In this document: in pieces, positions 1 to 64,000 of the stretch
Position numbering within the stretch: the stretch's first letter is position 1
How the letters are laid out: every line of letters starts with the position of its first letter
Source: Myxococcus xanthus
GTDB lineage: Bacteria; Myxococcota; Myxococcia; Myxococcales; Myxococcaceae
DNA: 64,000 nt
Reading direction: 5' to 3'
NCBI RefSeq assembly: GCF_006402735.1
Contig: NZ_CP017174.1
Span: forward strand, 3,289,001-3,353,000
The notes under the pieces: generated by a model
What the model was told of the DNA's origin: nothing
The model's input: only the letters and a program-made list of their open reading frames with translations
The model's database searches: none
Made by a program: the position numbers and the translations under genes

Positions 1-1738
1 ACGCGTTGAAGAACGAGGCATCCTGCAACACCACGCCCAACTGGCTGCGCACCGCGCGCAGGTCCAGCTCGCCCAGCTCCGCGCCGTCGTATCGGACGTG
101 TCCGGAGGTGGGCAGGTAGAGCCCCAGCAGCAGGTGCGCCAGGGTGCTCTTGCCCGCGCCCGAGCGGCCGACGAGCGCCACCATCTGCCCCGGCTCCACG
201 CTGACCGACACGCCCTGCACCACCCAGGCGGAGTGGGGGTTGTAGCGGAAGCGCACGTCCTCCAGGGTGACGGCGCCGCGCAACGTGGGCGCGCGCCCCT
301 GGTGCGCCGCGTCGCGCTCGGGGGGCGTGTCCAGCACGTCGTTGATGCGCTCCAGGTAGGTGCTCAGGAACTGGAGCTGCCCGCCGGTGCCCAGCAGGTT
401 GGACAGGGGCACCAGCAGCGCGGTGGCCAGCGCGTTGATGCTCAGCATCTGTCCCAGGGACACCGCGCCGTCCAGCACGCGCCACGCGCCCACGCACAGC
501 AATACCAGCGGGGACACGCGGCGCAGCGTGCCCGTCAGCGCGTCCAGCCACGCGGAGAGGCGGCCTCGCTCCAGCTCCACGTTGAGCAGGTCCACGTAGA
601 GGTTGGAGTAGCTGCCCACCATGCGGCCCTCCACGCCGAAGGCCTTGAGCGTCTGCATGCCGGACAGCATGGCCATCAGGTAGCTCTGGCTGCGCACGCC
701 CATGTCCAGGCTGCGCGACAGCTGGCTGCGTTGTTTGGCCCGGGGCAGCGCGAACACCAGCACCTGCAACAGGCCCAGTCCCACCACCAGCAGCCCCAGC
801 GACGCATCCGCCACCAGCAGCAGTCCCAGGTAGAGGAGCACCAGCGCACCGTCGAGCGCGCTGGACAGCAGGCCGGTGGAGAGCAGATCGCGGATGGCCT
901 GCTGCGAGCCCAGCCGCGTGAGCAGGTCGCCCGCGGGCCGGAGCTGGAAGAACGGGTAGGCCAGGCTCACCAGGTGGTCCAGCAGCCCTTGCGTCATCTG
1001 CGAGTCCAGCCGGGTGCGCAGCTCCACCAGGAGCTGTCCGCGCACCACCGACGAGAGCAGCTCGAAGAGCAACACGCCCGCGAGCGCCGCGGACAACACG
1101 CCCATCAGGGAGTAGTCCTGCCGGGGCACCACGCGGTCCACCACCATGCCGGTGAGCATCGGCACCGCCAGCGTCAGCACCTGGAGCACGGCGGACAGCG
1201 CGAGCACCTTTGCCAGTGTGCCGGCCTGTCGCTTCACCAGCGGCACCAGGTAGCGGTACGGCCCGCGCCGCGATTGGCCCGGCTGGAAGTCCTCGGACGG
1301 CTCCATCAGCAGGGCCACGCCGGTGAAGCACTGGCTGAACTGCTCCATGGACACGCGGCGGCGGCCCTGGTCGGGGTCCACCACCTCGACCCAGCCGCGG
1401 CCCAGGCGTTCGAAGACGACGTAGTGCGTGAAGCGCCAGTGGAGGATGGTGGCCGGAGGCAGGAAGGGCAGCCGGTCCAGGTCCACGGAGATGGCGCGCA
1501 CGCGCAGGCCCAGCTTCTGGGCCGCGGCCTTCAGCGACTTCGCGCTGGCGCCGTCGCGTCCGGGGCCCGTCAGCTCGCGCACCGCCTCCAGGCTCATTTC
1601 GCGGCCGTGGTAGGCCAGCACCATGGCCAGACAGGCGGCGCCGCAGTCCGTCATCGTCATCTGCCGCACTTCGGGCACGCGCTTGCGCAGGCCGAGTCGC
1701 CACCGGCGCTGGGGCTGCTGCGGAGCCTCGGCCGTCAT
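1..1738 (-). CDS. lanT: Peptidase-C39 ABC exporter of a lanthipeptide cluster (LanT type), 3' end outside window
   Basis: Bifunctional exporter expected to remove the double-glycine leader and export the lanthipeptides through the inner membrane. The N-terminus is a C39 protease: Q26, C32 in TDCGAACLAMVL, H105 in WRFTHYVVFE and D121 in VVDPDQG form the expected oxyanion/catalytic set. A hydrophobic transmembrane region follows, then an ATPase domain with Walker A GRSGAGKST (K530) and a Q-loop (LGVVLQDASFF) where the window ends; about 579 residues are visible. The start ATG overlaps the stop of the upstream small HlyD-like gene (ATGA), so the two are probably translationally coupled. The signature motif and Walker B lie beyond the window. 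The family call is firm; the substrate (the three precursors upstream) is inferred from synteny. Confidence 0.93.
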   Translation of the reverse strand, partial: MTAEAPQQPQRRWRLGLRKRVPEVRQMTMTDCGAACLAMVLAYHGREMSLEAVRELTGPGRDGASAKSLKAAAQKLGLRVRAISVDLDRLPFLPPATILHWRFTHYVVFERLGRGWVEVVDPDQGRRRVSMEQFSQCFTGVALLMEPSEDFQPGQSRRGPYRYLVPLVKRQAGTLAKVLALSAVLQVLTLAVPMLTGMVVDRVVPRQDYSLMGVLSAALAGVLLFELLSSVVRGQLLVELRTRLDSQMTQGLLDHLVSLAYPFFQLRPAGDLLTRLGSQQAIRDLLSTGLLSSALDGALVLLYLGLLLVADASLGLLVVGLGLLQVLVFALPRAKQRSQLSRSLDMGVRSQSYLMAMLSGMQTLKAFGVEGRMVGSYSNLYVDLLNVELERGRLSAWLDALTGTLRRVSPLVLLCVGAWRVLDGAVSLGQMLSINALATALLVPLSNLLGTGGQLQFLSTYLERINDVLDTPPERDAAHQGRAPTLRGAVTLEDVRFRYNPHSAWVVQGVSVSVEPGQMVALVGRSGAGKSTLAHLLLGLYLPTSGHVRYDGAELGELDLRAVRSQLGVVLQDASFFNA

Positions 1739-1950
1739 GGCGACACGTTTCCTTCCGGGGCAATGAGCGCCGGCCACGCCAGGACACCGAGCGCCAGCGC
1801 GAGGCCAAAGATGAACAGGAGCGCGAACGTCCACCGCGTCCACCGGCCACCGATGCGCAGCAGGTCACCCTCGTCCTGCACGACGCGCTGGTAGTGCGCC
1901 AGGGCTTCCTTGCGGAAGATGGAGGGTCGGCCGTCGGTGGGTGGCTGCAT
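1735..1950 (-). CDS. 71-aa single-TM protein resembling the N-terminus of an HlyD-type adaptor
   Basis: This short protein has a cytoplasmic segment (IFRKEALAHYQR, DLLRIGGRWTRWT) followed by one transmembrane helix (about residues 42-62) and a short periplasmic tail ending NVSP. The pattern matches the first 70 residues of HlyD/bacteriocin membrane-fusion proteins, which normally continue for 300-400 residues with coiled-coil and lipoyl-like parts. Here the reading frame stops, and the stop overlaps the start of the C39 exporter (ATGA), so there is no room for the missing part. It may be a decayed adaptor kept for translational coupling, or a minimal accessory subunit. No clear Shine-Dalgarno sequence precedes the ATG. 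Confidence 0.75.
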   Translation of the reverse strand: MQPPTDGRPSIFRKEALAHYQRVVQDEGDLLRIGGRWTRWTFALLFIFGLALALGVLAWPALIAPEGNVSP

Positions 1951-1976
1951 CGCAGGGGACGTTAGCGCATGGGGGA

Positions 1977-2030
1977 GGGGACTGGCCTGGGACTGAGCCA
2001 GTCCCCCCAGGCTCGGTTCAGGACCGAGCC
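1977..2030 (-). terminator. Two tandem hairpins between precursor genes and exporter genes
   Basis: The first hairpin pairs GGGGACTGGC (1977-1986) with GCCAGTCCCC (1997-2006), a perfect 10-bp stem with a 10-nt loop. The second pairs GGCTCGGT (2010-2017) with ACCGAGCC (2023-2030), a perfect 8-bp stem with a 5-nt loop. On the minus strand they lie just after the last precursor stop and before the HlyD-like/exporter genes. Neither has a clear U-tract, so an attenuator or mRNA-stabilising role (more precursor than exporter) is as likely as full termination. Confidence 0.6.
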
Positions 2031-2044
2031 CTAACGCATTGTCA

Positions 2045-2257
2045 TTAGAGGCAGTGATACGGCGGGCACGGCGTGCAGTAGTAGCTGCCGAACTGCTCGC
2101 AGGTGTCCGCGCCCGAGATGTTCTCCAGGACCTCGTCGCTCAACTCCAGCTCGGCGGCGGGGTTGGCGGGCAGGGACGCGCGCTCCTCCGACGACAGGCT
2201 GTTGAAGTACTCGGGGTCACGCCACGCACGGAGGATGTGTTCCTTCTTCTGGCTCAT
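2045..2257 (-). CDS. lanA1: Class II lanthipeptide precursor 1 (mersacidin/lichenicidin type)
   Basis: A 70-aa precursor. The leader starts MSQKKEHILRAWRDPEYFNS, has the EERASLPANPA stretch typical of the mersacidin/lichenicidin family, and ends in ISGA, a double-glycine-type C39 cleavage site. The predicted core is about 20 residues: DTCEQFGSYY then CTPCPPYHCL. It has four Cys but only three Ser/Thr, so not every Cys can form a lanthionine. The RBS AGGAG lies 5 nt before the ATG. Third and last of three tandem paralogues downstream of lanM; its leader uses GA where the others use GG. Confidence 0.9.
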   Translation of the reverse strand: MSQKKEHILRAWRDPEYFNSLSSEERASLPANPAAELELSDEVLENISGADTCEQFGSYYCTPCPPYHCL

Positions 2258-2287
2258 GACTTCTCCTGGACAGGAAAGGGGTTTGAA

Positions 2288-2503
2288 TCAGAGACAGTGG
2301 TACGGCGGGCACGGCGTGCAGATGGCGCTGGACTGACCGGGCTTGCAGCCACAGCCGCCGGTGATGCTTTCCAGGACGTCGTCGCCCAGGTCCAGCTCGG
2401 CGGCGGGATTCGCGGGGAGCGCGGCGCGCTCCTCGGCGGTCAGGCTGTTGAAGTACTCGGGGTCACGCCACGCACGGAGGATGTGGTCCTTCTTCTGGCT
2501 CAT
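2288..2503 (-). CDS. lanA2: Class II lanthipeptide precursor 2
   Basis: A 71-aa precursor starting at the ATG at 2503, which has AGGAG 5 nt upstream and matches the MSQKKDHILRAW start of its paralogues; a longer in-frame extension upstream lacks this support. The leader ends SITGG; the predicted core is CGCKPGQSSAI followed by CTPCPPYHCL. The core has five Cys against three Ser/Thr (two Ser, one Thr), the largest thiol excess of the three, which suggests a disulfide or free thiols beside (methyl)lanthionines. It lies 30 bp upstream of lanA1 on the same strand. Confidence 0.9.
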   Translation of the reverse strand: MSQKKDHILRAWRDPEYFNSLTAEERAALPANPAAELDLGDDVLESITGGCGCKPGQSSAICTPCPPYHCL

Positions 2504-2535
2504 GACTGCTCCTGGAATGGGCTGGGGAAACAACC

Positions 2536-2563
2536 TCCGCGGTGGCCAGCCCACCACCGTGGA
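2536..2563. promoter_or_regulatory. Hairpin in the spacer between precursors 2 and 3
   Basis: TCCGCGGTGG (2536-2545) and CCACCGTGGA (2554-2563) form a 10-bp stem with one imperfect pair and an 8-nt loop, within the 90-bp spacer between the two precursor genes. It could stabilise or attenuate the polycistronic message. No U-tract is present. Confidence 0.35.
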
Positions 2564-2593
2564 AGAGGGGGATGATTCGAAGACGGCCTCGAA

Positions 2594-2809
2594 TCAGAAG
2601 CAGTGCCGCGGCGGGCACGGCGTGCACTGGGGGCTGGACTGGCCGGGCAGGCAGAAGTCGCCGCCGGTGATGACCTCCAGGAGGTCGTCCCCCAACTCCA
2701 GCTCGGCGGCGGGGTTGGCGGGCAGGGATGCGCGCTCCTCCGACGACAGGCTGTTGAAGTACTCGGGGTCACGCCACGCGCGGAGGATGTGGTCCTTCTT
2801 CTGGCTCAT
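2594..2809 (-). CDS. lanA3: Class II lanthipeptide precursor 3, translationally coupled to lanM
   Basis: A 71-aa precursor with the same leader as its neighbours (MSQKKDHILRAW, EERASLPANPA, VITGG) and a predicted core DFCLPGQSSPQ plus CTPCPPRHCF. It has four Cys and three Ser/Thr. The ATG at 2809 overlaps the lanM stop as ATGA, and its AGGAG RBS sits inside the lanM coding end. The CTPCPPxHC[LF] C-terminus is shared by all three precursors while the core N-terminus varies, a common layout in multi-precursor lanthipeptide families. Confidence 0.9.
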   Translation of the reverse strand: MSQKKDHILRAWRDPEYFNSLSSEERASLPANPAAELELGDDLLEVITGGDFCLPGQSSPQCTPCPPRHCF

Positions 2810-5800
2810 GACTGCTCCTGGTCACGGCTGGAGGGACGGCCATCCGGGGTGCCCAGCCCTTCACCTCGGACGATTCGTGGAGGCGCGACCGTCAGCAGCG
2901 AGGGCAACCGCTCCGGCATGGCCAGCCGCGCCAGTCCGTAGGCGATGCCCGCCAGGCCCACCATCATGCCCGGCGTCTCCGTGCTGCCTTGCAGGCCGAA
3001 GAGGTAGCCGTGCTCGGAGATGCCGCGCAGGATGCCGCCCGCCACCGCGTTCGTGCGCTCCTGGAGCTTTGAGTCCCCCAGCGTGGCCGCCGCTTCCAAC
3101 AGGAAGTCCGCGTTGCCCAGGTCGCCGTGACACAGACCGTGGTTGCGTCCGAAGCCCCGAGCCAGCGTGGAGTCCAGCGCGATGGCAATCTCCTCGCGCA
3201 CCGCGGCGTCGTCCACGAAGGGGAGCCCGGACAGTCGTGCCAGTCCGATGCCGGGGGCGCCGGTACACCAGGCCCAGAGGAAGTGCTCCGCGCCTTCCGC
3301 CGCCGCCAGTTCCTTCGCGCCCACGCGCAGGTCGGGCCAGTTGCGCTCCTCGGGCGTGTAGAGCCCGCGCTCGAACTCCATGCCCGCCACCGCGGCGTCA
3401 CGCAGGCGCGTATCGCCCGTCCGCGCGAACAGCCGCAGCAGCGCCAGGCTGATGCCGGCGGCTCCGTGCGCCATGCCTGCGAGGTAACGGTTTCCGGCGG
3501 CTTCGCAAATCCAGGCCGCGCCTCGGGCCTGGGGCGTGGACGTCTCCAGCAGCCGCTGGCCGCAGGCGTCCACCGTGGCCCACAACGTGTCCGACGGGCG
3601 GTGCTCACCGAGTACCAGCAGCGCCAGCAGGCAGCCCGCGGCGCCCGCGCCCACGTCCAACACCGTGTCCTTCTCCACCAGGGGCCGCAGCCGCCGTACG
3701 TATCCGGCGGCTTCGTCCAAGAGGGCGTCGTCCTTCCAAAGTACGCCCAGGTGCGTCAGCGCGTAGAGGATGCCGCCCCAGCCGTTGAGGATGCCCAACC
3801 CCACCACGCCGGCGGGCTCCTCCGCGAGGAGGCGCGCCTGGGTGCGCAGCGTGGCCCGCGCCAGCCGCGTGAAGCGCGCGTCTTGCGTGACGTCCCCCAG
3901 GTAGCCCAGCGCGAGCGCGATGCCAGCACGGCCCTGGAACACGTCCGGCCCTGGCGAACCGAGCCTCCATCCGCCGTCTCCCGCATCCAGGCCGAGCCAG
4001 TGCGCTTCGTCACGGCGCTCGAAGGCCAAGGGCAGCAGCCGTTCGCCCGCGCGTCGTGCTTCCGCGAGCAACGCGTCGCGGAGGCCCGGCTGGGTGTGCT
4101 CCCGGAAGGGATACGTCGGACGCGCCACCGTCTGCGAGCTCAGCAGCAGGACATCCAGCGAGCGCTCCAGTACCCAGCGCTGCCGCGTCTGGTCCTCCGG
4201 CGACAGGCCCTTCAGCCGGCGGCGCACGCGCGCCATGCCCGTCTCCTGGAAGAAGTCTGGCAGGTGCTGGCCCGAGCCCGCCTCCAGGTCCTTCGAGTCG
4301 GCGCGCGCGGTGAAGTACGGCAGGTCTCCCCGCTCCAACTGCTCCGTCTCCAGGGGCACGAGCGCCGCGAAGTCCGGGACAGGCACCACGGCGCGCCACA
4401 GGTGGTCGAAGAAGCGTTGGCGCTCGAGCCCATCCGTCAGCGTGTGCGGGTGGTAGCTCTCGAAGAGGAGCGCGCCATACACCGCCGTGTTGCGGAAGAG
4501 GATGCGCATGGGCATGTGCGCGAAGGCGGCCAGCGGCCCGTCCTCGGCGAGCAGCGCCTCGCGGTGCTCCAGCAGCAGGCTGTACATGCGGGTGAAGCCG
4601 TCGGCCAGCGCGTCGCGGTAGGCCAGGACGGGCGCGGTCTCGCCCTCCAGGCGCGGCAGGTTGTTGGACCCGGGTAGCTCCACCGGACGCCGCTCGAAGC
4701 GCATCCGGTCCGTTCCTCGCTCCGCCGTCATCAAGTAGGCCTGCGGCGTGAGCTGACCTGCACGAGCGCCCAGTCCGCTCAGGTCCACCCCGGCCTTCTT
4801 GCGCGTGCCCCAGAACTGCTGCGGCAGCAGTCCGCTGCGTAGCACCGACACCGGCGGCGCCTCTACCGCGTGCTCGGAGTCTCGAAGCGTGCGCGTGCCT
4901 GACAGCGGGTGGAAGAGCGTCTCCACGTCCACCAGCACCGGGTGCTCACCGGCGGCGATGAGGTTCTCGAAGTGCAGGTCCGTGCCGTCCAGCGCGTGCA
5001 TCAGCGCGACGTAGGCACCCTGGCGTTCGTAGAAGCGCCGGACCTCCTCCGTCGACGCGCACGGCGCGGGGGCCACGTACTCCATCCACCCGTACTCGCC
5101 CCGGTCCAGCGCCTCCGCGCCCTTCATGACGGGCGTGGCGCCGCGCGCGTTGAGCCACGTGAGGAGCTGCTGGAGCCCGGCCTCTGCTCCCAGCGAGCGC
5201 GGCTTGTAGACGATCCGCAGCCCGGACTCGAAGCGGAGGATGAAGACGCCCTGACCGCCCCGGTGCGGGTCGGAGAAGCCGCCACGTGCCTCCACCAGTG
5301 CGCCGGGAGACTGGCCCGCGTTGAACCGCTGCCAGAGCAGGGGCGCGTCGCGTGTCAGCCGCTTCATCAGTCCCAGGCAGTTGGACTCCCACTCCGCGAT
5401 GCGCAGGACGATGCAGCGGGCCAGCACGGGGTAGCGCTCCAGGATGTCCAGGGCGAACCGCGGCTGGCGCAGCCGCTTCGTGAAGTCCTGGAAGCGCGCC
5501 TCCGGTGTGTCTCCCGCGAGCAGTCCCTCCAACTGGGCGGCATGGAGCTCCACCACCATGGCGCGGCCCAACGCTGGTGCCAGCACTTGGGGCAGGTGGC
5601 CCAGCATCGTGGAGACGACGACGCTCGGCTCCAGGTCGAGCCCAGGCGCGGCGTGCTTCAGGGGCTTCAGCGCGGCGGTGAGCTGCGTCACGGCGCGCGA
5701 CACCAGCGGCTCCACCAGGGGCAGGAAGGCCGAGCGGTCCGGGCCCTCCGTGCGCTCGGGCCAGATGACGGGCGCGTGCGAGGGCTCCGCGTAGGCTCGC

Positions 5801-6126
5801 TCCAGCACCTGCACCCAGCCGGGGACTTCAGCAGGCGTGGTCCAGGGTGCCTCGGCGGGCACCTCCAGCAGCATGAGCAGCTCCGTCTCTGTCAGCCCAG
5901 AGGATTGCAATCTGCGCTGCCACCAGTCCGCCTGTCCGAAGGGCTCCTGCTGACGCCACGCATCCAATCGCTTGCGCGCCGCGGCGGATGCATCGGGTTG
6001 CGTCGTACTGGCTTTGAGAGTGAATGCGGCTCGCTCGGCGAGTGTGGTGGCCCGTGCCCAGCGTGCGAACCGCGACGGAGCGTTGGCTCCCGGCGTCGCC
6101 TCGTCCTGCCTCTGCGTGATTTCCAC
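2806..6126 (-). CDS. lanM: Class II lanthionine synthetase LanM
   Basis: Bifunctional enzyme that phosphorylates and dehydrates Ser/Thr, then cyclises Cys onto the dehydroresidues. It has 1106 residues, normal for LanM. The dehydratase part (about 150-600) shows the kinase-like motifs VYKPR (307-310), DLHFEN (D383, H385, N388) and LVDVET (D400, E402). The C-terminal LanC-like cyclase (about 730-1080) has the zinc ligands C954 (WCTGAPG) and C999-H1000 (NHGLCHGD). The start is GTG at 6126 with GAGAGGA 4-7 nt upstream. It is the first gene of the minus-strand cluster, and its stop overlaps lanA3. Both catalytic halves look intact, so this should be an active enzyme. Confidence 0.96.
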   Translation of the reverse strand: MEITQRQDEATPGANAPSRFARWARATTLAERAAFTLKASTTQPDASAAARKRLDAWRQQEPFGQADWWQRRLQSSGLTETELLMLLEVPAEAPWTTPAEVPGWVQVLERAYAEPSHAPVIWPERTEGPDRSAFLPLVEPLVSRAVTQLTAALKPLKHAAPGLDLEPSVVVSTMLGHLPQVLAPALGRAMVVELHAAQLEGLLAGDTPEARFQDFTKRLRQPRFALDILERYPVLARCIVLRIAEWESNCLGLMKRLTRDAPLLWQRFNAGQSPGALVEARGGFSDPHRGGQGVFILRFESGLRIVYKPRSLGAEAGLQQLLTWLNARGATPVMKGAEALDRGEYGWMEYVAPAPCASTEEVRRFYERQGAYVALMHALDGTDLHFENLIAAGEHPVLVDVETLFHPLSGTRTLRDSEHAVEAPPVSVLRSGLLPQQFWGTRKKAGVDLSGLGARAGQLTPQAYLMTAERGTDRMRFERRPVELPGSNNLPRLEGETAPVLAYRDALADGFTRMYSLLLEHREALLAEDGPLAAFAHMPMRILFRNTAVYGALLFESYHPHTLTDGLERQRFFDHLWRAVVPVPDFAALVPLETEQLERGDLPYFTARADSKDLEAGSGQHLPDFFQETGMARVRRRLKGLSPEDQTRQRWVLERSLDVLLLSSQTVARPTYPFREHTQPGLRDALLAEARRAGERLLPLAFERRDEAHWLGLDAGDGGWRLGSPGPDVFQGRAGIALALGYLGDVTQDARFTRLARATLRTQARLLAEEPAGVVGLGILNGWGGILYALTHLGVLWKDDALLDEAAGYVRRLRPLVEKDTVLDVGAGAAGCLLALLVLGEHRPSDTLWATVDACGQRLLETSTPQARGAAWICEAAGNRYLAGMAHGAAGISLALLRLFARTGDTRLRDAAVAGMEFERGLYTPEERNWPDLRVGAKELAAAEGAEHFLWAWCTGAPGIGLARLSGLPFVDDAAVREEIAIALDSTLARGFGRNHGLCHGDLGNADFLLEAAATLGDSKLQERTNAVAGGILRGISEHGYLFGLQGSTETPGMMVGLAGIAYGLARLAMPERLPSLLTVAPPRIVRGEGLGTPDGRPSSRDQEQS

Positions 6127-6174
6127 GCGTCCTCTCGTTTCCTGGGCAAAGCCCGGTGAGCTGGCTTCGTTGGA

Positions 6175-6198
6175 GTATCAGGGAGACGACTGTGATAC
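6175..6198. promoter_or_regulatory. Small inverted repeat in the divergent lanM/GMC promoter region
   Basis: GTATCA (6175-6180) and TGATAC (6193-6198) are perfect inverted half-sites spaced by 12 bp, between the divergent lanM and oxidoreductase genes. This fits a repressor/activator operator, but no regulator gene is adjacent and no promoter boxes were assigned. Confidence 0.3.
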
Positions 6199-6261
6199 AG
6201 GTAAGGCATTTCGTCTTTGCATGTCAATGCTGAGCGCCCGTGTCCGCATGGCATGCAATAC

Positions 6262-7857
6262 ATGCGGGAAGGTGGGAGTGATTTGTACGACGCACTCATC
6301 ATCGGCAGTGGCGCGGGCGGCGGGCCGCTGGCGTTGAAGTTTTCCCAGGCAGGGCTTCGCGTGCTGGTGTTGGAGCGAGGCCCGCGGCACTCGCCGCGGG
6401 AATACGCGCACGATGCGACGGGGTTGGGGCCGCAGGACCTCATCCCCCGCGTCGAAGACGACCCACATACCGTGGTGACACGGAAGACGTCCGTGCCGCT
6501 GCGCACCGCGCTGGGCTGGACGGCCAGCTGCGTGGGCGGCGGCACCGTGCACATGGGTGGATATTTCTATCGCTTCCATCCGGATGACCTGCGCATGCGC
6601 AGCCGTTTCGGTGACTACGAGGAACTGGCGGACTGGCCTTATGACTACGCCGCGCTGGAGCCCTGGTATGCCGTGGCGGAGCAAGAGGTGGGCGTCTCCG
6701 GGCTCGCGGGTGTGAATCCTTTCGAGGGACCTCGCTCGACACCGTTTCCGCTGCCTCCGCTGGATGCGCATCCCCTGGCCGCCGCGTTGGAGGAGGCCTG
6801 CGCGCGGCGGGGGCTGCATGCCTTTCCAACGCCGCGCTCCATCAACTCGCGGCCCTATCAGGGGCGCCCCGCGTGCGCTTATTGCCTGGAGTGTTCCGGC
6901 CTGGGATGTCCGGTGGGCGCGCGAGGAAGCTCGCAGGCCGCGCTGCTGCCTCGCGCCGAGGCCACGGGCCACTGTGAGGTCCGCGCGCGGTGTCATGTCC
7001 GCGAAGTCACGGTGGGGCCGGATGGCCGCGCCACCGGGTGCGTGTACCTGGACGTGGAGGGGCAGGAGCACCGCGTGACGGCCCGCGTGGTGTGCGTGTG
7101 CTGTTCGTCCGTGGAGTCCGCGCGGCTCTTGTTGCTGTCGCGCTCGCCGCGCTTTCCCAACGGGTTGGCGAATGGCAGCGGGCGGGTGGGGCGGCACCTC
7201 CAGTTCCACGCCGTCACCATGGCGCAGGCGCGCCTGCCGCGAGACCGCCTCCCCGGTGCGCTGCTGGAGAATCCGCACCCGTTCATCGGCCGCTCGGTGA
7301 TGGACCACTACTTCCTGCCCGACGGCGTGTCGGACCTGCCCAAGGGTGGCATCCTCCGCTTCGGACGCGGGCCGCCCGTGCCCGAGTCCCGGGACGGGGC
7401 GAAGGCGTCGGACGTGCTCTTCTGCGAGGTGTTCCACGACTTCCTCCCGAACGCCGGAACCTTCGTGGAGCTGGACCCGGAGGTGAAGGACCGGTGGGGG
7501 CTTCCGGTGGCGCGCATCCACCTGGACCGGCCACGGCACCACGTCCGCGCGGGGCAGTGGCTGCTGGCGCGCACCTTCGAGTTGTTCCGCGACTTGGGCG
7601 CCGAGGAGTGTGTCCCCCTCATCGTGGGCGGCACCTCGTCGTACCTGGTCCAGGGGACGTGCCGCGCCGGAGACGACCCGGAGACGTCGGTGCTGGACGG
7701 CCACTGTCAGACGCACGAGGTGGACAACCTGTTCGTGGTGGACGGCAGTTTCATGCCCACCTCCGGCGGGGCGGCCCCCACGTTGACCATCCTGGCCAAC
7801 AGCTTCCGGAGCGCGGACCACATCGTCCGCCGCTTCCAGGCGGGGGACTTCGCCTGA
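6262..7857 (+). CDS. GMC-family FAD-dependent oxidoreductase
   Basis: About 531 aa. The N-terminus has the FAD Rossmann motif ([11 protein letters not shown], glycines 15/17/20) and VLVLERG. The middle has the Cys-rich [20 protein letters not shown] stretch seen in GMC/gluconate-dehydrogenase-like members. The C-terminus has the conserved [18 protein letters not shown] block. It should oxidise an alcohol or sugar-type substrate, acceptor unknown. The start is uncertain: in-frame ATGs at 6217, 6253 and 6262 all lack a good RBS; 6262 puts the FAD motif at the usual distance. It is divergent from lanM, so a tailoring role is possible but unsupported beyond adjacency. Confidence 0.88.
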
Positions 7858-7948
7858 GCCGGGGCAGGGGGAGGCCGCCTGCCACGCGACGGTGCGCGCT
7901 CATGGCCGTTGCGCGACGCATCCTCGGGGCGTAGGGAAACAACGCCCC

Positions 7949-10900
7949 ATGTCCGCCACCGCCCAACTGCTCGAAACCGTCCGGAAGGAAGCCAAGCCGG
8001 GAATCTGGTCCAACGGCGTGAACCTCGCCCGCTCCGGAGCCGTGGTGCTCCAGTCCCAGAAAGGGGGCGAGCTGGAGCTGAGGGTGCGCGCCAAGGGGCG
8101 CCCGGTCGCTCTCACGGTCGTCCTGTACCCGAACGACGACGCCTGGGAGTGTGACTGCCCCAGTCAGGTGGACCCCTGCGAGCACGTGGTGGCGGCGGCC
8201 ATCTCCATCCAGCAGGCGGAGAAGCAGGACACGCCCATGGAGACGGCGGCCACCCGCTGGGCCCGCGTCGTCTACCACTTCACCCGCATGGACGGCGGCC
8301 TGGAGCTTCGCCGCTCCATTGTCCAGGTGGACAGCACGGAGACGCCGCTGGAGGGCAGCCTGACGTCGCTGATGGCCCGGCCCGCGGAGGCCGCGAAGCT
8401 CCAGGTGGAGAACGCGGACCTGCTGGCCGACCGCATCCTGGAGCAGCGGCGCACGCGCGGCACCCTGGCACCGGAGACGCTGGAGGCGGTGCTCAAGGTG
8501 CTGGAGTCGGCGCGCAACGTGCTGCTCGACGGGCGCCCGGTGGCGGTGTCCGACGAGCAGGTGCTGCCGCGCGCGGTGGTGGAGGACCGCAGCGGCCAGA
8601 TTGTGGTGACGGTGACCAAGGACCCGCGCATCCAGGAGGTGGTCAGCCCCGGGGTGGCGCTCGCGAGTGACACGCTGGTCCGCCTGGGCGAGACGTCCAT
8701 GTCCGGCCCGTGGCTGCAGAACCTGCCCATCGTCCGCACGTACTCGGCGGACCATCTGGGAGACCTGACCTCGAAGATCATGCCCGAGCTGGGGCGCCGC
8801 CTGCCGGTGGAGGTCCGCAGCAAGCGGCTGCCGCGCCTGGACCGCGAGCTGAAGCCGCGCATCCTGCTGGAGCTGAACCAGCTCGACGCCGGCCTGTCCG
8901 TGCTGCCCACGCTCGTCTACGGCGCGCCGCCGGTGGTGCGCATCGACAACGGGCGCATGGTGTACCTGCGCGGCGCTGTGCCGCTGCGCGACGAGTCCGC
9001 CGAGCAGCGCCTCATCCACCAGCTGCGCGACGAGCTGAACCTGGTGCCCGGCCGCCGGCTGACGGTGCAGGGCTCGGAGATGGTGCGCTGGGCGGACAAG
9101 CTGCGGCGTTGGCGAGGCGACCTCGCCGGTGACGCGGCGGGTCTGGTGAGTCCCGACGTCAAGCTGCGCCCGTCGCTCCACCTGGAGTCCAGCGTCACGG
9201 GGCAGGGCGTCCCCGACGTGCGCTTCCAGCTCTCCTTCCAGGTGGAGGGGGCCAAGGGCGAGGTCAAGGCCGTGGACGCCGCCGCCGTCATCCGGGCGTG
9301 GACGGAGGGGCTGGGGCTGGTGCCGCTGGACGGTGGTGGCTGGGCGCCGCTGCCCCGGGCCTGGCTGGACAAGCACGGTCAGCGCGTGGCGGACCTGCTC
9401 AACGCGAGGCAGGAGGATGGGAAGGTCTCCAACCACGCGTTGCCGGAGCTCACCGCGCTGTGCGAGACGCTGGAGCAGCCTCCTCCGCCGGGCCTGGACC
9501 GGCTGGCGCCGCTCATCTCCGGCTTCGAGAAGCTGCCCCCGCCCGAGCTGCCCGCGGAGCTCAACGCCACGCTGCGCCAGTACCAGCTCCAAGGCGTCAG
9601 TTGGCTGGGCTTCCTGCGCGGCGCGGGGCTGGGCGGCATCCTGGCGGATGACATGGGTCTGGGTAAGACGCTCCAGACGATTTGCGCCCTGGGGCCCGGG
9701 TCGCTCGTGGTGTGCCCCACCAGCGTGCTGCCCAACTGGGCCGCGGAGCTGAAGCGCTTCCGCCCGTCGCTCAAGGTGTGCGTGTACCACGGGCCCGGCC
9801 GCGCGCTGGAGCCGTCCGCCGACGTGACGCTCACCACCTACGCCATCATGCGCCTGGACGCGGCGGTGCTCGGCGCGAAGACGTGGGACTCGCTGGTGCT
9901 GGACGAGGCGCAGGCCATCAAGAATCCGGACAGCCAGGTGGCGCGCGCGGCCTTCGGGCTCAAGGCGAACTTCCGGCTCGCGCTCAGCGGCACGCCGCTG
10001 GAGAACCGGCTGGAGGAGCTGTGGAGCCTCATGCACTTCACCAACCCGGGCCTGCTCGGGGGGCGCAAGCACTTCGAGGACAAGATTGCCCGGCCCATCT
10101 CCGAGGGCCGGCAGGACGCGGCCGAGGGGCTGCGGCGCCGCATCCGTCCCTTCGTGCTCCGGCGCCTGAAGCGGGATGTCGCGCCCGAGCTGCCGCCGCG
10201 CATCGAGTCCGTCATGCACGTGCAGATGGATGAGCGTGAGCGCTCCGTCTACGACGCGGTGATGGCGGCCACGCGCAAGGAAGTGGTGGCCCTGCTGAAC
10301 GAGGGCGGCAGCGTGCTGAAGGCGTTGGAGGCCCTGCTGCGGCTGCGTCAGGCCGCGTGTCACACCGCGCTCGTTCCGGGCCAGCGGGCCAACACGTCGT
10401 CCAAGGTGGAGACGCTGGTGGACGCGCTGGAGACGGCCGTCTCCGAAGGCCACAAGGCGCTCGTCTTCTCGCAGTGGACGTCGCTGCTGGACCTCATCGA
10501 GCCGCGCCTGAAGGCGGCGGGCATCGGCTTCGGCCGGCTGGACGGCACCACGGCCAACCGCGGCGAAGTCACCGAGCGCTTCCAGTCCACGGAAGGTGAG
10601 CCGGTGCTGCTCATGTCCCTCAAGGCGGGCGGCACGGGCCTCAACCTCACGGCGGCGGACCACGTCTTCCTGGTGGACCCGTGGTGGAACCCGGCGGCGG
10701 AGGCGCAGGCCGCGGACCGCGCCCACCGCATTGGCCAGGAACGCACGGTGATGGTGTACCGACTGGTGTCCCAGGGCACCGTGGAGGAGCGCATCCTGGG
10801 GCTCCAGGAGAAGAAGCGGGCCATCTTCGAGGCGGCCCTGAGCGAGGCCGCCGCCGCGACGGCCATCACCCGTGAGGATTTGCTCGAACTCTTCTCATGA
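7949..10900 (+). CDS. SNF2-family helicase/ATPase with N-terminal SWIM zinc finger
   Basis: A 983-aa DNA-dependent ATPase of the bacterial SWI2/SNF2 (HepA/RapA-like) type. The SWIM finger CxC...CxH is C68, C70, C77, H79. The helicase core has motif I DDMGLGKT (K573), DEAQ in [27 protein letters not shown] (motif III), [12 protein letters not shown] (motif IV) and the C-terminal DRAHRIGQ (motif VI). The start at 7949 (MSATAQ) is preferred over an upstream in-frame start because it follows a weak TAGGGA. The stop overlaps the ATG of the next gene (ATGA). Probable role in transcription recycling, chromosome remodelling or repair; the exact one cannot be told. Confidence 0.93.
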
Positions 10901-12717
10901 CGCGCGCAGTCCTTCTCTTCGCAGTGGGGTTCCTCACGATGCTTCCCGAATCCGCCGACGCCCGGCCCCAGGCCGCCGCCACGCTGCACGCGCTCATCCA
11001 GCAGGAGTGGCAGTACCAGCTGGAGCACAGCCCGACGTACGCGTCCGTGCAGGGCGACCGGCGCTGGAACGACCGCTGGGATGACCTGAGCCTCAAGTCC
11101 ATCGAGGCGGACCACCAGCACAACCTCCAGGTGCTCGCGAAGCTGAAGAAGGTGGACCGAAAGGCGCTCTCCGCCGCGGACCAGCTCAACTACGACCTGT
11201 TCCGCCGCGACTACGAGACGTGGGTGGAGGAGCACCGCTTCAAGACGTACCTGATGCCGGTGAACCACATGGGCGGCATCCCGGAGGGCATCAAACAGCC
11301 GCCGGGCGTGCAGACGGCCTACCAGCTCGCGGACAACCTGCGCTTCGAGACGGTGAAGGACTACGAGGACTGGGTGGCCCGGCTCCAGGGCTTCGGCACC
11401 TACGTGGACCAGGTGCTGGCGCTGCTGCGCGAGGGACTGCGCGAGAAGCGCATCCATCCCCAGGTCGTCCTCCAGCGGATTCCGCCGCAGGTGGCGAAGC
11501 AGCTCGTGGCGGACCCGGCGGACAGCGGCTTCTTCGCGCCGTTCCGCCGCTTCCCCAAGGGCATTGCCTCCGTGGAGCAGCAACGCCTGTCCGCGGCGGG
11601 CCGCGCGGCGATTGCGCAGGGCGTGCTCCCCGCGCTGAAGCGCTTCCACCAGTTCCTCACCGAGGAGTACGTCCCGAAGGGCACGGAGGTGGTGGGCATC
11701 TGGCAGCTGCCCGAAGGCGCGGAGCTGTATGACTTCCTCGCGCGCAAGTTCACCACCACGGGTCTGGGCGCGGAGGAGATTCACGCGCTCGGCCTGGCCG
11801 AGGTCCAGCGCCTGCGCGCGGAGATGGAGGCGGTGAAGGTCCAGACGGGCTTCAAGGGCACGCTGGCGGAGTTCTTCCGCTTCCTGCGGACGGATGCGCG
11901 CTTCTATGCGCGGGACGGGGACGAGCTGCTGATGCGCTACCGGGCCTTGTCCAAGCGCATCGACCCGTTGCTGGTGCGGCTGTTCAAGACGCTGCCCCGG
12001 CAGCCCTATGGCGTGGAGCCGACGCCGGAGGCCATGGCTCCGGACGCGACCACCGGCTTCTATTACCCAGGGGCGTCGGATGGCTCGCGGCCGGGCACGT
12101 ACCTGGTGAACCTGTACCGGCCGGAGACGCGCCCCCTGTGGGAGATGGTGCCGCTCACGCTGCACGAAGCCGTGCCCGGTCACCACCTTCAGACGGCCCT
12201 GGCCGCCGAGCAACCCGGCCTGCCCGAGTTCCGCCGCTACGGCTACTACGTGGCCTATGGCGAAGGCTGGGCGCTCTACTGCGAGACGCTGGGCGACGAG
12301 CTGGGCCTGTACTCCAGCCCCTACGAGAAGTTCGGCCAGCTGGCCTACGACATGTGGCGCGCGGTGCGGCTCGTCGTCGACACCGGCATGCACGTGAAGA
12401 AGTGGACGCGGCAGCAGGCGCTCGACTTCTTCATGGAGAACTCACCGCGCCAGGAGCTGGACACCACCAACGAGATTGACCGCTACATCGCCTGGCCGGG
12501 GCAGGCGCTGGCGTACAAGGTGGGGCAGCTCAAGATTCGCGAGCTGCGCACGCGCGCGGAGCAGGCTTTGGGCCCGAGCTTCGACGTGCGCGAGTTCCAC
12601 GACGTCGTGCTGCTCGACGGCGCCCTGCCGTTGGACATCCTGGAGGCGCGGGTGCAGGCGTGGGTGGCGGCGCGGCAGCATGAGGCCGCCGCGCCGAAGC
12701 CTCAGCGCGCGCCCTGA
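10897..12717 (+). CDS. DUF885 family secreted metallohydrolase-like protein
   Basis: A 606-aa protein with an N-terminal signal peptide (about 1-22, ending SADA) and the DUF885 hallmark [13 protein letters not shown] (H423, E424, H429, H430), followed by the [14 protein letters not shown] block that normally supplies further conserved residues. DUF885 proteins are peptidase-like and often annotated as X-Pro dipeptidyl or M3-like enzymes. It is translationally coupled to the upstream SNF2 gene by ATGA, although the two functions have no obvious link. It converges on the P1 peptidase gene 13 bp away. Confidence 0.88.
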
Positions 12718-12730
12718 GGCGCGCGCGGCG

Positions 12731-13996
12731 TCACGGCGCGGGCGCGGGAGGCGCCAGTCGGCCGTACTTCTTCATCACCTGGATGAGCCGTTCCTGGGGC
12801 AGGCCGTAGACGCGGCTGCTCTCCGCGCCCGTCATCGTGTCGGACGCCAGCATCGAGTTGAGGATGGCCTCCTGCGTGGCCTGGATGGTGGCCTCGAAGA
12901 GCGGCGTCATCCGCTCGTTGTCGAGCGACGAGACGCTGGCCACGTCCGTGCCCGTGGGGGGCTTCAGCCGCTGCGTGGAGAAGGCCAGGAAGATGTCGCC
13001 AGAGGAGTTCCCCCCCAGGCCGCCCATCTTCCCGATGCCCAGCGGCACGCGCTTCGCCAGACGCTCCAGTTGATGCGGCAGCAGCGGCGCGTCCGTCGCC
13101 ACCACCACGATGATGGAGCCGGCGCCCTCGGGCGTGCGGGGCTGGGTGTCGCCACGCGACGTCGCGCAGGCCGGCATCTTCTCGAACATGCTGTGGCTCG
13201 GCTTCTTGGGCCCGGTGTAGCAGGGGCGCAGGTCGTTGAGCTCCTCGCCCACGGGCACGCCCTCCACGGTGAAGAGGTGCCGCGCGCCGTAGTTGCACTG
13301 CAACAGCACGCCCACGGTGTAGCCGCCCTCCGACGCGGGCAGCTTGCGTGACGCCGTGCCGATGCCGGCCTTGAAGCTGTGGCACACCATCCCCGTGCCA
13401 CCGCCCACCGAGCCCTCCGCGACCGGGCCTCCCTTGGCGCTGTCGAGCGCGCGGTGGGCGTGCGTGGCCTTCACGTGGAAGCCATAGATGTCATTCAGCA
13501 GGCCATCCCACGTCTCCGCGACGACGGGCAGGCCCAGCTCCCACTCCAATCCGCGCTTCATCGCCCACGAGATGACGGAGTCGCGGACGGTGCCCACGTC
13601 GTTGGTGTTGGTGAGCATGACGGGGCCGGCGAGCTGGCCGGACTCGGTGAGCCAGTGGGAGCCCGTCATTTCACCGTTGCCGTTGAGGGCGTAGATGGCT
13701 GCGAAGACGTCCTCGGACACGCCGTCCTTGCCGCGAGGCAGCACGGCGGTGACGCCGGTGCGCACCGCGCCCTTTCCCCGCGGGCCGCGGGTGTCGCCCG
13801 AAATCAACGTCGTATGGCCCACCTCCACGCCGGACACGTCGGTGATGGCGTTGTTCGGGCCCGACTGTCCGCCAAAGGTGATGCCCAGGTCGCGGGCGCG
13901 GGGCCTCGCCTGGGTGGACTGCGCTTCCGCTGGAAGGGACCACAGCAACAGACAGGACACGATTCCCAGTCGCAAAGGGAGACGGAACGGGTTCAT
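12731..13996 (-). CDS. P1/S58 family peptidase (DmpA/beta-peptidyl aminopeptidase type), secreted
   Basis: A 421-aa Ntn-hydrolase-fold aminopeptidase that normally self-cleaves to expose its nucleophile. Signal peptide about 1-25 ([10 protein letters not shown]). The family N-terminus [19 protein letters not shown] and the autocleavage/nucleophile block [14 protein letters not shown] (S331/S332) are visible. It is expected to trim D-Ala, beta-amino or ordinary N-terminal residues in the periplasm or outside the cell; specificity is unknown. It is monocistronic, convergent with the DUF885 gene and divergent from the HEAT-repeat gene. Confidence 0.92.
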
Positions 13997-14119
13997 GGCG
14001 TGGCGTCATATCGCGACCGCGTCAGGCCCCCAACTGGAGGTCCCGTCTGGCCATGTCCGTTGTCTCCCTGCCAGTATCTCTCTGAGTCCCCTCGCCGTCG
14101 GGAGGCCGCCGGGCCGCAC

Positions 14120-15787
14120 ATGGCTGAACACGAAGACCTCGATGCGCTGTGGCGCAAGGCGCGGCCGGATGACCTCGCCTCGCTGCGGCGGCTGGATGCC
14201 GCACTGGTTCGTTCCGGCTACCAGGTGGAAGGAAAGACGGTGCGCGAGTGGATTGCCGCGCTCGCCGGAGACCGCATCCGCTGGTTCGACGGCAGGGATG
14301 CACATGACCGCGTGTGCCAGGCGGGGCTCGCGGCGGTGCCCGCGCTCATAGAGGCCCTGGCGCGAGCGGACCAGGAGGCTTCCTGGCAAGCCACGCGCAA
14401 CATGCTCGGGCAGTGCGTCGCGGCGCTGGGCACCATCGACCCGCTTCCCACCTGTGCGATTCCGGCGCTCCTCGACGTGCTCCGTCAGCCCGTGGCGCGG
14501 GTCCGGCGAATGGCGTTGGCGGTGCTGACGCGCATGCGCCCACGCGCCACCCCCATGGCCCTGCGCGCCGTCCTGTCGTGTCTCAAGGAGCGGGGCGACA
14601 CACCGACGCGGTTGCACGCGGCGCAGGTGCTGGCGGCGATGCAGGACCCGTTGCCGGAGAAGGTCCGCGTCGTCGCGCTATCGCTGCTCGAAGATGCCCA
14701 CCGCGCGGTGCGCCGGGAGGGGCTCCATGTCCTCGCTCGCTTTCCGCGCGACGAAGAGGTCCTCACCGCGCTGGAGGAGCAGGCCATTCTGGACGATGAG
14801 AATCGGAACGAGGCCCTGCGCGTGCTGTCGCTGCTGGCGCCGGCCCGAGCGATTCCAAGGCTGCTCGAAGTGGCGAGCAGCGCGAGGTCGCGCCGGCAAG
14901 AAGACGGGCCGCCTCCGCCTTCCTGGCGGGGCCCGCTCGGTGAGACCCGACGGCTCGAAGATGGGAAGCGAGCCCTCTTGTTCATCGCCCGGCTGGGCGT
15001 CCGGGGCGCGGAGGCGCTGGCGTCGCTCGACGCGCTCCGGGCCGTCGAGGTCCTGGCACCCTATGTGGACGCCGTCATGGACGACATCACGCGCGCGGTG
15101 CTGCGAAATCGAGCGCCGCCCTTGAGGACGGAGCGTTTCCAGGAGCCGCTCTGCGCCGCGCTCTTGACGGACGTGGCGTGGCCCGTCGAGCGCACCGAGG
15201 AGCCGTCCCTGGCGCTGCGCCCGTGGCTCGAGTCCCTGGCCGCCTTCGGCACGGAGGTGGAGGTGCGCGTGGCGCTCGCCGCCGCGAGGCATGTGCTGTG
15301 GCTGTGGGAGTCCCAGGACCCGAACAACGACTGGTCGCGCCGCGCCGTCATGGCCATGGACCGCTGGCTCTGTGAGCCCTCGGAGGCGCACGCGGCGCAG
15401 GTGGCCGCGGTGGGAAACTTCACCCCCAGCCAGTTCTGCGCGCCGGATGCCTTCTCCGCCGCCTGGTCGGTGAACTACGCCTGCGGGTGTGTCCCCCGGC
15501 CGTCCGCGCCCGACGCCCCGCGCCGGCCTGAAGAGGACCCCCTGGGCGCGTGCGTCCATGCCGCGTGCCGGGCGCTGAGCCGCCGGTCAGTCATCACCTT
15601 CGCGCTGGGCGCCAGCGAGGAGTCTCCAGAGCCACTCAGCCCGCGTGAGTCGGCACGACAGGTCCATCGTGCCATCGTGGACGAGGTGCTGCCCTGGGCC
15701 TGTGGTGCCTGGGACCCCGTGAAGGACACGCCACGGCTGCGCGATGCGCTGCGCGCGGACGGCTGGCGCATCCCCGGCGCGCCCTGA
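14120..15787 (+). CDS. HEAT-repeat protein of unknown function
   Basis: About 555 aa. Residues about 80-270 are repeated helical hairpins (AVAALIEAL, VPALLDVLRQPVARVRRMALAVL, RREGLHVLARFP), typical of HEAT/PBS-lyase-like repeats. No catalytic motif and no signal peptide were seen, so it is probably a cytoplasmic scaffold or adaptor. The start at 14120 is chosen because the repeat-protein frame becomes convincing there and GGGAGG lies about 15 nt upstream. It stands alone between divergent and tandem neighbours, which give no functional clue. Confidence 0.75.
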   Translation: MAEHEDLDALWRKARPDDLASLRRLDAALVRSGYQVEGKTVREWIAALAGDRIRWFDGRDAHDRVCQAGLAAVPALIEALARADQEASWQATRNMLGQCVAALGTIDPLPTCAIPALLDVLRQPVARVRRMALAVLTRMRPRATPMALRAVLSCLKERGDTPTRLHAAQVLAAMQDPLPEKVRVVALSLLEDAHRAVRREGLHVLARFPRDEEVLTALEEQAILDDENRNEALRVLSLLAPARAIPRLLEVASSARSRRQEDGPPPPSWRGPLGETRRLEDGKRALLFIARLGVRGAEALASLDALRAVEVLAPYVDAVMDDITRAVLRNRAPPLRTERFQEPLCAALLTDVAWPVERTEEPSLALRPWLESLAAFGTEVEVRVALAAARHVLWLWESQDPNNDWSRRAVMAMDRWLCEPSEAHAAQVAAVGNFTPSQFCAPDAFSAAWSVNYACGCVPRPSAPDAPRRPEEDPLGACVHAACRALSRRSVITFALGASEESPEPLSPRESARQVHRAIVDEVLPWACGAWDPVKDTPRLRDALRADGWRIPGAP

Positions 15788-15957
15788 CTTCGCGCGTCCG
15801 GCTGTCCGCGGGTGTGCAGTGGCCGTGAGACCGCCGGGCCGGGAAGTGTGCACGCGTCAGACGCTGACGTACGTGAATGCCCCCCGAGCGCGCGTGCGGT
15901 CCGCGGGGGCAGGTGACAACCCGCTGGCCGCAGGCCTGAGGTCCGGCCCCGTGACTC

Positions 15958-17028
15958 ATGGGGGCGTCCATGGCGTGGAGGGCAGGGGGCGGAGTCCAGC
16001 GGTGGTGGGCCGCCCTGCTGTGGGGGACGTGTGTCCTGCTGGCGGGCGTCGTCCGCGCGGACGGGTGGCACGTGGAATACGACGCGCCGGTCCCGCTCTT
16101 CCTGGACCGCAGCTACATCCTCGACTCCCCCAACCGCATCCGCCGTCTGGGGGCGCCGAACTCCCCGGAGAAGCTCATCTTCGAGGCGCAGGTGGCGCCC
16201 AACCTCTTTCTGCCACAGCTCCATCACGGAGACTTCACGCGGCCCGGCGGTGAGTATTTCCTGTCGCTCATCATCACCCCGGCGGTGCAGCTGCGCATCG
16301 TGGACACGGCGAGCGACCCCGCCATCCCGCCGTCCTTCATCGCGAAGGCGACGTTCCAGGTGGCGCACCTGCGACCGCTGGCGAAGCCTCGGGCGGAGGG
16401 CGCGGCGGTGCGGGGATTGGCGCTCGCGCTCAACGTCATCGTGGCGCACTACTCGAATGGGGAGTCCGGGTGCTTCTACAGCAACCAGACGCGCGGCGAA
16501 TCCGGGTGCACGCCGTCGGAAGGGCAGCTGCCGCTGAACGAGGTTTCCGGCAGCTTCACGACGAACTTCTTCCGCATGGAGTTCCACAGCCGGTTGGCTT
16601 TCGACGTGGAGCCGGACCTGCGCAACGCGTGGTTGGTGGGCGGGTTCGCCGCCTTCGAGCTGAACACCTCCATTGGCCCTGGCCGCATCACCCGCTCCCA
16701 GCGTGCCGTCTACGGTGACGGACACTGGGCGGCCGGCGTCATGGGCCAGCGCACGTGGAGCAACCACCGCTTCCCGTTGGAAGTGTCCGTGTCGCAGCCC
16801 TTCGGGGAGACGCCCTCGCAGCGGGCCACGTGGAAGGCTGAGTTCGGCGTCTACCCTCGGTGGGGCGCGGGTTTCGGCGTCTTCGCGCGGTACGTGAAGG
16901 GACAGGACTACTACAACATCCTGTTCCTGGAGCCCGTGGCGCTGTGGCAGTTCGGGCTCGCCTTTGAGCTCAACCCCGGCGCGCGACTGCGGGCGGCCGA
17001 GGAAGGTCGGCCGCCCGGGTTTCCTTGA
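15958..17028 (+). CDS. Outer-membrane protein with PagL/OMPLA-like HxSNG motif
   Basis: A 356-aa secreted protein: signal peptide about 1-35 (WAALLWGTCVLLAGVVRADG), then alternating hydrophobic/polar stretches that look like beta-barrel strands and a C-terminus rich in aromatic strand residues. VIVAHYSNGESG resembles the HxSN[AG] active-site strand of outer-membrane lipid A deacylase PagL and phospholipase OMPLA. Overall similarity cannot be judged by eye, so a lipid hydrolase role is only a hypothesis. A Cys pair in CFYSNQTRGESGC directly after the motif could form a disulfide. Ends 6 bp from the convergent lipoprotein gene. Confidence 0.65.
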   Translation: MGASMAWRAGGGVQRWWAALLWGTCVLLAGVVRADGWHVEYDAPVPLFLDRSYILDSPNRIRRLGAPNSPEKLIFEAQVAPNLFLPQLHHGDFTRPGGEYFLSLIITPAVQLRIVDTASDPAIPPSFIAKATFQVAHLRPLAKPRAEGAAVRGLALALNVIVAHYSNGESGCFYSNQTRGESGCTPSEGQLPLNEVSGSFTTNFFRMEFHSRLAFDVEPDLRNAWLVGGFAAFELNTSIGPGRITRSQRAVYGDGHWAAGVMGQRTWSNHRFPLEVSVSQPFGETPSQRATWKAEFGVYPRWGAGFGVFARYVKGQDYYNILFLEPVALWQFGLAFELNPGARLRAAEEGRPPGFP

Positions 17029-17034
17029 GCCGCT

Positions 17035-18168
17035 TCAGGGCAGGCGCGCGTCGAGCCACGTCAGGTGCGCGTCGACCGTCTCCGCCACCACCTGCGCCTG
17101 GTCCGACGCGCTGGGGTCCGTGTAGGGATTGCCAATCTCCTTGTGCTGCCACTTCACCCACGTCTGCTTGTACCAACCCCAGTCGAGGTTCGTGCCCGTC
17201 GAAGGCGGGGTGCTGCCCGCGTAGCCGGAGAAGGCGCGGATGCCCGTGGCGGGAGCGACCTCCTGGCCGCCCACCACGTGGAAGATGTGGAGCCTGTCGC
17301 GGCGGGGGAACTGGGCCGTCAGGTTCGTGGCCCACGCGCCATAGAAGGTGCCCCAGGGCCGCACGGGGTTGTTGATCTTGCTGTCGAAGGTCCCCAGCTC
17401 TCCCTGGCTGTTGCGGCACACGCCGTCGAACGACGACACGTAGATGTCGATGCCGTCGAGCGCCGTGTTCGCGCGGAGCGCTTGCGCCATGCGCATCATC
17501 AAGCATCCACCGCGCGAGCTGCCCGCCAGGTAGATGGCGCGCGTCTCCGGACGGACCTGCGCCTGGAGCCAGTTCGAGAAGCCATTCACGATGCGCTGCT
17601 TCGTGTCGCTGTCGAACAGGTGGTCGAAGTTGGCGTCGTTGACGACGGACAGGTACGTCTTCCCGCTGGGAAACCAACCCAGGGCGCGCAGCTTCATGGC
17701 CAGCGAACGGCCGTCCAGGCTCACGTTGGGACAGGAGACGCTGTCACAGGACGCATCCCAGTTGGAGGCCTGCCCGGTGACGCCGCTGGAGTGGCCGCTG
17801 CTCGAAATCTTCTGGCCCGCAGACATGATGACCAGTGCTTCTCGCATGGCAGGCGCGTCCACCTCCGCGATGCGGATGTTGTGGAGCGCGACGTCAAAAG
17901 CGCCCGCCGCGCGGAAGTGCTCGAACCCCGCCGCTGCTTGATAGGCTCCCGAGCCGTTCCTGTAGACGACACGGCGGGACACCACCGTCTGGCTGCTGCC
18001 GCTGGGATACGTCAGCGCCTGGGCATGGGTGTCCAGCGCGCCGTCGGACTCGGACGCGGACGGGGCCGGCTCCATGGGGCCGCCGCAGCCCGCGAGGGCG
18101 CCTGTGAGCAGCAGGGCCAGGTTCAACCTGGAGAAGACACGACGAGCGACGCGTTCGGTGCGGACCAT
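17035..18168 (-). CDS. Secreted alpha/beta-hydrolase-like lipoprotein
   Basis: About 377 aa. The N-terminus (MVRTERVARR, hydrophobic run, LTGALAGCG) is a lipoprotein signal with lipobox cysteine. AIYLAGSSRGGCLMM looks like the nucleophile elbow (G-x-S-x-G) of an alpha/beta hydrolase; candidate Asp and His lie in SSFDGVC and FHVVGG. Substrate unknown. The start at 18168 is preferred to an ATG 12 codons upstream because it has GGAG 8 nt before it. It is the last gene of a minus-strand run (22811 to 17035) of envelope proteins and is 79 bp downstream of the porin-like gene. Confidence 0.72.
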   Translation of the reverse strand: MVRTERVARRVFSRLNLALLLTGALAGCGGPMEPAPSASESDGALDTHAQALTYPSGSSQTVVSRRVVYRNGSGAYQAAAGFEHFRAAGAFDVALHNIRIAEVDAPAMREALVIMSAGQKISSSGHSSGVTGQASNWDASCDSVSCPNVSLDGRSLAMKLRALGWFPSGKTYLSVVNDANFDHLFDSDTKQRIVNGFSNWLQAQVRPETRAIYLAGSSRGGCLMMRMAQALRANTALDGIDIYVSSFDGVCRNSQGELGTFDSKINNPVRPWGTFYGAWATNLTAQFPRRDRLHIFHVVGGQEVAPATGIRAFSGYAGSTPPSTGTNLDWGWYKQTWVKWQHKEIGNPYTDPSASDQAQVVAETVDAHLTWLDARLP

Positions 18169-18247
18169 GGTGTGCTCCGAGGGCGGAGGGAGGTGCATCG
18201 GCACGCCCTGGGCACGCCCCCCTGGGCCCAGGGCGAAGTCGAAGTGC

Positions 18248-19426
18248 TCAGGGCACGCTCACGGTGGCTCGGGCCAGGGCGAGCCAGGAGTTTCGCCGGC
18301 CCGGGTCCTCCAGCGGCGCGGTGTCGTACCGCTGGGCGTACCCGGCGGCGCCGAGGCCGAAGAAGGACGTCACCCACCAGCGGACCGCGAGGGCGCCGCC
18401 CGTCGTACCGCCGGGCTGGATGTCGGAGGCACCCCGGCCCAGCCACAGCCGCTCCACGCGCGCGCCGAGCTCGACGGCGCCCGTGGGCACCTGCCCGGCG
18501 TTGACGGCGTCCATGCCGGTGGGGTCGTTCGGCGCCACGGGCCAGCGAGCGCCGTCGCCCCGGGGGCGTCCCACCACCACCCAGGACACCTCCAGCGAGG
18601 CACCCTGGCTCTCCATCCGCGGCAGTCCTTCGCGCGGGGTGTTGGGATTGCCATCGGTATCGCGAGAGCGCCGCTCCCAGGCCGCGGCGCCTTCCGCCAG
18701 CACCCGCACGGGCCCAACGTCCAGCCGCGCGTGCGCCTCCACCACCGAGCGAGGCCCTGACACCGGCGGGGGCCGGTAGAAGACGAAGTTCTGGGGGCCG
18801 ATGCCACCGATGCCGGCCCGGTCGTAGGCGTTCTCCACATGGACACCCGCGCCAGCGCGGAAGCCCCAGAAGGCATCCACGTTGCCCCGGGCGCGGCCCC
18901 AGCGTCCGTCCACGCGGGCGTCCAGGGCGGGCAGGCTGTTGTCATTGCCCAGCGGACTGCGCGAGCCATTGCCCACGCGCACCCAGGCCTCCACGGGCAG
19001 CGCCTTGGGCGCCCACCAGGCCTCGATGCCCAGGTCGCGGCGCGGCCAGAACGTCTGCGCCAGCAGGGACAGCTCGGGAATGGCCCGAGTCTCCAGGTTC
19101 TCGTCGCGCGCGCTGATGAACAACGGCGTCTTCGACATGCCCATGGACAGGCGCAGCGACTCCCCCAGGGTGGCGGCCACGAAGGCGTCGACGAGCGCGG
19201 GCTTCTCCTGCGCCCACTCCGCCACGCCGGAGGCCATCAGCCAGGGCACGGGGTAGGCCCGGGCGCCCACGCGGAGGCGGGCCAGCGTGACGCCGTCGAA
19301 GCCCTCCACCTCGGAGACGTGCTGACGCCAGTCGATTTCACCCACCAGGACGGGCTGGAGCCAGTCCGGGGCCGCCAGCGCGGGCGTGCTCGCCAGCGTG
19401 GCCACTGCGATGAGGACATGGCGCAT
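18248..19426 (-). CDS. Porin-like outer-membrane protein
   Basis: A 392-aa protein with a clear signal peptide (about 1-18, ASTPALA) and beta-barrel-type composition; the pattern SKTPLFISARDENLETRA...DLGIEAWW resembles phosphate/polyphosphate-selective porin (OprO/P)-like proteins. No specific substrate site was seen. The start codon directly abuts the stop of the upstream propeller lipoprotein (19426/19427), so the two are almost certainly co-translated. Confidence 0.68.
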   Translation of the reverse strand: MRHVLIAVATLASTPALAAPDWLQPVLVGEIDWRQHVSEVEGFDGVTLARLRVGARAYPVPWLMASGVAEWAQEKPALVDAFVAATLGESLRLSMGMSKTPLFISARDENLETRAIPELSLLAQTFWPRRDLGIEAWWAPKALPVEAWVRVGNGSRSPLGNDNSLPALDARVDGRWGRARGNVDAFWGFRAGAGVHVENAYDRAGIGGIGPQNFVFYRPPPVSGPRSVVEAHARLDVGPVRVLAEGAAAWERRSRDTDGNPNTPREGLPRMESQGASLEVSWVVVGRPRGDGARWPVAPNDPTGMDAVNAGQVPTGAVELGARVERLWLGRGASDIQPGGTTGGALAVRWWVTSFFGLGAAGYAQRYDTAPLEDPGRRNSWLALARATVSVP

Positions 19427-20320
19427 TCAGTCCACCGGGACAATCTGGAGGAAGTGCGTGGTGCCGTTGGACTCGTCCCTGTCGTGGTCGGCGAGGAAGA
19501 GGCGGCGGTTGGCGGCGTCGTAGGCGATGCCGCGCACGTTCTGGAAGCCACTGGCGATGACCCGCTGCGCGCCGGTGCTGGGATTGATGCTGACCACGGT
19601 GCCCTGACGGGTGCCCGTGAGCAGCGCGCCGCCCGGCCCGAGCGACAGCAGGTCCGGCTCGGTGAGGGTGGCGATGGTGGTCAGCTCCGAGGGACGCGCC
19701 AGCGGCGAGCGGTACACCTTCCCGGCAATCTGGTCCGCGATGTAGAGCGAGTCACCCACGGCCAGCACGCCCACGGGCTTCTCCAGCGCGCCCACCACCT
19801 CCTGCTCGGTGCCGTCCAGGTTGAGCAGGGCGATGGCGCCCACATTCACGTTGCTGTTGCGGACGAAGTAGGAGTTGAAGAGCCGCCCGTCCTCCGTCAC
19901 CGTCAGGCCGATGCGGCGGCGGTTGGTGGGCAGTCCCGGCACTGTGCCGGTGGTGCCGTCCGGCCGCGCGAAGAGCACCGCGCCCGCCGTCCCGAAGCCG
20001 AAGCGCACCGTCACCAGCGTGCCGTCCGGCATCCGCACCACCTCACCCAGGTTGGTGCTGTTGGGCGGCGCGTCCGGCAGCGCGACGGCCAGGGACACGC
20101 CTTCACCGTCCCGGTATTTGAGGATGCGGTGGTTCTGGTCGTCGGCGATGTAGAGCGTTTCGTTCTCGGCGTCCCAGAACATCCCGTTGGGGTCGCCGTC
20201 CAGTGGGATGGCCTTGGGGCCCCGGTCCACGGGCGCATCATCCCCCGGACGGTCGGAGGGGGAGTCAGAGCAGCCCACGAGGGTGAGCAGGGCAAGAAGG
20301 GGCAACAGGGGAGCGCGCAT
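19427..20320 (-). CDS. Beta-propeller (NHL/SMP-30-like) lipoprotein
   Basis: A 297-aa lipoprotein: hydrophobic signal and lipobox LTLVGC (Cys about 17). The mature part has repeating GxLYIADDQNHRI, GDSLYIADQ and NRRLFLADH units of a six-bladed NHL/SMP-30-like propeller. Likely a periplasmic or surface binding or sensing protein; lactonase metal ligands were not identified. It lies between the Omp85 gene (49 bp upstream) and the porin-like gene (0 bp). Confidence 0.75.
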   Translation of the reverse strand: MRAPLLPLLALLTLVGCSDSPSDRPGDDAPVDRGPKAIPLDGDPNGMFWDAENETLYIADDQNHRILKYRDGEGVSLAVALPDAPPNSTNLGEVVRMPDGTLVTVRFGFGTAGAVLFARPDGTTGTVPGLPTNRRRIGLTVTEDGRLFNSYFVRNSNVNVGAIALLNLDGTEQEVVGALEKPVGVLAVGDSLYIADQIAGKVYRSPLARPSELTTIATLTEPDLLSLGPGGALLTGTRQGTVVSINPSTGAQRVIASGFQNVRGIAYDAANRRLFLADHDRDESNGTTHFLQIVPVD

Positions 20321-20369
20321 GTCCGGGCTTCTAACTCACGGGACGGTGAATGTTGGCTGATTTCCCAGT

Positions 20370-21431
20370 CTAGAAAGCCTCGCCCACGTTCAAGTAGAAG
20401 CTCGGTTCGCTTCCGTAGGCGATATCGAGCCGGATATTGACGGGAACGTTTGACATGGGTGCGAAGCGCAGCCCTCCGCCAGCCGCGGGTTTGATGTCAC
20501 GCAGGTCGAAGTCGCGTGGGCTGCGTGCCACCGTCGCCGCGGAGACGAAGGCCACGCCGCCCAGTCGCCAGAAGAGGGGCGCGCGGTACTCGACCTGCGC
20601 GCCCAGGTGCTGGCGCTCGCGGAAGCGCCCCTCCAGGTAGCCTCGGCTCAACTCCATCCCACCCAACCTTCCCGTGTCATAGAAGGGCGGTTCACCGTCG
20701 CGCAGGTCGACGAGTCCCTGCATCGCGAGAACGTGCCGCTGTCCCCATGGAAGTGTGAGGTAGCGCCGGACATCCAGCCGCAGCACATCGAAGACGTAGT
20801 CGGAGCTCCACGCGTCCCGCGCCCGGCGCAGGTTGAGCCGCGCCACCAGACCTGTCAGCGGATTGAGCGTGTTGTCCCGTGAGTCATAAAGGGCGGTGAG
20901 TCCGAATTGAACCGTCGAACCGCCCTCGGCGCCCGTCATGCGCCGCACCGCCCCGTCCTCCGCGACATAGGTGAAGCGCGCGTGCTGATAGCGCACGGTG
21001 GGGCCGACATAGAGGCGGGGGGCGATGCGCCACTTCGGACTCAGTTCAAGCTCGAAGAAGATGGGGGTGAAGTCCTCCTCGTCCTCCGCCCGCGTGCGTG
21101 CGCCCATGCCGAAGAAGCGGTCCGGGAAGCGCGCCGCGCTGGCGGTGGCCGTGAGGTTCAGCCGGTCGTCGAGCAGATTCACGTCCGGCTGGAGGAGGAG
21201 GGTGAACTGGCCACGGGTGCTCGCGGCGGCAGCCAGCATCACCTGGGACTCCCTGCCGCCTCGCGACGCCGGGGGCTGATAGATGAGCGATGCCGCGCCG
21301 CCCAGGAGGAAGCTCGTCTCCGGCTGGTAGGCGGGCAGCACGAAGGGGACGACGCTGAAGCGCCCCTCCGGTGCTTCCTCGCGAGTGGCCACGAGCAGGA
21401 CGCCGAGGACGGCCGTGAGGAGCGGTGTCAT
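20370..21431 (-). CDS. Omp85/BamA-type outer-membrane barrel without POTRA domains
   Basis: A 353-aa protein with a short signal region and a C-terminal bacterial surface antigen (Omp85) barrel. The diagnostic LGGMELSRGYLEGRFR block (the RGY lid-lock motif) is present, and the protein ends in a C-terminal Phe (LNVGEAF), the usual BAM recognition end. It is too short for the POTRA repeats of BamA/TamA, so it is a barrel-only family member. It starts 9 bp after the alpha/beta-hydrolase stop, so the two are in one operon. Confidence 0.82.
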   Translation of the reverse strand: MTPLLTAVLGVLLVATREEAPEGRFSVVPFVLPAYQPETSFLLGGAASLIYQPPASRGGRESQVMLAAAASTRGQFTLLLQPDVNLLDDRLNLTATASAARFPDRFFGMGARTRAEDEEDFTPIFFELELSPKWRIAPRLYVGPTVRYQHARFTYVAEDGAVRRMTGAEGGSTVQFGLTALYDSRDNTLNPLTGLVARLNLRRARDAWSSDYVFDVLRLDVRRYLTLPWGQRHVLAMQGLVDLRDGEPPFYDTGRLGGMELSRGYLEGRFRERQHLGAQVEYRAPLFWRLGGVAFVSAATVARSPRDFDLRDIKPAAGGGLRFAPMSNVPVNIRLDIAYGSEPSFYLNVGEAF

Positions 21432-21440
21432 GGCGGGGCC

Positions 21441-22811
21441 TCAGACGTTTTCGTCGAGCCAGTCGAACAGGCGCGCTTCGGCCAGCGCCGTGGACGCCGC
21501 CTGGCAGTGCAGGGGCGCGGCCTCTTCGTGGGTGAACATCATCAGGTGCTTGGGGCCCCGGAGCGCGTCGTAGAGCTTCTGGGATTGGCCCGGCGAGGCA
21601 TCCTCCGCCTCGCCCTCCATGATGAGCACCGGGCAGCGGATGCGGTCGACGATGGCCTCGTTGGTGAACTCCTCCAGCTTGCGGAAGAGCTCCGACGGCG
21701 ACCGGGCGCCATGCTTCCAATACACGTCACGCAGCCAGTACTGGGCGGTGGGCCAGCGGTCCGCGAGCGCGGTAATCGCCTGGTCGAACTTCTCCGGGTG
21801 TGACTTCAGCAGCGCCAGCGAGCCCGGGAGGAAGCGGTTGAAGTGCGAGCTGGTGGACTCCCACCAGCTGAGGACGCCGGGGTTGGCGATGCACAGGGCG
21901 ATGCGATGCTCGAACGCCGCCGCCCGAGGCGCCAGGGCGCCGCCGAACGACAGGCCCATGAGGAGGATGCGGCGAGGGTCCACCCCGCTGATGCGCTCGG
22001 CCGCGTCCACCACGGGGCTGACGGCCTTCTCCCAATCCGGCCGGAAGCTCAGCCGGTGTTCCCGCAGCGAGCGGCCCTGGCCCGGGCCGTGGAACATGAG
22101 CACGTGGTAGCCGCGCCGGGCCGCGCCTTCCCAGACCCACTTCGTCTCCTCCGGCCAGGCATGCAGCCCCTGGTGGAGGAGGATGACGGGCGCGCTGGGC
22201 TTCGCGTGCGGCGAGCGCACGAAGTACGCCGCCAGCGAGGTGCCCTCGTAGGGGATGGCCAGCGGCTGCACGTCGTAGCCGAGCAGCCCGTTCGACTTCT
22301 CGAAGGTGGTGGCCGCCTGGCGCGTCACCTCGAGCGTCCGCGGGTCCTCCAGGTCCGTGTAGTGCATCGTCGCCGCGCGGTAGTAGTTCGCCGCGCGCGC
22401 GTAGGCCTGGCCGGCGCTCAGCAGGTGGCCCTTGGACTCGGCGTCCTGGGCGTGGCCGTGGACCCGCCGCGCCGTCTGGGTCCACGCCTCGAACCAGCTG
22501 CGCTCGTCCCCGGGCTGGATGCGGCTGGCCGTCTCCAGCACTTCTCCCACGTCGCTTTGGCCATGGGTGGCATGGCTGAGGAACCAGAGCACCTGGTTGT
22601 CCATCAGCCCGTCCCCCGTGAGGCGGATGTCGTACCAGGCGTCGCTTCGGGGGTTGAGGCCCTGCACGTCCTTGGACACTGGTGCCAGCGCGCTCCGCAG
22701 CCCCAACGCCGCCGCCGCGCCGCCAGCAAACAGCCCCGCTCCCATCAGCACGCCTCGTCGAGAGGGTCTTCCTGCGGTAGGTTCGCCTTCGGGCTTGACC
22801 ATGGGATTCAA
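21441..22811 (-). CDS. Tat-type exported alpha/beta hydrolase
   Basis: About 453-456 aa. The N-terminus has a Tat-like signal (PSRRGVLMGAGLFAGGAAAALG). The hydrolase core has an HQGLH region, nucleophile elbow LMGLSFGGAL, acid region VLIMEGEAED and a C-terminal HCQA candidate His. The layout (about 150-residue helical N-terminal part before the core) matches the DUF1100/pseudooxynicotine-hydrolase-like group acting on C-C or ester bonds. The start may be 22811 or 22802 (MVKPEG). It is the first gene of the envelope operon and divergent from a TetR gene across a strong palindrome. Confidence 0.82.
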   Translation of the reverse strand: MNPMVKPEGEPTAGRPSRRGVLMGAGLFAGGAAAALGLRSALAPVSKDVQGLNPRSDAWYDIRLTGDGLMDNQVLWFLSHATHGQSDVGEVLETASRIQPGDERSWFEAWTQTARRVHGHAQDAESKGHLLSAGQAYARAANYYRAATMHYTDLEDPRTLEVTRQAATTFEKSNGLLGYDVQPLAIPYEGTSLAAYFVRSPHAKPSAPVILLHQGLHAWPEETKWVWEGAARRGYHVLMFHGPGQGRSLREHRLSFRPDWEKAVSPVVDAAERISGVDPRRILLMGLSFGGALAPRAAAFEHRIALCIANPGVLSWWESTSSHFNRFLPGSLALLKSHPEKFDQAITALADRWPTAQYWLRDVYWKHGARSPSELFRKLEEFTNEAIVDRIRCPVLIMEGEAEDASPGQSQKLYDALRGPKHLMMFTHEEAAPLHCQAASTALAEARLFDWLDENV

Positions 22812-22822
22812 TCTCCTGGGTT

Positions 22823-22847
22823 AATCTGTTGATTGAATCAATAGATT
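22823..22847. promoter_or_regulatory. Near-perfect 25-bp palindrome, likely TetR operator
   Basis: Half-sites AATCTGTTGATT (22823-22834) and AATCAATAGATT (22836-22847) are inverted repeats around one central base with a single mismatched pair. The site lies just upstream of the hydrolase start and 60 bp before the TetR start, in an AT-rich patch. Size and position fit an autoregulated TetR operator controlling both directions. Confidence 0.75.
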
Positions 22848-22909
22848 TAAAGTTACCCGCGCCTGTCAAGCGCCAGCGCGGACTCACGTCGTTTCAGGGG
22901 TTTGCAGGG

Positions 22910-23509
22910 ATGGGGACCAAGGAGCAGGAGGCCCGGGAGCGCATTCTCCGGGCGACCATCGTGTGCATCGGCCGGGATGGACTGGATGCGACGGGCATCC
23001 GGGAGATTGCCCGCGAGGCGCAGGTGAACAGCGCGGCCATCAGCTACTACTTCCGGAGCAAGGAGAAGCTGGTTGCCCTGGCGCTGGAGCAGACGCTGGA
23101 CCAGGCCTTCGGGAACGTCCTGGAGGACTTCGATCGGCTCCGGTTGGAGGGCCTGGGCATTCGCGAGGCGTTCGAGACGCTGCTCGAGGATTTGATGAGC
23201 AACTCGCTGCGCTACCCGTACATCGCGCACGCGCACTTCCACGACGCGCTGGCCCATCAGCGCTACGACAGCTCCGCCATCCAGCGCTTCAATGCGTTCC
23301 TGGCCGAGCTGGCCGGGCGGCTGGCGCCGGGGACGCCGCATCTGCCGGAGAACAGGCTGCGGATGGCGCTGACCCAGGTCTGGGCCTCCCTGAGCCTGCT
23401 GTCGATGATGCCCCGGCTGTTCGACCAGTTCATCCTGCTCGACTTCGGCACGCTCGACACGCGGCGCGCCTGGGTGCAGCAGTCGTCACGGCTCCTCTTC
23501 GTTCCCTGA
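22910..23509 (+). CDS. TetR/AcrR-family transcriptional regulator
   Basis: About 199 aa. The N-terminal helix-turn-helix is ARERILRATIVCIGRDGLDATGIREIAREAQVNS (in pieces) followed by AISYYFRSKEKLV, the classic TetR recognition helix. The C-terminal half is a helical ligand/dimer domain. The start at 22910 (MGTKEQ, after GCAGGG) is preferred because the longer frame would begin inside the palindrome. It is divergent from the hydrolase operon and probably represses it and itself; the ligand is unknown. Confidence 0.88.
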   Translation: MGTKEQEARERILRATIVCIGRDGLDATGIREIAREAQVNSAAISYYFRSKEKLVALALEQTLDQAFGNVLEDFDRLRLEGLGIREAFETLLEDLMSNSLRYPYIAHAHFHDALAHQRYDSSAIQRFNAFLAELAGRLAPGTPHLPENRLRMALTQVWASLSLLSMMPRLFDQFILLDFGTLDTRRAWVQQSSRLLFVP

Positions 23510-23636
23510 AGGCGGCTCGCGCGCGTTACTGCGATGGTGATTCACGCATGGCCGCGGTTGCCGACGTCGACGCCGCGGCTCGGCCACGCCGCGAGCCCCA
23601 GGGGAACTCGCGACGGGCCGTGTCACACGTGTCTCG

Positions 23637-25736
23637 TCAGAACGCCGCGCCGTTCGCGCGCAGCCCTGGAGAGCTGGCGACCCCCGGCGTCAGCGTGTCA
23701 TGCGCGACGAAGTTCGCATTCGGCGAGGCGTCCGTCGAGCGGTTGGCGGAAACCCCGGGCACGGTGGACGTGTAGTCGTAATAGTCCACCAGGGTGGAGT
23801 CCTGCCGCCGGACGCGCACGACGTCACTGCCGTTCCCCAGGCCCAGCAGGCCACTGGACGCGGCCAGCGCATTCGCCTGTCCCGCAGGCACCGCCGCGGC
23901 GCCACCGAAGACGACCACCGCCTTACCACCACCCAGCTGCGTCCCCTGCGCGAAGACATGCCGCGCGGAACCGCTGGTGGCGTCCCACAGCGTCCAGCCG
24001 GAGATGTCCACGGGGAAGCGACTGGCGTTGACCAGCTCCACGAACTCGTGCGCGGATGTCTGGGCGCCTTCATTGGCCAACACCTCGTTGATGAACACGC
24101 GCGCGGCGCCATTGGCGATGGTCAGCGCCTCCTCATTCATGTCCGTGTGCGCCGGTTCGTAGACATCCACCACGCGTACCCACACGCTGGAGGCCGCCTC
24201 GTCCGGAAGGCTCCAGACGACGCGCCCCAGGGCCGCCGGGACGGACTCGGCCAGGAAGCTCCAGTCTGTGCCGCCATTGGTGGAGACCTCGACGCGGACC
24301 CTGCCCACGCCCCAGGACGTCCAGGTGATGGGCAGCGTGCTCCCGCCCTGGTACGTCCCGTCGTGGGGAGACTTCAGGCGGAGGAAGGGGCCGGTCGCCG
24401 CGCTGAAGGAGTAGCTGCTGACGACGGGGCGGTGGTCGCTGACCACGTTGAGGAAGTCGGGGAACCACTCGTCCACGTAGAGCACGCGGGCCGATTCCGC
24501 GACATAGCGGTCCGCCACCTCGTTGGTGGCCAGGGTGTGGTCGACGACGTTCTCGAAGCCAATGGAGGTGTCATCCCCCGCAAGCGACAGCTCCCGGGTG
24601 ATGAAGGTGTAGCGAGCCGAGTCGGAGACGAGGTTCTGGTAGGGCGTGGCCAGCGGCGCGCCGGAGGTGGGGTCGAGCGAGATGGACTCGTCCACGTCGT
24701 CATTCCAGTCGCCAATCACGAAGACGTGCTGCGTGGGCAGCTGCTCGTCGAGGTACGTCTTGAGCGCCGCGGACGCGCGCTCCCGGGCTTCGCGCGGCCC
24801 CGTCGGGTCGGCGCTGTTGGCGCGCATGTGGACGACGATGACGGTGAGCGGCGTCTCCGCCCCGTTGATTTCGGTGGTGAAGTCCACGCGGAGCGGCGGG
24901 CGGTCCGCGAAGTCGGAGATGTTGCCAATCCGGACCAGGGTCGCGCTCTGGAAGGTGAGGGAGCTGTCGTAGAGGACGCCCAGCTTCTGGCTGCTCGTGC
25001 CGTAGGGAGACGTTCCGCCAGAGACGAAGACCGCGTTGTTGGAGAGGAAGCCGTCGAAGCCGGGGAGCTGGGCCTTGAGCAGGTCGAAGTCGGCGGTATC
25101 CACCATCTCCACCATGGCCCACAGGTTGGCGCCCGCGGCGAGCATGATGTCGCGCGCGCCGGCAATCTGCCGGTCATCGGACGTGCCGCCATCCGACGAG
25201 GAGTTCGACGGGCCGCGCGAATCCGAGCCGAAGTAGGTGAGGTTCCACTGGCCCACCGTGAACACGGGGGCGCCCGGCGCGCTCACGGAGAGCGTCAGCT
25301 CCCGGGTGCCCGTCTGGCCATTCGCATCCTCCACCGTGACAGTGAAGGTCCTGTCGGCCACCTGGGCGGGCGTGCCGCTGAGCGTGCCCGTGGCGGACAG
25401 CGTGAGGCCCGCCGGCGCCGTCCCCGCCGTGATGCTCCAGGTCAGGGGCGCGGTGCCACCCGCGGCGGCCAGCGTCGTCGTGTACGCCCGGCCTACGGTG
25501 CCTTTCGGCAGCGCCTCGGTGGTGATGCCAGGCGGCGCATCCTGTCCGGCGTCCGTCCCCGCATCGGAATCGGTGCCCGCATCGGAATCGGCGCCCGCAT
25601 CGGAGTCCGTCCCAGAGTCGCGATTGTTTCCGGCGTCGACGACGCCACTGTCCGCGGGCGTGGGCGTGGGGTCGTCCCCGCAGGCGGACAATAGGAGCAG
25701 GACGAGAAGCGGCGCGAGTGCGCGGGGTGGCGACAT
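23637..25736 (-). CDS. Lipoprotein with Ig-like, endonuclease/exonuclease/phosphatase and lamin-tail domains
   Basis: About 699 aa. Signal and lipobox LLLLSACG, then a DSDAG-rich linker (about 30-60), a putative Ig-type domain (GTAPLTWSITAGTAPAGL), an EEP-fold nuclease/phosphatase domain (WNLTYFG, VIGDWNDD, SDHRPVV are the usual conserved positions), another beta-sandwich, and a C-terminal lamin-tail domain (INEVLANEG, HEFVELVNAS, ISGWTLWD). Probably a surface-anchored extracellular nuclease or phosphatase, useful to a predator. The start at 25736 is supported by GGAG 6 nt upstream; in-frame upstream starts are not. Confidence 0.82.
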   Translation of the reverse strand: MSPPRALAPLLVLLLLSACGDDPTPTPADSGVVDAGNNRDSGTDSDAGADSDAGTDSDAGTDAGQDAPPGITTEALPKGTVGRAYTTTLAAAGGTAPLTWSITAGTAPAGLTLSATGTLSGTPAQVADRTFTVTVEDANGQTGTRELTLSVSAPGAPVFTVGQWNLTYFGSDSRGPSNSSSDGGTSDDRQIAGARDIMLAAGANLWAMVEMVDTADFDLLKAQLPGFDGFLSNNAVFVSGGTSPYGTSSQKLGVLYDSSLTFQSATLVRIGNISDFADRPPLRVDFTTEINGAETPLTVIVVHMRANSADPTGPREARERASAALKTYLDEQLPTQHVFVIGDWNDDVDESISLDPTSGAPLATPYQNLVSDSARYTFITRELSLAGDDTSIGFENVVDHTLATNEVADRYVAESARVLYVDEWFPDFLNVVSDHRPVVSSYSFSAATGPFLRLKSPHDGTYQGGSTLPITWTSWGVGRVRVEVSTNGGTDWSFLAESVPAALGRVVWSLPDEAASSVWVRVVDVYEPAHTDMNEEALTIANGAARVFINEVLANEGAQTSAHEFVELVNASRFPVDISGWTLWDATSGSARHVFAQGTQLGGGKAVVVFGGAAAVPAGQANALAASSGLLGLGNGSDVVRVRRQDSTLVDYYDYTSTVPGVSANRSTDASPNANFVAHDTLTPGVASSPGLRANGAAF

Positions 25737-25831
25737 GAACGACTCCATGGCAGGGAACGAAGCTCGAAGGACAGCGACGGTAGCCGATGGGGAGGACATG
25801 CGCCCCCTACCACGACAGGGTCGCCGCGTCC

Positions 25832-26419
25832 TCAGGTCGCGCCTTCGTCAATGACTGACTGGATTGAGGCAGCCAGCCAGCGCTGGGTGGAGGTGTCGAG
25901 CCCTTCGGAAAGCCGTTGAATGGGCAGCAGCCTCCCGCTGACGAGCAAGCCATTCCAGAGGATGTTGAGCCGGGCCGCGCGCCCCTCTCCATCCGGAGCG
26001 CCCAGCCAGCGGGCCAGGGGCGTGATGACTTGCTTCTGGAGCAGTTCGACGCTGGTCGCGTGGGCTTCGGGGTCGGACGCCGAAAGGATGAGCATCGCCA
26101 ACGGACCCGAGGCGTCGTGTGCGCCCAGGAAGAGGGACACCACCGTCTCTCCAAACTGGCGCCTGTCTATCTGGAGCAACGGGCCGATATCGAGCACCTG
26201 CGCCAGCGTCTCCCGGTACAGCCCCTGCTTGGAGCCGAAGTAGCGGCCCACGAGCGAGGAGTTGACTCCGGCCAGCGCCGCGATGTCCCGCACCCCCGTG
26301 TTGGCGAAGCCCTGTGTGGAGAAGAGGGTCCGCGCGGCGGTCATCAGGGAGGTGCGTGTGCGTTCAGAGTCTCTTTGCCGAGCGGCTGGCTTTGCAGTGG
26401 GCAGTTGGGGCGGGGGCAT
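25832..26419 (-). CDS. TetR/AcrR-family transcriptional regulator (second)
   Basis: A 195-aa protein with a TetR N-terminal DNA-binding domain (SLMTAARTLFSTQGFANTG, VRDIAALAGVNSSLVGRYFGSK) and a helical C-terminal domain containing ILWNGLLVSGRLL. It is divergent from the Baeyer-Villiger monooxygenase operon, and the first half of an 11-bp inverted repeat lies only 5 bp upstream of its ATG. Repression of itself and the monooxygenase is the simplest reading. The effector may be a ketone or related substrate of the enzyme (inference). Confidence 0.88.
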   Translation of the reverse strand: MPPPQLPTAKPAARQRDSERTRTSLMTAARTLFSTQGFANTGVRDIAALAGVNSSLVGRYFGSKQGLYRETLAQVLDIGPLLQIDRRQFGETVVSLFLGAHDASGPLAMLILSASDPEAHATSVELLQKQVITPLARWLGAPDGEGRAARLNILWNGLLVSGRLLPIQRLSEGLDTSTQRWLAASIQSVIDEGAT

Positions 26420-26423
26420 CCGG

Positions 26424-26466
26424 GTTTACTTACAATTCTGATTGAGTTATGTCTATGTAAGTAAAC
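26424..26466. promoter_or_regulatory. 11-bp inverted repeat between divergent TetR and monooxygenase genes
   Basis: GTTTACTTACA (26424-26434) and TGTAAGTAAAC (26456-26466) are perfect inverted copies separated by 21 bp of AT-rich sequence. This fits two TetR half-operators flanking a core promoter, or one looped operator. Confidence 0.7.
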
Positions 26467-26513
26467 GGTCGTGTACATCGTGCGTGGCTCCCAACTCGAA
26501 AGGATGTGTGCGG

Positions 26514-28324
<1,811 letters not shown>

Positions 28325-28328
<4 letters not shown>

Positions 28329-29986
28329 GTGCTTCCCTGTTCCGATGTGTCTCCAAGTCCCTGGCCGCCGGTCTGCTGTTGATGGCGGGCCCGGCCCTGG
28401 CCACCCCGCCCAAGTCCTACCGTCAGGAGGTGGTGGTGGCCGGCTCCCACTTCCAGGGCGTCCACGGGCTCGCCGTGGATGGAAAGGGAAACCTGCTGGC
28501 CAGCAACCTGCTGGGCCAGTCGGTCCACGCCGTCAACCTGAGCACGGGCGTGGTGAGCACGCTCGTGGGGCCTCCGCTGGGCGGCGCGGATGACGTGGCG
28601 CTGGGGCCTGACGGTTCCATCTACTGGACGGGTTACTTCTCCGGCCAGCTGATGCGGCGCACCCCGGATGGGAAGACGCGCGTCATCGCCAGGAACCTGC
28701 CGGGCCTCAACTCGCTGGCCTTCCGCGGCGATGGCCGGCTCTACGTGACGCAGCTCGGACGGGGTGATGCGCTGTGGGAGGTGGACCCGACCGGGCGCAA
28801 GCCGCCCCGGAAGGTCATCGACGCGCCCGGTTATCTCAATGGCTTCGAGTTCGGCCCGGATGGCCGGCTGTATGGCCCGCTCATCCTCAAGGGGCAGATA
28901 GCCCGCGTGGACGTGGACACGGGCCTCATCGAGAAGGTGGCGGAAGGCTTCACGGTGCCCGTCGCCGTCAACTTCGACGCGCGCCGGGAGAACCTCTACG
29001 TCGTCGACGCGGCGACGGGTGAGCTGGTGCGGGTCCGTCTGCCGTCGGGTGCCAAGGAGGTCGTCGCGAAGCTGCCCACCGGGCTCGACAATCTGGCAGT
29101 GGGCCCGGATGACCAGGTGTACGTGTCCAACATGGTCGACAACGACATCCGCGTGGTGAATCCCGCCGATGGGGCCGTCCGCCTCCTGGTCGAATCTCGC
29201 TTGTCCGTGCCCTCGGGTATCGCCGTCGTGCCGGATGACCCCGAGGAGACACTGTACGTGGCGGATGTGTACGCCCTGCGCCAGGTGGGCGGGCGTGATG
29301 GCCGGGTGACCCAGACGACGCGGGTCCTCTTGTCGCAGCTGAACTTCCCCATGAACGTGAGCGTGACTGCCCGGCATGTCGTGCTGAGCACGGCCTATCT
29401 GGGCAGCCACAGCACCCTCCAGGTGTTGGACCGCGGCACGGGAGCGCTCCTGCGGACCATTCCCACTCCGAATGGCGCGCAGGGCGTGGTGGAGTTGGAG
29501 GACGGCACGTTGCTCGTCGCCGAGGCCGCCACGGGCCGGCTCGCTCGTGTGGATACCTCCGAGCCCGCCGTCACCACGGTGCTGGCGGAGAGGCTGGGTG
29601 GGCCCGTGGGACTCGCGGCCGACACCAAGGCGAACGAGCCTGCGGTGTATGTAACGGAGGTGCGTTCGGGGAAGGTGACCCGCGTGCGTCTGTCGGATGG
29701 GGCGCGGCGCACGGTGGCCACGGGCCTCAAGGCGCCCGAAGGCATCGCGCTGCATCCCGACGGTGGATTGATTGTCGCGGAGGTGGGCCGCAAGCGGCTG
29801 GTGCGCATCGACGCGGCCACGGGCCGGGTGACGGTGCTCGCCAGTGGCCTGTGCATCGGTCTGCCTGAGAGCGAGGGACTGCCACCTGGCTACATCCCCA
29901 CGGGCGTGGCGGTGGGCGCGTCGGGCACCCTCTACGTGACGTCCGACATCGAGAGCGCGCTCTACCGCTTCGTCCCCGTGCCTTGA
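28325..29986 (+). CDS. Secreted NHL/SMP-30-like beta-propeller protein
   Basis: A 553-aa protein with a signal peptide ([14 protein letters not shown]) and repeated units [50 protein letters not shown] and [15 protein letters not shown]; roughly two propellers. Similar folds include gluconolactonase/paraoxonase and Vgb-type proteins. It is coupled to the BVMO by ATGA; since BVMOs make lactones, a lactone-binding or hydrolysing role is an attractive inference, but metal ligands were not proven. Confidence 0.8.
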
Positions 29987-30002
29987 GCCTGTGCGGCCAC
30001 CG

Positions 30003-30386
30003 TCACACGGGGACTTCGAGGTTCATGGACAGACCCGCTTCGAACTCGGGCGCTTGCCGGAGCCGCTCCAGGACGATGCGGGTGCAGTGGAGCGTGACGA
30101 GGGGAATCGTCCCCGGTTCGCTGATCCACCGGACCGCGTCCATCAGGTGGTGGGCTTTCAGGAACGCGAGCACGGCGTCCCAGAAGCGGCGTCCCTCGTC
30201 GAGCGCGGCGTGGTAGGCGGACCGGCGGTCCGGGGCCGATGCCGGGATGGCATCGGCTCCACGCTTCTTTCGCGGCAAGGGCCGGTACGGCGCGGCGCTC
30301 TGCCGGGGCATGACGATGGCTTCAATCCACATCGCGTCACCCTCCACACTCCCGGTCCTCGGGTGGGTCTGGGGATTATCGGACAT
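30003..30386 (-). CDS. Hypothetical protein, about 127 aa
   Basis: Not recognised. The likely start is 30386 (MSDNPQTHPR); the frame stays open further upstream but composition there is poorer, and MWIEAIVMPR at 30332 is another possible start. The C-terminal half (RRFWDAVLAFLKAHHLMDAVRWI, TRIVLERLRQAP) looks helical and well-formed. No signal peptide or membrane segment and no good RBS. It converges with the propeller gene. Confidence 0.5.
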   Translation of the reverse strand: MSDNPQTHPRTGSVEGDAMWIEAIVMPRQSAAPYRPLPRKKRGADAIPASAPDRRSAYHAALDEGRRFWDAVLAFLKAHHLMDAVRWISEPGTIPLVTLHCTRIVLERLRQAPEFEAGLSMNLEVPV

Positions 30387-30635
30387 GGCGCGTGCAGGTT
30401 GCGCCCCCTTCAGCTCGCCCTCAAGGGTGGGGCCCACTTGCCCCCATGGCATGCGTTGCCTGCTTCGGGGCTCAAGGCTCGCTCGCACTTCAGGCGTGAC
30501 AGTGCGCGCACGTCTGCTTGCCTGCTGGGGTGCGCTACGCCAACTGCTTGAAGTTGCAGGAGCGCCTGTCAGGTGACGCGGTGGTGTGCTCCGGGCCGCC
30601 TACCGTCCGTGCAACCACATCCTACCTTGTGAGGC

Positions 30636-31832
30636 ATGAAGGCATCTCGTCGGCAGCTCCCCGTCTATGTTCCGCCGCGGACGGTCTGGGTCGTCGGAAC
30701 GCAGGTCCTGCTGCTTATCCTGTGCTGGGCCGCGCTCCGGGCGCTGTACCCGGTGCTCACGCTGCTGGCTGTCGTGCTGCTGCTCTCCATCGCGCTGAGT
30801 CCGCTGGTGCGCAGGCTGACGCAGTGGGGGCTTCCTCGCGGCGCGGCTGTGGCCATCGTGGCGCTGGCGCTGTTGGGGATGATGGGTGTCCTGGTGGGCT
30901 CGTTGGTGCCCATGCTCATCCACCAGCTCCAGGGCCTGGTCCAGTCGATGCCCGCCATGCTTGAACGGCTCGCGCAGTCCCACTGGGTGGAGGAGCTGAG
31001 CGCGCGTTATGGCGTGCAGGTCCAGGCGGAGGACCTCATCCGCTTCGAGCCCTCGGACGTCGCGGGCCGCCTCATCAATGTCCTGTCGTCGACGCTGGGC
31101 CTGGTGGCGGGGGGCATCACCGTGGTGGTCCTCACGGTGTTCAGCCTGTTGTTCGGTGAAGACCTCTACGAGAGCGGCATCCAGTGGGTATCGCCGCGCC
31201 GCCAGCCTCGCGTGCGGTTGCTCATGTCCCGGATGCGCAAGGCCGTGGCCAACTACCTGGCGGGGACCCTGCTGGTGATGACCATTGGCGGAACGGTCGC
31301 CGCCACCATGGCGATCATCCAGGGCGTGCCGTACTTCCTGCCGCTGGGATTGATGGTGATGATGATGGGCGTCATTCCCTACCTGGGCAGCATCGTCAGC
31401 GCGGTGCTGGTGGGCGTCATCACCCTGGCCGCGGTGGGCCTCAAGGATGCGCTCATCGCGGTGGCCGTGTTCATCGTGTACCAGCAGATTGAGTCCAACG
31501 TGCTGGGCCCGATGATTCAGCGGAGGGCCATCAAGATGAACCCGCTGCTCATCTCCATCGTGGTGCTCTGCGGCGGCGCGGTGGCGGGGCTGCCCGGCGT
31601 CGTCCTGGCCGTGCCGCTGGCCGCGGCGGCGCAGGTGCTGGTGCAGGAGGTGCTGGGGCTTCGCCAGGAAGCGTGGCAGCGCAGCCATCGGTTGGAGGAC
31701 TCGAAGCGGGAGCCGGGCCGAGGCGCAGTGGAGGAAGGGTTGCTCTTCGCGGGCCCCATGGCGGGACCACGTCCGTCAGCGCCGCCGAGCAGAGAGCCAC
31801 CACCGCCGCCGGACACTCCCTCGGCGCACTGA
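30636..31832 (+). CDS. AI-2E (PerM/TqsA) family transporter
   Basis: A 398-aa integral membrane protein with about eight transmembrane helices: an N-terminal pair (about 20-65), a soluble helical loop (about 95-150), and a C-terminal bundle with the conserved YFLPLGLMVMMMGVIPYLGS, VYQQIESNVLGPMIQ and GGAVAGLPGVVLAVPLAAA blocks. Members include AI-2 exporters and Na+/H+ antiporters; substrate unknown. GTGAGG lies just before the ATG. A strong hairpin follows its stop. Confidence 0.93.
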   Translation: MKASRRQLPVYVPPRTVWVVGTQVLLLILCWAALRALYPVLTLLAVVLLLSIALSPLVRRLTQWGLPRGAAVAIVALALLGMMGVLVGSLVPMLIHQLQGLVQSMPAMLERLAQSHWVEELSARYGVQVQAEDLIRFEPSDVAGRLINVLSSTLGLVAGGITVVVLTVFSLLFGEDLYESGIQWVSPRRQPRVRLLMSRMRKAVANYLAGTLLVMTIGGTVAATMAIIQGVPYFLPLGLMVMMMGVIPYLGSIVSAVLVGVITLAAVGLKDALIAVAVFIVYQQIESNVLGPMIQRRAIKMNPLLISIVVLCGGAVAGLPGVVLAVPLAAAAQVLVQEVLGLRQEAWQRSHRLEDSKREPGRGAVEEGLLFAGPMAGPRPSAPPSREPPPPPDTPSAH

Positions 31833-31843
31833 GCGCGAAAGCA

Positions 31844-31877
31844 GAAGGGCCTCCAGACATCGACCCGGAGGCCCTTC
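31844..31877. terminator. Bidirectional hairpin terminator
   Basis: GAAGGGCCTCC (31844-31854) and GGAGGCCCTTC (31867-31877) form a perfect 11-bp stem with a 12-nt loop. It sits in the 86-bp gap between the convergent permease and metallopeptidase genes, 12 bp after the permease stop. It can serve both strands. Confidence 0.8.
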
Positions 31878-31918
31878 GCGTTCATTCCGCCGTCACGCCG
31901 GGTGACGGGGTTCGTTCA

Positions 31919-35482
<3,564 letters not shown>

Positions 35483-35738
35483 GCGTTTCTCCTCTGCGGA
35501 CCCGCGGAGGCACATGCCCTCGCGGTGGCTCCTGCACGGAGCACGTCAACGCCCATACCGGGTGTGAAATTAAATCTGAATACGTGGGATTCCGTTCGCT
35601 ATTCCCGAAGAAAGTTTTGCAAGAATAACGGGACTTAGAAGTGTTCACTGGTGGCGTGCCTGGCGTTCGAACCGCCGTGCACGAACCGGGCTGTCATCCC
35701 GCGGGATTGAAGTTTTCCCATGAGGGCGCGAATCGCCT
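35483..35738. other. AT-richer intergenic region upstream of the metallopeptidase gene
   Basis: About 255 bp without a credible gene. It is clearly richer in A/T (for example around 35565-35640) than its surroundings and must hold the promoter and 5' leader of the metallopeptidase on the minus strand. No confident -35/-10 pair or operator was identified. Confidence 0.5.
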
Positions 35739-37241
35739 TCAGTCTGGCCAGATGCGCACCCAGTCATCCTGGATGAGCTTGCCGCTGGAGCGGTCGGTGC
35801 TCCCGCTGGCCATGAAGCGCCGGGGCGCGGTCAGCGCGAGCACGCTGGCCTCCACCCAGAAGAAGAGCAACGCGGCGGCGGCGACGGCGGGCAGCCGCGT
35901 GGCCCACCGCTGAGCGGAGGCGCGTGTGGCGAGCACCACGAGCGGAAGCAACAGCAACGGGATGAGCGCGGGAAAGACGGCGAGCAGGCCGCGCGTGTAG
36001 CCGAAGAAGGCGACGGTGATGAGGGCCCGATGCAGCAGCACCGCGGTGAACAGCGCGAAGCCGCGCCACGCGGGCCGCAAGGACAGCGCGGCGCCCGCGA
36101 GCAGCAGCAGGGTGAGCGGCCACTTCAGCCACGCGCTCTCCGGCACGAAGACGTCCACGGGGGCCCGGGCGCCGTTCAGTCCCGCGGGCAGGTTGGAGGC
36201 CCCCAGACCCAGCCGGAAGCCGTCCAGCCAGCGGTCCAGCTTGGCCAACCACAGACGCGCCGCGTCCGCCGGGTAATCCCGCATCCACGCGAGCCCCTCC
36301 GCGTACCCGTGCAGCAGCAGGTGTCGCTGGGCGGAGTTGGCCACGTCCAGAAAGCCCTCCTGGCCCATCTGGTTGACGCTGTCGGGCGTGAAGCCCCCGG
36401 TGGCCGCGGCGTGGTTCGCCATGGCGAAGTTGATGGGGCCGTACACGGTGACGGGGGCCAGCACGGGCAGCGGCTCCAGGTGCGGCGTCCGGGCGTTGAG
36501 CTCGCGCAGCACGCGCGCGTTGTGGATTGCCCAGGGGGCCAGCACGACGGCGGTGACGAGCAGGGCCGCGCCCCAGCGCAGCGCCAGTGTCCGCGCGGGC
36601 ATGGCGCCTCGGTAGAGCCAGGCCCAGGCGAGGAGGAAGGGCCAGAGGTACAGGTGCTCGGCGCGGGTGAGCGAGCCCAGGCCCATGACGGCGCCCAGCA
36701 GCACGGCGCCCGTCCACGTGGGGCCCGCGCGGTGCTGGAGCATCAGCGCGCAGGTGGCCGAGAGGAAGAAGACGTAGAGCACTTCGTTGCTGTACGTGGT
36801 GGACAGCACCAGCCAGCCGAAGCTGCACGCGAAGAGGGCGGCGCCCAGCAGGCTCCAGCCGGTGCCCAGCACCTTGCGCCACCACCACCCCGTGAAGGCG
36901 ACCGTGCCCGCGTTCAGCAGCGCCAGCGCGAGCTTGTACGGGTAGGCGCTGCCCTGCGGCGGGCCCAGCACGCGGTAGAGCAGCCCCAGGAGCCAGGGGA
37001 ACAGGGGCGGGTGGTAGGGCAGGGTGGCGGGCCCGGTGTGCCCCCGCGCGAGGTCGGCGGCGTAGGCATGGAAGAAGCGCGCGTCGCCGTAGAAGAAGAT
37101 GGAGAAGGGCCAGGTCCGGTCGGGCGACGCCTGCAGGTAGAGCCAGCGCAGCAGCAGGCTGAGGCTGAAAGTCACGGCGGCGCCCAGGGCCACCGGGTGC
37201 CGCCGACACAGCTCGCTCACAGCGGTGAAGCGCCTGCGCAT
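35739..37241 (-). CDS. GT39/ArnT-like integral membrane glycosyltransferase
   Basis: A 500-aa polytopic protein. The first periplasmic loop has FYGDARFFHAYAADLARG with an acidic residue where GT-C enzymes place their catalytic Asp/Glu, followed by PYHPPLFPWLLGLLYRVLG, typical of PMT/ArnT family members. About ten or more hydrophobic helices follow. It would transfer sugar from a polyprenyl carrier to lipid, protein or polysaccharide outside the inner membrane. Acceptor unknown; neighbours give no polysaccharide operon context. Confidence 0.85.
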   Translation of the reverse strand: MRRRFTAVSELCRRHPVALGAAVTFSLSLLLRWLYLQASPDRTWPFSIFFYGDARFFHAYAADLARGHTGPATLPYHPPLFPWLLGLLYRVLGPPQGSAYPYKLALALLNAGTVAFTGWWWRKVLGTGWSLLGAALFACSFGWLVLSTTYSNEVLYVFFLSATCALMLQHRAGPTWTGAVLLGAVMGLGSLTRAEHLYLWPFLLAWAWLYRGAMPARTLALRWGAALLVTAVVLAPWAIHNARVLRELNARTPHLEPLPVLAPVTVYGPINFAMANHAAATGGFTPDSVNQMGQEGFLDVANSAQRHLLLHGYAEGLAWMRDYPADAARLWLAKLDRWLDGFRLGLGASNLPAGLNGARAPVDVFVPESAWLKWPLTLLLLAGAALSLRPAWRGFALFTAVLLHRALITVAFFGYTRGLLAVFPALIPLLLLPLVVLATRASAQRWATRLPAVAAAALLFFWVEASVLALTAPRRFMASGSTDRSSGKLIQDDWVRIWPD

Positions 37242-37304
37242 GCCACCCCCCGGACGCGTTGCCCGCCACCTTAGCCAGGCGCGAGCGCGGCGGCCAGGCG
37301 GCGC

Positions 37305-37868
37305 TCAGCTCCGCAGGGGCGGCTTGCCCTGGTGCGCCACCAGCAGGTCATGCATGTCGTTGGCGTGCTCCTCCTCCTTGGCGAGGATGTCCTCCATCAT
37401 CCGGCGCGTCGTCGGGTCATGGTTGGCGAAGTAGCGCACCATCTCCTGGTACGTCTGGATGGCAATGCGCTCGGCGATGAGGTTCTCCTTGATCATGTCC
37501 ACCAGGTTCTGCCCTTCGGCGTACTGGCTGGCGCTGCGGGTCAGCAGACCTTCGGGATTGAAGTCCGCCTTGCCTCCGAGCTGGTTGATGCGCTCGGCGA
37601 TGCGAAGCGCATGCTGCTGCTCCTCGCGGGCGTGCTCTCCAAACTCGTCCTTCACGGACTCGCTCTGGATGCCCACCGCGGCGACGTAGTGGTAGGTGTA
37701 GCGCAGCACGCAGACGATTTCCGTCGCCAGCGCGTCGTTGAGCAGTTTGATGGTGGCGTTGACGTCGCCCTCGTAGTCCTCGGTGATGGCGCCTTCCTCC
37801 AGGTGCTCCCGGGCGCGGCGGCGAATCTCGGTGATGTCCGTGAGGAAGGGCTGCTGGGCTTCGGCCAT
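37305..37868 (-). CDS. Ferritin-like/bacterioferritin-type diiron protein
   Basis: A 187-aa four-helix protein. Diiron ligand patterns are visible: NDALATEIVCVLRYTYHY, EHAREEQQHALRIAERI, ENLIAERIAIQTYQEMV and KEEEHANDMHDLL (paired Glu plus ExxH). It is expected to oxidise and store iron or protect from peroxide. The start at 37868 (MAEAQQ) has GGGGGAG upstream; the longer frame lacks a signal. A small stem GTCCGCC/GGCGGAC (37944-37970) lies in its upstream region. Confidence 0.88.
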   Translation of the reverse strand: MAEAQQPFLTDITEIRRRAREHLEEGAITEDYEGDVNATIKLLNDALATEIVCVLRYTYHYVAAVGIQSESVKDEFGEHAREEQQHALRIAERINQLGGKADFNPEGLLTRSASQYAEGQNLVDMIKENLIAERIAIQTYQEMVRYFANHDPTTRRMMEDILAKEEEHANDMHDLLVAHQGKPPLRS

Positions 37869-38115
37869 GGTGCTCCCCCTGTTCTGGGCCTCGCGCAAAG
37901 GTAGGAAGGGCGGGGCGAGTCGCAGCCACCCACGGGAGGAACGGTCCGCCACCACGCCCCGGGGGCGGACGAGGGCTCGGGGACTTCTTCCGGGCTTTCA
38001 GAAAAACGACGAACTTCCACGCGTCGGTGGCAGGCTGCACGCGTTCGTTTCCTAGACTCGGCCGCCGCGGCAGTCGCCCGGCCGGTCTGTCTTGACGCCC
38101 GGCATGGAGGGAAGT

Positions 38116-39711
38116 GTGTCCCACGCAGGTGAACAGTCCATCCTGGCCATCGACCTCGGGACGTCCGCCGTCAAGGTGGCGGCCGTCACGCTGAGGGGAC
38201 GGATTCTGGGCGGTGACGTGGAGCCGCTGGAGTTGTCCCTGCTCCCGGATGGGGGCGCCGAGCAGCAGCCGGAGGCGTGGTGGCGCGCCATCGTCCTGGC
38301 GACGCGGCGCCTGCTGGCCTCCGGGGCCGTGCGCGCGGAGGACGTCATCGGCGTCAACTGCAGCTCGCAGTGGTCCGGCACCGTCGCGGTGGACGAGTCC
38401 GGCACGCCCGTGTGCCCCGCGCTCATCTGGATGGACTCGCGCGGAGCGCCGGACGTGAAGCGCGCGGTGGGCGGCTTCCTCTCCGTAGAGGGTTACGACG
38501 TCCGCCGCCTGATGACGTGGATTCGCCTGTCGGGCGGAGTGCCCAGCCTGTCGGGCAAGGACCCGGTGGGCCACATCCTCTACCTGCGGCGCGCGCGCCC
38601 GGACGTGTACCGCCGGACGTACAAGTTCCTGGAGCCGAAGGACTGGCTCAACTTGAAGCTGAGTGGCCGCTGCGCCGCCTCGTATGACTCCATCACCCTG
38701 CACTGGGTGACGGACAACCGCGCGCTGGGCCGCATCGCCTATGACGACCGGCTGCTGAAGCTGGCGGGGCTCGAGCGGGAGACGCTCCCGGACCTGGTCC
38801 CTGCCTCCTCGGTATTGGGGCCGCTCCAGGCGCAGGCCGCGAGCGAGCTGGGCCTGCGTGAGGACGTGCAGGTGGTGACGGGCGCGCCGGACATCCTCGC
38901 CGCCGCCGTGGGCTCTGGGGCAGTGGGGGACTTCGAGCCCCACCTGTGCGTGGGCACCTCGTCGTGGCTGTGCTGTCACGTGCCCTACAAGAAGACGGAC
39001 CTCTTCCACCAGATGGCGTCCCTGCCGTCCGCCCTGCCCGGGCGCTACCTGCTGGCCAACGAGCAGGAGTCCGCCGGCATCTGCCTCACCTTCCTCAAGG
39101 ACAACATCCTCTATGGCCGGGACGCGGAGGCGGGCACGAGCGGTGACGCGCCGGATCTCTACCGGGTGATGGAGGCGCAGGCGGGCAACGTCCCCGCGGG
39201 CAGCGACCAGCTCATCTTCCTGCCCTGGCTCAACGGCGAGCGCAGTCCGGTGGACGACAAGTCGCTGCGTGGCGGCTTCTTCAACCAGTCCCTGAAGACG
39301 ACGCGGGCGCACATGGTCCGGGCGGTGATGGAGGGCGTGGCCTACAACTCGCGCTGGCTCTTCACCTATGTGGAGCAGTTCGTGGGCCGGCGGTTGGACT
39401 CGCTGCGCATCATCGGCGGCGGGGCCCGCTCCGCGCTGTGGTGCCAGATTCACGCGGACGTGCTGGGCCGCGTGGTGCAGCAGGTGGATGAGCCGGTGCT
39501 CGCCAATGCACGAGGCGCCGCGTTCCAGGCCGCGGTGGCGCTGGGGCGGCTGACGGTGGAGGAGATTCCCTCGCTCGTGCCGGTCGCCCGCACCTTTCAT
39601 CCGGATTCGAAGAACGCGGCGCTCTACGACGAGCTGTTTCGCGAGTTCGTCAACATCTACAAACACAACAAGGCCATCTTCGCGCGGCTCAATCGCGCGC
39701 GAAGCGCCTGA
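38116..39711 (+). CDS. FGGY-family carbohydrate kinase
   Basis: About 531 aa, normal FGGY length. The first ATPase-fold phosphate motif is [13 protein letters not shown], then NCSSQWSG and LIWMDSRGA; the second domain has the phosphate-2 region [13 protein letters not shown] and the adenosine motif [15 protein letters not shown]. Similar to xylulokinase-like members, but the sugar is unknown. The GTG at 38116 with GGAGG 5 nt upstream is preferred; an in-frame ATG lies at 38104. It ends 17 bp before a sphingosine-phosphate-lyase-like gene, so one operon is likely. Confidence 0.9.
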
Positions 39712-39728
39712 ACCCCCAGGAGTTCGCC

Positions 39729-41258
39729 ATGGCACTTCCAGACCTGAAGGCGCTGAGCCTGCTCAACCACGTCCCGCCGCGGCTGCTGTCCGCGGCGGAG
39801 CGCTATCTCAAGGCGGTTCCGGGCGTGAAGGGCCTGCTCAACCGGGAGACGGGCTCGCTGCTGTCCGAGTTGGAGAGCGGCCTCAAGCCCTACCGCGGGA
39901 AGATGCAGTCGTTCGACCACCTGCCGCCGACGGGGCGCCCGCGCGAGGACGTGCTGCGCGAGCTCCAGGCCCTGGAGTCGCAGGAGGAGTACCGTTGGCG
40001 CGAGGGCCGCGTGTCCGGCGGCGTGTACAACGGTGACGCGGAGCACATCGCGTTCCTCAACCGCGTCTATGCGCTGCATTCGCAGAGCAACCCGCTGCAC
40101 GCCGACCTGTGGCCCAGCGCCACCAAGTTCGAGGCGGAGGTGGTGGCGATGACGGCCAGCATGCTCGGCGCGGACGTGGCGAACGTGGGGCAGCCGGAGG
40201 AGGCGCGCATCTGCGGGGCCATGTCGTCCGGTGGCACCGAGAGCATCATGCTGGCGATGAAGACGTACCGGGACTGGGCCCGGGACACCAAGGGCATCAC
40301 CAGGCCGGAGATGGTGGCGCCCGCCAGCGCGCACCCGGCCTTCGACAAGGCGGCGCACTACTTCGGCATCAAGATGGTGCGGGTGCCGGTGGGCCCGGAC
40401 TACCGCGCGGACGTGGCCGCCATGCGCAAGGCCATCAACCGCAACACCATTGTCCTCATCGGCTCGGCGCCCGGCTTTCCGCACGGTGTCATCGACCCCA
40501 TCGAGGCGCTGTCCGAGATTGCGCGCAAGAAGCGCATCGGCTTCCACACCGACGCGTGCCTGGGCGGCTTCGTGCTGCCCTTCGCCATGAAGCTGGGCTA
40601 CGACGTTCCGCCCTTCGACTTCCGCCTGCCGGGCGTGACGTCCATGTCCGTGGACACACACAAGTTCGGCTATGCGGCCAAGGGGTCCTCGGTGGTGTTG
40701 TACCGGGGCACGGAGCTGCGCTCGCACCAGTACTTCACGGCGACGGACTGGCCCGGTGGCATCTACTTCTCGCCCACCTTCTCCGGCAGCCGGCCGGGCG
40801 CGCTCATCGCCTCGGCGTGGGCCGCGTTGGTGAGCATGGGGGAGCAGGGTTACCTGGACGCCACCCGGCACATCCTGGAGACGGCGGCGGCCATCAAGAA
40901 GGGCATCCGCGACATCCCGGAGCTGCACGTGCTGGGTGACCCGCTGTTCGTCATCGCCTTCGGTTCGGAGTCCCTGGACATCTTCCAGGTGATGGAGCGG
41001 ATGAGCGAGCACGGGTGGAACCTCAACGGCCTGCACAAGCCGTCCGCCGTCCACCTGTGCGTCACGCTGCGCCACACGCAGCCCGGCGTCGCGGAGCAGT
41101 TCCTGGTCGACCTGCGCGACGCCGTGGACTACGTGAAGTCCCACCCCAGCGCGAAGGGGACGATGGCGCCCGTGTACGGCATGGCGGCCTCCGTGCCCTT
41201 CCGCGGTCTGGTGAGCGACCTGCTCAAGAAGTACATGGACCTGCTCTACAAGGTCTGA
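39729..41258 (+). CDS. PLP-dependent lyase of the sphingosine-1-phosphate lyase/group II decarboxylase type
   Basis: A 509-aa fold-type I PLP enzyme. Substrate/PLP regions are [28 protein letters not shown] and HTDACLGGF, and the Schiff-base lysine is K312 in [15 protein letters not shown]. The YNG...NPLHAD...SGGTES pattern is closest to eukaryotic sphingosine-1-phosphate lyase. It would cleave a phosphorylated amino-alcohol into an aldehyde and phosphoethanolamine, or act as a decarboxylase on an unknown substrate. It is operonic with the FGGY kinase. Its 3' end overlaps the convergent TIGR02270 gene by 13 bp. Confidence 0.88.
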
Positions 41259-42538
41259 ACGAAGTCCGAATAGGGCTGGGCGGGATGGGAGATGGATGCT
41301 GGGCGCAGCCGCGAGAGCTGCGCCCATTGCTCCTGGGCGAAGCCATCAGGATTCAGTCGGACGGCCCCCTTGCTGCGAATGGTGACATTCAGAGCAAGGG
41401 CAGGCCGCCGTAACATGGGCGCCTGTTGCAGTGCCTCCAGTATCAGTGCGGCGGTCATCGGTTGTCCGTGTAGATAGCGCGTGCCCGGCATGAAGCGCTT
41501 TCGCTGCTCCCTCCACCAGGCCTCAATGGCCTCGTGGTCGGGGAATGGCAGTTCGTCCTCGGGCGCCGGGACGAGCGGGGCATCGTCCTCATCCCCCTCA
41601 TTGTCTGGTGCCTCCCGACGGAAGGGTCCTTCCACGACCAGGCCCGTGATGGTGGAGATGGCTTCGGCCGCGAGGTGGGCCACCTTTGGATTTCGCAAGA
41701 AGGGGAGGCAGGCCTCGACGGCCGCCGGACTCCCGCTGGTTCCCAGTGCCCGGAGCACGTCCCCCTGGAGTTCGGGCGCACCCAGCGCCTTCGTCAGCAT
41801 CTCGATGTCCTTGGGTTGGCCTCCCATCGCCACGAGGAGTGCAGCTCGCGCCATGGCCGGTGCGCGGGCATCGACGAAGTGCCTGCAGGCGCTCCATGCC
41901 GCACGTCGGCCCAGCAACAGCCCCGCGACGAGCGCGGCGTCGCGGACGGACGCGTCGGGCGAGTCCAGGGGGCGCGCCATCGCCGCAGTGTCGAGTGGCG
42001 ACAGCCAGCGGCCCACCGCGCGCAGAGCGGCGGCCTGGAGCCGGGGGACGGCGCTGGACAAGAACGGTTTCAGTTCGACACGGGGATGCGGCTGCCGGAG
42101 GCTCACGGCATCGAGCGCGGTGGCAAGTACGGACGCGGGGGCCGTGCCTTCCGTCAATATCTTCTCCAGCCGTGCCGTGAGGGCCTCGCCCCCTCCCAGT
42201 TCCAGCACGCGGCGGATGCAGGACTGTCGCTGCTCCGAAGCCTCGTCAAAGCCATCCAGCAGCGTGTCGAGATGCGCCGCCATCGAATCCGACAGCAACG
42301 TGAAGGCAGCGGTACAAAAGAGGCCGGCCTCCTCTTCTTCGAGCGCGGGTCGCAGCAGCCGCTCAATGGCGAGCGCTCCGCCCTCGCGCAGGCCTTCCAC
42401 GTGCGCCAGCAATCGCTCCTCAGGCCCGTCGATGACCTCTCGCAGCACGTACCGATGCGAGCGTAGCGAACGTTCCCACTGTCCCCAGAGAAAGGCTGCT
42501 TCGTTGAGATGCTCTTCGAGGATGTCCCAGAGAATCAT
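41246..42538 (-). CDS. TIGR02270 family protein (HEAT-like)
   Basis: About 430 aa. It opens [22 protein letters not shown] and continues with repeated helical HEAT-like hairpins ([35 protein letters not shown]) and an acidic tail, matching TIGR02270 proteins found near type VI secretion/PAAR toxin loci. Exact function unknown. The ATG at 42538 follows TAGGTGTCC; a GTG at 42544 directly abutting the DUF6484 stop is the alternative. It is the last gene of the toxin-immunity transcript. Confidence 0.8.
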
Positions 42539-42544
42539 GGACAC

Positions 42545-43069
42545 CTAGTTGACCTTCACCGAGGCGCCCTTGATGCGATTGGTGCCTGTGGCGTGGGTTT
42601 CGACCTGGACGCCCCGGATGACGACCTTCCCATTGCGCCGCAGCGTGATGGTGGCTTCGCCACACCGGAGCACGACCTCCTCTTTCCCCTCCAGGACGAC
42701 TCGCCGGCCATCCACATGGGCATCCAAGGCGGATTCGGAGTCGGCTGCTCCCGAAAGCAATGCCTCGACCAAGGGCGCGGTGGACGCCGGTTGAAGCAAC
42801 CCGATGAGCACCGGCCGCGACAGGTCATCCTGCTCGAAGAGCAGGACCGCCCCTGGCCTTCGCGCGGTGGCGTCCGCCAGGACCTTGGGGCTCATTGGGA
42901 TGATGGTGCGCGCGCAAAGGGGACCCGCCGTATTTCCCTCGAAGTCCACCTGTGGATTGCCCGCTCCATCCACTCCCACGAGCCAGCCGACCCGTGGCCC
43001 CCGGGAGTCGACACGCGGCTCTTCCGCATCTCCTACGAACGGAACCGTTTCTCCATCCTTTGCGTGCAT
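42545..43069 (-). CDS. DUF6484 family protein
   Basis: A 174-aa protein with a central GWLVGVDGAGNPQVDFEGN / ARRPGAVLLFEQDDLSRPVLIGLL beta domain resembling the OB-like/Gp5 part of spike-associated proteins, and a C-terminal beta-strand ladder (RRVVLEGKEEVVLRCGEA, TITLRRNGKVVIRGV). DUF6484 members occur beside TIGR02270 and PAAR-like genes in proteobacterial secretion islands. GGAG lies 8 nt before the ATG. It abuts the TIGR02270 gene and follows the immunity gene by 42 bp. Confidence 0.78.
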   Translation of the reverse strand: MHAKDGETVPFVGDAEEPRVDSRGPRVGWLVGVDGAGNPQVDFEGNTAGPLCARTIIPMSPKVLADATARRPGAVLLFEQDDLSRPVLIGLLQPASTAPLVEALLSGAADSESALDAHVDGRRVVLEGKEEVVLRCGEATITLRRNGKVVIRGVQVETHATGTNRIKGASVKVN

Positions 43070-43111
43070 CGGCTTTTCTCCTGCCTTGGGGACTTGCCTC
43101 GCGACCGCTTG

Positions 43112-43702
43112 TCAGACGCCCGCGTAGCCTTCGGCGGGTTTGAACTGAAACCCTCGCATGCCTGACTTCTGGAGCACTTCCTTCACTGACTCGTGGACGA
43201 TGAGGACGGACGGCTTCCCGAAGAGCCTGAACAGCTTCGCCCCCTGGATTTTCTGGGGGGCCAAATGCAGTTCCTTCAATTCGAAGATGGTGTTCTTGCC
43301 CAGGGGCTCCGCTGGGAAGCCGGCCATGGGCGTGAAGACCGACGCTTGCCGGTCCATGCAGTCAATCAGGCCGACGACGTTGGCCGCCTGATGGCCGGAC
43401 GTCTTCTTGCCTGACGACTCGTCGATGAGCGTCAGCGGGTAGTAATCGACGTTGTCGATTCCGGCTGATGCCAGGGCCTCGCGGAAGCGAGGGGAAAAGA
43501 CCAGGGTGGCGGGAGACGCGCTCATGTAGTCCACCATGTCCCCTTCGGCGCCCACGCGTTTTCGCGCGGTCAGGGGAGGCAGGGGCCCCAGCTTGGCGCC
43601 GCTCATGAACGACACCTTCTTCTTTTCGAATCCCGGAATGGGATCCAGGTACAGGCTCGCTGCGTTGTCTTCGGCGGGCCCATAGCGAATGACGTGGTAC
43701 AT
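43112..43702 (-). CDS. Imm11-like immunity protein
   Basis: About 196 aa from the ATG at 43702 (MYHVIRYGP). SASPATLVFSPRFREALASAG and the C-terminal LFRLFGKPSVLIVHESVKEV match the Imm11 (DUF1629, PF07791) family, which neutralises adjacent nuclease toxins, often AHH-domain ones. The start overlaps the toxin stop (TGATG), the usual toxin-immunity coupling. The gene is intact although its toxin is broken, so it may be kept against incoming kin toxin or be on its way to decay. A longer frame upstream runs through the toxin remnant and is rejected. Confidence 0.82.
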   Translation of the reverse strand: MYHVIRYGPAEDNAASLYLDPIPGFEKKKVSFMSGAKLGPLPPLTARKRVGAEGDMVDYMSASPATLVFSPRFREALASAGIDNVDYYPLTLIDESSGKKTSGHQAANVVGLIDCMDRQASVFTPMAGFPAEPLGKNTIFELKELHLAPQKIQGAKLFRLFGKPSVLIVHESVKEVLQKSGMRGFQFKPAEGYAGV

Positions 43703-43938
43703 CAGACTCTCTTCGAGGCTTTGCGTTGCGTGTTCTTGAGGATCTGCTGTCGCTGCTGCTCCATATAACGTTGCCGCCGATCCTCCAGGGTGCGAACCGC
43801 GCTGGTATAGACCGACAGCGAGTTCAAGTGCAGCCCCCAGAACTCCACGCCACTGGCTTGTTGCCGGATGCCTAGGATTTGAGTCTGGACGAACACCGAA
43901 GCTTGCTTCAACTGCTCTGCAAGGGCGAGCTGTAATGC
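43702..43938 (-). pseudogene. 3' piece of the interrupted AHH-nuclease toxin gene
   Basis: This stretch encodes the C-terminal 76 residues (QLALAEQLKQASVFVQ...KNTQRKASKRV) and the stop, but has no start of its own; the in-frame TTG at 43911 is fortuitous. It is cut by the IS66-type element: the flanking GCATTAC joins in frame (codon CAG across the junction) with the piece at 46344-46584. It overlaps the Imm11 gene as TGATG. It is an inactive fragment unless the element excises precisely. Confidence 0.85.
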
Positions 43939-43939
43939 G
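43932..43939. repeat. Left target-site duplication of IS66-type element
   Basis: GTAATGCG here is repeated at 46344-46351 on the other side of the element. IS66 family elements make 8-bp duplications, so this marks a recent insertion into the toxin gene. The final G is shared with the first base of the left terminal repeat. Confidence 0.85.
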
Positions 43940-44007
43940 TATCCGTCCGGCCAAGGACGTGCTGAGAGGCGTTGAGTGAGGAGTCGGCGCCGAGGACCCT
44001 GGTGGGA

Positions 44008-44322
44008 ATGTCAAAGCCGGTGGAGAAGCAGGAGTGGTTCCGGGTCGCCGAAGCCTTCGAGGCGAGCGGACTGACGCAAAAAGCGTTCTCCTCGCAGCGA
44101 GGCGTGCGGCTCAGCACGTTGCAGTCGTGGGTGTACCGGCGCCGACGCCAGCACGGCAGTCAGGCAGAGGTAGTGCGCCTGCTGCCGGTGGAGGTCGCGA
44201 CGAGGCCCACGGCGACGGAGTCGATGCTGGAGGTGGTAACGGCGAGCGGAGCGCGGGTGCGCTTCGAGGAGGGCACCGACGTCGACTACGTGGCCCGGCT
44301 CGTCGCCGCGCTGGGGCGGTGA
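44008..44322 (+). CDS. tnpA: IS66 accessory protein TnpA
   Basis: A 104-aa protein with a helix-turn-helix near the N-terminus (FRVAEAFEASGLTQKAFSSQRGVRLSTLQSWVYRRRR), the usual start of IS66 elements. The ATG at 44008 is preferred to an upstream in-frame TTG. It ends 4 bp before tnpB. Confidence 0.88.
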   Translation: MSKPVEKQEWFRVAEAFEASGLTQKAFSSQRGVRLSTLQSWVYRRRRQHGSQAEVVRLLPVEVATRPTATESMLEVVTASGARVRFEEGTDVDYVARLVAALGR

Positions 44323-44326
44323 GGCA

Positions 44327-44692
44327 GTGTTTGCCCTTCCAGCCTCGGTGCGCGTGGTGCTGGCGACAGAGCCGGTGGACATGCGTAAGTCGATTGACGG
44401 CCTGATGGCACTGGTGCGCAGCGCATGGGGCGAGGACGTCTACTCGGGGCACCTCTTCGCCTTCGTCTCGCGCATGGGCGACAGAGTCAAGGTGCTGACG
44501 TGGAGTCGAGGCGGCTTCGTGCTGCTGTACAAGCGGCTGGAGACGGGCCGCTTCCGCCTACCACCGGTGGACGCGGGCGCGCAGGTGGTGCACCTGGACG
44601 CCACGCAGTTGGCGATGCTGCTGGACGGCATTGACGTGGCGCAGGTGAGGCGCCAGCCTGCCTGGACGCCTCCCGGGCGCACGGGCACCTGA
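44327..44692 (+). CDS. tnpB: IS66 accessory protein TnpB
   Basis: A 121-aa protein with the family pattern VVLATEPVDMRKSIDGLMALV, LFAFVSRMGDRVKVLTW and GFVLLYKRLETGRF. It starts with GTG 4 bp after tnpA. A degraded relative of this gene lies at about 49045-49190. Confidence 0.92.
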   Translation: MFALPASVRVVLATEPVDMRKSIDGLMALVRSAWGEDVYSGHLFAFVSRMGDRVKVLTWSRGGFVLLYKRLETGRFRLPPVDAGAQVVHLDATQLAMLLDGIDVAQVRRQPAWTPPGRTGT

Positions 44693-44738
44693 CGCGCCGG
44701 GCCCGGGACGCAGCGTGGCGGAGGCATGTTGAAGCTGG

Positions 44739-46259
44739 GTGCCTCGAGAGCTCCCTCAAGACCACTTCTGCCCCTGGCGCGAGGAGGCGGAGGAACTCAA
44801 GGCCGAGGTGAGCCGTATCGGCGGGGAGGTGGACGCACTCAAGGGGCAGTTGGCGGCCCTGCAGCGTCACGTCTTCGGCCGCAGGGCGGAGAAGTTGCCG
44901 ACAGTGGCTGCCGAGCTGCGAGGGGACGCGGACTCGACGGCGGCCCGGGCCGAGGCCGCGAAGCAGAAGCGCCGGGAGAGAGCCTCCCGGAAGGCGGAGG
45001 AGGCACCCGCACGGGAGATTCGCCACGCGGTGCCAACCGAGGCGCGCCACTGCCCTGCGTGTGGCGGCGAGGACATGAAGCCACTGGGCAAGGGCCGCGC
45101 TTCGGTGCTGTACGAGTACGTGCCGGCGCGCTTCGAGAAGCAAGTGCACGTGCAGGAAGTGCTGGCGTGCGCGTGCGGCCGGGGCGTCGTCACCGCCCCG
45201 CCTCCGGCCAGAGTAGTGGACAGGGGCGAGTACGGCCCGGGCTTCATCGCGCATGTGGTGACGTCGAAGTGTGCCGACGCCATGCCGCTGCACCGGCTGG
45301 CCCAACGTGTTGAGCGCAGTGGCGTCCCCATGAGTCGCAGCACGCTGACGGACCTCTTCCACCAAGCCGCCTCGGTGCTGCTGCCGCTGTCGCAGCACCT
45401 GCTGCAATGCATTGCAGCCGCGGACGTGGTGTGGGCGGACGAGACGCCTCTGCGCGTGCTGGACGTGAAGAAGACGCGGCTGGGTTACCTCTGGACTTTC
45501 CTCACCCAGAACGAAGCCGGTGAGTGGCTCATTGGTTACCGCTTCAGCATGGGCCGGGCGAGCAGGACGCCCAAGGAAGTCCTGGGAGGTACCTCGGGTG
45601 CGCTCGTGGTGGACGCATACACCGGCTACAACGCGGTGACGCTGCCCCAGGGCCGGGTGCGCGTCGGCTGCTGGGCGCATTGCCGCCGCCGATTCTTCGA
45701 CGCGCTGGCCACCGCGCCCGAAGCGCGCCATGCCATGGACCTCATCCTCGAACTCTACCGAGTGGAGGCCCAGGCGAGAGGCGCGGACGTGGTGCGCACC
45801 GCCGCCCACCGCGCTCTGCGCCAATTGCACAGCGCCCCCGTCCTCGCGCGACTGCACGTCTGGCTTGAAGAACAGACGCCGCGGCCCCCACCCAAGAGTC
45901 CGCTGGGCCAGGCCATTTCCTACGCCCTCAAGCAGTGGGCGGCCCTCACGCGCTTCGTCGAGAATGAGCGCCTACCCCTGGACAACAACCGCGCGGAGGC
46001 GGCGCTGAGAAAGGCCGCCCTGGGGAGGAAGAATTTTCTCTTCGTCGGCCACGAGGCCGCGGGGGAGAACCTGGCCGGTCTCTACGCGCTGGTGGCCACC
46101 TGTGAGGCCAACCAAGTCAATCCCGAGGCATACCTCGCGGACGTCCTGCTGCGCGTTCAGACGCACCCCAACTCCCGCATCGACGAACTGCTGCCCCACG
46201 AGTGGAAGCGACGGCGTATCGCCGACCCGCCCAACTCACCTCTCCAGCTCTGCATCTGA
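44739..46259 (+). CDS. tnpC: IS66 family transposase TnpC
   Basis: A 506-aa DDE transposase. N-terminal coiled coil (EELKAEVSRIGGEVDALKGQLAALQ), zinc-finger-like Cys set (CPACG, CACG), then acidic catalytic positions in VVWADETPLRV, LVVDAYTGYN and FVENERLPLDNNRAE. Uninterrupted, with a GTG start, so it is likely functional. Confidence 0.93.
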   Translation: MPRELPQDHFCPWREEAEELKAEVSRIGGEVDALKGQLAALQRHVFGRRAEKLPTVAAELRGDADSTAARAEAAKQKRRERASRKAEEAPAREIRHAVPTEARHCPACGGEDMKPLGKGRASVLYEYVPARFEKQVHVQEVLACACGRGVVTAPPPARVVDRGEYGPGFIAHVVTSKCADAMPLHRLAQRVERSGVPMSRSTLTDLFHQAASVLLPLSQHLLQCIAAADVVWADETPLRVLDVKKTRLGYLWTFLTQNEAGEWLIGYRFSMGRASRTPKEVLGGTSGALVVDAYTGYNAVTLPQGRVRVGCWAHCRRRFFDALATAPEARHAMDLILELYRVEAQARGADVVRTAAHRALRQLHSAPVLARLHVWLEEQTPRPPPKSPLGQAISYALKQWAALTRFVENERLPLDNNRAEAALRKAALGRKNFLFVGHEAAGENLAGLYALVATCEANQVNPEAYLADVLLRVQTHPNSRIDELLPHEWKRRRIADPPNSPLQLCI

Positions 46260-46343
46260 ACAACTCGCTCGTCGCGGCGCCCGCCGAACACGCTCCTCGT
46301 CCGCCTGCAACCTCTCGCGCCACATCACTGGCCGGACGGTTAC

Positions 46344-46351
46344 GTAATGCG
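46344..46351. repeat. Right target-site duplication of IS66-type element
   Basis: GTAATGCG directly after the right terminal repeat (ending GGACGGTTAC), identical to the left copy at 43932-43939. Confidence 0.85.
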
Positions 46352-46584
46352 ACATCTTCCTTGCCCTGGCAGACCTCCGCGTACGCGTTCTCGATGTCAT
46401 CCAAGAGATCTGCGATGGGGGAGGTGTATGCGCCAGGATGGCTGCCGTTGTGCTGCTGCAGGAGGTGGAGCGCGACGTCCGCCTCGTCTTTGGGCAGGAG
46501 CATCCCGTTGGAAATACCGTTGATGTCCCATCCTGCGAGGACGGCGTTGTCCTTCAAGGTCGAGGTGCTGTCCAACTGCTCAAC
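46344..46584 (-). pseudogene. Middle piece of the interrupted AHH-nuclease toxin gene
   Basis: Encodes 78 residues beginning after the shared PVE codons: QLDSTSTLKDNAVLAGWDIN, GISNGMLLPKDEADV, HNGSHPGAYTSPIADLL. The NG-x-LLP and GSHPGAYT parts are the second half of the AHH nuclease domain; the catalytic AHH motif itself is on the 49321-49660 piece. The 5' boundary is the GCTCAAC repeat (46578-46584), the 3' boundary the IS66-type element. Frames on both sides are compatible with a single ancestral gene. Confidence 0.85.
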
Positions 46585-46702
46585 GGGTGTGGATCTGGCA
46601 CTGAGCAGCGAGCGAGCTGACAGGCAAGGGGACCACCGGAGGCCTGATGGTCGGCAGCATGCGAGGCCACTGGTGGGTTGTGCCACTGGAGGACATCCAA
46701 CG

Positions 46703-46888
46703 ATGCCAAAGGTGACCATCGAAGTGCCGGAAGGATTCGAGGACAGCGTCAAGGCGCTGGAGGAGACGCTGAAGCGCGCCCACCGAGGGGTGGAGGGAGC
46801 GAGCAGAGGGGACCTGGCCGCGTTCGACGCCGCATGGCAGGAGTTGAATGCCGGAGCGGAACAAACGGAGCGGTTGATTCGACTGGGG
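46703..46888 (+). pseudogene. N-terminal fragment resembling an ISKra4-type transposase
   Basis: From an ATG preceded by GGAGGA, the frame reads MPKVTIEVPEGFEDSVKALE, then LNAGAEQTERL, like the start of ISKra4-family transposases in myxobacteria. After about 60 residues it runs into the unrelated metallopeptidase remnant, so it is truncated. The family assignment is tentative. Confidence 0.5.
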
Positions 46889-48065
46889 AGCCTATGGTTC
46901 AGTTACCGCAGAAGCTGTGCTGGAAGATGGCACGGTTCTGACGGCTCGATTCAGAGACACTGGCGACAATCCAATGCGTATTCCCAAACGGGAAAGCACG
47001 TCATATATCGCGGACTCTTGGAAACTGGCGGCAGGGGTGGCGGACCTTCCTGACTCTTCAGATGAAGAGACCTTGAGCGGGGGCGCTGGTGATGGACATT
47101 CCGGCGATGGATTGACTCTCTATGAGGAGTATCGTGGCTTTGTTGCGAACGGGCAATGGGGGACCACGGATCCAGCCAAGGTTGAATTCCATGTTTACAA
47201 TGGACTTCACCCCTACCCATCAATACTCACTCAAGTGACCGCAGGAATCCAGACATTCAAGAACGCGACTGGGCTCAATGTCCATTCCAACTACAGAGAG
47301 GCTGATTTTGAACAGGCATCAGACCCCTCTGATATCGACCCTTCCAAGCGCGTCATCAACTTCAATGCATTACACGAAGGTGGACGGCATCGCGTTGATC
47401 AGCACATCATCATGCTCATTCCGTCAATCAACCCATTGTCCGTCGTATCACAGGCACACCGTGGCCCCAGTAGCCCCGTCAACATTCCCATGATTGAGAT
47501 CGGGCAGATGACCGACCCTGGGGACATCGCAGGCACCGTTGCGCATGAGCTCGCACATAGCGCCAACGTCCCTCATCACGGGGAAAATGGCCACGATTTC
47601 GTCACCTGGATACCTCAACTCACTGACTATCTTGAAATCTCCACCGCAACTCCTGCGCCAGGAGTTCCTATTACTCTGCGAATGGAGGCGGACGGGAGTC
47701 TAGCTCCAATCCTGGCAAATCCATTGCAAATGCTACTACTCTCGATCGAAGTCACAGATCCAACGAAGGGTAGTCGATTCGGAGGAGACGAGAATTGCCT
47801 AATACGATATTGCGGAGCAAACGCAGTGAAATGGAACAGCAAGCCGTCTGCGGAGCGATTTCTCATTCTTCCAAGAGAAACGCCGGGAACGCAGTTGTGT
47901 TCAGATGGCCTCGGCAAGACTTTCAATGCAACCGTGAGACCTGACTACTCCCCTCCAGAGAGCCGACCTTCGCGCCACGGACATGCCGCGCCCAATCGCG
48001 GCAACTGCATACACCGGGTCTGCATCAATGATGCTCACGCACACATTCCCCAGAACGCCCCATGA
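46878..48065 (+). pseudogene. 5'-truncated metallopeptidase-like gene, lower GC
   Basis: The frame is open from 46878 (an in-frame stop lies at 46875); the first usable start is GTG at 46917, giving 382 aa, but the encoded part begins mid-domain (GAYGSVTAEAVLEDGTVLTARF), so the 5' end seems lost to the transposase fragment. DGLTLYEEYRGF is common in secreted myxobacterial proteins. GTVAHELAHSANVPHHGENGHD has the HExxHxxxxxH zinc motif of metzincins. Base composition is clearly less GC-rich than the flanks, a sign of transfer. It is coupled by ATGA to the next gene; it might still yield a shortened product. Confidence 0.65.
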
Positions 48066-48958
48066 TCCAAAACATCACAAAAACTGCCTTGTTTCTCATG
48101 TTGCTTGGACTTCATGGCGGACGTGCTCAGGCATCCATGCCAGGAGAACCGCAAGGAACACGCTCGCCTGAGACCAATCCAGAGCTTATTATCGAATTCA
48201 ACACTGCACACCTTCGAAAGGGATGGCCGCTCGTCTTGTCGATCGGCTTGTTTCAGCCGCGAGCAGTCACGACAGAAGAACAAGTGCGTTCCGCAGGAGC
48301 TTTCGTCATTAATCCCCCTCGCGAGGGATGGGAAGAGCACCTGTCCATTGAAATTCTCTTTCGACAGAACCGGAAAAACGAACAGACGCACCTCCCACTT
48401 CAGAAAATAAGTATCCGCCCGCGCCAATTGACTTTGTCTTCCGATAAATCCAGCTTGCTCTTGCGCTACGTCTTGCCGCCAGAGGAAACGGCAAAACTGG
48501 CCACCGGCAAGTACTTTGTCAATGCCAAGCTGGACACAACGCGCGTCGCGACTGGTGGATGGACAGGGACTCTTAACACATCCCAGGTGCTTTCCGTGGA
48601 AGAGCCGTCTTTAGACCAACCTGCAAACGAAGGCTGTCCTCGTGCACTGGCGAACTCCGACTACTTCGACGCGATAGGGAATCCTGAAAAGGCCCTCACG
48701 GTCCTGAATGAGTATTTACCAGCGGCTCAACCAGGAACGGCAGCAACGTGCTTGAATCGGCGGGCCATGCTTGCCGAAGCGTCAGGGGATCTGAAGTTGG
48801 CACGGGAGTACTATTGCAAGGCTTCTGCAGATTCTTGGGTGAACCTTCTCGCGATGGAGAAGTCGAGAAAGAAGGGGGAGCAGGCGCCGTTCTATGCTCG
48901 TTCCATTTTCAGTACAAATTGTGAGCGTCTGACCGATGTGACTGGCAAGACGCAGTAG
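48062..48958 (+). CDS. Hypothetical secreted protein coupled to the metallopeptidase-like gene
   Basis: A 298-aa protein with a signal peptide (TALFLMLLGLHGGRAQA). The N-terminal part is beta-rich (ITVNPPREGWEEHLSIEILF-like region, about 75-160) and the C-terminal part is helical, TPR-like (DYFDAIGNPEKALTVLNEY, CLNRRAMLAEASGDLKLAREYY). Not recognised. Its ATG overlaps the stop of the metallopeptidase frame (ATGA), and it shares the lower GC. It may be a cognate inhibitor or chaperone for the protease (speculative). Confidence 0.65.
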   Translation: MIQNITKTALFLMLLGLHGGRAQASMPGEPQGTRSPETNPELIIEFNTAHLRKGWPLVLSIGLFQPRAVTTEEQVRSAGAFVINPPREGWEEHLSIEILFRQNRKNEQTHLPLQKISIRPRQLTLSSDKSSLLLRYVLPPEETAKLATGKYFVNAKLDTTRVATGGWTGTLNTSQVLSVEEPSLDQPANEGCPRALANSDYFDAIGNPEKALTVLNEYLPAAQPGTAATCLNRRAMLAEASGDLKLAREYYCKASADSWVNLLAMEKSRKKGEQAPFYARSIFSTNCERLTDVTGKTQ

Positions 48959-48988
48959 ACTTCAGTCGATGTAGAGAAGCGCGAAGTG

Positions 48989-49015
48989 ACGTGCCCGCGC
49001 CCTGCGCGGGCACGT
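48989..49015 (+). terminator. GC-rich hairpin after the hypothetical gene
   Basis: ACGTGCCCGCG (48989-48999) pairs perfectly with CGCGGGCACGT (49005-49015) around a 5-nt loop, about 30 bp after the preceding stop. No long T-run follows, but position and stability fit a terminator. Confidence 0.65.
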
Positions 49016-49044
49016 CGTGCGCAGATTTGGTGGGATCGAGCAGT

Positions 49045-49190
49045 TGCTGACGCGGAGCCGGTGCGACTTCGTGCGGTTGTATACAAGGATGGAGACTGGC
49101 CGCTTCCGGTGGATGACGGCGCTCAAAAGATACCCCGGATGCCACGCAGTTGGCGATGCCGCTGGACGGTATTGCTGGAGCCCAGGAGAG
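49045..49190 (+). pseudogene. Degraded IS66 tnpB remnant
   Basis: Frames here read LTRSRCDFVRLY, RMETGRFR and ATQLAM-like pieces, matching residues about 55-100 of the intact TnpB at 44327-44692 (LTWSRGGFVLLYKRLETGRFR, DATQLAMLLDGI) but with frameshifts and gaps. An older, decayed IS66 copy in the same orientation. Confidence 0.7.
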
Positions 49191-49320
49191 GGGCTAGGAG
49201 CGTGTCGGGGTAACGGGCAAGGAGCCGGATAATGGGCTCCTTGCAGCAGAGGTGGCGCTCCGCCCGTTTGGAACTGGCGGCGCCGCCACTACGCGGCGAG
49301 CTGCGCCCGATGGAGTTTCA

Positions 49321-49660
49321 GCTCAACAGGCAAGATGTGATGGGCCTCGACCCGATAGGGATGGGTCTCCGCCTTGAGCGTGATGGTGCCATCCTTGCGC
49401 TGGTCCAGGTACATCTTGCGAACGTTGGTCTCGCCATGACCTCCCTTGGCCCATGGCTCCAGGTTCTTCCCGTGCAGGGTATCCCGTAGCTTTTGGCCCT
49501 GGCGCGACACGTTCCCCGTTCCCTTTGGGTTGTACTCCGAGTCGAGGTCCTTCTCGTGTCCCTCGCAGTTGGACCACTTGCACTTCTTCTTGTCCGGGGC
49601 CTTTTCCTCGTCGGCCTGCTTCGCGGCAATCCCGGTGGCACCATCGAACTGATTGGGCAT
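49321..49660 (-). pseudogene. 5' piece of the interrupted AHH-nuclease toxin gene
   Basis: The ATG at 49660 (MPNQFDGATG) follows TGAGG and is 8 nt after the PAAR-like gene stop. It encodes about 113 residues: a Lys/Cys-rich linker (KKCKWSNCEGHE), a GHGETN...YLDQR region, and VEAHHILPVE with the catalytic AHH motif of HNH-type toxins. The local frame then runs 11 further codons into inserted DNA and stops at 49289. With the pieces at 46344-46584 and 43702-43938 the restored protein would be about 267 aa. Confidence 0.85.
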
Positions 49661-49668
49661 GGTGAGCC

Positions 49669-50049
49669 TCAACCCATGATGTTCTTCTTGTTGTGGAAGA
49701 GGGGGTCACCCATGCGACACACGTTCTTGCCTTCGAACTTCACGTCGAAGGAATAGAGCATGAATTCCGCCTCGCCCTTGGTCGAGCCACTCACGACGCC
49801 CCCTGCGGAACCGGCTTCGTCGCCCGCGGTGAGGCTGTACTTCGCGCCCTTGACCATTGGCATTTTTCCCTCGACCACGACGGATTTGGGGCCCTTCGCC
49901 GTATCGCTGGACTTGCCAATGTTCGGGTAGGGAATGGGGACGGGCCCGGAGGGCGTTGGCGTCTTGCATACGTCGGGGAAGACCGTGTTCATGCCTCCGC
50001 TTCCCTGATGCACCACGCCTCGGAAATTGACGAAGACCGAACTTGCCAT
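49669..50049 (-). CDS. DUF4150 PAAR-like spike-tip protein
   Basis: A 126-aa protein matching DUF4150 (PAAR-like): DVCKTPTPSGPVPIPYPNIG near the N-terminus, then GSAGGVVSGSTKGEAEF, and NVCRMGDPLFHNKKN at the end with the conserved Cys/His set. Such proteins cap secretion spikes and carry or deliver the toxin encoded next to them. It lies 11 bp after the ketosynthase-like fragment and 8 bp before the toxin start. Confidence 0.87.
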   Translation of the reverse strand: MASSVFVNFRGVVHQGSGGMNTVFPDVCKTPTPSGPVPIPYPNIGKSSDTAKGPKSVVVEGKMPMVKGAKYSLTAGDEAGSAGGVVSGSTKGEAEFMLYSFDVKFEGKNVCRMGDPLFHNKKNIMG

Positions 50050-50060
50050 TGGCGCTGCCC

Positions 50061-50660
50061 CTATGACGGCATGGGTTCACTGCTCACGAGGGTGGCGGCG
50101 CGCGGAGCAGTTTCTGAAGAACACCAAGCAAGGCATGGTCCGGGCAAGTGGCCTCTCTTCAGTCCGAGCGCCGCGAGTCCAACGAGGACCGGGCCAGTCG
50201 CCGCCCCGAGGTCTCCGAAGCAATCCGCGGGGTGCTCCATGCGCAGTTCCGGGTGCAGGACCTCTCGGTTGCGGATGAAGGCCACGCCCCATTCTTTTGC
50301 CCCGAAGCTCTCGCCGTTCAGGCTCGCGAACACGGTTCGAACCGGAAGGCCAGAGGCCCCCTCGACCGCGGCGCGGACTGCATCTGCCAGTCCATCGCCC
50401 AGGTATGGCTTTTCGCTATACCGATGTCCCTGTTCCTCTCCCAGGCCCGGAGATGACACATAGGCAATGGCCGTGGAGTTCGGGAGGGTTCTCTGCGAGG
50501 ACAGCAAGAGAAACCCAGCGCCTTCGCCTGGCACGAAGCCATCCAAAACCTCCTCCGCATGAACCCGTCCCTCCTGGTCCAGCATACCGAGCACTCCGGC
50601 GTCCACATGGCTGTCGATGCCTCCAACCAGGACCGCGCGCGCCGTACGGGTCTGCAGCAA
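50061..50660 (-). pseudogene. Truncated beta-ketoacyl-synthase-like (thiolase fold) gene
   Basis: The open frame starts mid-domain: RAVLVGGIDSHVD, DGFVPGEGAGFLLLSS and HPADCFGDLGAATGP correspond to the region after the active-site Cys in ketosynthases, so the N-terminal half with the nucleophile is absent. Upstream (about 50690-50730) the sequence turns AT-rich and no start or homologous frame is evident. Ketosynthase-like proteins occur in DUF4150/TIGR02270 toxin loci, where their role is unknown. Probably a decayed gene. Confidence 0.7.
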
Positions 50661-50885
50661 GGTGAGGGCGGGTGTCTGTGTGTGCAGGGTGTATGTTTTG
50701 TATTGGATGCTAATGTTTTGCTCTGCGGGACGGCGCCATCGGGCGCATGATGGTCATTCCTCCTGCGAGTCGGCAGAAAAGGTGAGCGTCTCGTGGACGG
50801 CCCGTGGTCTTACGGTGCCACGGGCCCCCGTCGTGCGTGGCACGACACGAGGCCTCATGAGGATGTTCGCACGGAGGTGCCGGAT

Positions 50886-50910
50886 GGTGCCGAGCGAGCT
50901 GCACGGCACC
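50886..50910 (-). terminator. Possible terminator hairpin after the Fe-ADH gene
   Basis: GGTGCCG (50886-50892) and CGGCACC (50904-50910) form a 7-bp stem with an 11-nt loop, 26-50 bp beyond the Fe-ADH stop on the minus strand. The rest of the 50661-50935 gap shows no gene. Confidence 0.4.
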
Positions 50911-50935
50911 ATCGGCCGAAGTGTCTTCCGTCTGC

Positions 50936-52117
50936 TTAGAGCGACCGGCTGGCGATTTCCGCCAGCTCCGCGTCGGTCAGCACCAGGGGGTTGGCCTTCA
51001 TGCTGCTGGCCCCCTTGGCCTTCGTCACCAGCGCGGGCACCTGGGCCTCCGTCAGCCCGTAGCGGCCCAGTCCCGGCACGCCCAGCGCCGCGCGCAGTTC
51101 GTCTACCCACGCGACGGCGTCCTCGGCCCGGGCATCGGCCCTTCCCGTCAGCAGCACCGCCAGCTCCTGCACCCGGGGCAGTGACGGATGCGTTGGCGCA
51201 CGGGCCCGCAGCGCGCGCAGGTTGACGTCCAGCACCGCGGGCAGCAGTGCCGCGCACACCGCGCCGTGGGGCGCGTCGAACATGCCACCCACGGGCGCGG
51301 CGAAGCCGTGCACCGCGCCCAGGCCGGCATTGGCCAGACACAGGCCGCCGAAGAGACTGGCCAGGGCCAGGTCCTCGCGCGCGGGCGCATCCGCGCCGTC
51401 CAGCACCGCGCGCCGCAGCGAGCGGGCCGACCTTCGCAGTCCCTCGCGCGCCAGCGCGTCCGTCAGTGGGTTGGCGCGCGCGGAGAGGAAGGGCTCGATG
51501 AGCTGCGACAGCGCATCCATGCCACTGGACGCCAGCACCGCGGCGGGAGCCCCAGAGAGCAGGTCCGGGTCCACCAGCGCCACGCGCGGCAACATGTGCG
51601 GACTGCGCAGGCTGGCCTTCACCTTCGCGTCCTTCGAGCCAAGCACCGCGTTGCGCGTCACCTCGGAGCCGGTGCCGGCCGTGGTGGGGATGGCCATGAA
51701 GGGCAGGGACGGGCGGGTGAGCGGCTGGCCCCGGCCAATGACTTCCAGGTAGTCCAGCGGGTCGCCCCCATTGGCGGCGAGCGCGGCAATGGCCTTGCCC
51801 GCGTCCAGCGCGCTGCCTCCGCCCAGGGCCACCACCGCGTCACAGCCCGCTTCCGCGATGCGCGCGGTGCCTTCGCGGGCTCGCTCCACCGTGGGCTCGC
51901 CGTCCACGGAAAAGACAGTCACCCCCAGTCCCAGACGCTCCAACGCGTCCTGGAGGGGCCGTGCGCGTGTGGGATTGGCGCCGGTGACGAGCAGCACCCG
52001 GGAGCCCCCGAGGCCGCGAATGGCCTCTGGCGCTTCGGCCAGGCGGCCCGGGCCGAAGAGGACGCGGGTGGCGGTGGCGAACTCGAACGAGGAAGAGGCG
52101 CTCACGTCCGTCACCAC
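50936..52117 (-). CDS. Iron-containing alcohol dehydrogenase family protein
   Basis: A 393-aa NAD(P)-dependent dehydrogenase. [13 protein letters not shown] and [16 protein letters not shown] are the family nucleotide/metal signatures; [17 protein letters not shown] provides two metal-site His. At the first site, [15 protein letters not shown] has Gln where many members have His (DALTH), as in a known subgroup; metal preference may differ. The downstream end is marked by a hairpin. Overlaps the ABM gene upstream by 7 bp, so they are one operon. Confidence 0.9.
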
Positions 52118-52428
52118 CCGGCGTCGTCGGGGAAGCGGTTGGCGAACTTCCGACTGGTGCGGGGCTCCGCCATCATCGGCGCCACGGTGTCGCGCCAGGT
52201 GAGGTAGTGCGCCGTCTCCTTGTGCGCGGCGGGGGCCTGGGGCGTCCGGTACGCCTCTACCAGCACGAAGCGCGTGGGGTCCTCGGCGTCCTGCATGACG
52301 TCGAAGCGGGCAATGCCAGGCTCCTTCACGCTTTCGCGCGCATTGGCGAGCGTGGCCTGGTGGAAGGCGTCCACGTGCTCCGGCTTGACGTGGACCTGGA
52401 CGTGAACGACGAGGAGGCTGTGGGACAT
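52111..52428 (-). CDS. ABM (antibiotic biosynthesis monooxygenase/LsrG-like) domain protein
   Basis: A 105-aa dimeric alpha+beta barrel domain protein: [43 protein letters not shown] and [10 protein letters not shown] are typical. It could be a small cofactor-free monooxygenase or an isomerase like LsrG. Its stop overlaps the start of the Fe-ADH gene, suggesting joint action on an aldehyde/alcohol or quinone substrate (inference). Confidence 0.87.
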
Positions 52429-52515
52429 GCCCCGGAAACTACTCCGGGCCGGGGCCGCGTGGGGATGCGGCCTCCGGCCCGGGAGGGGGCAGGGGTGTTG
52501 GCTGCCCGTCAGTGG

Positions 52516-53814
52516 CTACGGGGCCTTGAGGACCGTCGTCGGGCTGATGACGTCTTCCAGCTTGCGGGCCATGGTCCACCCGTCGTGGTAGACGATGCCC
52601 ACGGGGCTGACGGTGTCATTCCGGTACAGGCCGACCTTCAGGTAGTTGAGCTGGCCCTTGTACTGGGTGGCGATGAAGCGCTTGGGCATCACGACCTTGC
52701 CGTTGAGGTACAGCTCCACGAAGCCCACCTTCGAGTCCGGCGACCACTTCACGTGGAAGATGAAGTCCAGCCAACGGCCGCGAACCAGCGGCGTGCGCCA
52801 GACGATGGTGCCCGGGTTGCCGCCGATGTTGAGGCGAATCTCCTCGCCGTAGACGTAGAACTCCACCGGCGGCGAACCCGAGTTGCCCTCGTGGTGCCAC
52901 TGGGTGAAGAGCTGCCACGTCTTCGCGCTGGGAAAGCTCGAGTCGAACATGGTGCTGAAGCGGTAGTAGTACTCGGAGCCCGTGGCCTCGCGCGTCATGC
53001 GCACCAGCTCGTTGCGGTTGCCGCTCGCGTTGATGGGGTCGTCGCCCTTGCGAACGGTGGCCTTGAGGGCGTAGCGGCCCTGCCGCGCGGGCGAGCTCAC
53101 CAGCGCCAACCGGTCCGCGCTCACCATCTGCGTGCTGCTCCACTGCGAGCGGCTGTTGGTCTCGAAGTCACCGACCCACACCACGCTGGCGCCGTTGCCC
53201 GGCTGGGGCTGCTCCGGGTCGGGGTTCGGCTCCGGGGTGGGGTCGGTGGGCGGCACCGTCGACGACGTGGACGAGCAGGCACGCGCCTCGGCGATGCTGG
53301 CCCACTCATTCAGGTTGTTGCCCTGGAACGTGACGCGGACGCGCCGCGTATTGATGGTGGAGAAGCTGTACGTCTCCGCGGCGGTCGTCTTGCCGCTGCT
53401 CTTGCCCGAATAGACCTGTGTATAGGTATATCCATCCGGTGAGACTGAGACGGAGAAATCATTCGCGCGGGTGTTGCCCTCATGCCACGCGACGGAGACG
53501 CCGGAAACCTTTTGGATGGAGCCCAAATCGTAGTCAATCCAGGAGCCCTTGCCGAGGCGGCTCCACCGGGTGCCCAGATTGGAATCCATGGTATTGGCCG
53601 GAACGTTTCCGTCATGGCCGTTGGAAATCACTGACCGGGCCGTCAGCTGGGTGCAGCCCGTCGTGGTCAGCGCCGCGGCACTGACCGCCTGGCTGTCGAG
53701 GGCATCGAATTCAATGGGGGACGCGTCGGATTCAGGGGAGACATCTTCCGGGGCGCCACAGCCCGTGCCGCTCATACCGAGCAGCGTTCCAACCAGCAGG
53801 AGGGTCTTCTTCAT
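52516..53814 (-). CDS. Lipoprotein with discoidin (F5/8) domain and polysaccharide-lyase-like domain
   Basis: A 432-aa protein: lipoprotein signal (LLLVGTLLGMSGTGCG), F5/8 type C carbohydrate-binding domain (about 55-180: SVISNGHDGNVPANTMD, RVRVTFQGNNLNEWASIAE), a Pro-rich linker (PTPEPNPDPEQPQPG) and a C-terminal heparin-lyase/PL20-like beta-jelly-roll (YYYRFSTMFDSSFPS, TQWHHEGNSGSPPVEF, YHDGWTMARK). Probably a surface enzyme degrading uronate-containing polysaccharide; catalytic residues not assigned. Confidence 0.82.
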   Translation of the reverse strand: MKKTLLLVGTLLGMSGTGCGAPEDVSPESDASPIEFDALDSQAVSAAALTTTGCTQLTARSVISNGHDGNVPANTMDSNLGTRWSRLGKGSWIDYDLGSIQKVSGVSVAWHEGNTRANDFSVSVSPDGYTYTQVYSGKSSGKTTAAETYSFSTINTRRVRVTFQGNNLNEWASIAEARACSSTSSTVPPTDPTPEPNPDPEQPQPGNGASVVWVGDFETNSRSQWSSTQMVSADRLALVSSPARQGRYALKATVRKGDDPINASGNRNELVRMTREATGSEYYYRFSTMFDSSFPSAKTWQLFTQWHHEGNSGSPPVEFYVYGEEIRLNIGGNPGTIVWRTPLVRGRWLDFIFHVKWSPDSKVGFVELYLNGKVVMPKRFIATQYKGQLNYLKVGLYRNDTVSPVGIVYHDGWTMARKLEDVISPTTVLKAP

Positions 53815-54303
53815 GGGGGCTCTCTGGGAACTAAAGACAGACGAAGGGTGAGTCCGCGCCGTGGGGGACGGGCGGGGTGCTTGGCTTTGCTAGGTGGGCT
53901 TCTCCAAGGTCACGGCGAGTGATTGCCGTGTCGAACGCTCAACGAGCATCCGCCAAAAGTATTTCGTATTCAACACGCGATTTCGCGCCTGCTTGCTCTC
54001 CAGGCGCCGGCCGGGGCGTACCTTGTTGCTGTTTCATCTGGCGTGATTGGAATTGTTTGTCATTGCGCGATGCGGGCAGTGGAAACGCGCTGGGCGTGAG
54101 GCTTTCGATGCACTGCGGGCCTGGGTGGGCGCCGGAGTGCACTGCGACGCGAGTCGGGGGTGTGCGGTGGGGAGCGAACAGTCCCACACCCCTGGCGGCC
54201 GGAGGCGCGAGGTGCGTGCCGGCGCTACAACACCCCGGGTCGTACTGGCGACGCGAAGGACCGGCGCTCGACTCACACAGCGTCATCCTTCAGGGAGGTG
54301 GCC
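53815..54303. other. Intergenic region between divergent genes, with two hairpins
   Basis: About 490 bp without a supported gene. CACGGC-N8-GCCGTG (53911-53930) lies in the upstream region of the lyase-like gene and could be an operator or leader hairpin. GGGGTGTG (54157-54164) pairs with CACACCCC (54185-54192) upstream of the AAA/TPR gene. An AT-richer patch at about 53940-54060 may contain promoters. Nothing else was recognised. Confidence 0.5.
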
Positions 54304-56574
54304 ATGAACCCGGCTTCGGGCTCGTGCGTTGCGTGTGGGGCGCGTTTCCTGGGAGGCGTACTGGCGTGTCCGCGGAGCGCGGCGGGGGTGCCCCGGGACG
54401 CGCCGGTCCGCCGATGGGCGCCAGGGTTGTGCCACCCGCCGCTGGTGGGCCGCGTCGCCGTGCTGAAGCGGCTGATGGGGCTGGCGGAGGACGTGCGGCG
54501 CGGGTTGGGACGGGCGGTGTGGTTGATGGGTGAAGCGGGGATGGGCAAGACGCGCGTCAAGGACGCCTTCGTGGAGCGCCTGGCCTCGGATGGCTTCGAA
54601 ATCTGGGAAGGCAGTGGCCTGGCGTTGCCGGGCGCACCCGCGGGCATCTTCCGGGAGCTGCTGGACGCCACGCGGGCGCTCAGCCCTCCCGCCGGGACGG
54701 GCCGCGTGTCCAGCGCGGACGCGGAGCGAATCCAGCGCTTCCTGGAAGGCCGCGAGCGCCAGGGCATTCCGGCGAGCCTCGCCTCCGAGCGCACCGCCCT
54801 CTTCGACTCCCTGTGCCACGCGCTGATGCCCCACCGCCGTCCGCGCCTGCTGGTGCTGGAGGACTGGCAGCATGGGGACGCGCTCAGCCATGCGCTGGTG
54901 GAGGAGCTGGTGTCGCGGCTGTCGCACACGCCGTTGCTGTTGCTGGCGCTCCAACGCCCCAGCGGCACGGCGCCAGCGCCTCTCTCGGCGGAAGTCCTGA
55001 CGGTGGGGCGGCTGGGGCCCGCCGAGTCCGCGGCGCTGCTGGAGGGCCGGTTGCGGAACCGGGGGACACTGACGCCCGCGGCCCGGGAGGCGCTGCTGCG
55101 CGGCAGTGCCGGACACCCGCTGCACCTGCTGCACGCGGTGACCCTGCACGAGGAGCAGCCGGAGCGGGAGGTGCCACTCACGGGCGAGGCGGCACATGCG
55201 GCGCGGCAGGCCTTGCTGCCCCCGGCACAGCGGGACGTGCTGCGGGCGGCGTCGGTGCTGGGCCCGTCGTTTCCCCGGGCGGTGCTGGTGGCGTTGGCGG
55301 GTGGGGTGGGGCCGCTGGCGCTGCTGGAGACGGGGGGCTGGCTGTGCTCCGTCGCGGGAGGCCGGTACACGTGGGCGGTGGAGCCCGCCCCGGGCGTAGA
55401 TGAGCTGCCGGAGGCGGAGTTGCCCGCGGCACACCGGCGGGCCGCGGAAGCCTATGAGGCCCTTCCGGAGCCGCTGCGTCAACGCGCCAGTATGGAGTTG
55501 ACGCGGCAATGGCTGTCAGCGGAGGAGTCCTCCCGGGCACTGCCTTGTCTGGTATCACTGGCGGGCTGGAACCTGGCGGCATTGGAGCCGGGGCCCGCCA
55601 TGGCTGTGTATCGCTTCGCGTTGGGACTGGCGAACGCGCTCAAACCAGACGCAGCGCTGGAGTGGCGGCGGAGGCTCTGGGAATACATGGGCGACGCGCA
55701 CCGGCTGGCGGGCGAGCCCGCGGAAGCGGACGCCGCGTGGCACACTGCGCGGACGCTGGATGATGAGGGATTGGCATCTCCCTCGGGGGACCGGGCCCGG
55801 CGTCTGTTCAAGCGGGCGTCGGTGGTGCTCGCGCTCGGCAGGTACGAGGAGGTGCTGGGGCTCGACAGGGAGGGGCGCCGGGACTGTCTGTCCGCGGCGC
55901 CGCTGATGTCCGTGTCGCTGGATGCGCTGTCCGCGCTGGCGCTGTCCGCGCTGGGCCGGTTCGAGGAGGCGCGCGCGAGGATTGTCCTGGCCCGTGAGCA
56001 GTTACAGGAGGCAGCCCAGGAAGACGGCCCCGCGCGGGCGGGTGTGGAGGCGCTGCTCCACCGGGCCCTGGGCGGCGTGCAGCTCGGGCTGGGATTCCCG
56101 GAGGCCGCGGCGTCCGAGTACGCCCAGGTCCTGCGCTGGAGCGAGCGCGCGGGGGACACGTGGGAACACTCCACCGCGTTGCTGAACCTGGGCGACGCGT
56201 ATTCGCGGGCGGGAGACAGGGAGCGCGCGGCGCACTTCTTCCAGCTCGCGCTGGAGCTGGATTCACGCACGGGAGACCGCCGGGGCATGGCCTACACGCA
56301 CCATGGACTGGCACTGCTGCACACGCGCGCGGGCGCACCTGAGCTGGCGAAGGAAGACGCGCTGAGAGGGCTTCAGCTGGCGTCCATGCTGGAGGACCGG
56401 CGCCTCCAGTCGTTGCTCCGGTGCGTGCTGGGGCGGGCCCAGTTGCAACTGGGCGAGCTGGAGGAGGCTGGACGTCAGCTCCAGCTCGCGGCGAGAGATG
56501 CCTCCGCCGCGGGAGCCCGCTTGGAGCTGCTTCAGGCGGAGGCGTGCCTGCGGGTGTTGGAGGCGCGGCGCTGA
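54304..56574 (+). CDS. AAA-ATPase/TPR regulator-like protein
   Basis: A 756-aa STAND-like protein. Starts with a short possible Zn-ribbon (CVACGARF...ACP) reduced to three Cys, then an ATPase domain with Walker A LMGEAGMGKTRV and Walker B RLLVLEDW, and a long TPR array in the C-terminal half (SALLNLGDAYSRAGDRERAAHFF, AYTHHGLALLHTRAGAPELA). It resembles the AAA-TPR halves of LuxR/kinase regulators, but has no LuxR helix-turn-helix or kinase domain. The start at 54304 has GGGAGG 4-9 nt upstream. Probably a signal-integrating scaffold; target unknown. Confidence 0.82.
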   Translation: MNPASGSCVACGARFLGGVLACPRSAAGVPRDAPVRRWAPGLCHPPLVGRVAVLKRLMGLAEDVRRGLGRAVWLMGEAGMGKTRVKDAFVERLASDGFEIWEGSGLALPGAPAGIFRELLDATRALSPPAGTGRVSSADAERIQRFLEGRERQGIPASLASERTALFDSLCHALMPHRRPRLLVLEDWQHGDALSHALVEELVSRLSHTPLLLLALQRPSGTAPAPLSAEVLTVGRLGPAESAALLEGRLRNRGTLTPAAREALLRGSAGHPLHLLHAVTLHEEQPEREVPLTGEAAHAARQALLPPAQRDVLRAASVLGPSFPRAVLVALAGGVGPLALLETGGWLCSVAGGRYTWAVEPAPGVDELPEAELPAAHRRAAEAYEALPEPLRQRASMELTRQWLSAEESSRALPCLVSLAGWNLAALEPGPAMAVYRFALGLANALKPDAALEWRRRLWEYMGDAHRLAGEPAEADAAWHTARTLDDEGLASPSGDRARRLFKRASVVLALGRYEEVLGLDREGRRDCLSAAPLMSVSLDALSALALSALGRFEEARARIVLAREQLQEAAQEDGPARAGVEALLHRALGGVQLGLGFPEAAASEYAQVLRWSERAGDTWEHSTALLNLGDAYSRAGDRERAAHFFQLALELDSRTGDRRGMAYTHHGLALLHTRAGAPELAKEDALRGLQLASMLEDRRLQSLLRCVLGRAQLQLGELEEAGRQLQLAARDASAAGARLELLQAEACLRVLEARR

Positions 56575-56668
56575 GTGTCCGGGGCCGGTGGGCCCGCGTG
56601 GAAGCGCTTGGGGCACGAGATGCACTCCTCGCTACCCACAGGGCCGCGAGGCATGAAATTGTTCATGC

Positions 56669-57814
56669 GTGATTGAAATCGAGACCATCGAGGCATTCGA
56701 GCGGCACCTCGCGGCGGGCGTCGGGTTCGCCAACGTCATCATCCAAGGGCTGGACCTGCGGCGGTACACCCAGGAGCTGGCCTCCGCCGAGCTCGTGGGC
56801 GCCGTCTTCCTGGGCTGTGAGCTGGAGAAGGATGCGCTGAAGGCCACCGTGGAGCACGGGGCCATGGTGTTCCCGCCCATCTCCGGCGTGCCCTATCAGC
56901 CCTACCGTGGCGCGCTGTATACGCCGGAGGAGCTGTACGCGGGCTTCGACCCGGCTCAGCCGGAGTCCTACGCGGACACACCGGATGCGCGCATCTATGC
57001 GCACTGGGCGGCGAACGGGCGCGGCAGTCCTCCCACGCTGCTGGAGACGCTGGCGCAGCGGCTCCACGACCACTCGGTCACGGAGGCCATGCAAGGATTG
57101 CTGTACCGGTCCGGGAGCGTGCGCAAGGTGGTGGCCATCATGGGCGGCCACTCCATGAAGCGCGGCCAGCCGGACTATCGCGCGGTGGCTTCCCTGGCGC
57201 GCGAGCTGGCGCGCCGTGGCTTCTTCATGGTCAGCGGCGGTGGTCCAGGCGCCATGGAGGCCACGCACGTGGGCGCGTGGTTCGCGCGGCGTACGGAGGC
57301 GGAGCTGGACGCGGGACTGGCCATGCTCGCGCAGGCGCCCAGCTACACCGACCGCGAGTGGCTCTCGCGCGCCTTCGACGTGCGCCGGGCCTTTCCCCTG
57401 GGCGAGGACGACCAGCCGTACTGCGCCAGCCTGGGCATCCCCACGTGGCACTACGGGCACGAACCGCCCAACCCCTTCGCCACGCACATCGCGAAGTACT
57501 TCGCCAACAGCGTGCGGGAAGACGGTCTGCTGACCATCGCCAAGGGCGGCATCGTCTACTCACCCGGCAGCGCGGGCACCATCCAGGAGGTGTTCCAGGA
57601 CGCGTGCCAGAACCACTACAACTCGCTGGGCGTCATCAGCCCCATGATCTTCCTGGGCACCGAGTTCTGGACGCGCACCCGGCCCGTGTACCCGCTGCTG
57701 CACCAACTGGCGCAGGGCTACGACTATGCGCGCTACCTCATGCTCACGGATTCGCAGGAGGAGGTCGTCCGGGCGCTGGAGGCGTATGACCGCGAGGCGC
57801 ACCCGTCTCCCTGA
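56669..57814 (+). CDS. LOG-like Rossmann-fold protein
   Basis: About 381 aa with GTG start. Contains the LOG/TIGR00730-type nucleotide-binding features: VVAIMGGHSMKRG, FFMVSGGGPGAMEATHVGAW and YSPGSAGTIQEVFQDA (PGSAGT for the usual PGGxGT), so cytokinin-type phosphoribohydrolase or lysine-decarboxylase-like annotation would apply. It has a long N-terminal extension (about 130 residues) and an insert with YCASLGIPTWHYGHEPPNPFA not seen in short LOG proteins, placing it in a larger uncharacterised subgroup. Confidence 0.82.
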   Translation: MIEIETIEAFERHLAAGVGFANVIIQGLDLRRYTQELASAELVGAVFLGCELEKDALKATVEHGAMVFPPISGVPYQPYRGALYTPEELYAGFDPAQPESYADTPDARIYAHWAANGRGSPPTLLETLAQRLHDHSVTEAMQGLLYRSGSVRKVVAIMGGHSMKRGQPDYRAVASLARELARRGFFMVSGGGPGAMEATHVGAWFARRTEAELDAGLAMLAQAPSYTDREWLSRAFDVRRAFPLGEDDQPYCASLGIPTWHYGHEPPNPFATHIAKYFANSVREDGLLTIAKGGIVYSPGSAGTIQEVFQDACQNHYNSLGVISPMIFLGTEFWTRTRPVYPLLHQLAQGYDYARYLMLTDSQEEVVRALEAYDREAHPSP

Positions 57815-57825
57815 ACGCCCGCTGT

Positions 57826-57890
57826 TTCGCCGGGAATCTCCGAGTCTCCCGCCTTCCAACGGGCAGGCATGAGGGCAGGGGCCCGGCGAA
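57826..57890. terminator. Long-spaced inverted repeat after the LOG-like gene
   Basis: TTCGCCGGG (57826-57834) and CCCGGCGAA (57882-57890) are 9-bp inverted copies 47 bp apart, following the LOG-like stop and before the HAD gene. It could act as a terminator or processing structure; weak support. Confidence 0.3.
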
Positions 57891-57979
57891 TCCGACAGGA
57901 TGCGCTCGCCCCACTGCGTTGTCGCTGTTCGACGCAGCCGGGGCGGCGTATCCTCGTAGCCTCGGGAAGGAGTGCTCGG

Positions 57980-58663
57980 ATGCGGCCCCGGGCCGTCTTC
58001 TTCGACTTGGATGACACGCTGATTGACCGCGCGGGCGCCTTCACGCGCTACGTGGACACGCTCGTCTCCCGTTACTTGTCGTTGCTCCCCGAGGCTCGGC
58101 GTGCCGAAGCCGTGGTCTGGATGCACGAGGTGGATGGGCGTGGCGGCGCGTCCCGGAGCGCGTTCTGTCAGCAGGTGACGAAGGCGTACCCATGCCTGGG
58201 CCTCACGCCAGACGCGCTCTGGGAGGACATGGCGTCGCGCCTGCCTCTGCTCGTCCAGGAGGACGCGGGCGTCTGTGATTGGGTGGCCTCCGTGGCCCGT
58301 TGCCGGCCGGTGGCGGTGGTGTCCAATGGCTCGGCGCGGGTGCAGCGCACGAAGCTGGCCCGCGCGGGGCTCGCGGAGGTGCTGCCGGATGTCTTCCTCT
58401 CCGGCGAGGTAGGCGCTTCGAAGCCGGATGCCCGCATCTTCGAGGCCGCGCTGGCCCACGTCGGACGTTCGCCGGAAGAGGTGCTGCACGTGGGAGACGA
58501 CCCGGAGCGGGACGTCGTGGGCGCCGCGCGGCTGGGAATGGCCACTTGCTGGGTGTCTCACGGCCGGCCGTGGCCCTCCGCGCTGCCGCCGCCCATGTTC
58601 ACGGTGGAGTGCATCCCTTCGCGCCTCGACGACATCGCCGGAGTGCTCAAGCGATGGACATGA
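57980..58663 (+). CDS. HAD-superfamily hydrolase
   Basis: A 227-aa phosphatase-like protein. HAD motif I FFDLDDTLID, motif II VVVSNGSARV, motif III KPDARIFEAAL and motif IV HVGDDPERDVVGA are all present, as in subfamily IA (2-haloacid dehalogenase/phosphoglycolate phosphatase-like). AAGGAG lies 7 nt before the ATG. It overlaps the STM4013-type gene by 10 bp, so it appears to be the first gene of the radical-SAM operon, an addition to the core cluster. Confidence 0.92.
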   Translation: MRPRAVFFDLDDTLIDRAGAFTRYVDTLVSRYLSLLPEARRAEAVVWMHEVDGRGGASRSAFCQQVTKAYPCLGLTPDALWEDMASRLPLLVQEDAGVCDWVASVARCRPVAVVSNGSARVQRTKLARAGLAEVLPDVFLSGEVGASKPDARIFEAALAHVGRSPEEVLHVGDDPERDVVGAARLGMATCWVSHGRPWPSALPPPMFTVECIPSRLDDIAGVLKRWT

Positions 58664-59448
58664 ACGCGGTGGTCGGCACGCACGACCTGCTCTTCATCAC
58701 CCTGGACACCCTGCGCTTCGACGTCGCCGAGGCGCTCGCGGCCCAGGGGCGCACGCCGAACCTCTCCGCGCTGCTGCCTGGAGGCCAGTGGGAGCAGCGG
58801 CACTCTCCCGCGAGCTTCACGTACGCTGCGCACCACGCCTTCTTCGCGGGCTTCCTGCCCACGCCCGCGACGCCGGGTCTACATCCCCGGTTGTTCTCGA
58901 TGCGCTTCGAGGGCAGCGAGACGACGGCCTCGGACACCTGCGTGCTGGACGCGCCGGACCTCGTCACGGGGCTGGCGGGCCGCGGGTACCACACCGTCTG
59001 CATTGGCGGCGTGGGCTTCTTCAACAAGCGCAATCCGCTGGGCAACGTGCTCCCCGGGCTCTTCGCGGAGAGCCACTGGAGCTCCGAGTTGGGCGTGACG
59101 GACGCTCGGTCCACCGAGCACCAGGTGGCGCTGGCCGTCCAGCGGCTGGAGGCGCTGCCGCGTGAGCAGCGCGTCTTCCTCTTCATCAACGTGTCGGCGC
59201 TGCATCAGCCGAACCGGCATTATGTGCCCGGCGCCACCCAGGACTCGCGCGAGTCGCACGCCGCGGCATTGGCGTACGTGGACTCGCAGCTCCCGCCGTT
59301 GTTCGCCGCCCTGCGGCGCCGGGGGCCCGCCTTCTGCATCGTCTGCTCGGACCATGGCACCACCTACGGCGAGGACGGCTTCACCGGCCATCGCCTGGCC
59401 CACCCCGTGGTGTGGACGGTGCCCTACGCTGAATTCCTGCTACCTTGA
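58654..59448 (+). CDS. STM4013/SEN3800 family hydrolase (sulfatase/alkaline-phosphatase fold)
   Basis: About 264 aa. The metal-binding N-terminus HDLLFITLDTLRFD, the HSPASFTYAAHHAFFAGFLP region and the C-terminal VCSDHGTTYGEDGFTGH match alkaline-phosphatase superfamily hydrolases and the STM4013 family. It would act on a sulfate or phosphate ester/phosphonate. The start at 58654 with GGAG 10 nt upstream is preferred; 58660 (ATGA) is an alternative. It sits between the HAD and STM4012-type genes. Confidence 0.85.
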   Translation: MDMNAVVGTHDLLFITLDTLRFDVAEALAAQGRTPNLSALLPGGQWEQRHSPASFTYAAHHAFFAGFLPTPATPGLHPRLFSMRFEGSETTASDTCVLDAPDLVTGLAGRGYHTVCIGGVGFFNKRNPLGNVLPGLFAESHWSSELGVTDARSTEHQVALAVQRLEALPREQRVFLFINVSALHQPNRHYVPGATQDSRESHAAALAYVDSQLPPLFAALRRRGPAFCIVCSDHGTTYGEDGFTGHRLAHPVVWTVPYAEFLLP

Positions 59449-59459
59449 GAAACCGCACC

Positions 59460-60776
59460 ATGACGCGTCTGGAGCAGATGCTCGAAGGGTCGCCCTACGT
59501 GGCGTACCTCTACGGCTACCCGCACAAGACGGCCTACCGGCCCTTCACGCCCGCGCTCCCGCTGGAGTCCGTCTGGGCGGAGGAGCGGCGGGACGCGCTG
59601 TTCCTCTACATCCACGTGCCCTTCTGCGAGATGCGCTGCGGCTTCTGCAACCTCTTCACCGCCGCCGGGCCGAAGCAGGACGTGGTGGACGGGTACCTGG
59701 GCGCGCTGGTGCGCGAGACGAAGCGGGTGAAGGAAGCGCTTGGGACGGCGAGCTTCGCCCGGGCCGCCATTGGCGGCGGCACGCCGACGCTGCTGGACGT
59801 GGCGGGGTTGAACACCGTGTTCGACATGGCCGAAGGCGTCATGGGCGCGGACATGAAGAGCATCCCCGTGTCCGTGGAGGTGTCGCCGGAGACGGTGGAC
59901 GCGCAGAAGCTCCAGGTGTTGCGCTCGCGCGGCACGGACCGGGTGAGCATGGGCATCCAGAGCTTCATCGAGGCGGAAGTGGCCGCGGTGAAGCGGCCCC
60001 AGAAGACGGCGCAGGTGGAGGCCGCGCTGGACCTCATCCGCTCCACGGGCTTCCCCACGCTGAACCTGGACCTCATCTACGGCATGGAGGGGCAGACGGC
60101 GGAGAGCTTCCTCTACTCGCTGCGCACGGCGCTCCGTTACTCGCCGGAGGAGATCTATCTCTACCCGCTCTACGTCCGGCCGCTGACCTTCCTGGGCAAG
60201 AAGGCGCGGGCCTGGGACGATCTGCGCCTTTCGCTCTATCGCGTGGGCCGCGACTTCCTCCTGTCGGAGGGCTACACGCAGGTCTCCATGCGGATGTTCC
60301 GCGCGAGCCATGCGCCGGACGCGGGCGGCCCGGTGTATCGCTGCCAGGAGGACGGCATGGTGGGGCTGGGCTGCGGGGCGCGCTCGTACACGGGCCGGGT
60401 GCATTACTCTTCCGAGTACGCGGTGGGCTCTCGCGAGGTGCGCTCCATCATCTCGTCGTACAGCGAGCGGACCGAGGCGTCGTTCGGTGAGGTGGGCTAC
60501 GGCTTCCGTCTGGACTCCGAGGAGCGGCGCCGCCGTTACATGCTGTTGTCCCTGCTGGCGGACGGCGTGGACCTCGCCGTGTACCGGCAGCGCTTCTGCA
60601 CCGATGCGCTGGAGGACTTCCCGGAGCTGGAGGAGTTGGAGGCGCACGGACTGGCTCGGAAGAACAGTGGGGTGGTGCAGCTCACCGCGGCGGGCGTGGA
60701 GCGCTCCGACCTGATTGGCCCCTGGCTGCACTCCGACCAGGTGCAGGCGATGATGAAGGAGTACGCTTGGCGATGA
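59460..60776 (+). CDS. STM4012 family radical SAM protein
   Basis: A 438-aa HemN/HemW-like radical SAM enzyme. The [4Fe-4S] motif CEMRCGFCN is C56, C60, C63; IGGGTPT and EVSPETVD follow as in HemN-type SAM domains, and DRVSMGIQSF is present. The gene context and sequence pattern fit STM4012 rather than coproporphyrinogen dehydrogenase. Starts 11 bp after the STM4013-type stop; its own stop overlaps the next ATG (ATGA). Reaction unknown. Confidence 0.88.
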   Translation: MTRLEQMLEGSPYVAYLYGYPHKTAYRPFTPALPLESVWAEERRDALFLYIHVPFCEMRCGFCNLFTAAGPKQDVVDGYLGALVRETKRVKEALGTASFARAAIGGGTPTLLDVAGLNTVFDMAEGVMGADMKSIPVSVEVSPETVDAQKLQVLRSRGTDRVSMGIQSFIEAEVAAVKRPQKTAQVEAALDLIRSTGFPTLNLDLIYGMEGQTAESFLYSLRTALRYSPEEIYLYPLYVRPLTFLGKKARAWDDLRLSLYRVGRDFLLSEGYTQVSMRMFRASHAPDAGGPVYRCQEDGMVGLGCGARSYTGRVHYSSEYAVGSREVRSIISSYSERTEASFGEVGYGFRLDSEERRRRYMLLSLLADGVDLAVYRQRFCTDALEDFPELEELEAHGLARKNSGVVQLTAAGVERSDLIGPWLHSDQVQAMMKEYAWR

Positions 60777-61636
60777 AGCTCACCGTGCTCTATCGGGGCC
60801 CGCTGTCCAGCTGCAACTACGGTTGCGAGTACTGCCCCTTCGGCAAGTGGAAGCACACCGACGAGGAGCTGGCCAAGGACCGCGCGGACCTGGAGCGATT
60901 CGTCGCGTGGGTGGAGGCGCGTACGCAGGACACGGTGTCGGTGTTCTTCACGCCGTGGGGCGAGGCGCTCATCTGGCCCTGGTACCAGGAGGCGCTGGCG
61001 CGCCTGTCCCACCTGCCGCACGTGGAGCGGTTGGCCATCCAGACGAACCTGTCCTGCAAGCTGGACTGGGTGGCCCAGGCGCGCGCGGACAAGCTGGGCA
61101 TCTGGGCCACGTACCATCCGGAGTGGACCAAGCGGCACCGCTTCGTGGCCCAGTGCGCGAAGCTGACCGAGCTGGGCGTGCGGCACAGCGTGGGCGTCGT
61201 GGGCTTCCTGCGCTTCACGGAGGAGGCCGAGACGCTCCGTGCCGAGCTGCCTGCGGACACCTACCTGTGGATCAACGCGGTGAAGGACGGGCAGGAGGAG
61301 CCGTACATGGCGGAAGACGTGGCGCGCTTCACGCGCTTGGACCCGCTCTTCCCGGTGAACAACACGCGCCACCCGAGCCTGGGCCGCGCATGCCGGGGCG
61401 GGGAGTCCGTCATCTCCGTGGACGGCGAGGGCACGGCGCGGCGGTGTCACTTCATCGAGGAGGCCATTGGCAACATCTACGCGCCGGACTTTGACGCCGC
61501 GCTGAAGCCCCGGCCCTGTGCGAAGCAGACCTGTGGTTGTCATATCGGGTACGTGCACCTGGAGTACCTGGAGCTGGACCGGGTCTTCGGCTCCGGCATC
61601 CTGGAGCGCGTCCCGGCCACGCCCCTGTGGAAGTAG
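60773..61636 (+). CDS. STM4011 family radical SAM protein
   Basis: About 287 aa. The [4Fe-4S] cluster motif CNYGCEYC is C14, C18, C21; FFTPWGEALIWPWYQEAL and IQTNLSC follow. Near the C-terminus are extra Cys (CRGG, RRCHF, CAKQTCGCH) that could bind an auxiliary cluster. An ATGA overlap with the STM4012-type gene gives the start at 60773; the TTG at 60767 with better AAGGAG spacing is an alternative. Two distinct radical SAM proteins in one operon suggest sequential chemistry on one substrate. Confidence 0.88.
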   Translation: MKLTVLYRGPLSSCNYGCEYCPFGKWKHTDEELAKDRADLERFVAWVEARTQDTVSVFFTPWGEALIWPWYQEALARLSHLPHVERLAIQTNLSCKLDWVAQARADKLGIWATYHPEWTKRHRFVAQCAKLTELGVRHSVGVVGFLRFTEEAETLRAELPADTYLWINAVKDGQEEPYMAEDVARFTRLDPLFPVNNTRHPSLGRACRGGESVISVDGEGTARRCHFIEEAIGNIYAPDFDAALKPRPCAKQTCGCHIGYVHLEYLELDRVFGSGILERVPATPLWK

Positions 61637-61670
61637 CTGGAGCGATTCCCGGCAGCGTGAGGTGCGAACG

Positions 61671-62804
61671 TCACGGAAGCTGACGCAAGGCTTCTTGAAT
61701 CTCCCACTCGTAGACGGTGAGCCCGTCGCGGCGGAGGTTGGGGAGCAGGTCCCCGAAGGCATTGGCTTCCAGCACGCGGTGCCCGGTGAAGTGCTCCTCG
61801 TACATGAGGTCGATGCCCACGTGCAGGCAGTCATGGGCCCGCGCCACTGTGCGGCAGCTCACCATGGCATCCGCGAGCTCGTTCCGTGGCACCGCCGCGT
61901 GGAAGTCGTCCAAGTCGCCCCGCCATCCGCCCAGGTGCAGGTTGGTGATGGGCCGCATGCTCTGCCGCACCACCGTGAAGGCCGGTTCGCCTCGGACCAT
62001 CAGCACCCGGCAGTCGAAGTAATCGCCGCCCAGCCGCGCCTTGGGAATCGAGCGCTCCACCTGTGAGCCTTCGCCCAGCAGATACGTGAGGATTTCATCC
62101 ACCTGCTCGGGCTCATCGACGCGGCGAACCTTCAGCGAGTTGTACCAACCCGTCTTCGCCACCTCGATGGTGGTGGTCAGCGTGTCCACCGAGCGCCCCC
62201 GCCGGTAGATGGCGAGACACGATGCGGAGGAGCCACACGACACCTTCACGAACACCTCGCGGCAGTCCTCCGCCTTCATCCGTTCGCGGAGCGATTCCAC
62301 GTCCGTGACGCCATCCATCGGCTCGGGAACCGGCACTCCCAGGGCGGCGTAGCGGCGAGAGGTGATGCGCTTGTCGAAGAGGTCCGCGATGGCGGTGGGC
62401 TTCTGGAGGACGCGCCAGCGCGGATGCGCCGTGAAGATGGCCCCCAGCTCCGTCAGGGCGCGCAGAAAGCCCAGGTGGTGCTGCCGGGGGCTGAGAATCC
62501 GGCCGTGGTCCTCGGGAAGTCGGTCCACCTGCTCCGGCGTCAGGACGGAACAGCCGTGGTCCACTGCGTCCGCGTAGCCCCGCTGGAGCAGGGCCTTCTC
62601 CACGTCCCAGTTTTCGCCCGTGGAATCGATGCGGACGAGCGCCTCCGAGTCCGGCAGGTCCGCCAGGAGGTCCGGTGTTGCCAGTAGCTCACGCCATGGC
62701 ACGACGTGCGCGGGCGGCAGCCCCTGTCTGGCGAGGGCCTCCTGGAACAGCGTGACGCGCCGGTTCTCCGGGTTGCCGATGAGGATGAACGGAGGCGCGC
62801 CCAT
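61671..62804 (-). CDS. STM4014 family protein (ATP-grasp-like)
   Basis: A 377-aa protein. KRITSRRYAALGVPVPEPM, VFVKVSCGSSASCLAIYRR and VLEANAFGDLLPNLRRDGL are the nucleotide and metal-binding pieces of an ATP-grasp fold, which usually makes amide or thioester bonds. It converges with the STM4011-type gene (34-bp gap) and lies 9 bp downstream of the leucine-rich-repeat gene, so these two form the other arm of the cluster. Confidence 0.85.
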   Translation of the reverse strand: MGAPPFILIGNPENRRVTLFQEALARQGLPPAHVVPWRELLATPDLLADLPDSEALVRIDSTGENWDVEKALLQRGYADAVDHGCSVLTPEQVDRLPEDHGRILSPRQHHLGFLRALTELGAIFTAHPRWRVLQKPTAIADLFDKRITSRRYAALGVPVPEPMDGVTDVESLRERMKAEDCREVFVKVSCGSSASCLAIYRRGRSVDTLTTTIEVAKTGWYNSLKVRRVDEPEQVDEILTYLLGEGSQVERSIPKARLGGDYFDCRVLMVRGEPAFTVVRQSMRPITNLHLGGWRGDLDDFHAAVPRNELADAMVSCRTVARAHDCLHVGIDLMYEEHFTGHRVLEANAFGDLLPNLRRDGLTVYEWEIQEALRQLP

Positions 62805-62813
62805 GATGCCGGA

Positions 62814-64000
62814 CTACTCGCTTACCGCGACGTAGCGGCCGCCTTCGTCATCGTCGTAGATGTCGCGTTGGTTCCCTGCCGCCACGTCCGGGCACAACGA
62901 GGCCAACAGCTTCACGCCTTTGCGCGTGAGCTGGTTCTGCGACACGTCCAGCTTCTTGAGGTGCTTGAACGCCGCCGCGTTCGCCACTAGGACCGCCGCG
63001 TCGGAGTCCATCAGCGTGCCCTTCGACAAGTCCAGTGACTCCAGCTGCTTCAGCACCTTGGCCTTCGGCAGCACGGTCGCGAGCTCGTCGGAGAAGGCAG
63101 CGTTGCACAGTCCCAGGTGCTTCAGGTTCGGCAGCTCCGTGGCGTCGAGGATGGGCTGGATGTCGCTCGGGCGGTACCGTCCGCCGTACTCCTCGCTGCC
63201 GAACCAGACTTCCAACTGCTCCAGCTTCGGCCACTTCGCACTGGCGATGGACTGCACCGCGGGCCGAGGAAGGCCGCCCGACTCCATCGTGAAGCGACGC
63301 AGCTCCGGCAGCTCCACCGGCCCCAGACGCACGTCTCCGCCACGCAGCCTCAAGGTGGTGAGGTGGGGCAGGGCCTTGAGCAGGGGCGCGAGGTTCCCCA
63401 GCTTGACCCAGGAGATCTCCGACTCGTCCGGGAAGACGAAGTCACCGATGAACAGCCGCTGAAGCGTCTTTGGCGCCAGCTTGGTGATGACCTTGATGAG
63501 GTCGCCGTACTCGTTGTCACCGTCGTTGTCCGGCAGGCCGAGCGTCAGCTCCTGGAGGAACCGCGCGGAGGGGCTGCGCAGCAGCATCGTCAGTGTCTCG
63601 ACGACGTCGAAGTCGGCGTCCGAATCGTACCCCGGCGCCGCGACGCGCGCGCCACGGATGAAGCCCAGGTGCCACTCCAGTGTCAGGGCCTTCTCGCCGA
63701 GCATCGACGTGAGGCCCACGCCCAGCAGTGCTCCCTGGTGCTTCTTGTACAGGGCCGCGACCTTCCGCTTGAGGCTGGTGGCCTCCGCGCCCTGGGCCTG
63801 TCGCTGCGCGTGCTGGAGGGCAATCAGCTCGCCGCGCGGGTCGCCCTGGCCCTGGAGCCAGTCGGCGTAGACGAGGTAGCCGTCGTCGGAATCCGGAGCC
63901 TGGAGGATGGCGGCCTCCAGCTCCGGGTTCGACTTGGCCGCGGGCGCCGTGTCCTTCGGCTTGATGCGCGTGTACCCCTTCTTCGTCTTCTCCAGGACCT
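62814..64000 (-). CDS. WGR/TIGR02996 plus leucine-rich-repeat protein (STM4015-like), 5' end outside window
   Basis: At least 395 residues visible. The most upstream visible part reads VLEKTKKGYTRIKPKD like the end of a WGR domain, then YLVYADWLQGQGDPRGELIAL (TIGR02996, a myxobacterial/planctomycete-type repeat domain), then leucine-rich repeats (LTTLRLRGGDVRL, LKHLGLCNAAFSDELA, LESLDLSKGTLMD, LKKLDVSQNQLTRKG). The LFIGDF...EISWVKL...LLKALPHL block resembles STM4015 proteins. It is probably a partner or scaffold protein of the cluster. Stop TAG is 9 bp before the STM4014-type start. Confidence 0.78.
   Translation of the reverse strand, partial: VLEKTKKGYTRIKPKDTAPAAKSNPELEAAILQAPDSDDGYLVYADWLQGQGDPRGELIALQHAQRQAQGAEATSLKRKVAALYKKHQGALLGVGLTSMLGEKALTLEWHLGFIRGARVAAPGYDSDADFDVVETLTMLLRSPSARFLQELTLGLPDNDGDNEYGDLIKVITKLAPKTLQRLFIGDFVFPDESEISWVKLGNLAPLLKALPHLTTLRLRGGDVRLGPVELPELRRFTMESGGLPRPAVQSIASAKWPKLEQLEVWFGSEEYGGRYRPSDIQPILDATELPNLKHLGLCNAAFSDELATVLPKAKVLKQLESLDLSKGTLMDSDAAVLVANAAAFKHLKKLDVSQNQLTRKGVKLLASLCPDVAAGNQRDIYDDDEGGRYVAVSE

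What the first reader, a model, noticed from the sequence alone, without database searches (positions are those of the whole stretch)
57980..64000. STM4011-STM4015-type cluster with two radical SAM enzymes and a HAD partner
Seen: HAD hydrolase, alkaline-phosphatase-fold hydrolase, two radical SAM proteins (CEMRCGFC; CNYGCEYC), an ATP-grasp-like protein and an LRR protein in two convergent arms with overlapping genes. Known: STM4011-4015 families co-occur widely but have no assigned function. Inference: a pathway making or modifying a small molecule or peptide, with the HAD as a lineage-specific extra step and the LRR protein fused to WGR/TIGR02996 domains.
Basis: partly seen in the sequence, partly recalled or inferred. 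Interest (0 to 1): 0.8.

Follow-up and report, generated by a model that had tools for sequence, protein, structure and literature searches.

The report
Protein-tail modification system built on LRR
A widespread bacterial gene cluster of unknown function appears to attach something to, and chemically rework, the last amino acid (nearly always glutamate) of a leucine-rich-repeat protein's tail, which would give these unexplained genes a concrete, testable job.

Summary
The window carries HAD, STM4013, STM4012 and STM4011 (radical SAM), and, convergent, STM4014 and an STM4015-type WGR-TIGR02996-LRR protein. All five families sit together in 61 of 80 genome loci and 7 of 10 plasmid loci, 11 phyla in all. 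New here: STM4015 ends in a conserved tail, acidic linker-R-[YF]-x-[AS]-V-[SG]-Glu. The last residue is Glu in 106 of 109 uncut ORFs, against 0/70, 2/78, 0/82 and 4/89 for STM4014, 4013, 4012 and 4011. In hand-picked Myxococcota relatives the Glu is lost in 5 of 6 where the enzymes are absent and kept in 29 of 35 where present. STM4014 is an ATP-grasp ligase whose nearest solved relatives are ArgX/LysX and RimK, which join an amine to a C-terminal Glu. Best reading: STM4014 ligates an amine onto the tail Glu of STM4015; the radical SAM enzymes and phosphatases rework it there. Whether the product is released (carrier) or kept is open. In this Myxococcus-type genome the STM4014/4015 arm lies in one same-strand run with an FtsH-type ternary conflict system. 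New variant of a known kind.

The parts
57980..58663 (+). HAD-IA phosphatase, last bases overlap the STM4013 start
   Evidence: relatives before STM4013 in L073, L112, L117
58654..59448 (+). STM4013/SEN3800 family alkaline-phosphatase-fold metallohydrolase
   Evidence: NF038075 437.8 bits; D18, D23, T56, D233, H234, H246, H250 among residues at 97% or more in 77 sequences (their roles recalled)
59460..60776 (+). STM4012 family radical SAM enzyme, HemN/NocN-like
   Evidence: NF006067 616 bits; C56, C60, C63 at 97% or more in 81 sequences; PDB sequence matches 1olt HemN and 9p2u NocN
60773..61636 (+). STM4011 family radical SAM enzyme with C-terminal Cys-rich (SPASM/twitch-like) region
   Evidence: NF038073 408 bits; C14, C18, C21 plus C207, C225, C249, C254, C256 at 97% or more in 89 sequences; weak C-terminal match to SkfB, E 4e-4
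61671..62804 (-). STM4014 ATP-grasp ligase of LysX/ArgX/RimK type
   Evidence: NF038074 387 bits; profile vs PDB best LysX; AF2 model pLDDT 94, top fold match ArgX-LysW complex 3vpb
62814..64000 (-). STM4015-type WGR-TIGR02996-LRR protein (continues to about 64163 outside the window)
   Evidence: NF038076 228 bits, under cut-off; WGR and TIGR02996
62817..62876 (-). C-terminal tail of STM4015: acidic linker then RYVAVSE at the C-terminus, the proposed ligation site

Best explanation
The cluster is a protein-tethered modification pathway. STM4015 is the scaffold: a folded LRR domain, a variable acidic linker and a C-terminal tail ending in Glu. STM4014, a LysX/RimK-type ATP-grasp ligase, phosphorylates a carboxylate of that last Glu and joins an amine to it (an amino acid, perhaps glutamate). 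The LRR domain and the tail together serve as the recognition handle. STM4011 (radical SAM with a Cys-rich C-terminal part) and STM4012 (HemN/NocN-like radical SAM) then change the attached group or neighbouring tail residues. STM4013, helped in some lineages by a HAD phosphatase, acts on a phosphate-bearing donor or intermediate. Shown by sequence: the cluster, the tail, its near-invariant Glu, its frequent loss where the enzymes are absent, the ligase class and intact catalytic residues. Inferred: ligation to that Glu, the order of steps, the chemistry of the radical SAM steps, and whether the product stays on the LRR protein or is released.
For: C-terminal Glu in 106 of 109 uncut STM4015-like ORFs from 11 phyla, against 0/70, 2/78, 0/82 and 4/89 for the partner genes (score thresholds 40 bits for STM4015, 200-400 for the others). 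In an alignment of 86 STM4015 proteins the tail Arg, Tyr and Glu rank 12, 7 and 20 of 300 columns (Glu in 84 of 86) after a linker ranking 114-295. STM4011 over cut-off in 61 and STM4014 in 60 of 193 Myxococcota genomes, 60 shared; all 61 have an STM4015 match above 100 bits, though none of the 193 reaches that family's own cut-off. Tails end in Glu in 29 of 35 ORFs of genomes with the enzymes, 1 of 6 in genomes without (Fisher p 0.003; hand-picked regions). The tail pattern searched genome-wide hits the window's genome twice, both STM4015 paralogues, and 0 times in 4 genomes without the enzymes. STM4014: best PDB sequence matches LysX (5e-5, but only 32 profile positions aligned) then RimK; top structural match ArgX-LysW 3vpb, Z 23.6, RimK and LysX 22.1-22.6; one relative matches MptN, RimK, CofF and LysX models, all below cut-off. 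LysW ends in EDWGE and LysX links to its C-terminal Glu (PMC10433800, passages).
Against: No biochemistry was found. The AF2 model gives the tail block pLDDT 89, so the tail may dock on the LRR rather than be a free arm. Other ATP-grasp enzymes near in fold are peptide macrocyclases (PsnB, MdnC), DcsG, Ddl and glutathione synthetase. I noticed no conserved peptidase for release (rough survey). Some genomes hold many tailed LRR proteins (10 STM4015-type of 11 pattern hits in G182), more than a simple carrier needs. G012 has a tailed STM4015 without detected STM4011/4014. Six LRR relatives in enzyme-bearing genomes lack the Glu.
Confidence: 0.62

Rival explanations
1. RiPP-like reading: STM4015 is a precursor with a very large leader (LRR) and a short core, and STM4014 closes a ring inside the tail, as graspetide ligases do, before or after radical SAM cross-linking of the conserved Tyr.
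For: ATP-grasp plus two radical SAM enzymes is a RiPP-like set (recalled); Tyr or Phe stands five before the end in 84 of 86 (71 and 13); PsnB and MdnC are among the fold matches.
Against: No invariant Ser/Thr/Lys acceptor in the tail: the residue before Glu is G 35, S 30, A 12, T 4 of 86. The R-[YF] part is shifted or absent in some phyla while the last Glu stays. A ring would not need Glu to be the very last residue.
Confidence: 0.14
2. The tail is only a docking or structural element of the LRR protein, and the enzymes make an untethered small molecule or cofactor.
For: Tail block predicted at pLDDT 89; phosphatase-type enzymes suggest small phosphorylated metabolites; two stretches hold STM4011 without the other four (L061, L065).
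Against: LRR relatives without the tail still match the LRR profile, so the tail is not needed for the family to persist; conservation runs to the carboxy-terminal residue; the ligase belongs to the class that uses C-terminal Glu.
Confidence: 0.18
3. STM4014 acts on some other protein or metabolite (for example RimK-like on a ribosomal protein) and STM4015 is a regulator.
For: STM4014 fold scores for RimK and LysX are tied.
Against: In 61 of 80 loci both sit in one cluster, usually side by side; the genome-wide tail pattern finds mostly STM4015-type LRR proteins (25 of 30 hits clear, 2 more by their tail).
Confidence: 0.06

Closest known systems
Amino-group carrier protein pathways (LysW/ArgW with LysX/ArgX; Vzb22)
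   Same: Folded domain plus acidic C-terminal extension ending in Glu, a LysX-class ATP-grasp ligase, later enzymes act on the tethered group (PMC9303977 passages; PMC10433800 passages)
   Different: Carrier is an LRR (often WGR-fused) protein, not a small zinc protein; tail motif R-Y-x-A-V-S/G-E instead of EDWGE; tailoring by two radical SAM enzymes and phosphatases instead of the kinase/reductase/aminotransferase set (recalled); no releasing peptidase noticed
RimK / CofF / MptN alpha-L-glutamate ligases
   Same: Same ligase class by fold and weak profile matches; RimK acts on the C-terminal Glu of protein S6 (recalled)
   Different: STM4014 does not reach the cut-offs of these models; partners are radical SAM enzymes
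Pearlins and other carrier-peptide pathways
   Same: Chemistry on the C-terminus of a genetically encoded scaffold, including radical SAM steps (PMC9303977 passages)
   Different: Pearlins use tRNA-dependent PEARL ligases and a protease; I noticed neither here
Graspetide RiPPs (PsnB, MdnC)
   Same: ATP-grasp acting on acidic peptide side chains (recalled); fold matches
   Different: No ring acceptor conserved in the tail
FtsH-type vWA-MoxR ternary conflict systems (Kaur et al. 2020, PMC7159879)
   Same: This locus has ivWA, bpMoxR, fvmX7 and FtsH genes next to it; [quoted passage not shown]
   Different: A text find gave LRR only in a reference and ATP-grasp 0 times ('leucine-rich' with a hyphen not searched). 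Only 7 of the 80 loci showed a vWA, MoxR or fvmX7 relative by phmmer with the own proteins

Membership tests
STM4011/4012/4013/4014 NCBIfam families | score above curated cut-off | tested here: met
STM4015 NCBIfam family NF038076 | score above curated cut-off 275 | tested here: not met
   226-228 and 234 bits for the two paralogues, and 0 of 193 Myxococcota genomes reach it; the match runs to the profile's end, so a divergent WGR-fused relative rather than a member by the curated rule
LysX/ArgX/RimK-type ATP-grasp ligases | ATP-grasp fold with Lys, Asp, Glu, Asn catalytic residues | tested here: met
   K145, K187, D332, E346, N348 invariant in 49 sequences (roles recalled); model matches ArgX/LysX/RimK
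LysX (TIGR02144) as such | score above curated cut-off | tested here: not met
   no NCBIfam match at E 0.001 for the window protein besides NF038074; 21.5 of 275.6 bits for a relative
Amino-group carrier proteins (LysW type) | C-terminal Glu on an acidic tail | tested here: met
Amino-group carrier proteins (LysW type) | small zinc-binding globular domain and EDWGE motif | tested here: not met
   LRR/WGR domain and a different tail; works-like claim only
Amino-group carrier proteins (LysW type) | isopeptide bond to the gamma-carboxylate of the last Glu | not testable with these tools
   needs biochemistry
Radical SAM enzymes | CxxxCxxC cluster motif | tested here: met
   C56/C60/C63 in STM4012, C14/C18/C21 in STM4011
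FtsH-type ternary system (neighbouring genes) | vWA with helical N-terminus plus MoxR | tested here: met
   PF19997, PF19996, PF20030
FtsH-type ternary system (neighbouring genes) | third component with an inactive and an active FtsH-type AAA domain | tested here: inconclusive
   One AAA domain and Peptidase_M41 matched in L242:760-2877; a degenerate first AAA domain was not tested

The most novel reading that the evidence does not exclude
The modification is permanent: the enzymes arm a family of LRR proteins with a synthetic C-terminal group, so that one set of four enzymes matures many different LRR proteins in trans, and in Myxococcus the armed protein is deployed by an FtsH-type ternary conflict system. 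That would be a prokaryotic class of chemically armed leucine-rich-repeat sensors or effectors.
Probability: 0.2. Interest if true: 0.88.

Novelty: new variant of a known kind. Interest (0 to 1): 0.75.

Why it matters
STM4011-STM4015 are named families, found here in 11 phyla, for which my searches found no assigned function. One conserved residue, the C-terminal Glu of the LRR protein, plus the ligase class of STM4014, turns them into a pathway with a defined first reaction that can be tested in a tube with two proteins. If right, it widens protein-tethered biosynthesis from small carrier proteins and peptides to LRR proteins, adds radical SAM tailoring to a LysX-type ligation, and in myxobacteria ties it to a predicted conflict system.

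Tried and rejected
Separate small precursor peptide: not the best explanation; the one small protein that I saw recur is a HEEH-type protein next to DUF6745 in 33 of 80 loci; the HMMs found neither in the own locus L003, so it is accessory. Transporter or peptidase: none noticed in the neighbour clustering, whose output was cut, so only a rough survey. Tail on a non-LRR scaffold: one other ORF among 14,387 stop-to-stop ORFs (STM4015 ones included in that number) carried a similar ending. Of 30 genome-wide hits, 25 have a clear STM4015 HMM match, L172 a weak one (26 bits) and L175 only the tail; the other three are a BRCT-type protein ending RYESIWE, a 21-residue ORF and one hit with TGG instead of a stop. 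Fold of STM4015 not searched. Literature: the words STM4011 to STM4015 gave 2 papers, each one table row without function (passages); searches returned 0 papers, one search returned 25 of which 15 were listed, none on this system by title; subscription journals are mostly not in that library. Viral collection: of 48 loci one (L194) carries all five genes by HMM; it resembles the Bacteroides version and may be host DNA. PADLOC gave only weak partial matches, among them PDC-M51A to STM4012 (34 bits) and viperin to STM4011 (18 bits).

Results against my reading: tail block pLDDT 89; tailed STM4015 in G012 without the enzymes and tail-less relatives in enzyme-bearing genomes; STM4011 alone in L061 and L065; 19 of 80 loci lack at least one family, in several the contig ends.
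Full report
What is there. The right end of the window holds two convergent gene arms. The plus-strand arm is HAD (57980-58663), STM4013 (58654-59448), STM4012 (59460-60776) and STM4011 (60773-61636); the minus-strand arm is STM4014 (62804-61671) and an STM4015-type LRR protein that starts beyond the window edge. NCBIfam places the four enzymes above their curated cut-offs; the LRR protein matches NF038076 to the last residue but at 228 bits against 275. It carries WGR and TIGR02996 domains before the LRR. The window lies in a 9.3 Mb single-contig genome; the nearest named locus, 98% identical in STM4011, is titled Myxococcus.

How general it is. Local HMMs find all five families in 61 of 80, and in 7 of 10 plasmid loci read out of 14 plasmid hits, usually as STM4015-4014-4013-4012-4011 on one strand. 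By my reading of titles and taxonomy lines the STM4015 ORFs of these loci come from Myxococcota, Actinomycetota, Cyanobacteriota, Chloroflexota, Planctomycetota, Verrucomicrobiota, Bacteroidota, Acidobacteriota, Deinococcota, Bacillota and Pseudomonadota, the last three from plasmids only. In 193 Myxococcota genomes STM4011 passes its cut-off in 61 and STM4014 in 60, with 60 shared; the odd one, G178, is 78% complete.

The tail. BLAST matches of STM4015 ran to the very last residue in 11 of 14 plasmid hits, which pointed at the C-terminus. Reading the ends shows a variable acidic linker and then R-[YF]-x-[AS]-[VIL]-[SGAT]-E at the stop codon. Of 111 STM4015-like ORFs, 2 are cut by contig ends; of the other 109, 106 end in Glu and 95 fit R[YF]xxxxE. 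The partner genes end in Glu in 0 of 70 (STM4014), 2 of 78 (4013), 0 of 82 (4012) and 4 of 89 (4011). Where the R-Y part differs (11 ORFs, among them Salmonella, Bacteroides, Methylobacterium, Verrucomicrobium and planctomycetes) the final Glu stays; the three divergent planctomycete tails end GDYE, GDIE and GDWE. In a first alignment of 51 sequences the last Glu was one of 8 invariant columns, but I had left out the three ORFs without Glu. With all 84 relatives and both own proteins Glu stands last in 84 of 86, and Arg, Tyr and Glu of the tail rank 12, 7 and 20 of 300 columns by information, against 114 to 295 for the linker.

Tail and enzymes go together. All 61 Myxococcota genomes with STM4011 have an STM4015-type match above 100 bits, though none of the 193 genomes reaches the STM4015 cut-off; five genomes without STM4011 also have one. 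I read 41 ORFs from 40 hand-picked regions: in genomes without the enzymes 5 of 6 lack the terminal Glu (G012 keeps it); in genomes with them 29 of 35 keep it. The choice was not random; 15 of the 34 regions from enzyme-bearing genomes were taken mostly because the tail looked absent, which works against the result. A degenerate DNA pattern for the tail hits the window genome exactly twice, at the two STM4015 paralogues, hits five other enzyme-bearing genomes 3 to 11 times, and four genomes without the enzymes 0 times; the reversed control pattern gives 0 or 1 per genome. Of the 30 hits, 25 lie in clear STM4015-type LRR proteins, 2 more show the tail with the LRR part weak or out of frame, and 3 are unrelated. 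So the tail occurs on LRR scaffolds, in some genomes on many contigs, while STM4011 and STM4014 pass their cut-off once per genome in the listings.

The ligase. STM4014 has no Pfam match above a cut-off, but a 49-sequence profile matches PDB sequences of LysX (5e-5, over 32 positions) and RimK (1e-3) best, and a Bacteroides-like relative matches MptN, RimK, CofF and LysX models, all under their cut-offs. The AlphaFold model has mean pLDDT 94.3. Foldseek's first hit is ArgX in complex with LysW (3vpb, 4e-12), followed by LysX, DcsG, RimK and LysX/ArgX-LysW-gamma-AAA; VIA-align gives Z 23.6 for ArgX and 22.1-22.6 for RimK and LysX, in effect a tie, then glutathione synthetase 21.3 and inositol-phosphate kinases and Ddl near 20. 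Lys145, Lys187, Asp332, Glu346 and Asn348 are invariant. LysX links the amino group of its substrate to the gamma-carboxyl of the C-terminal Glu of LysW, whose tail is EDWGE (PMC10433800, passages); the discussion of PMC9303977 (passages) states that such carriers are recognised through both the globular domain and the acidic extension. The tail was read before the ligase was compared with LysX, so the two lines are independent.

The other enzymes. STM4012 resembles HemN and the radical SAM methyltransferase NocN. STM4011 has the radical SAM cysteines plus five conserved cysteines in its C-terminal part, which weakly matches SkfB. STM4013 keeps the residues expected of an alkaline-phosphatase-fold enzyme (roles recalled). 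A HAD-IA gene precedes STM4013 in 11 of the 80 loci: 8 Myxococcus-type ones, Planctomycetales, Chitinophaga and an unassigned MAG; the HAD model found none in the Corallococcus loci L052-L055. A HAD-IIB gene overlaps STM4011 in a Salmonella plasmid and is fused to it in Bacteroides; the STM4011 of the viral-collection contig L194 ends like the Bacteroides fusion. This recurrence argues that a phosphatase step matters.

Mechanism. I propose that STM4014 charges the tail Glu of STM4015 with an amine, that the radical SAM enzymes and phosphatases transform the attached group or the tail, and that the LRR domain is the handle. Against a pure carrier role speak the many tailed LRR proteins in some genomes and the lack of an evident releasing peptidase in a rough survey; for it speaks the likeness to LysW/LysX. 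I therefore leave the fate of the product open.

Genomic setting. Upstream of STM4015 on the same strand lie a second tailed WGR-LRR gene, then ivWA, bpMoxR, fvmX7, a small ORF and an FtsH-type gene, with spacings from a short overlap to 50 bp as far as fvmX7. A vWA relative lies next to the LRR genes also in L044, L045, L046, L048 and L051; a MoxR relative is in L064 and an fvmX7 relative in L073. Kaur et al. [quoted passage not shown] whether they meant this family I cannot tell. The tail found here is a candidate for that peptide.

Status of knowledge. The library holds two papers naming any of STM4011-4015, each as a table row; other searches found nothing on this system. The families are known by name; the tail, its link to a LysX-type ligase and the recurring HAD are what this work adds. 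I score it as a new variant of protein-tethered modification.

Noticed in passing
L003:6694-13490 and L242:498-2877 (beyond the window, same strand as STM4015): FtsH-type vWA-MoxR ternary conflict genes (ivWA, bpMoxR, fvmX7, small ORF, FtsH) directly upstream of two tailed WGR-LRR genes and STM4014, apparently one operon.
   Followed up: partly
L034, L035, L039, L041, L043 and 33 of the 80 genome loci: A DUF6745 gene and a roughly 100-residue protein with GHSH/HEEH-like motifs occur together beside the cluster (both in 33 of 33); the five DUF6745 C-termini that I read fit Y-x-P-x-x-E-[TA].
   Followed up: partly
L036:7782-11799: Bacteroides finegoldii plasmid version: STM4011 fused to a HAD-IIB phosphatase, STM4013 only as a fragment and no STM4012 found; the related contig L194 has all five.
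   Followed up: partly
L128, L129, L137, L138: LRR paralogues in enzyme-bearing myxobacteria with tails ending in Asp (AHRD, AYRD, AYRD, MVTD).
   Followed up: no
L046: Record titled Comamonas sp. KCTC 72670 encodes an STM4011 95% identical to the window's; probably a mislabelled genome.
   Followed up: no
window 56669-57814: Protein with a weak, below-cut-off SLOG/LDcluster4 match just before the HAD, with relatives in the eight Myxococcus-type loci; relation to the cluster unclear.
   Followed up: no
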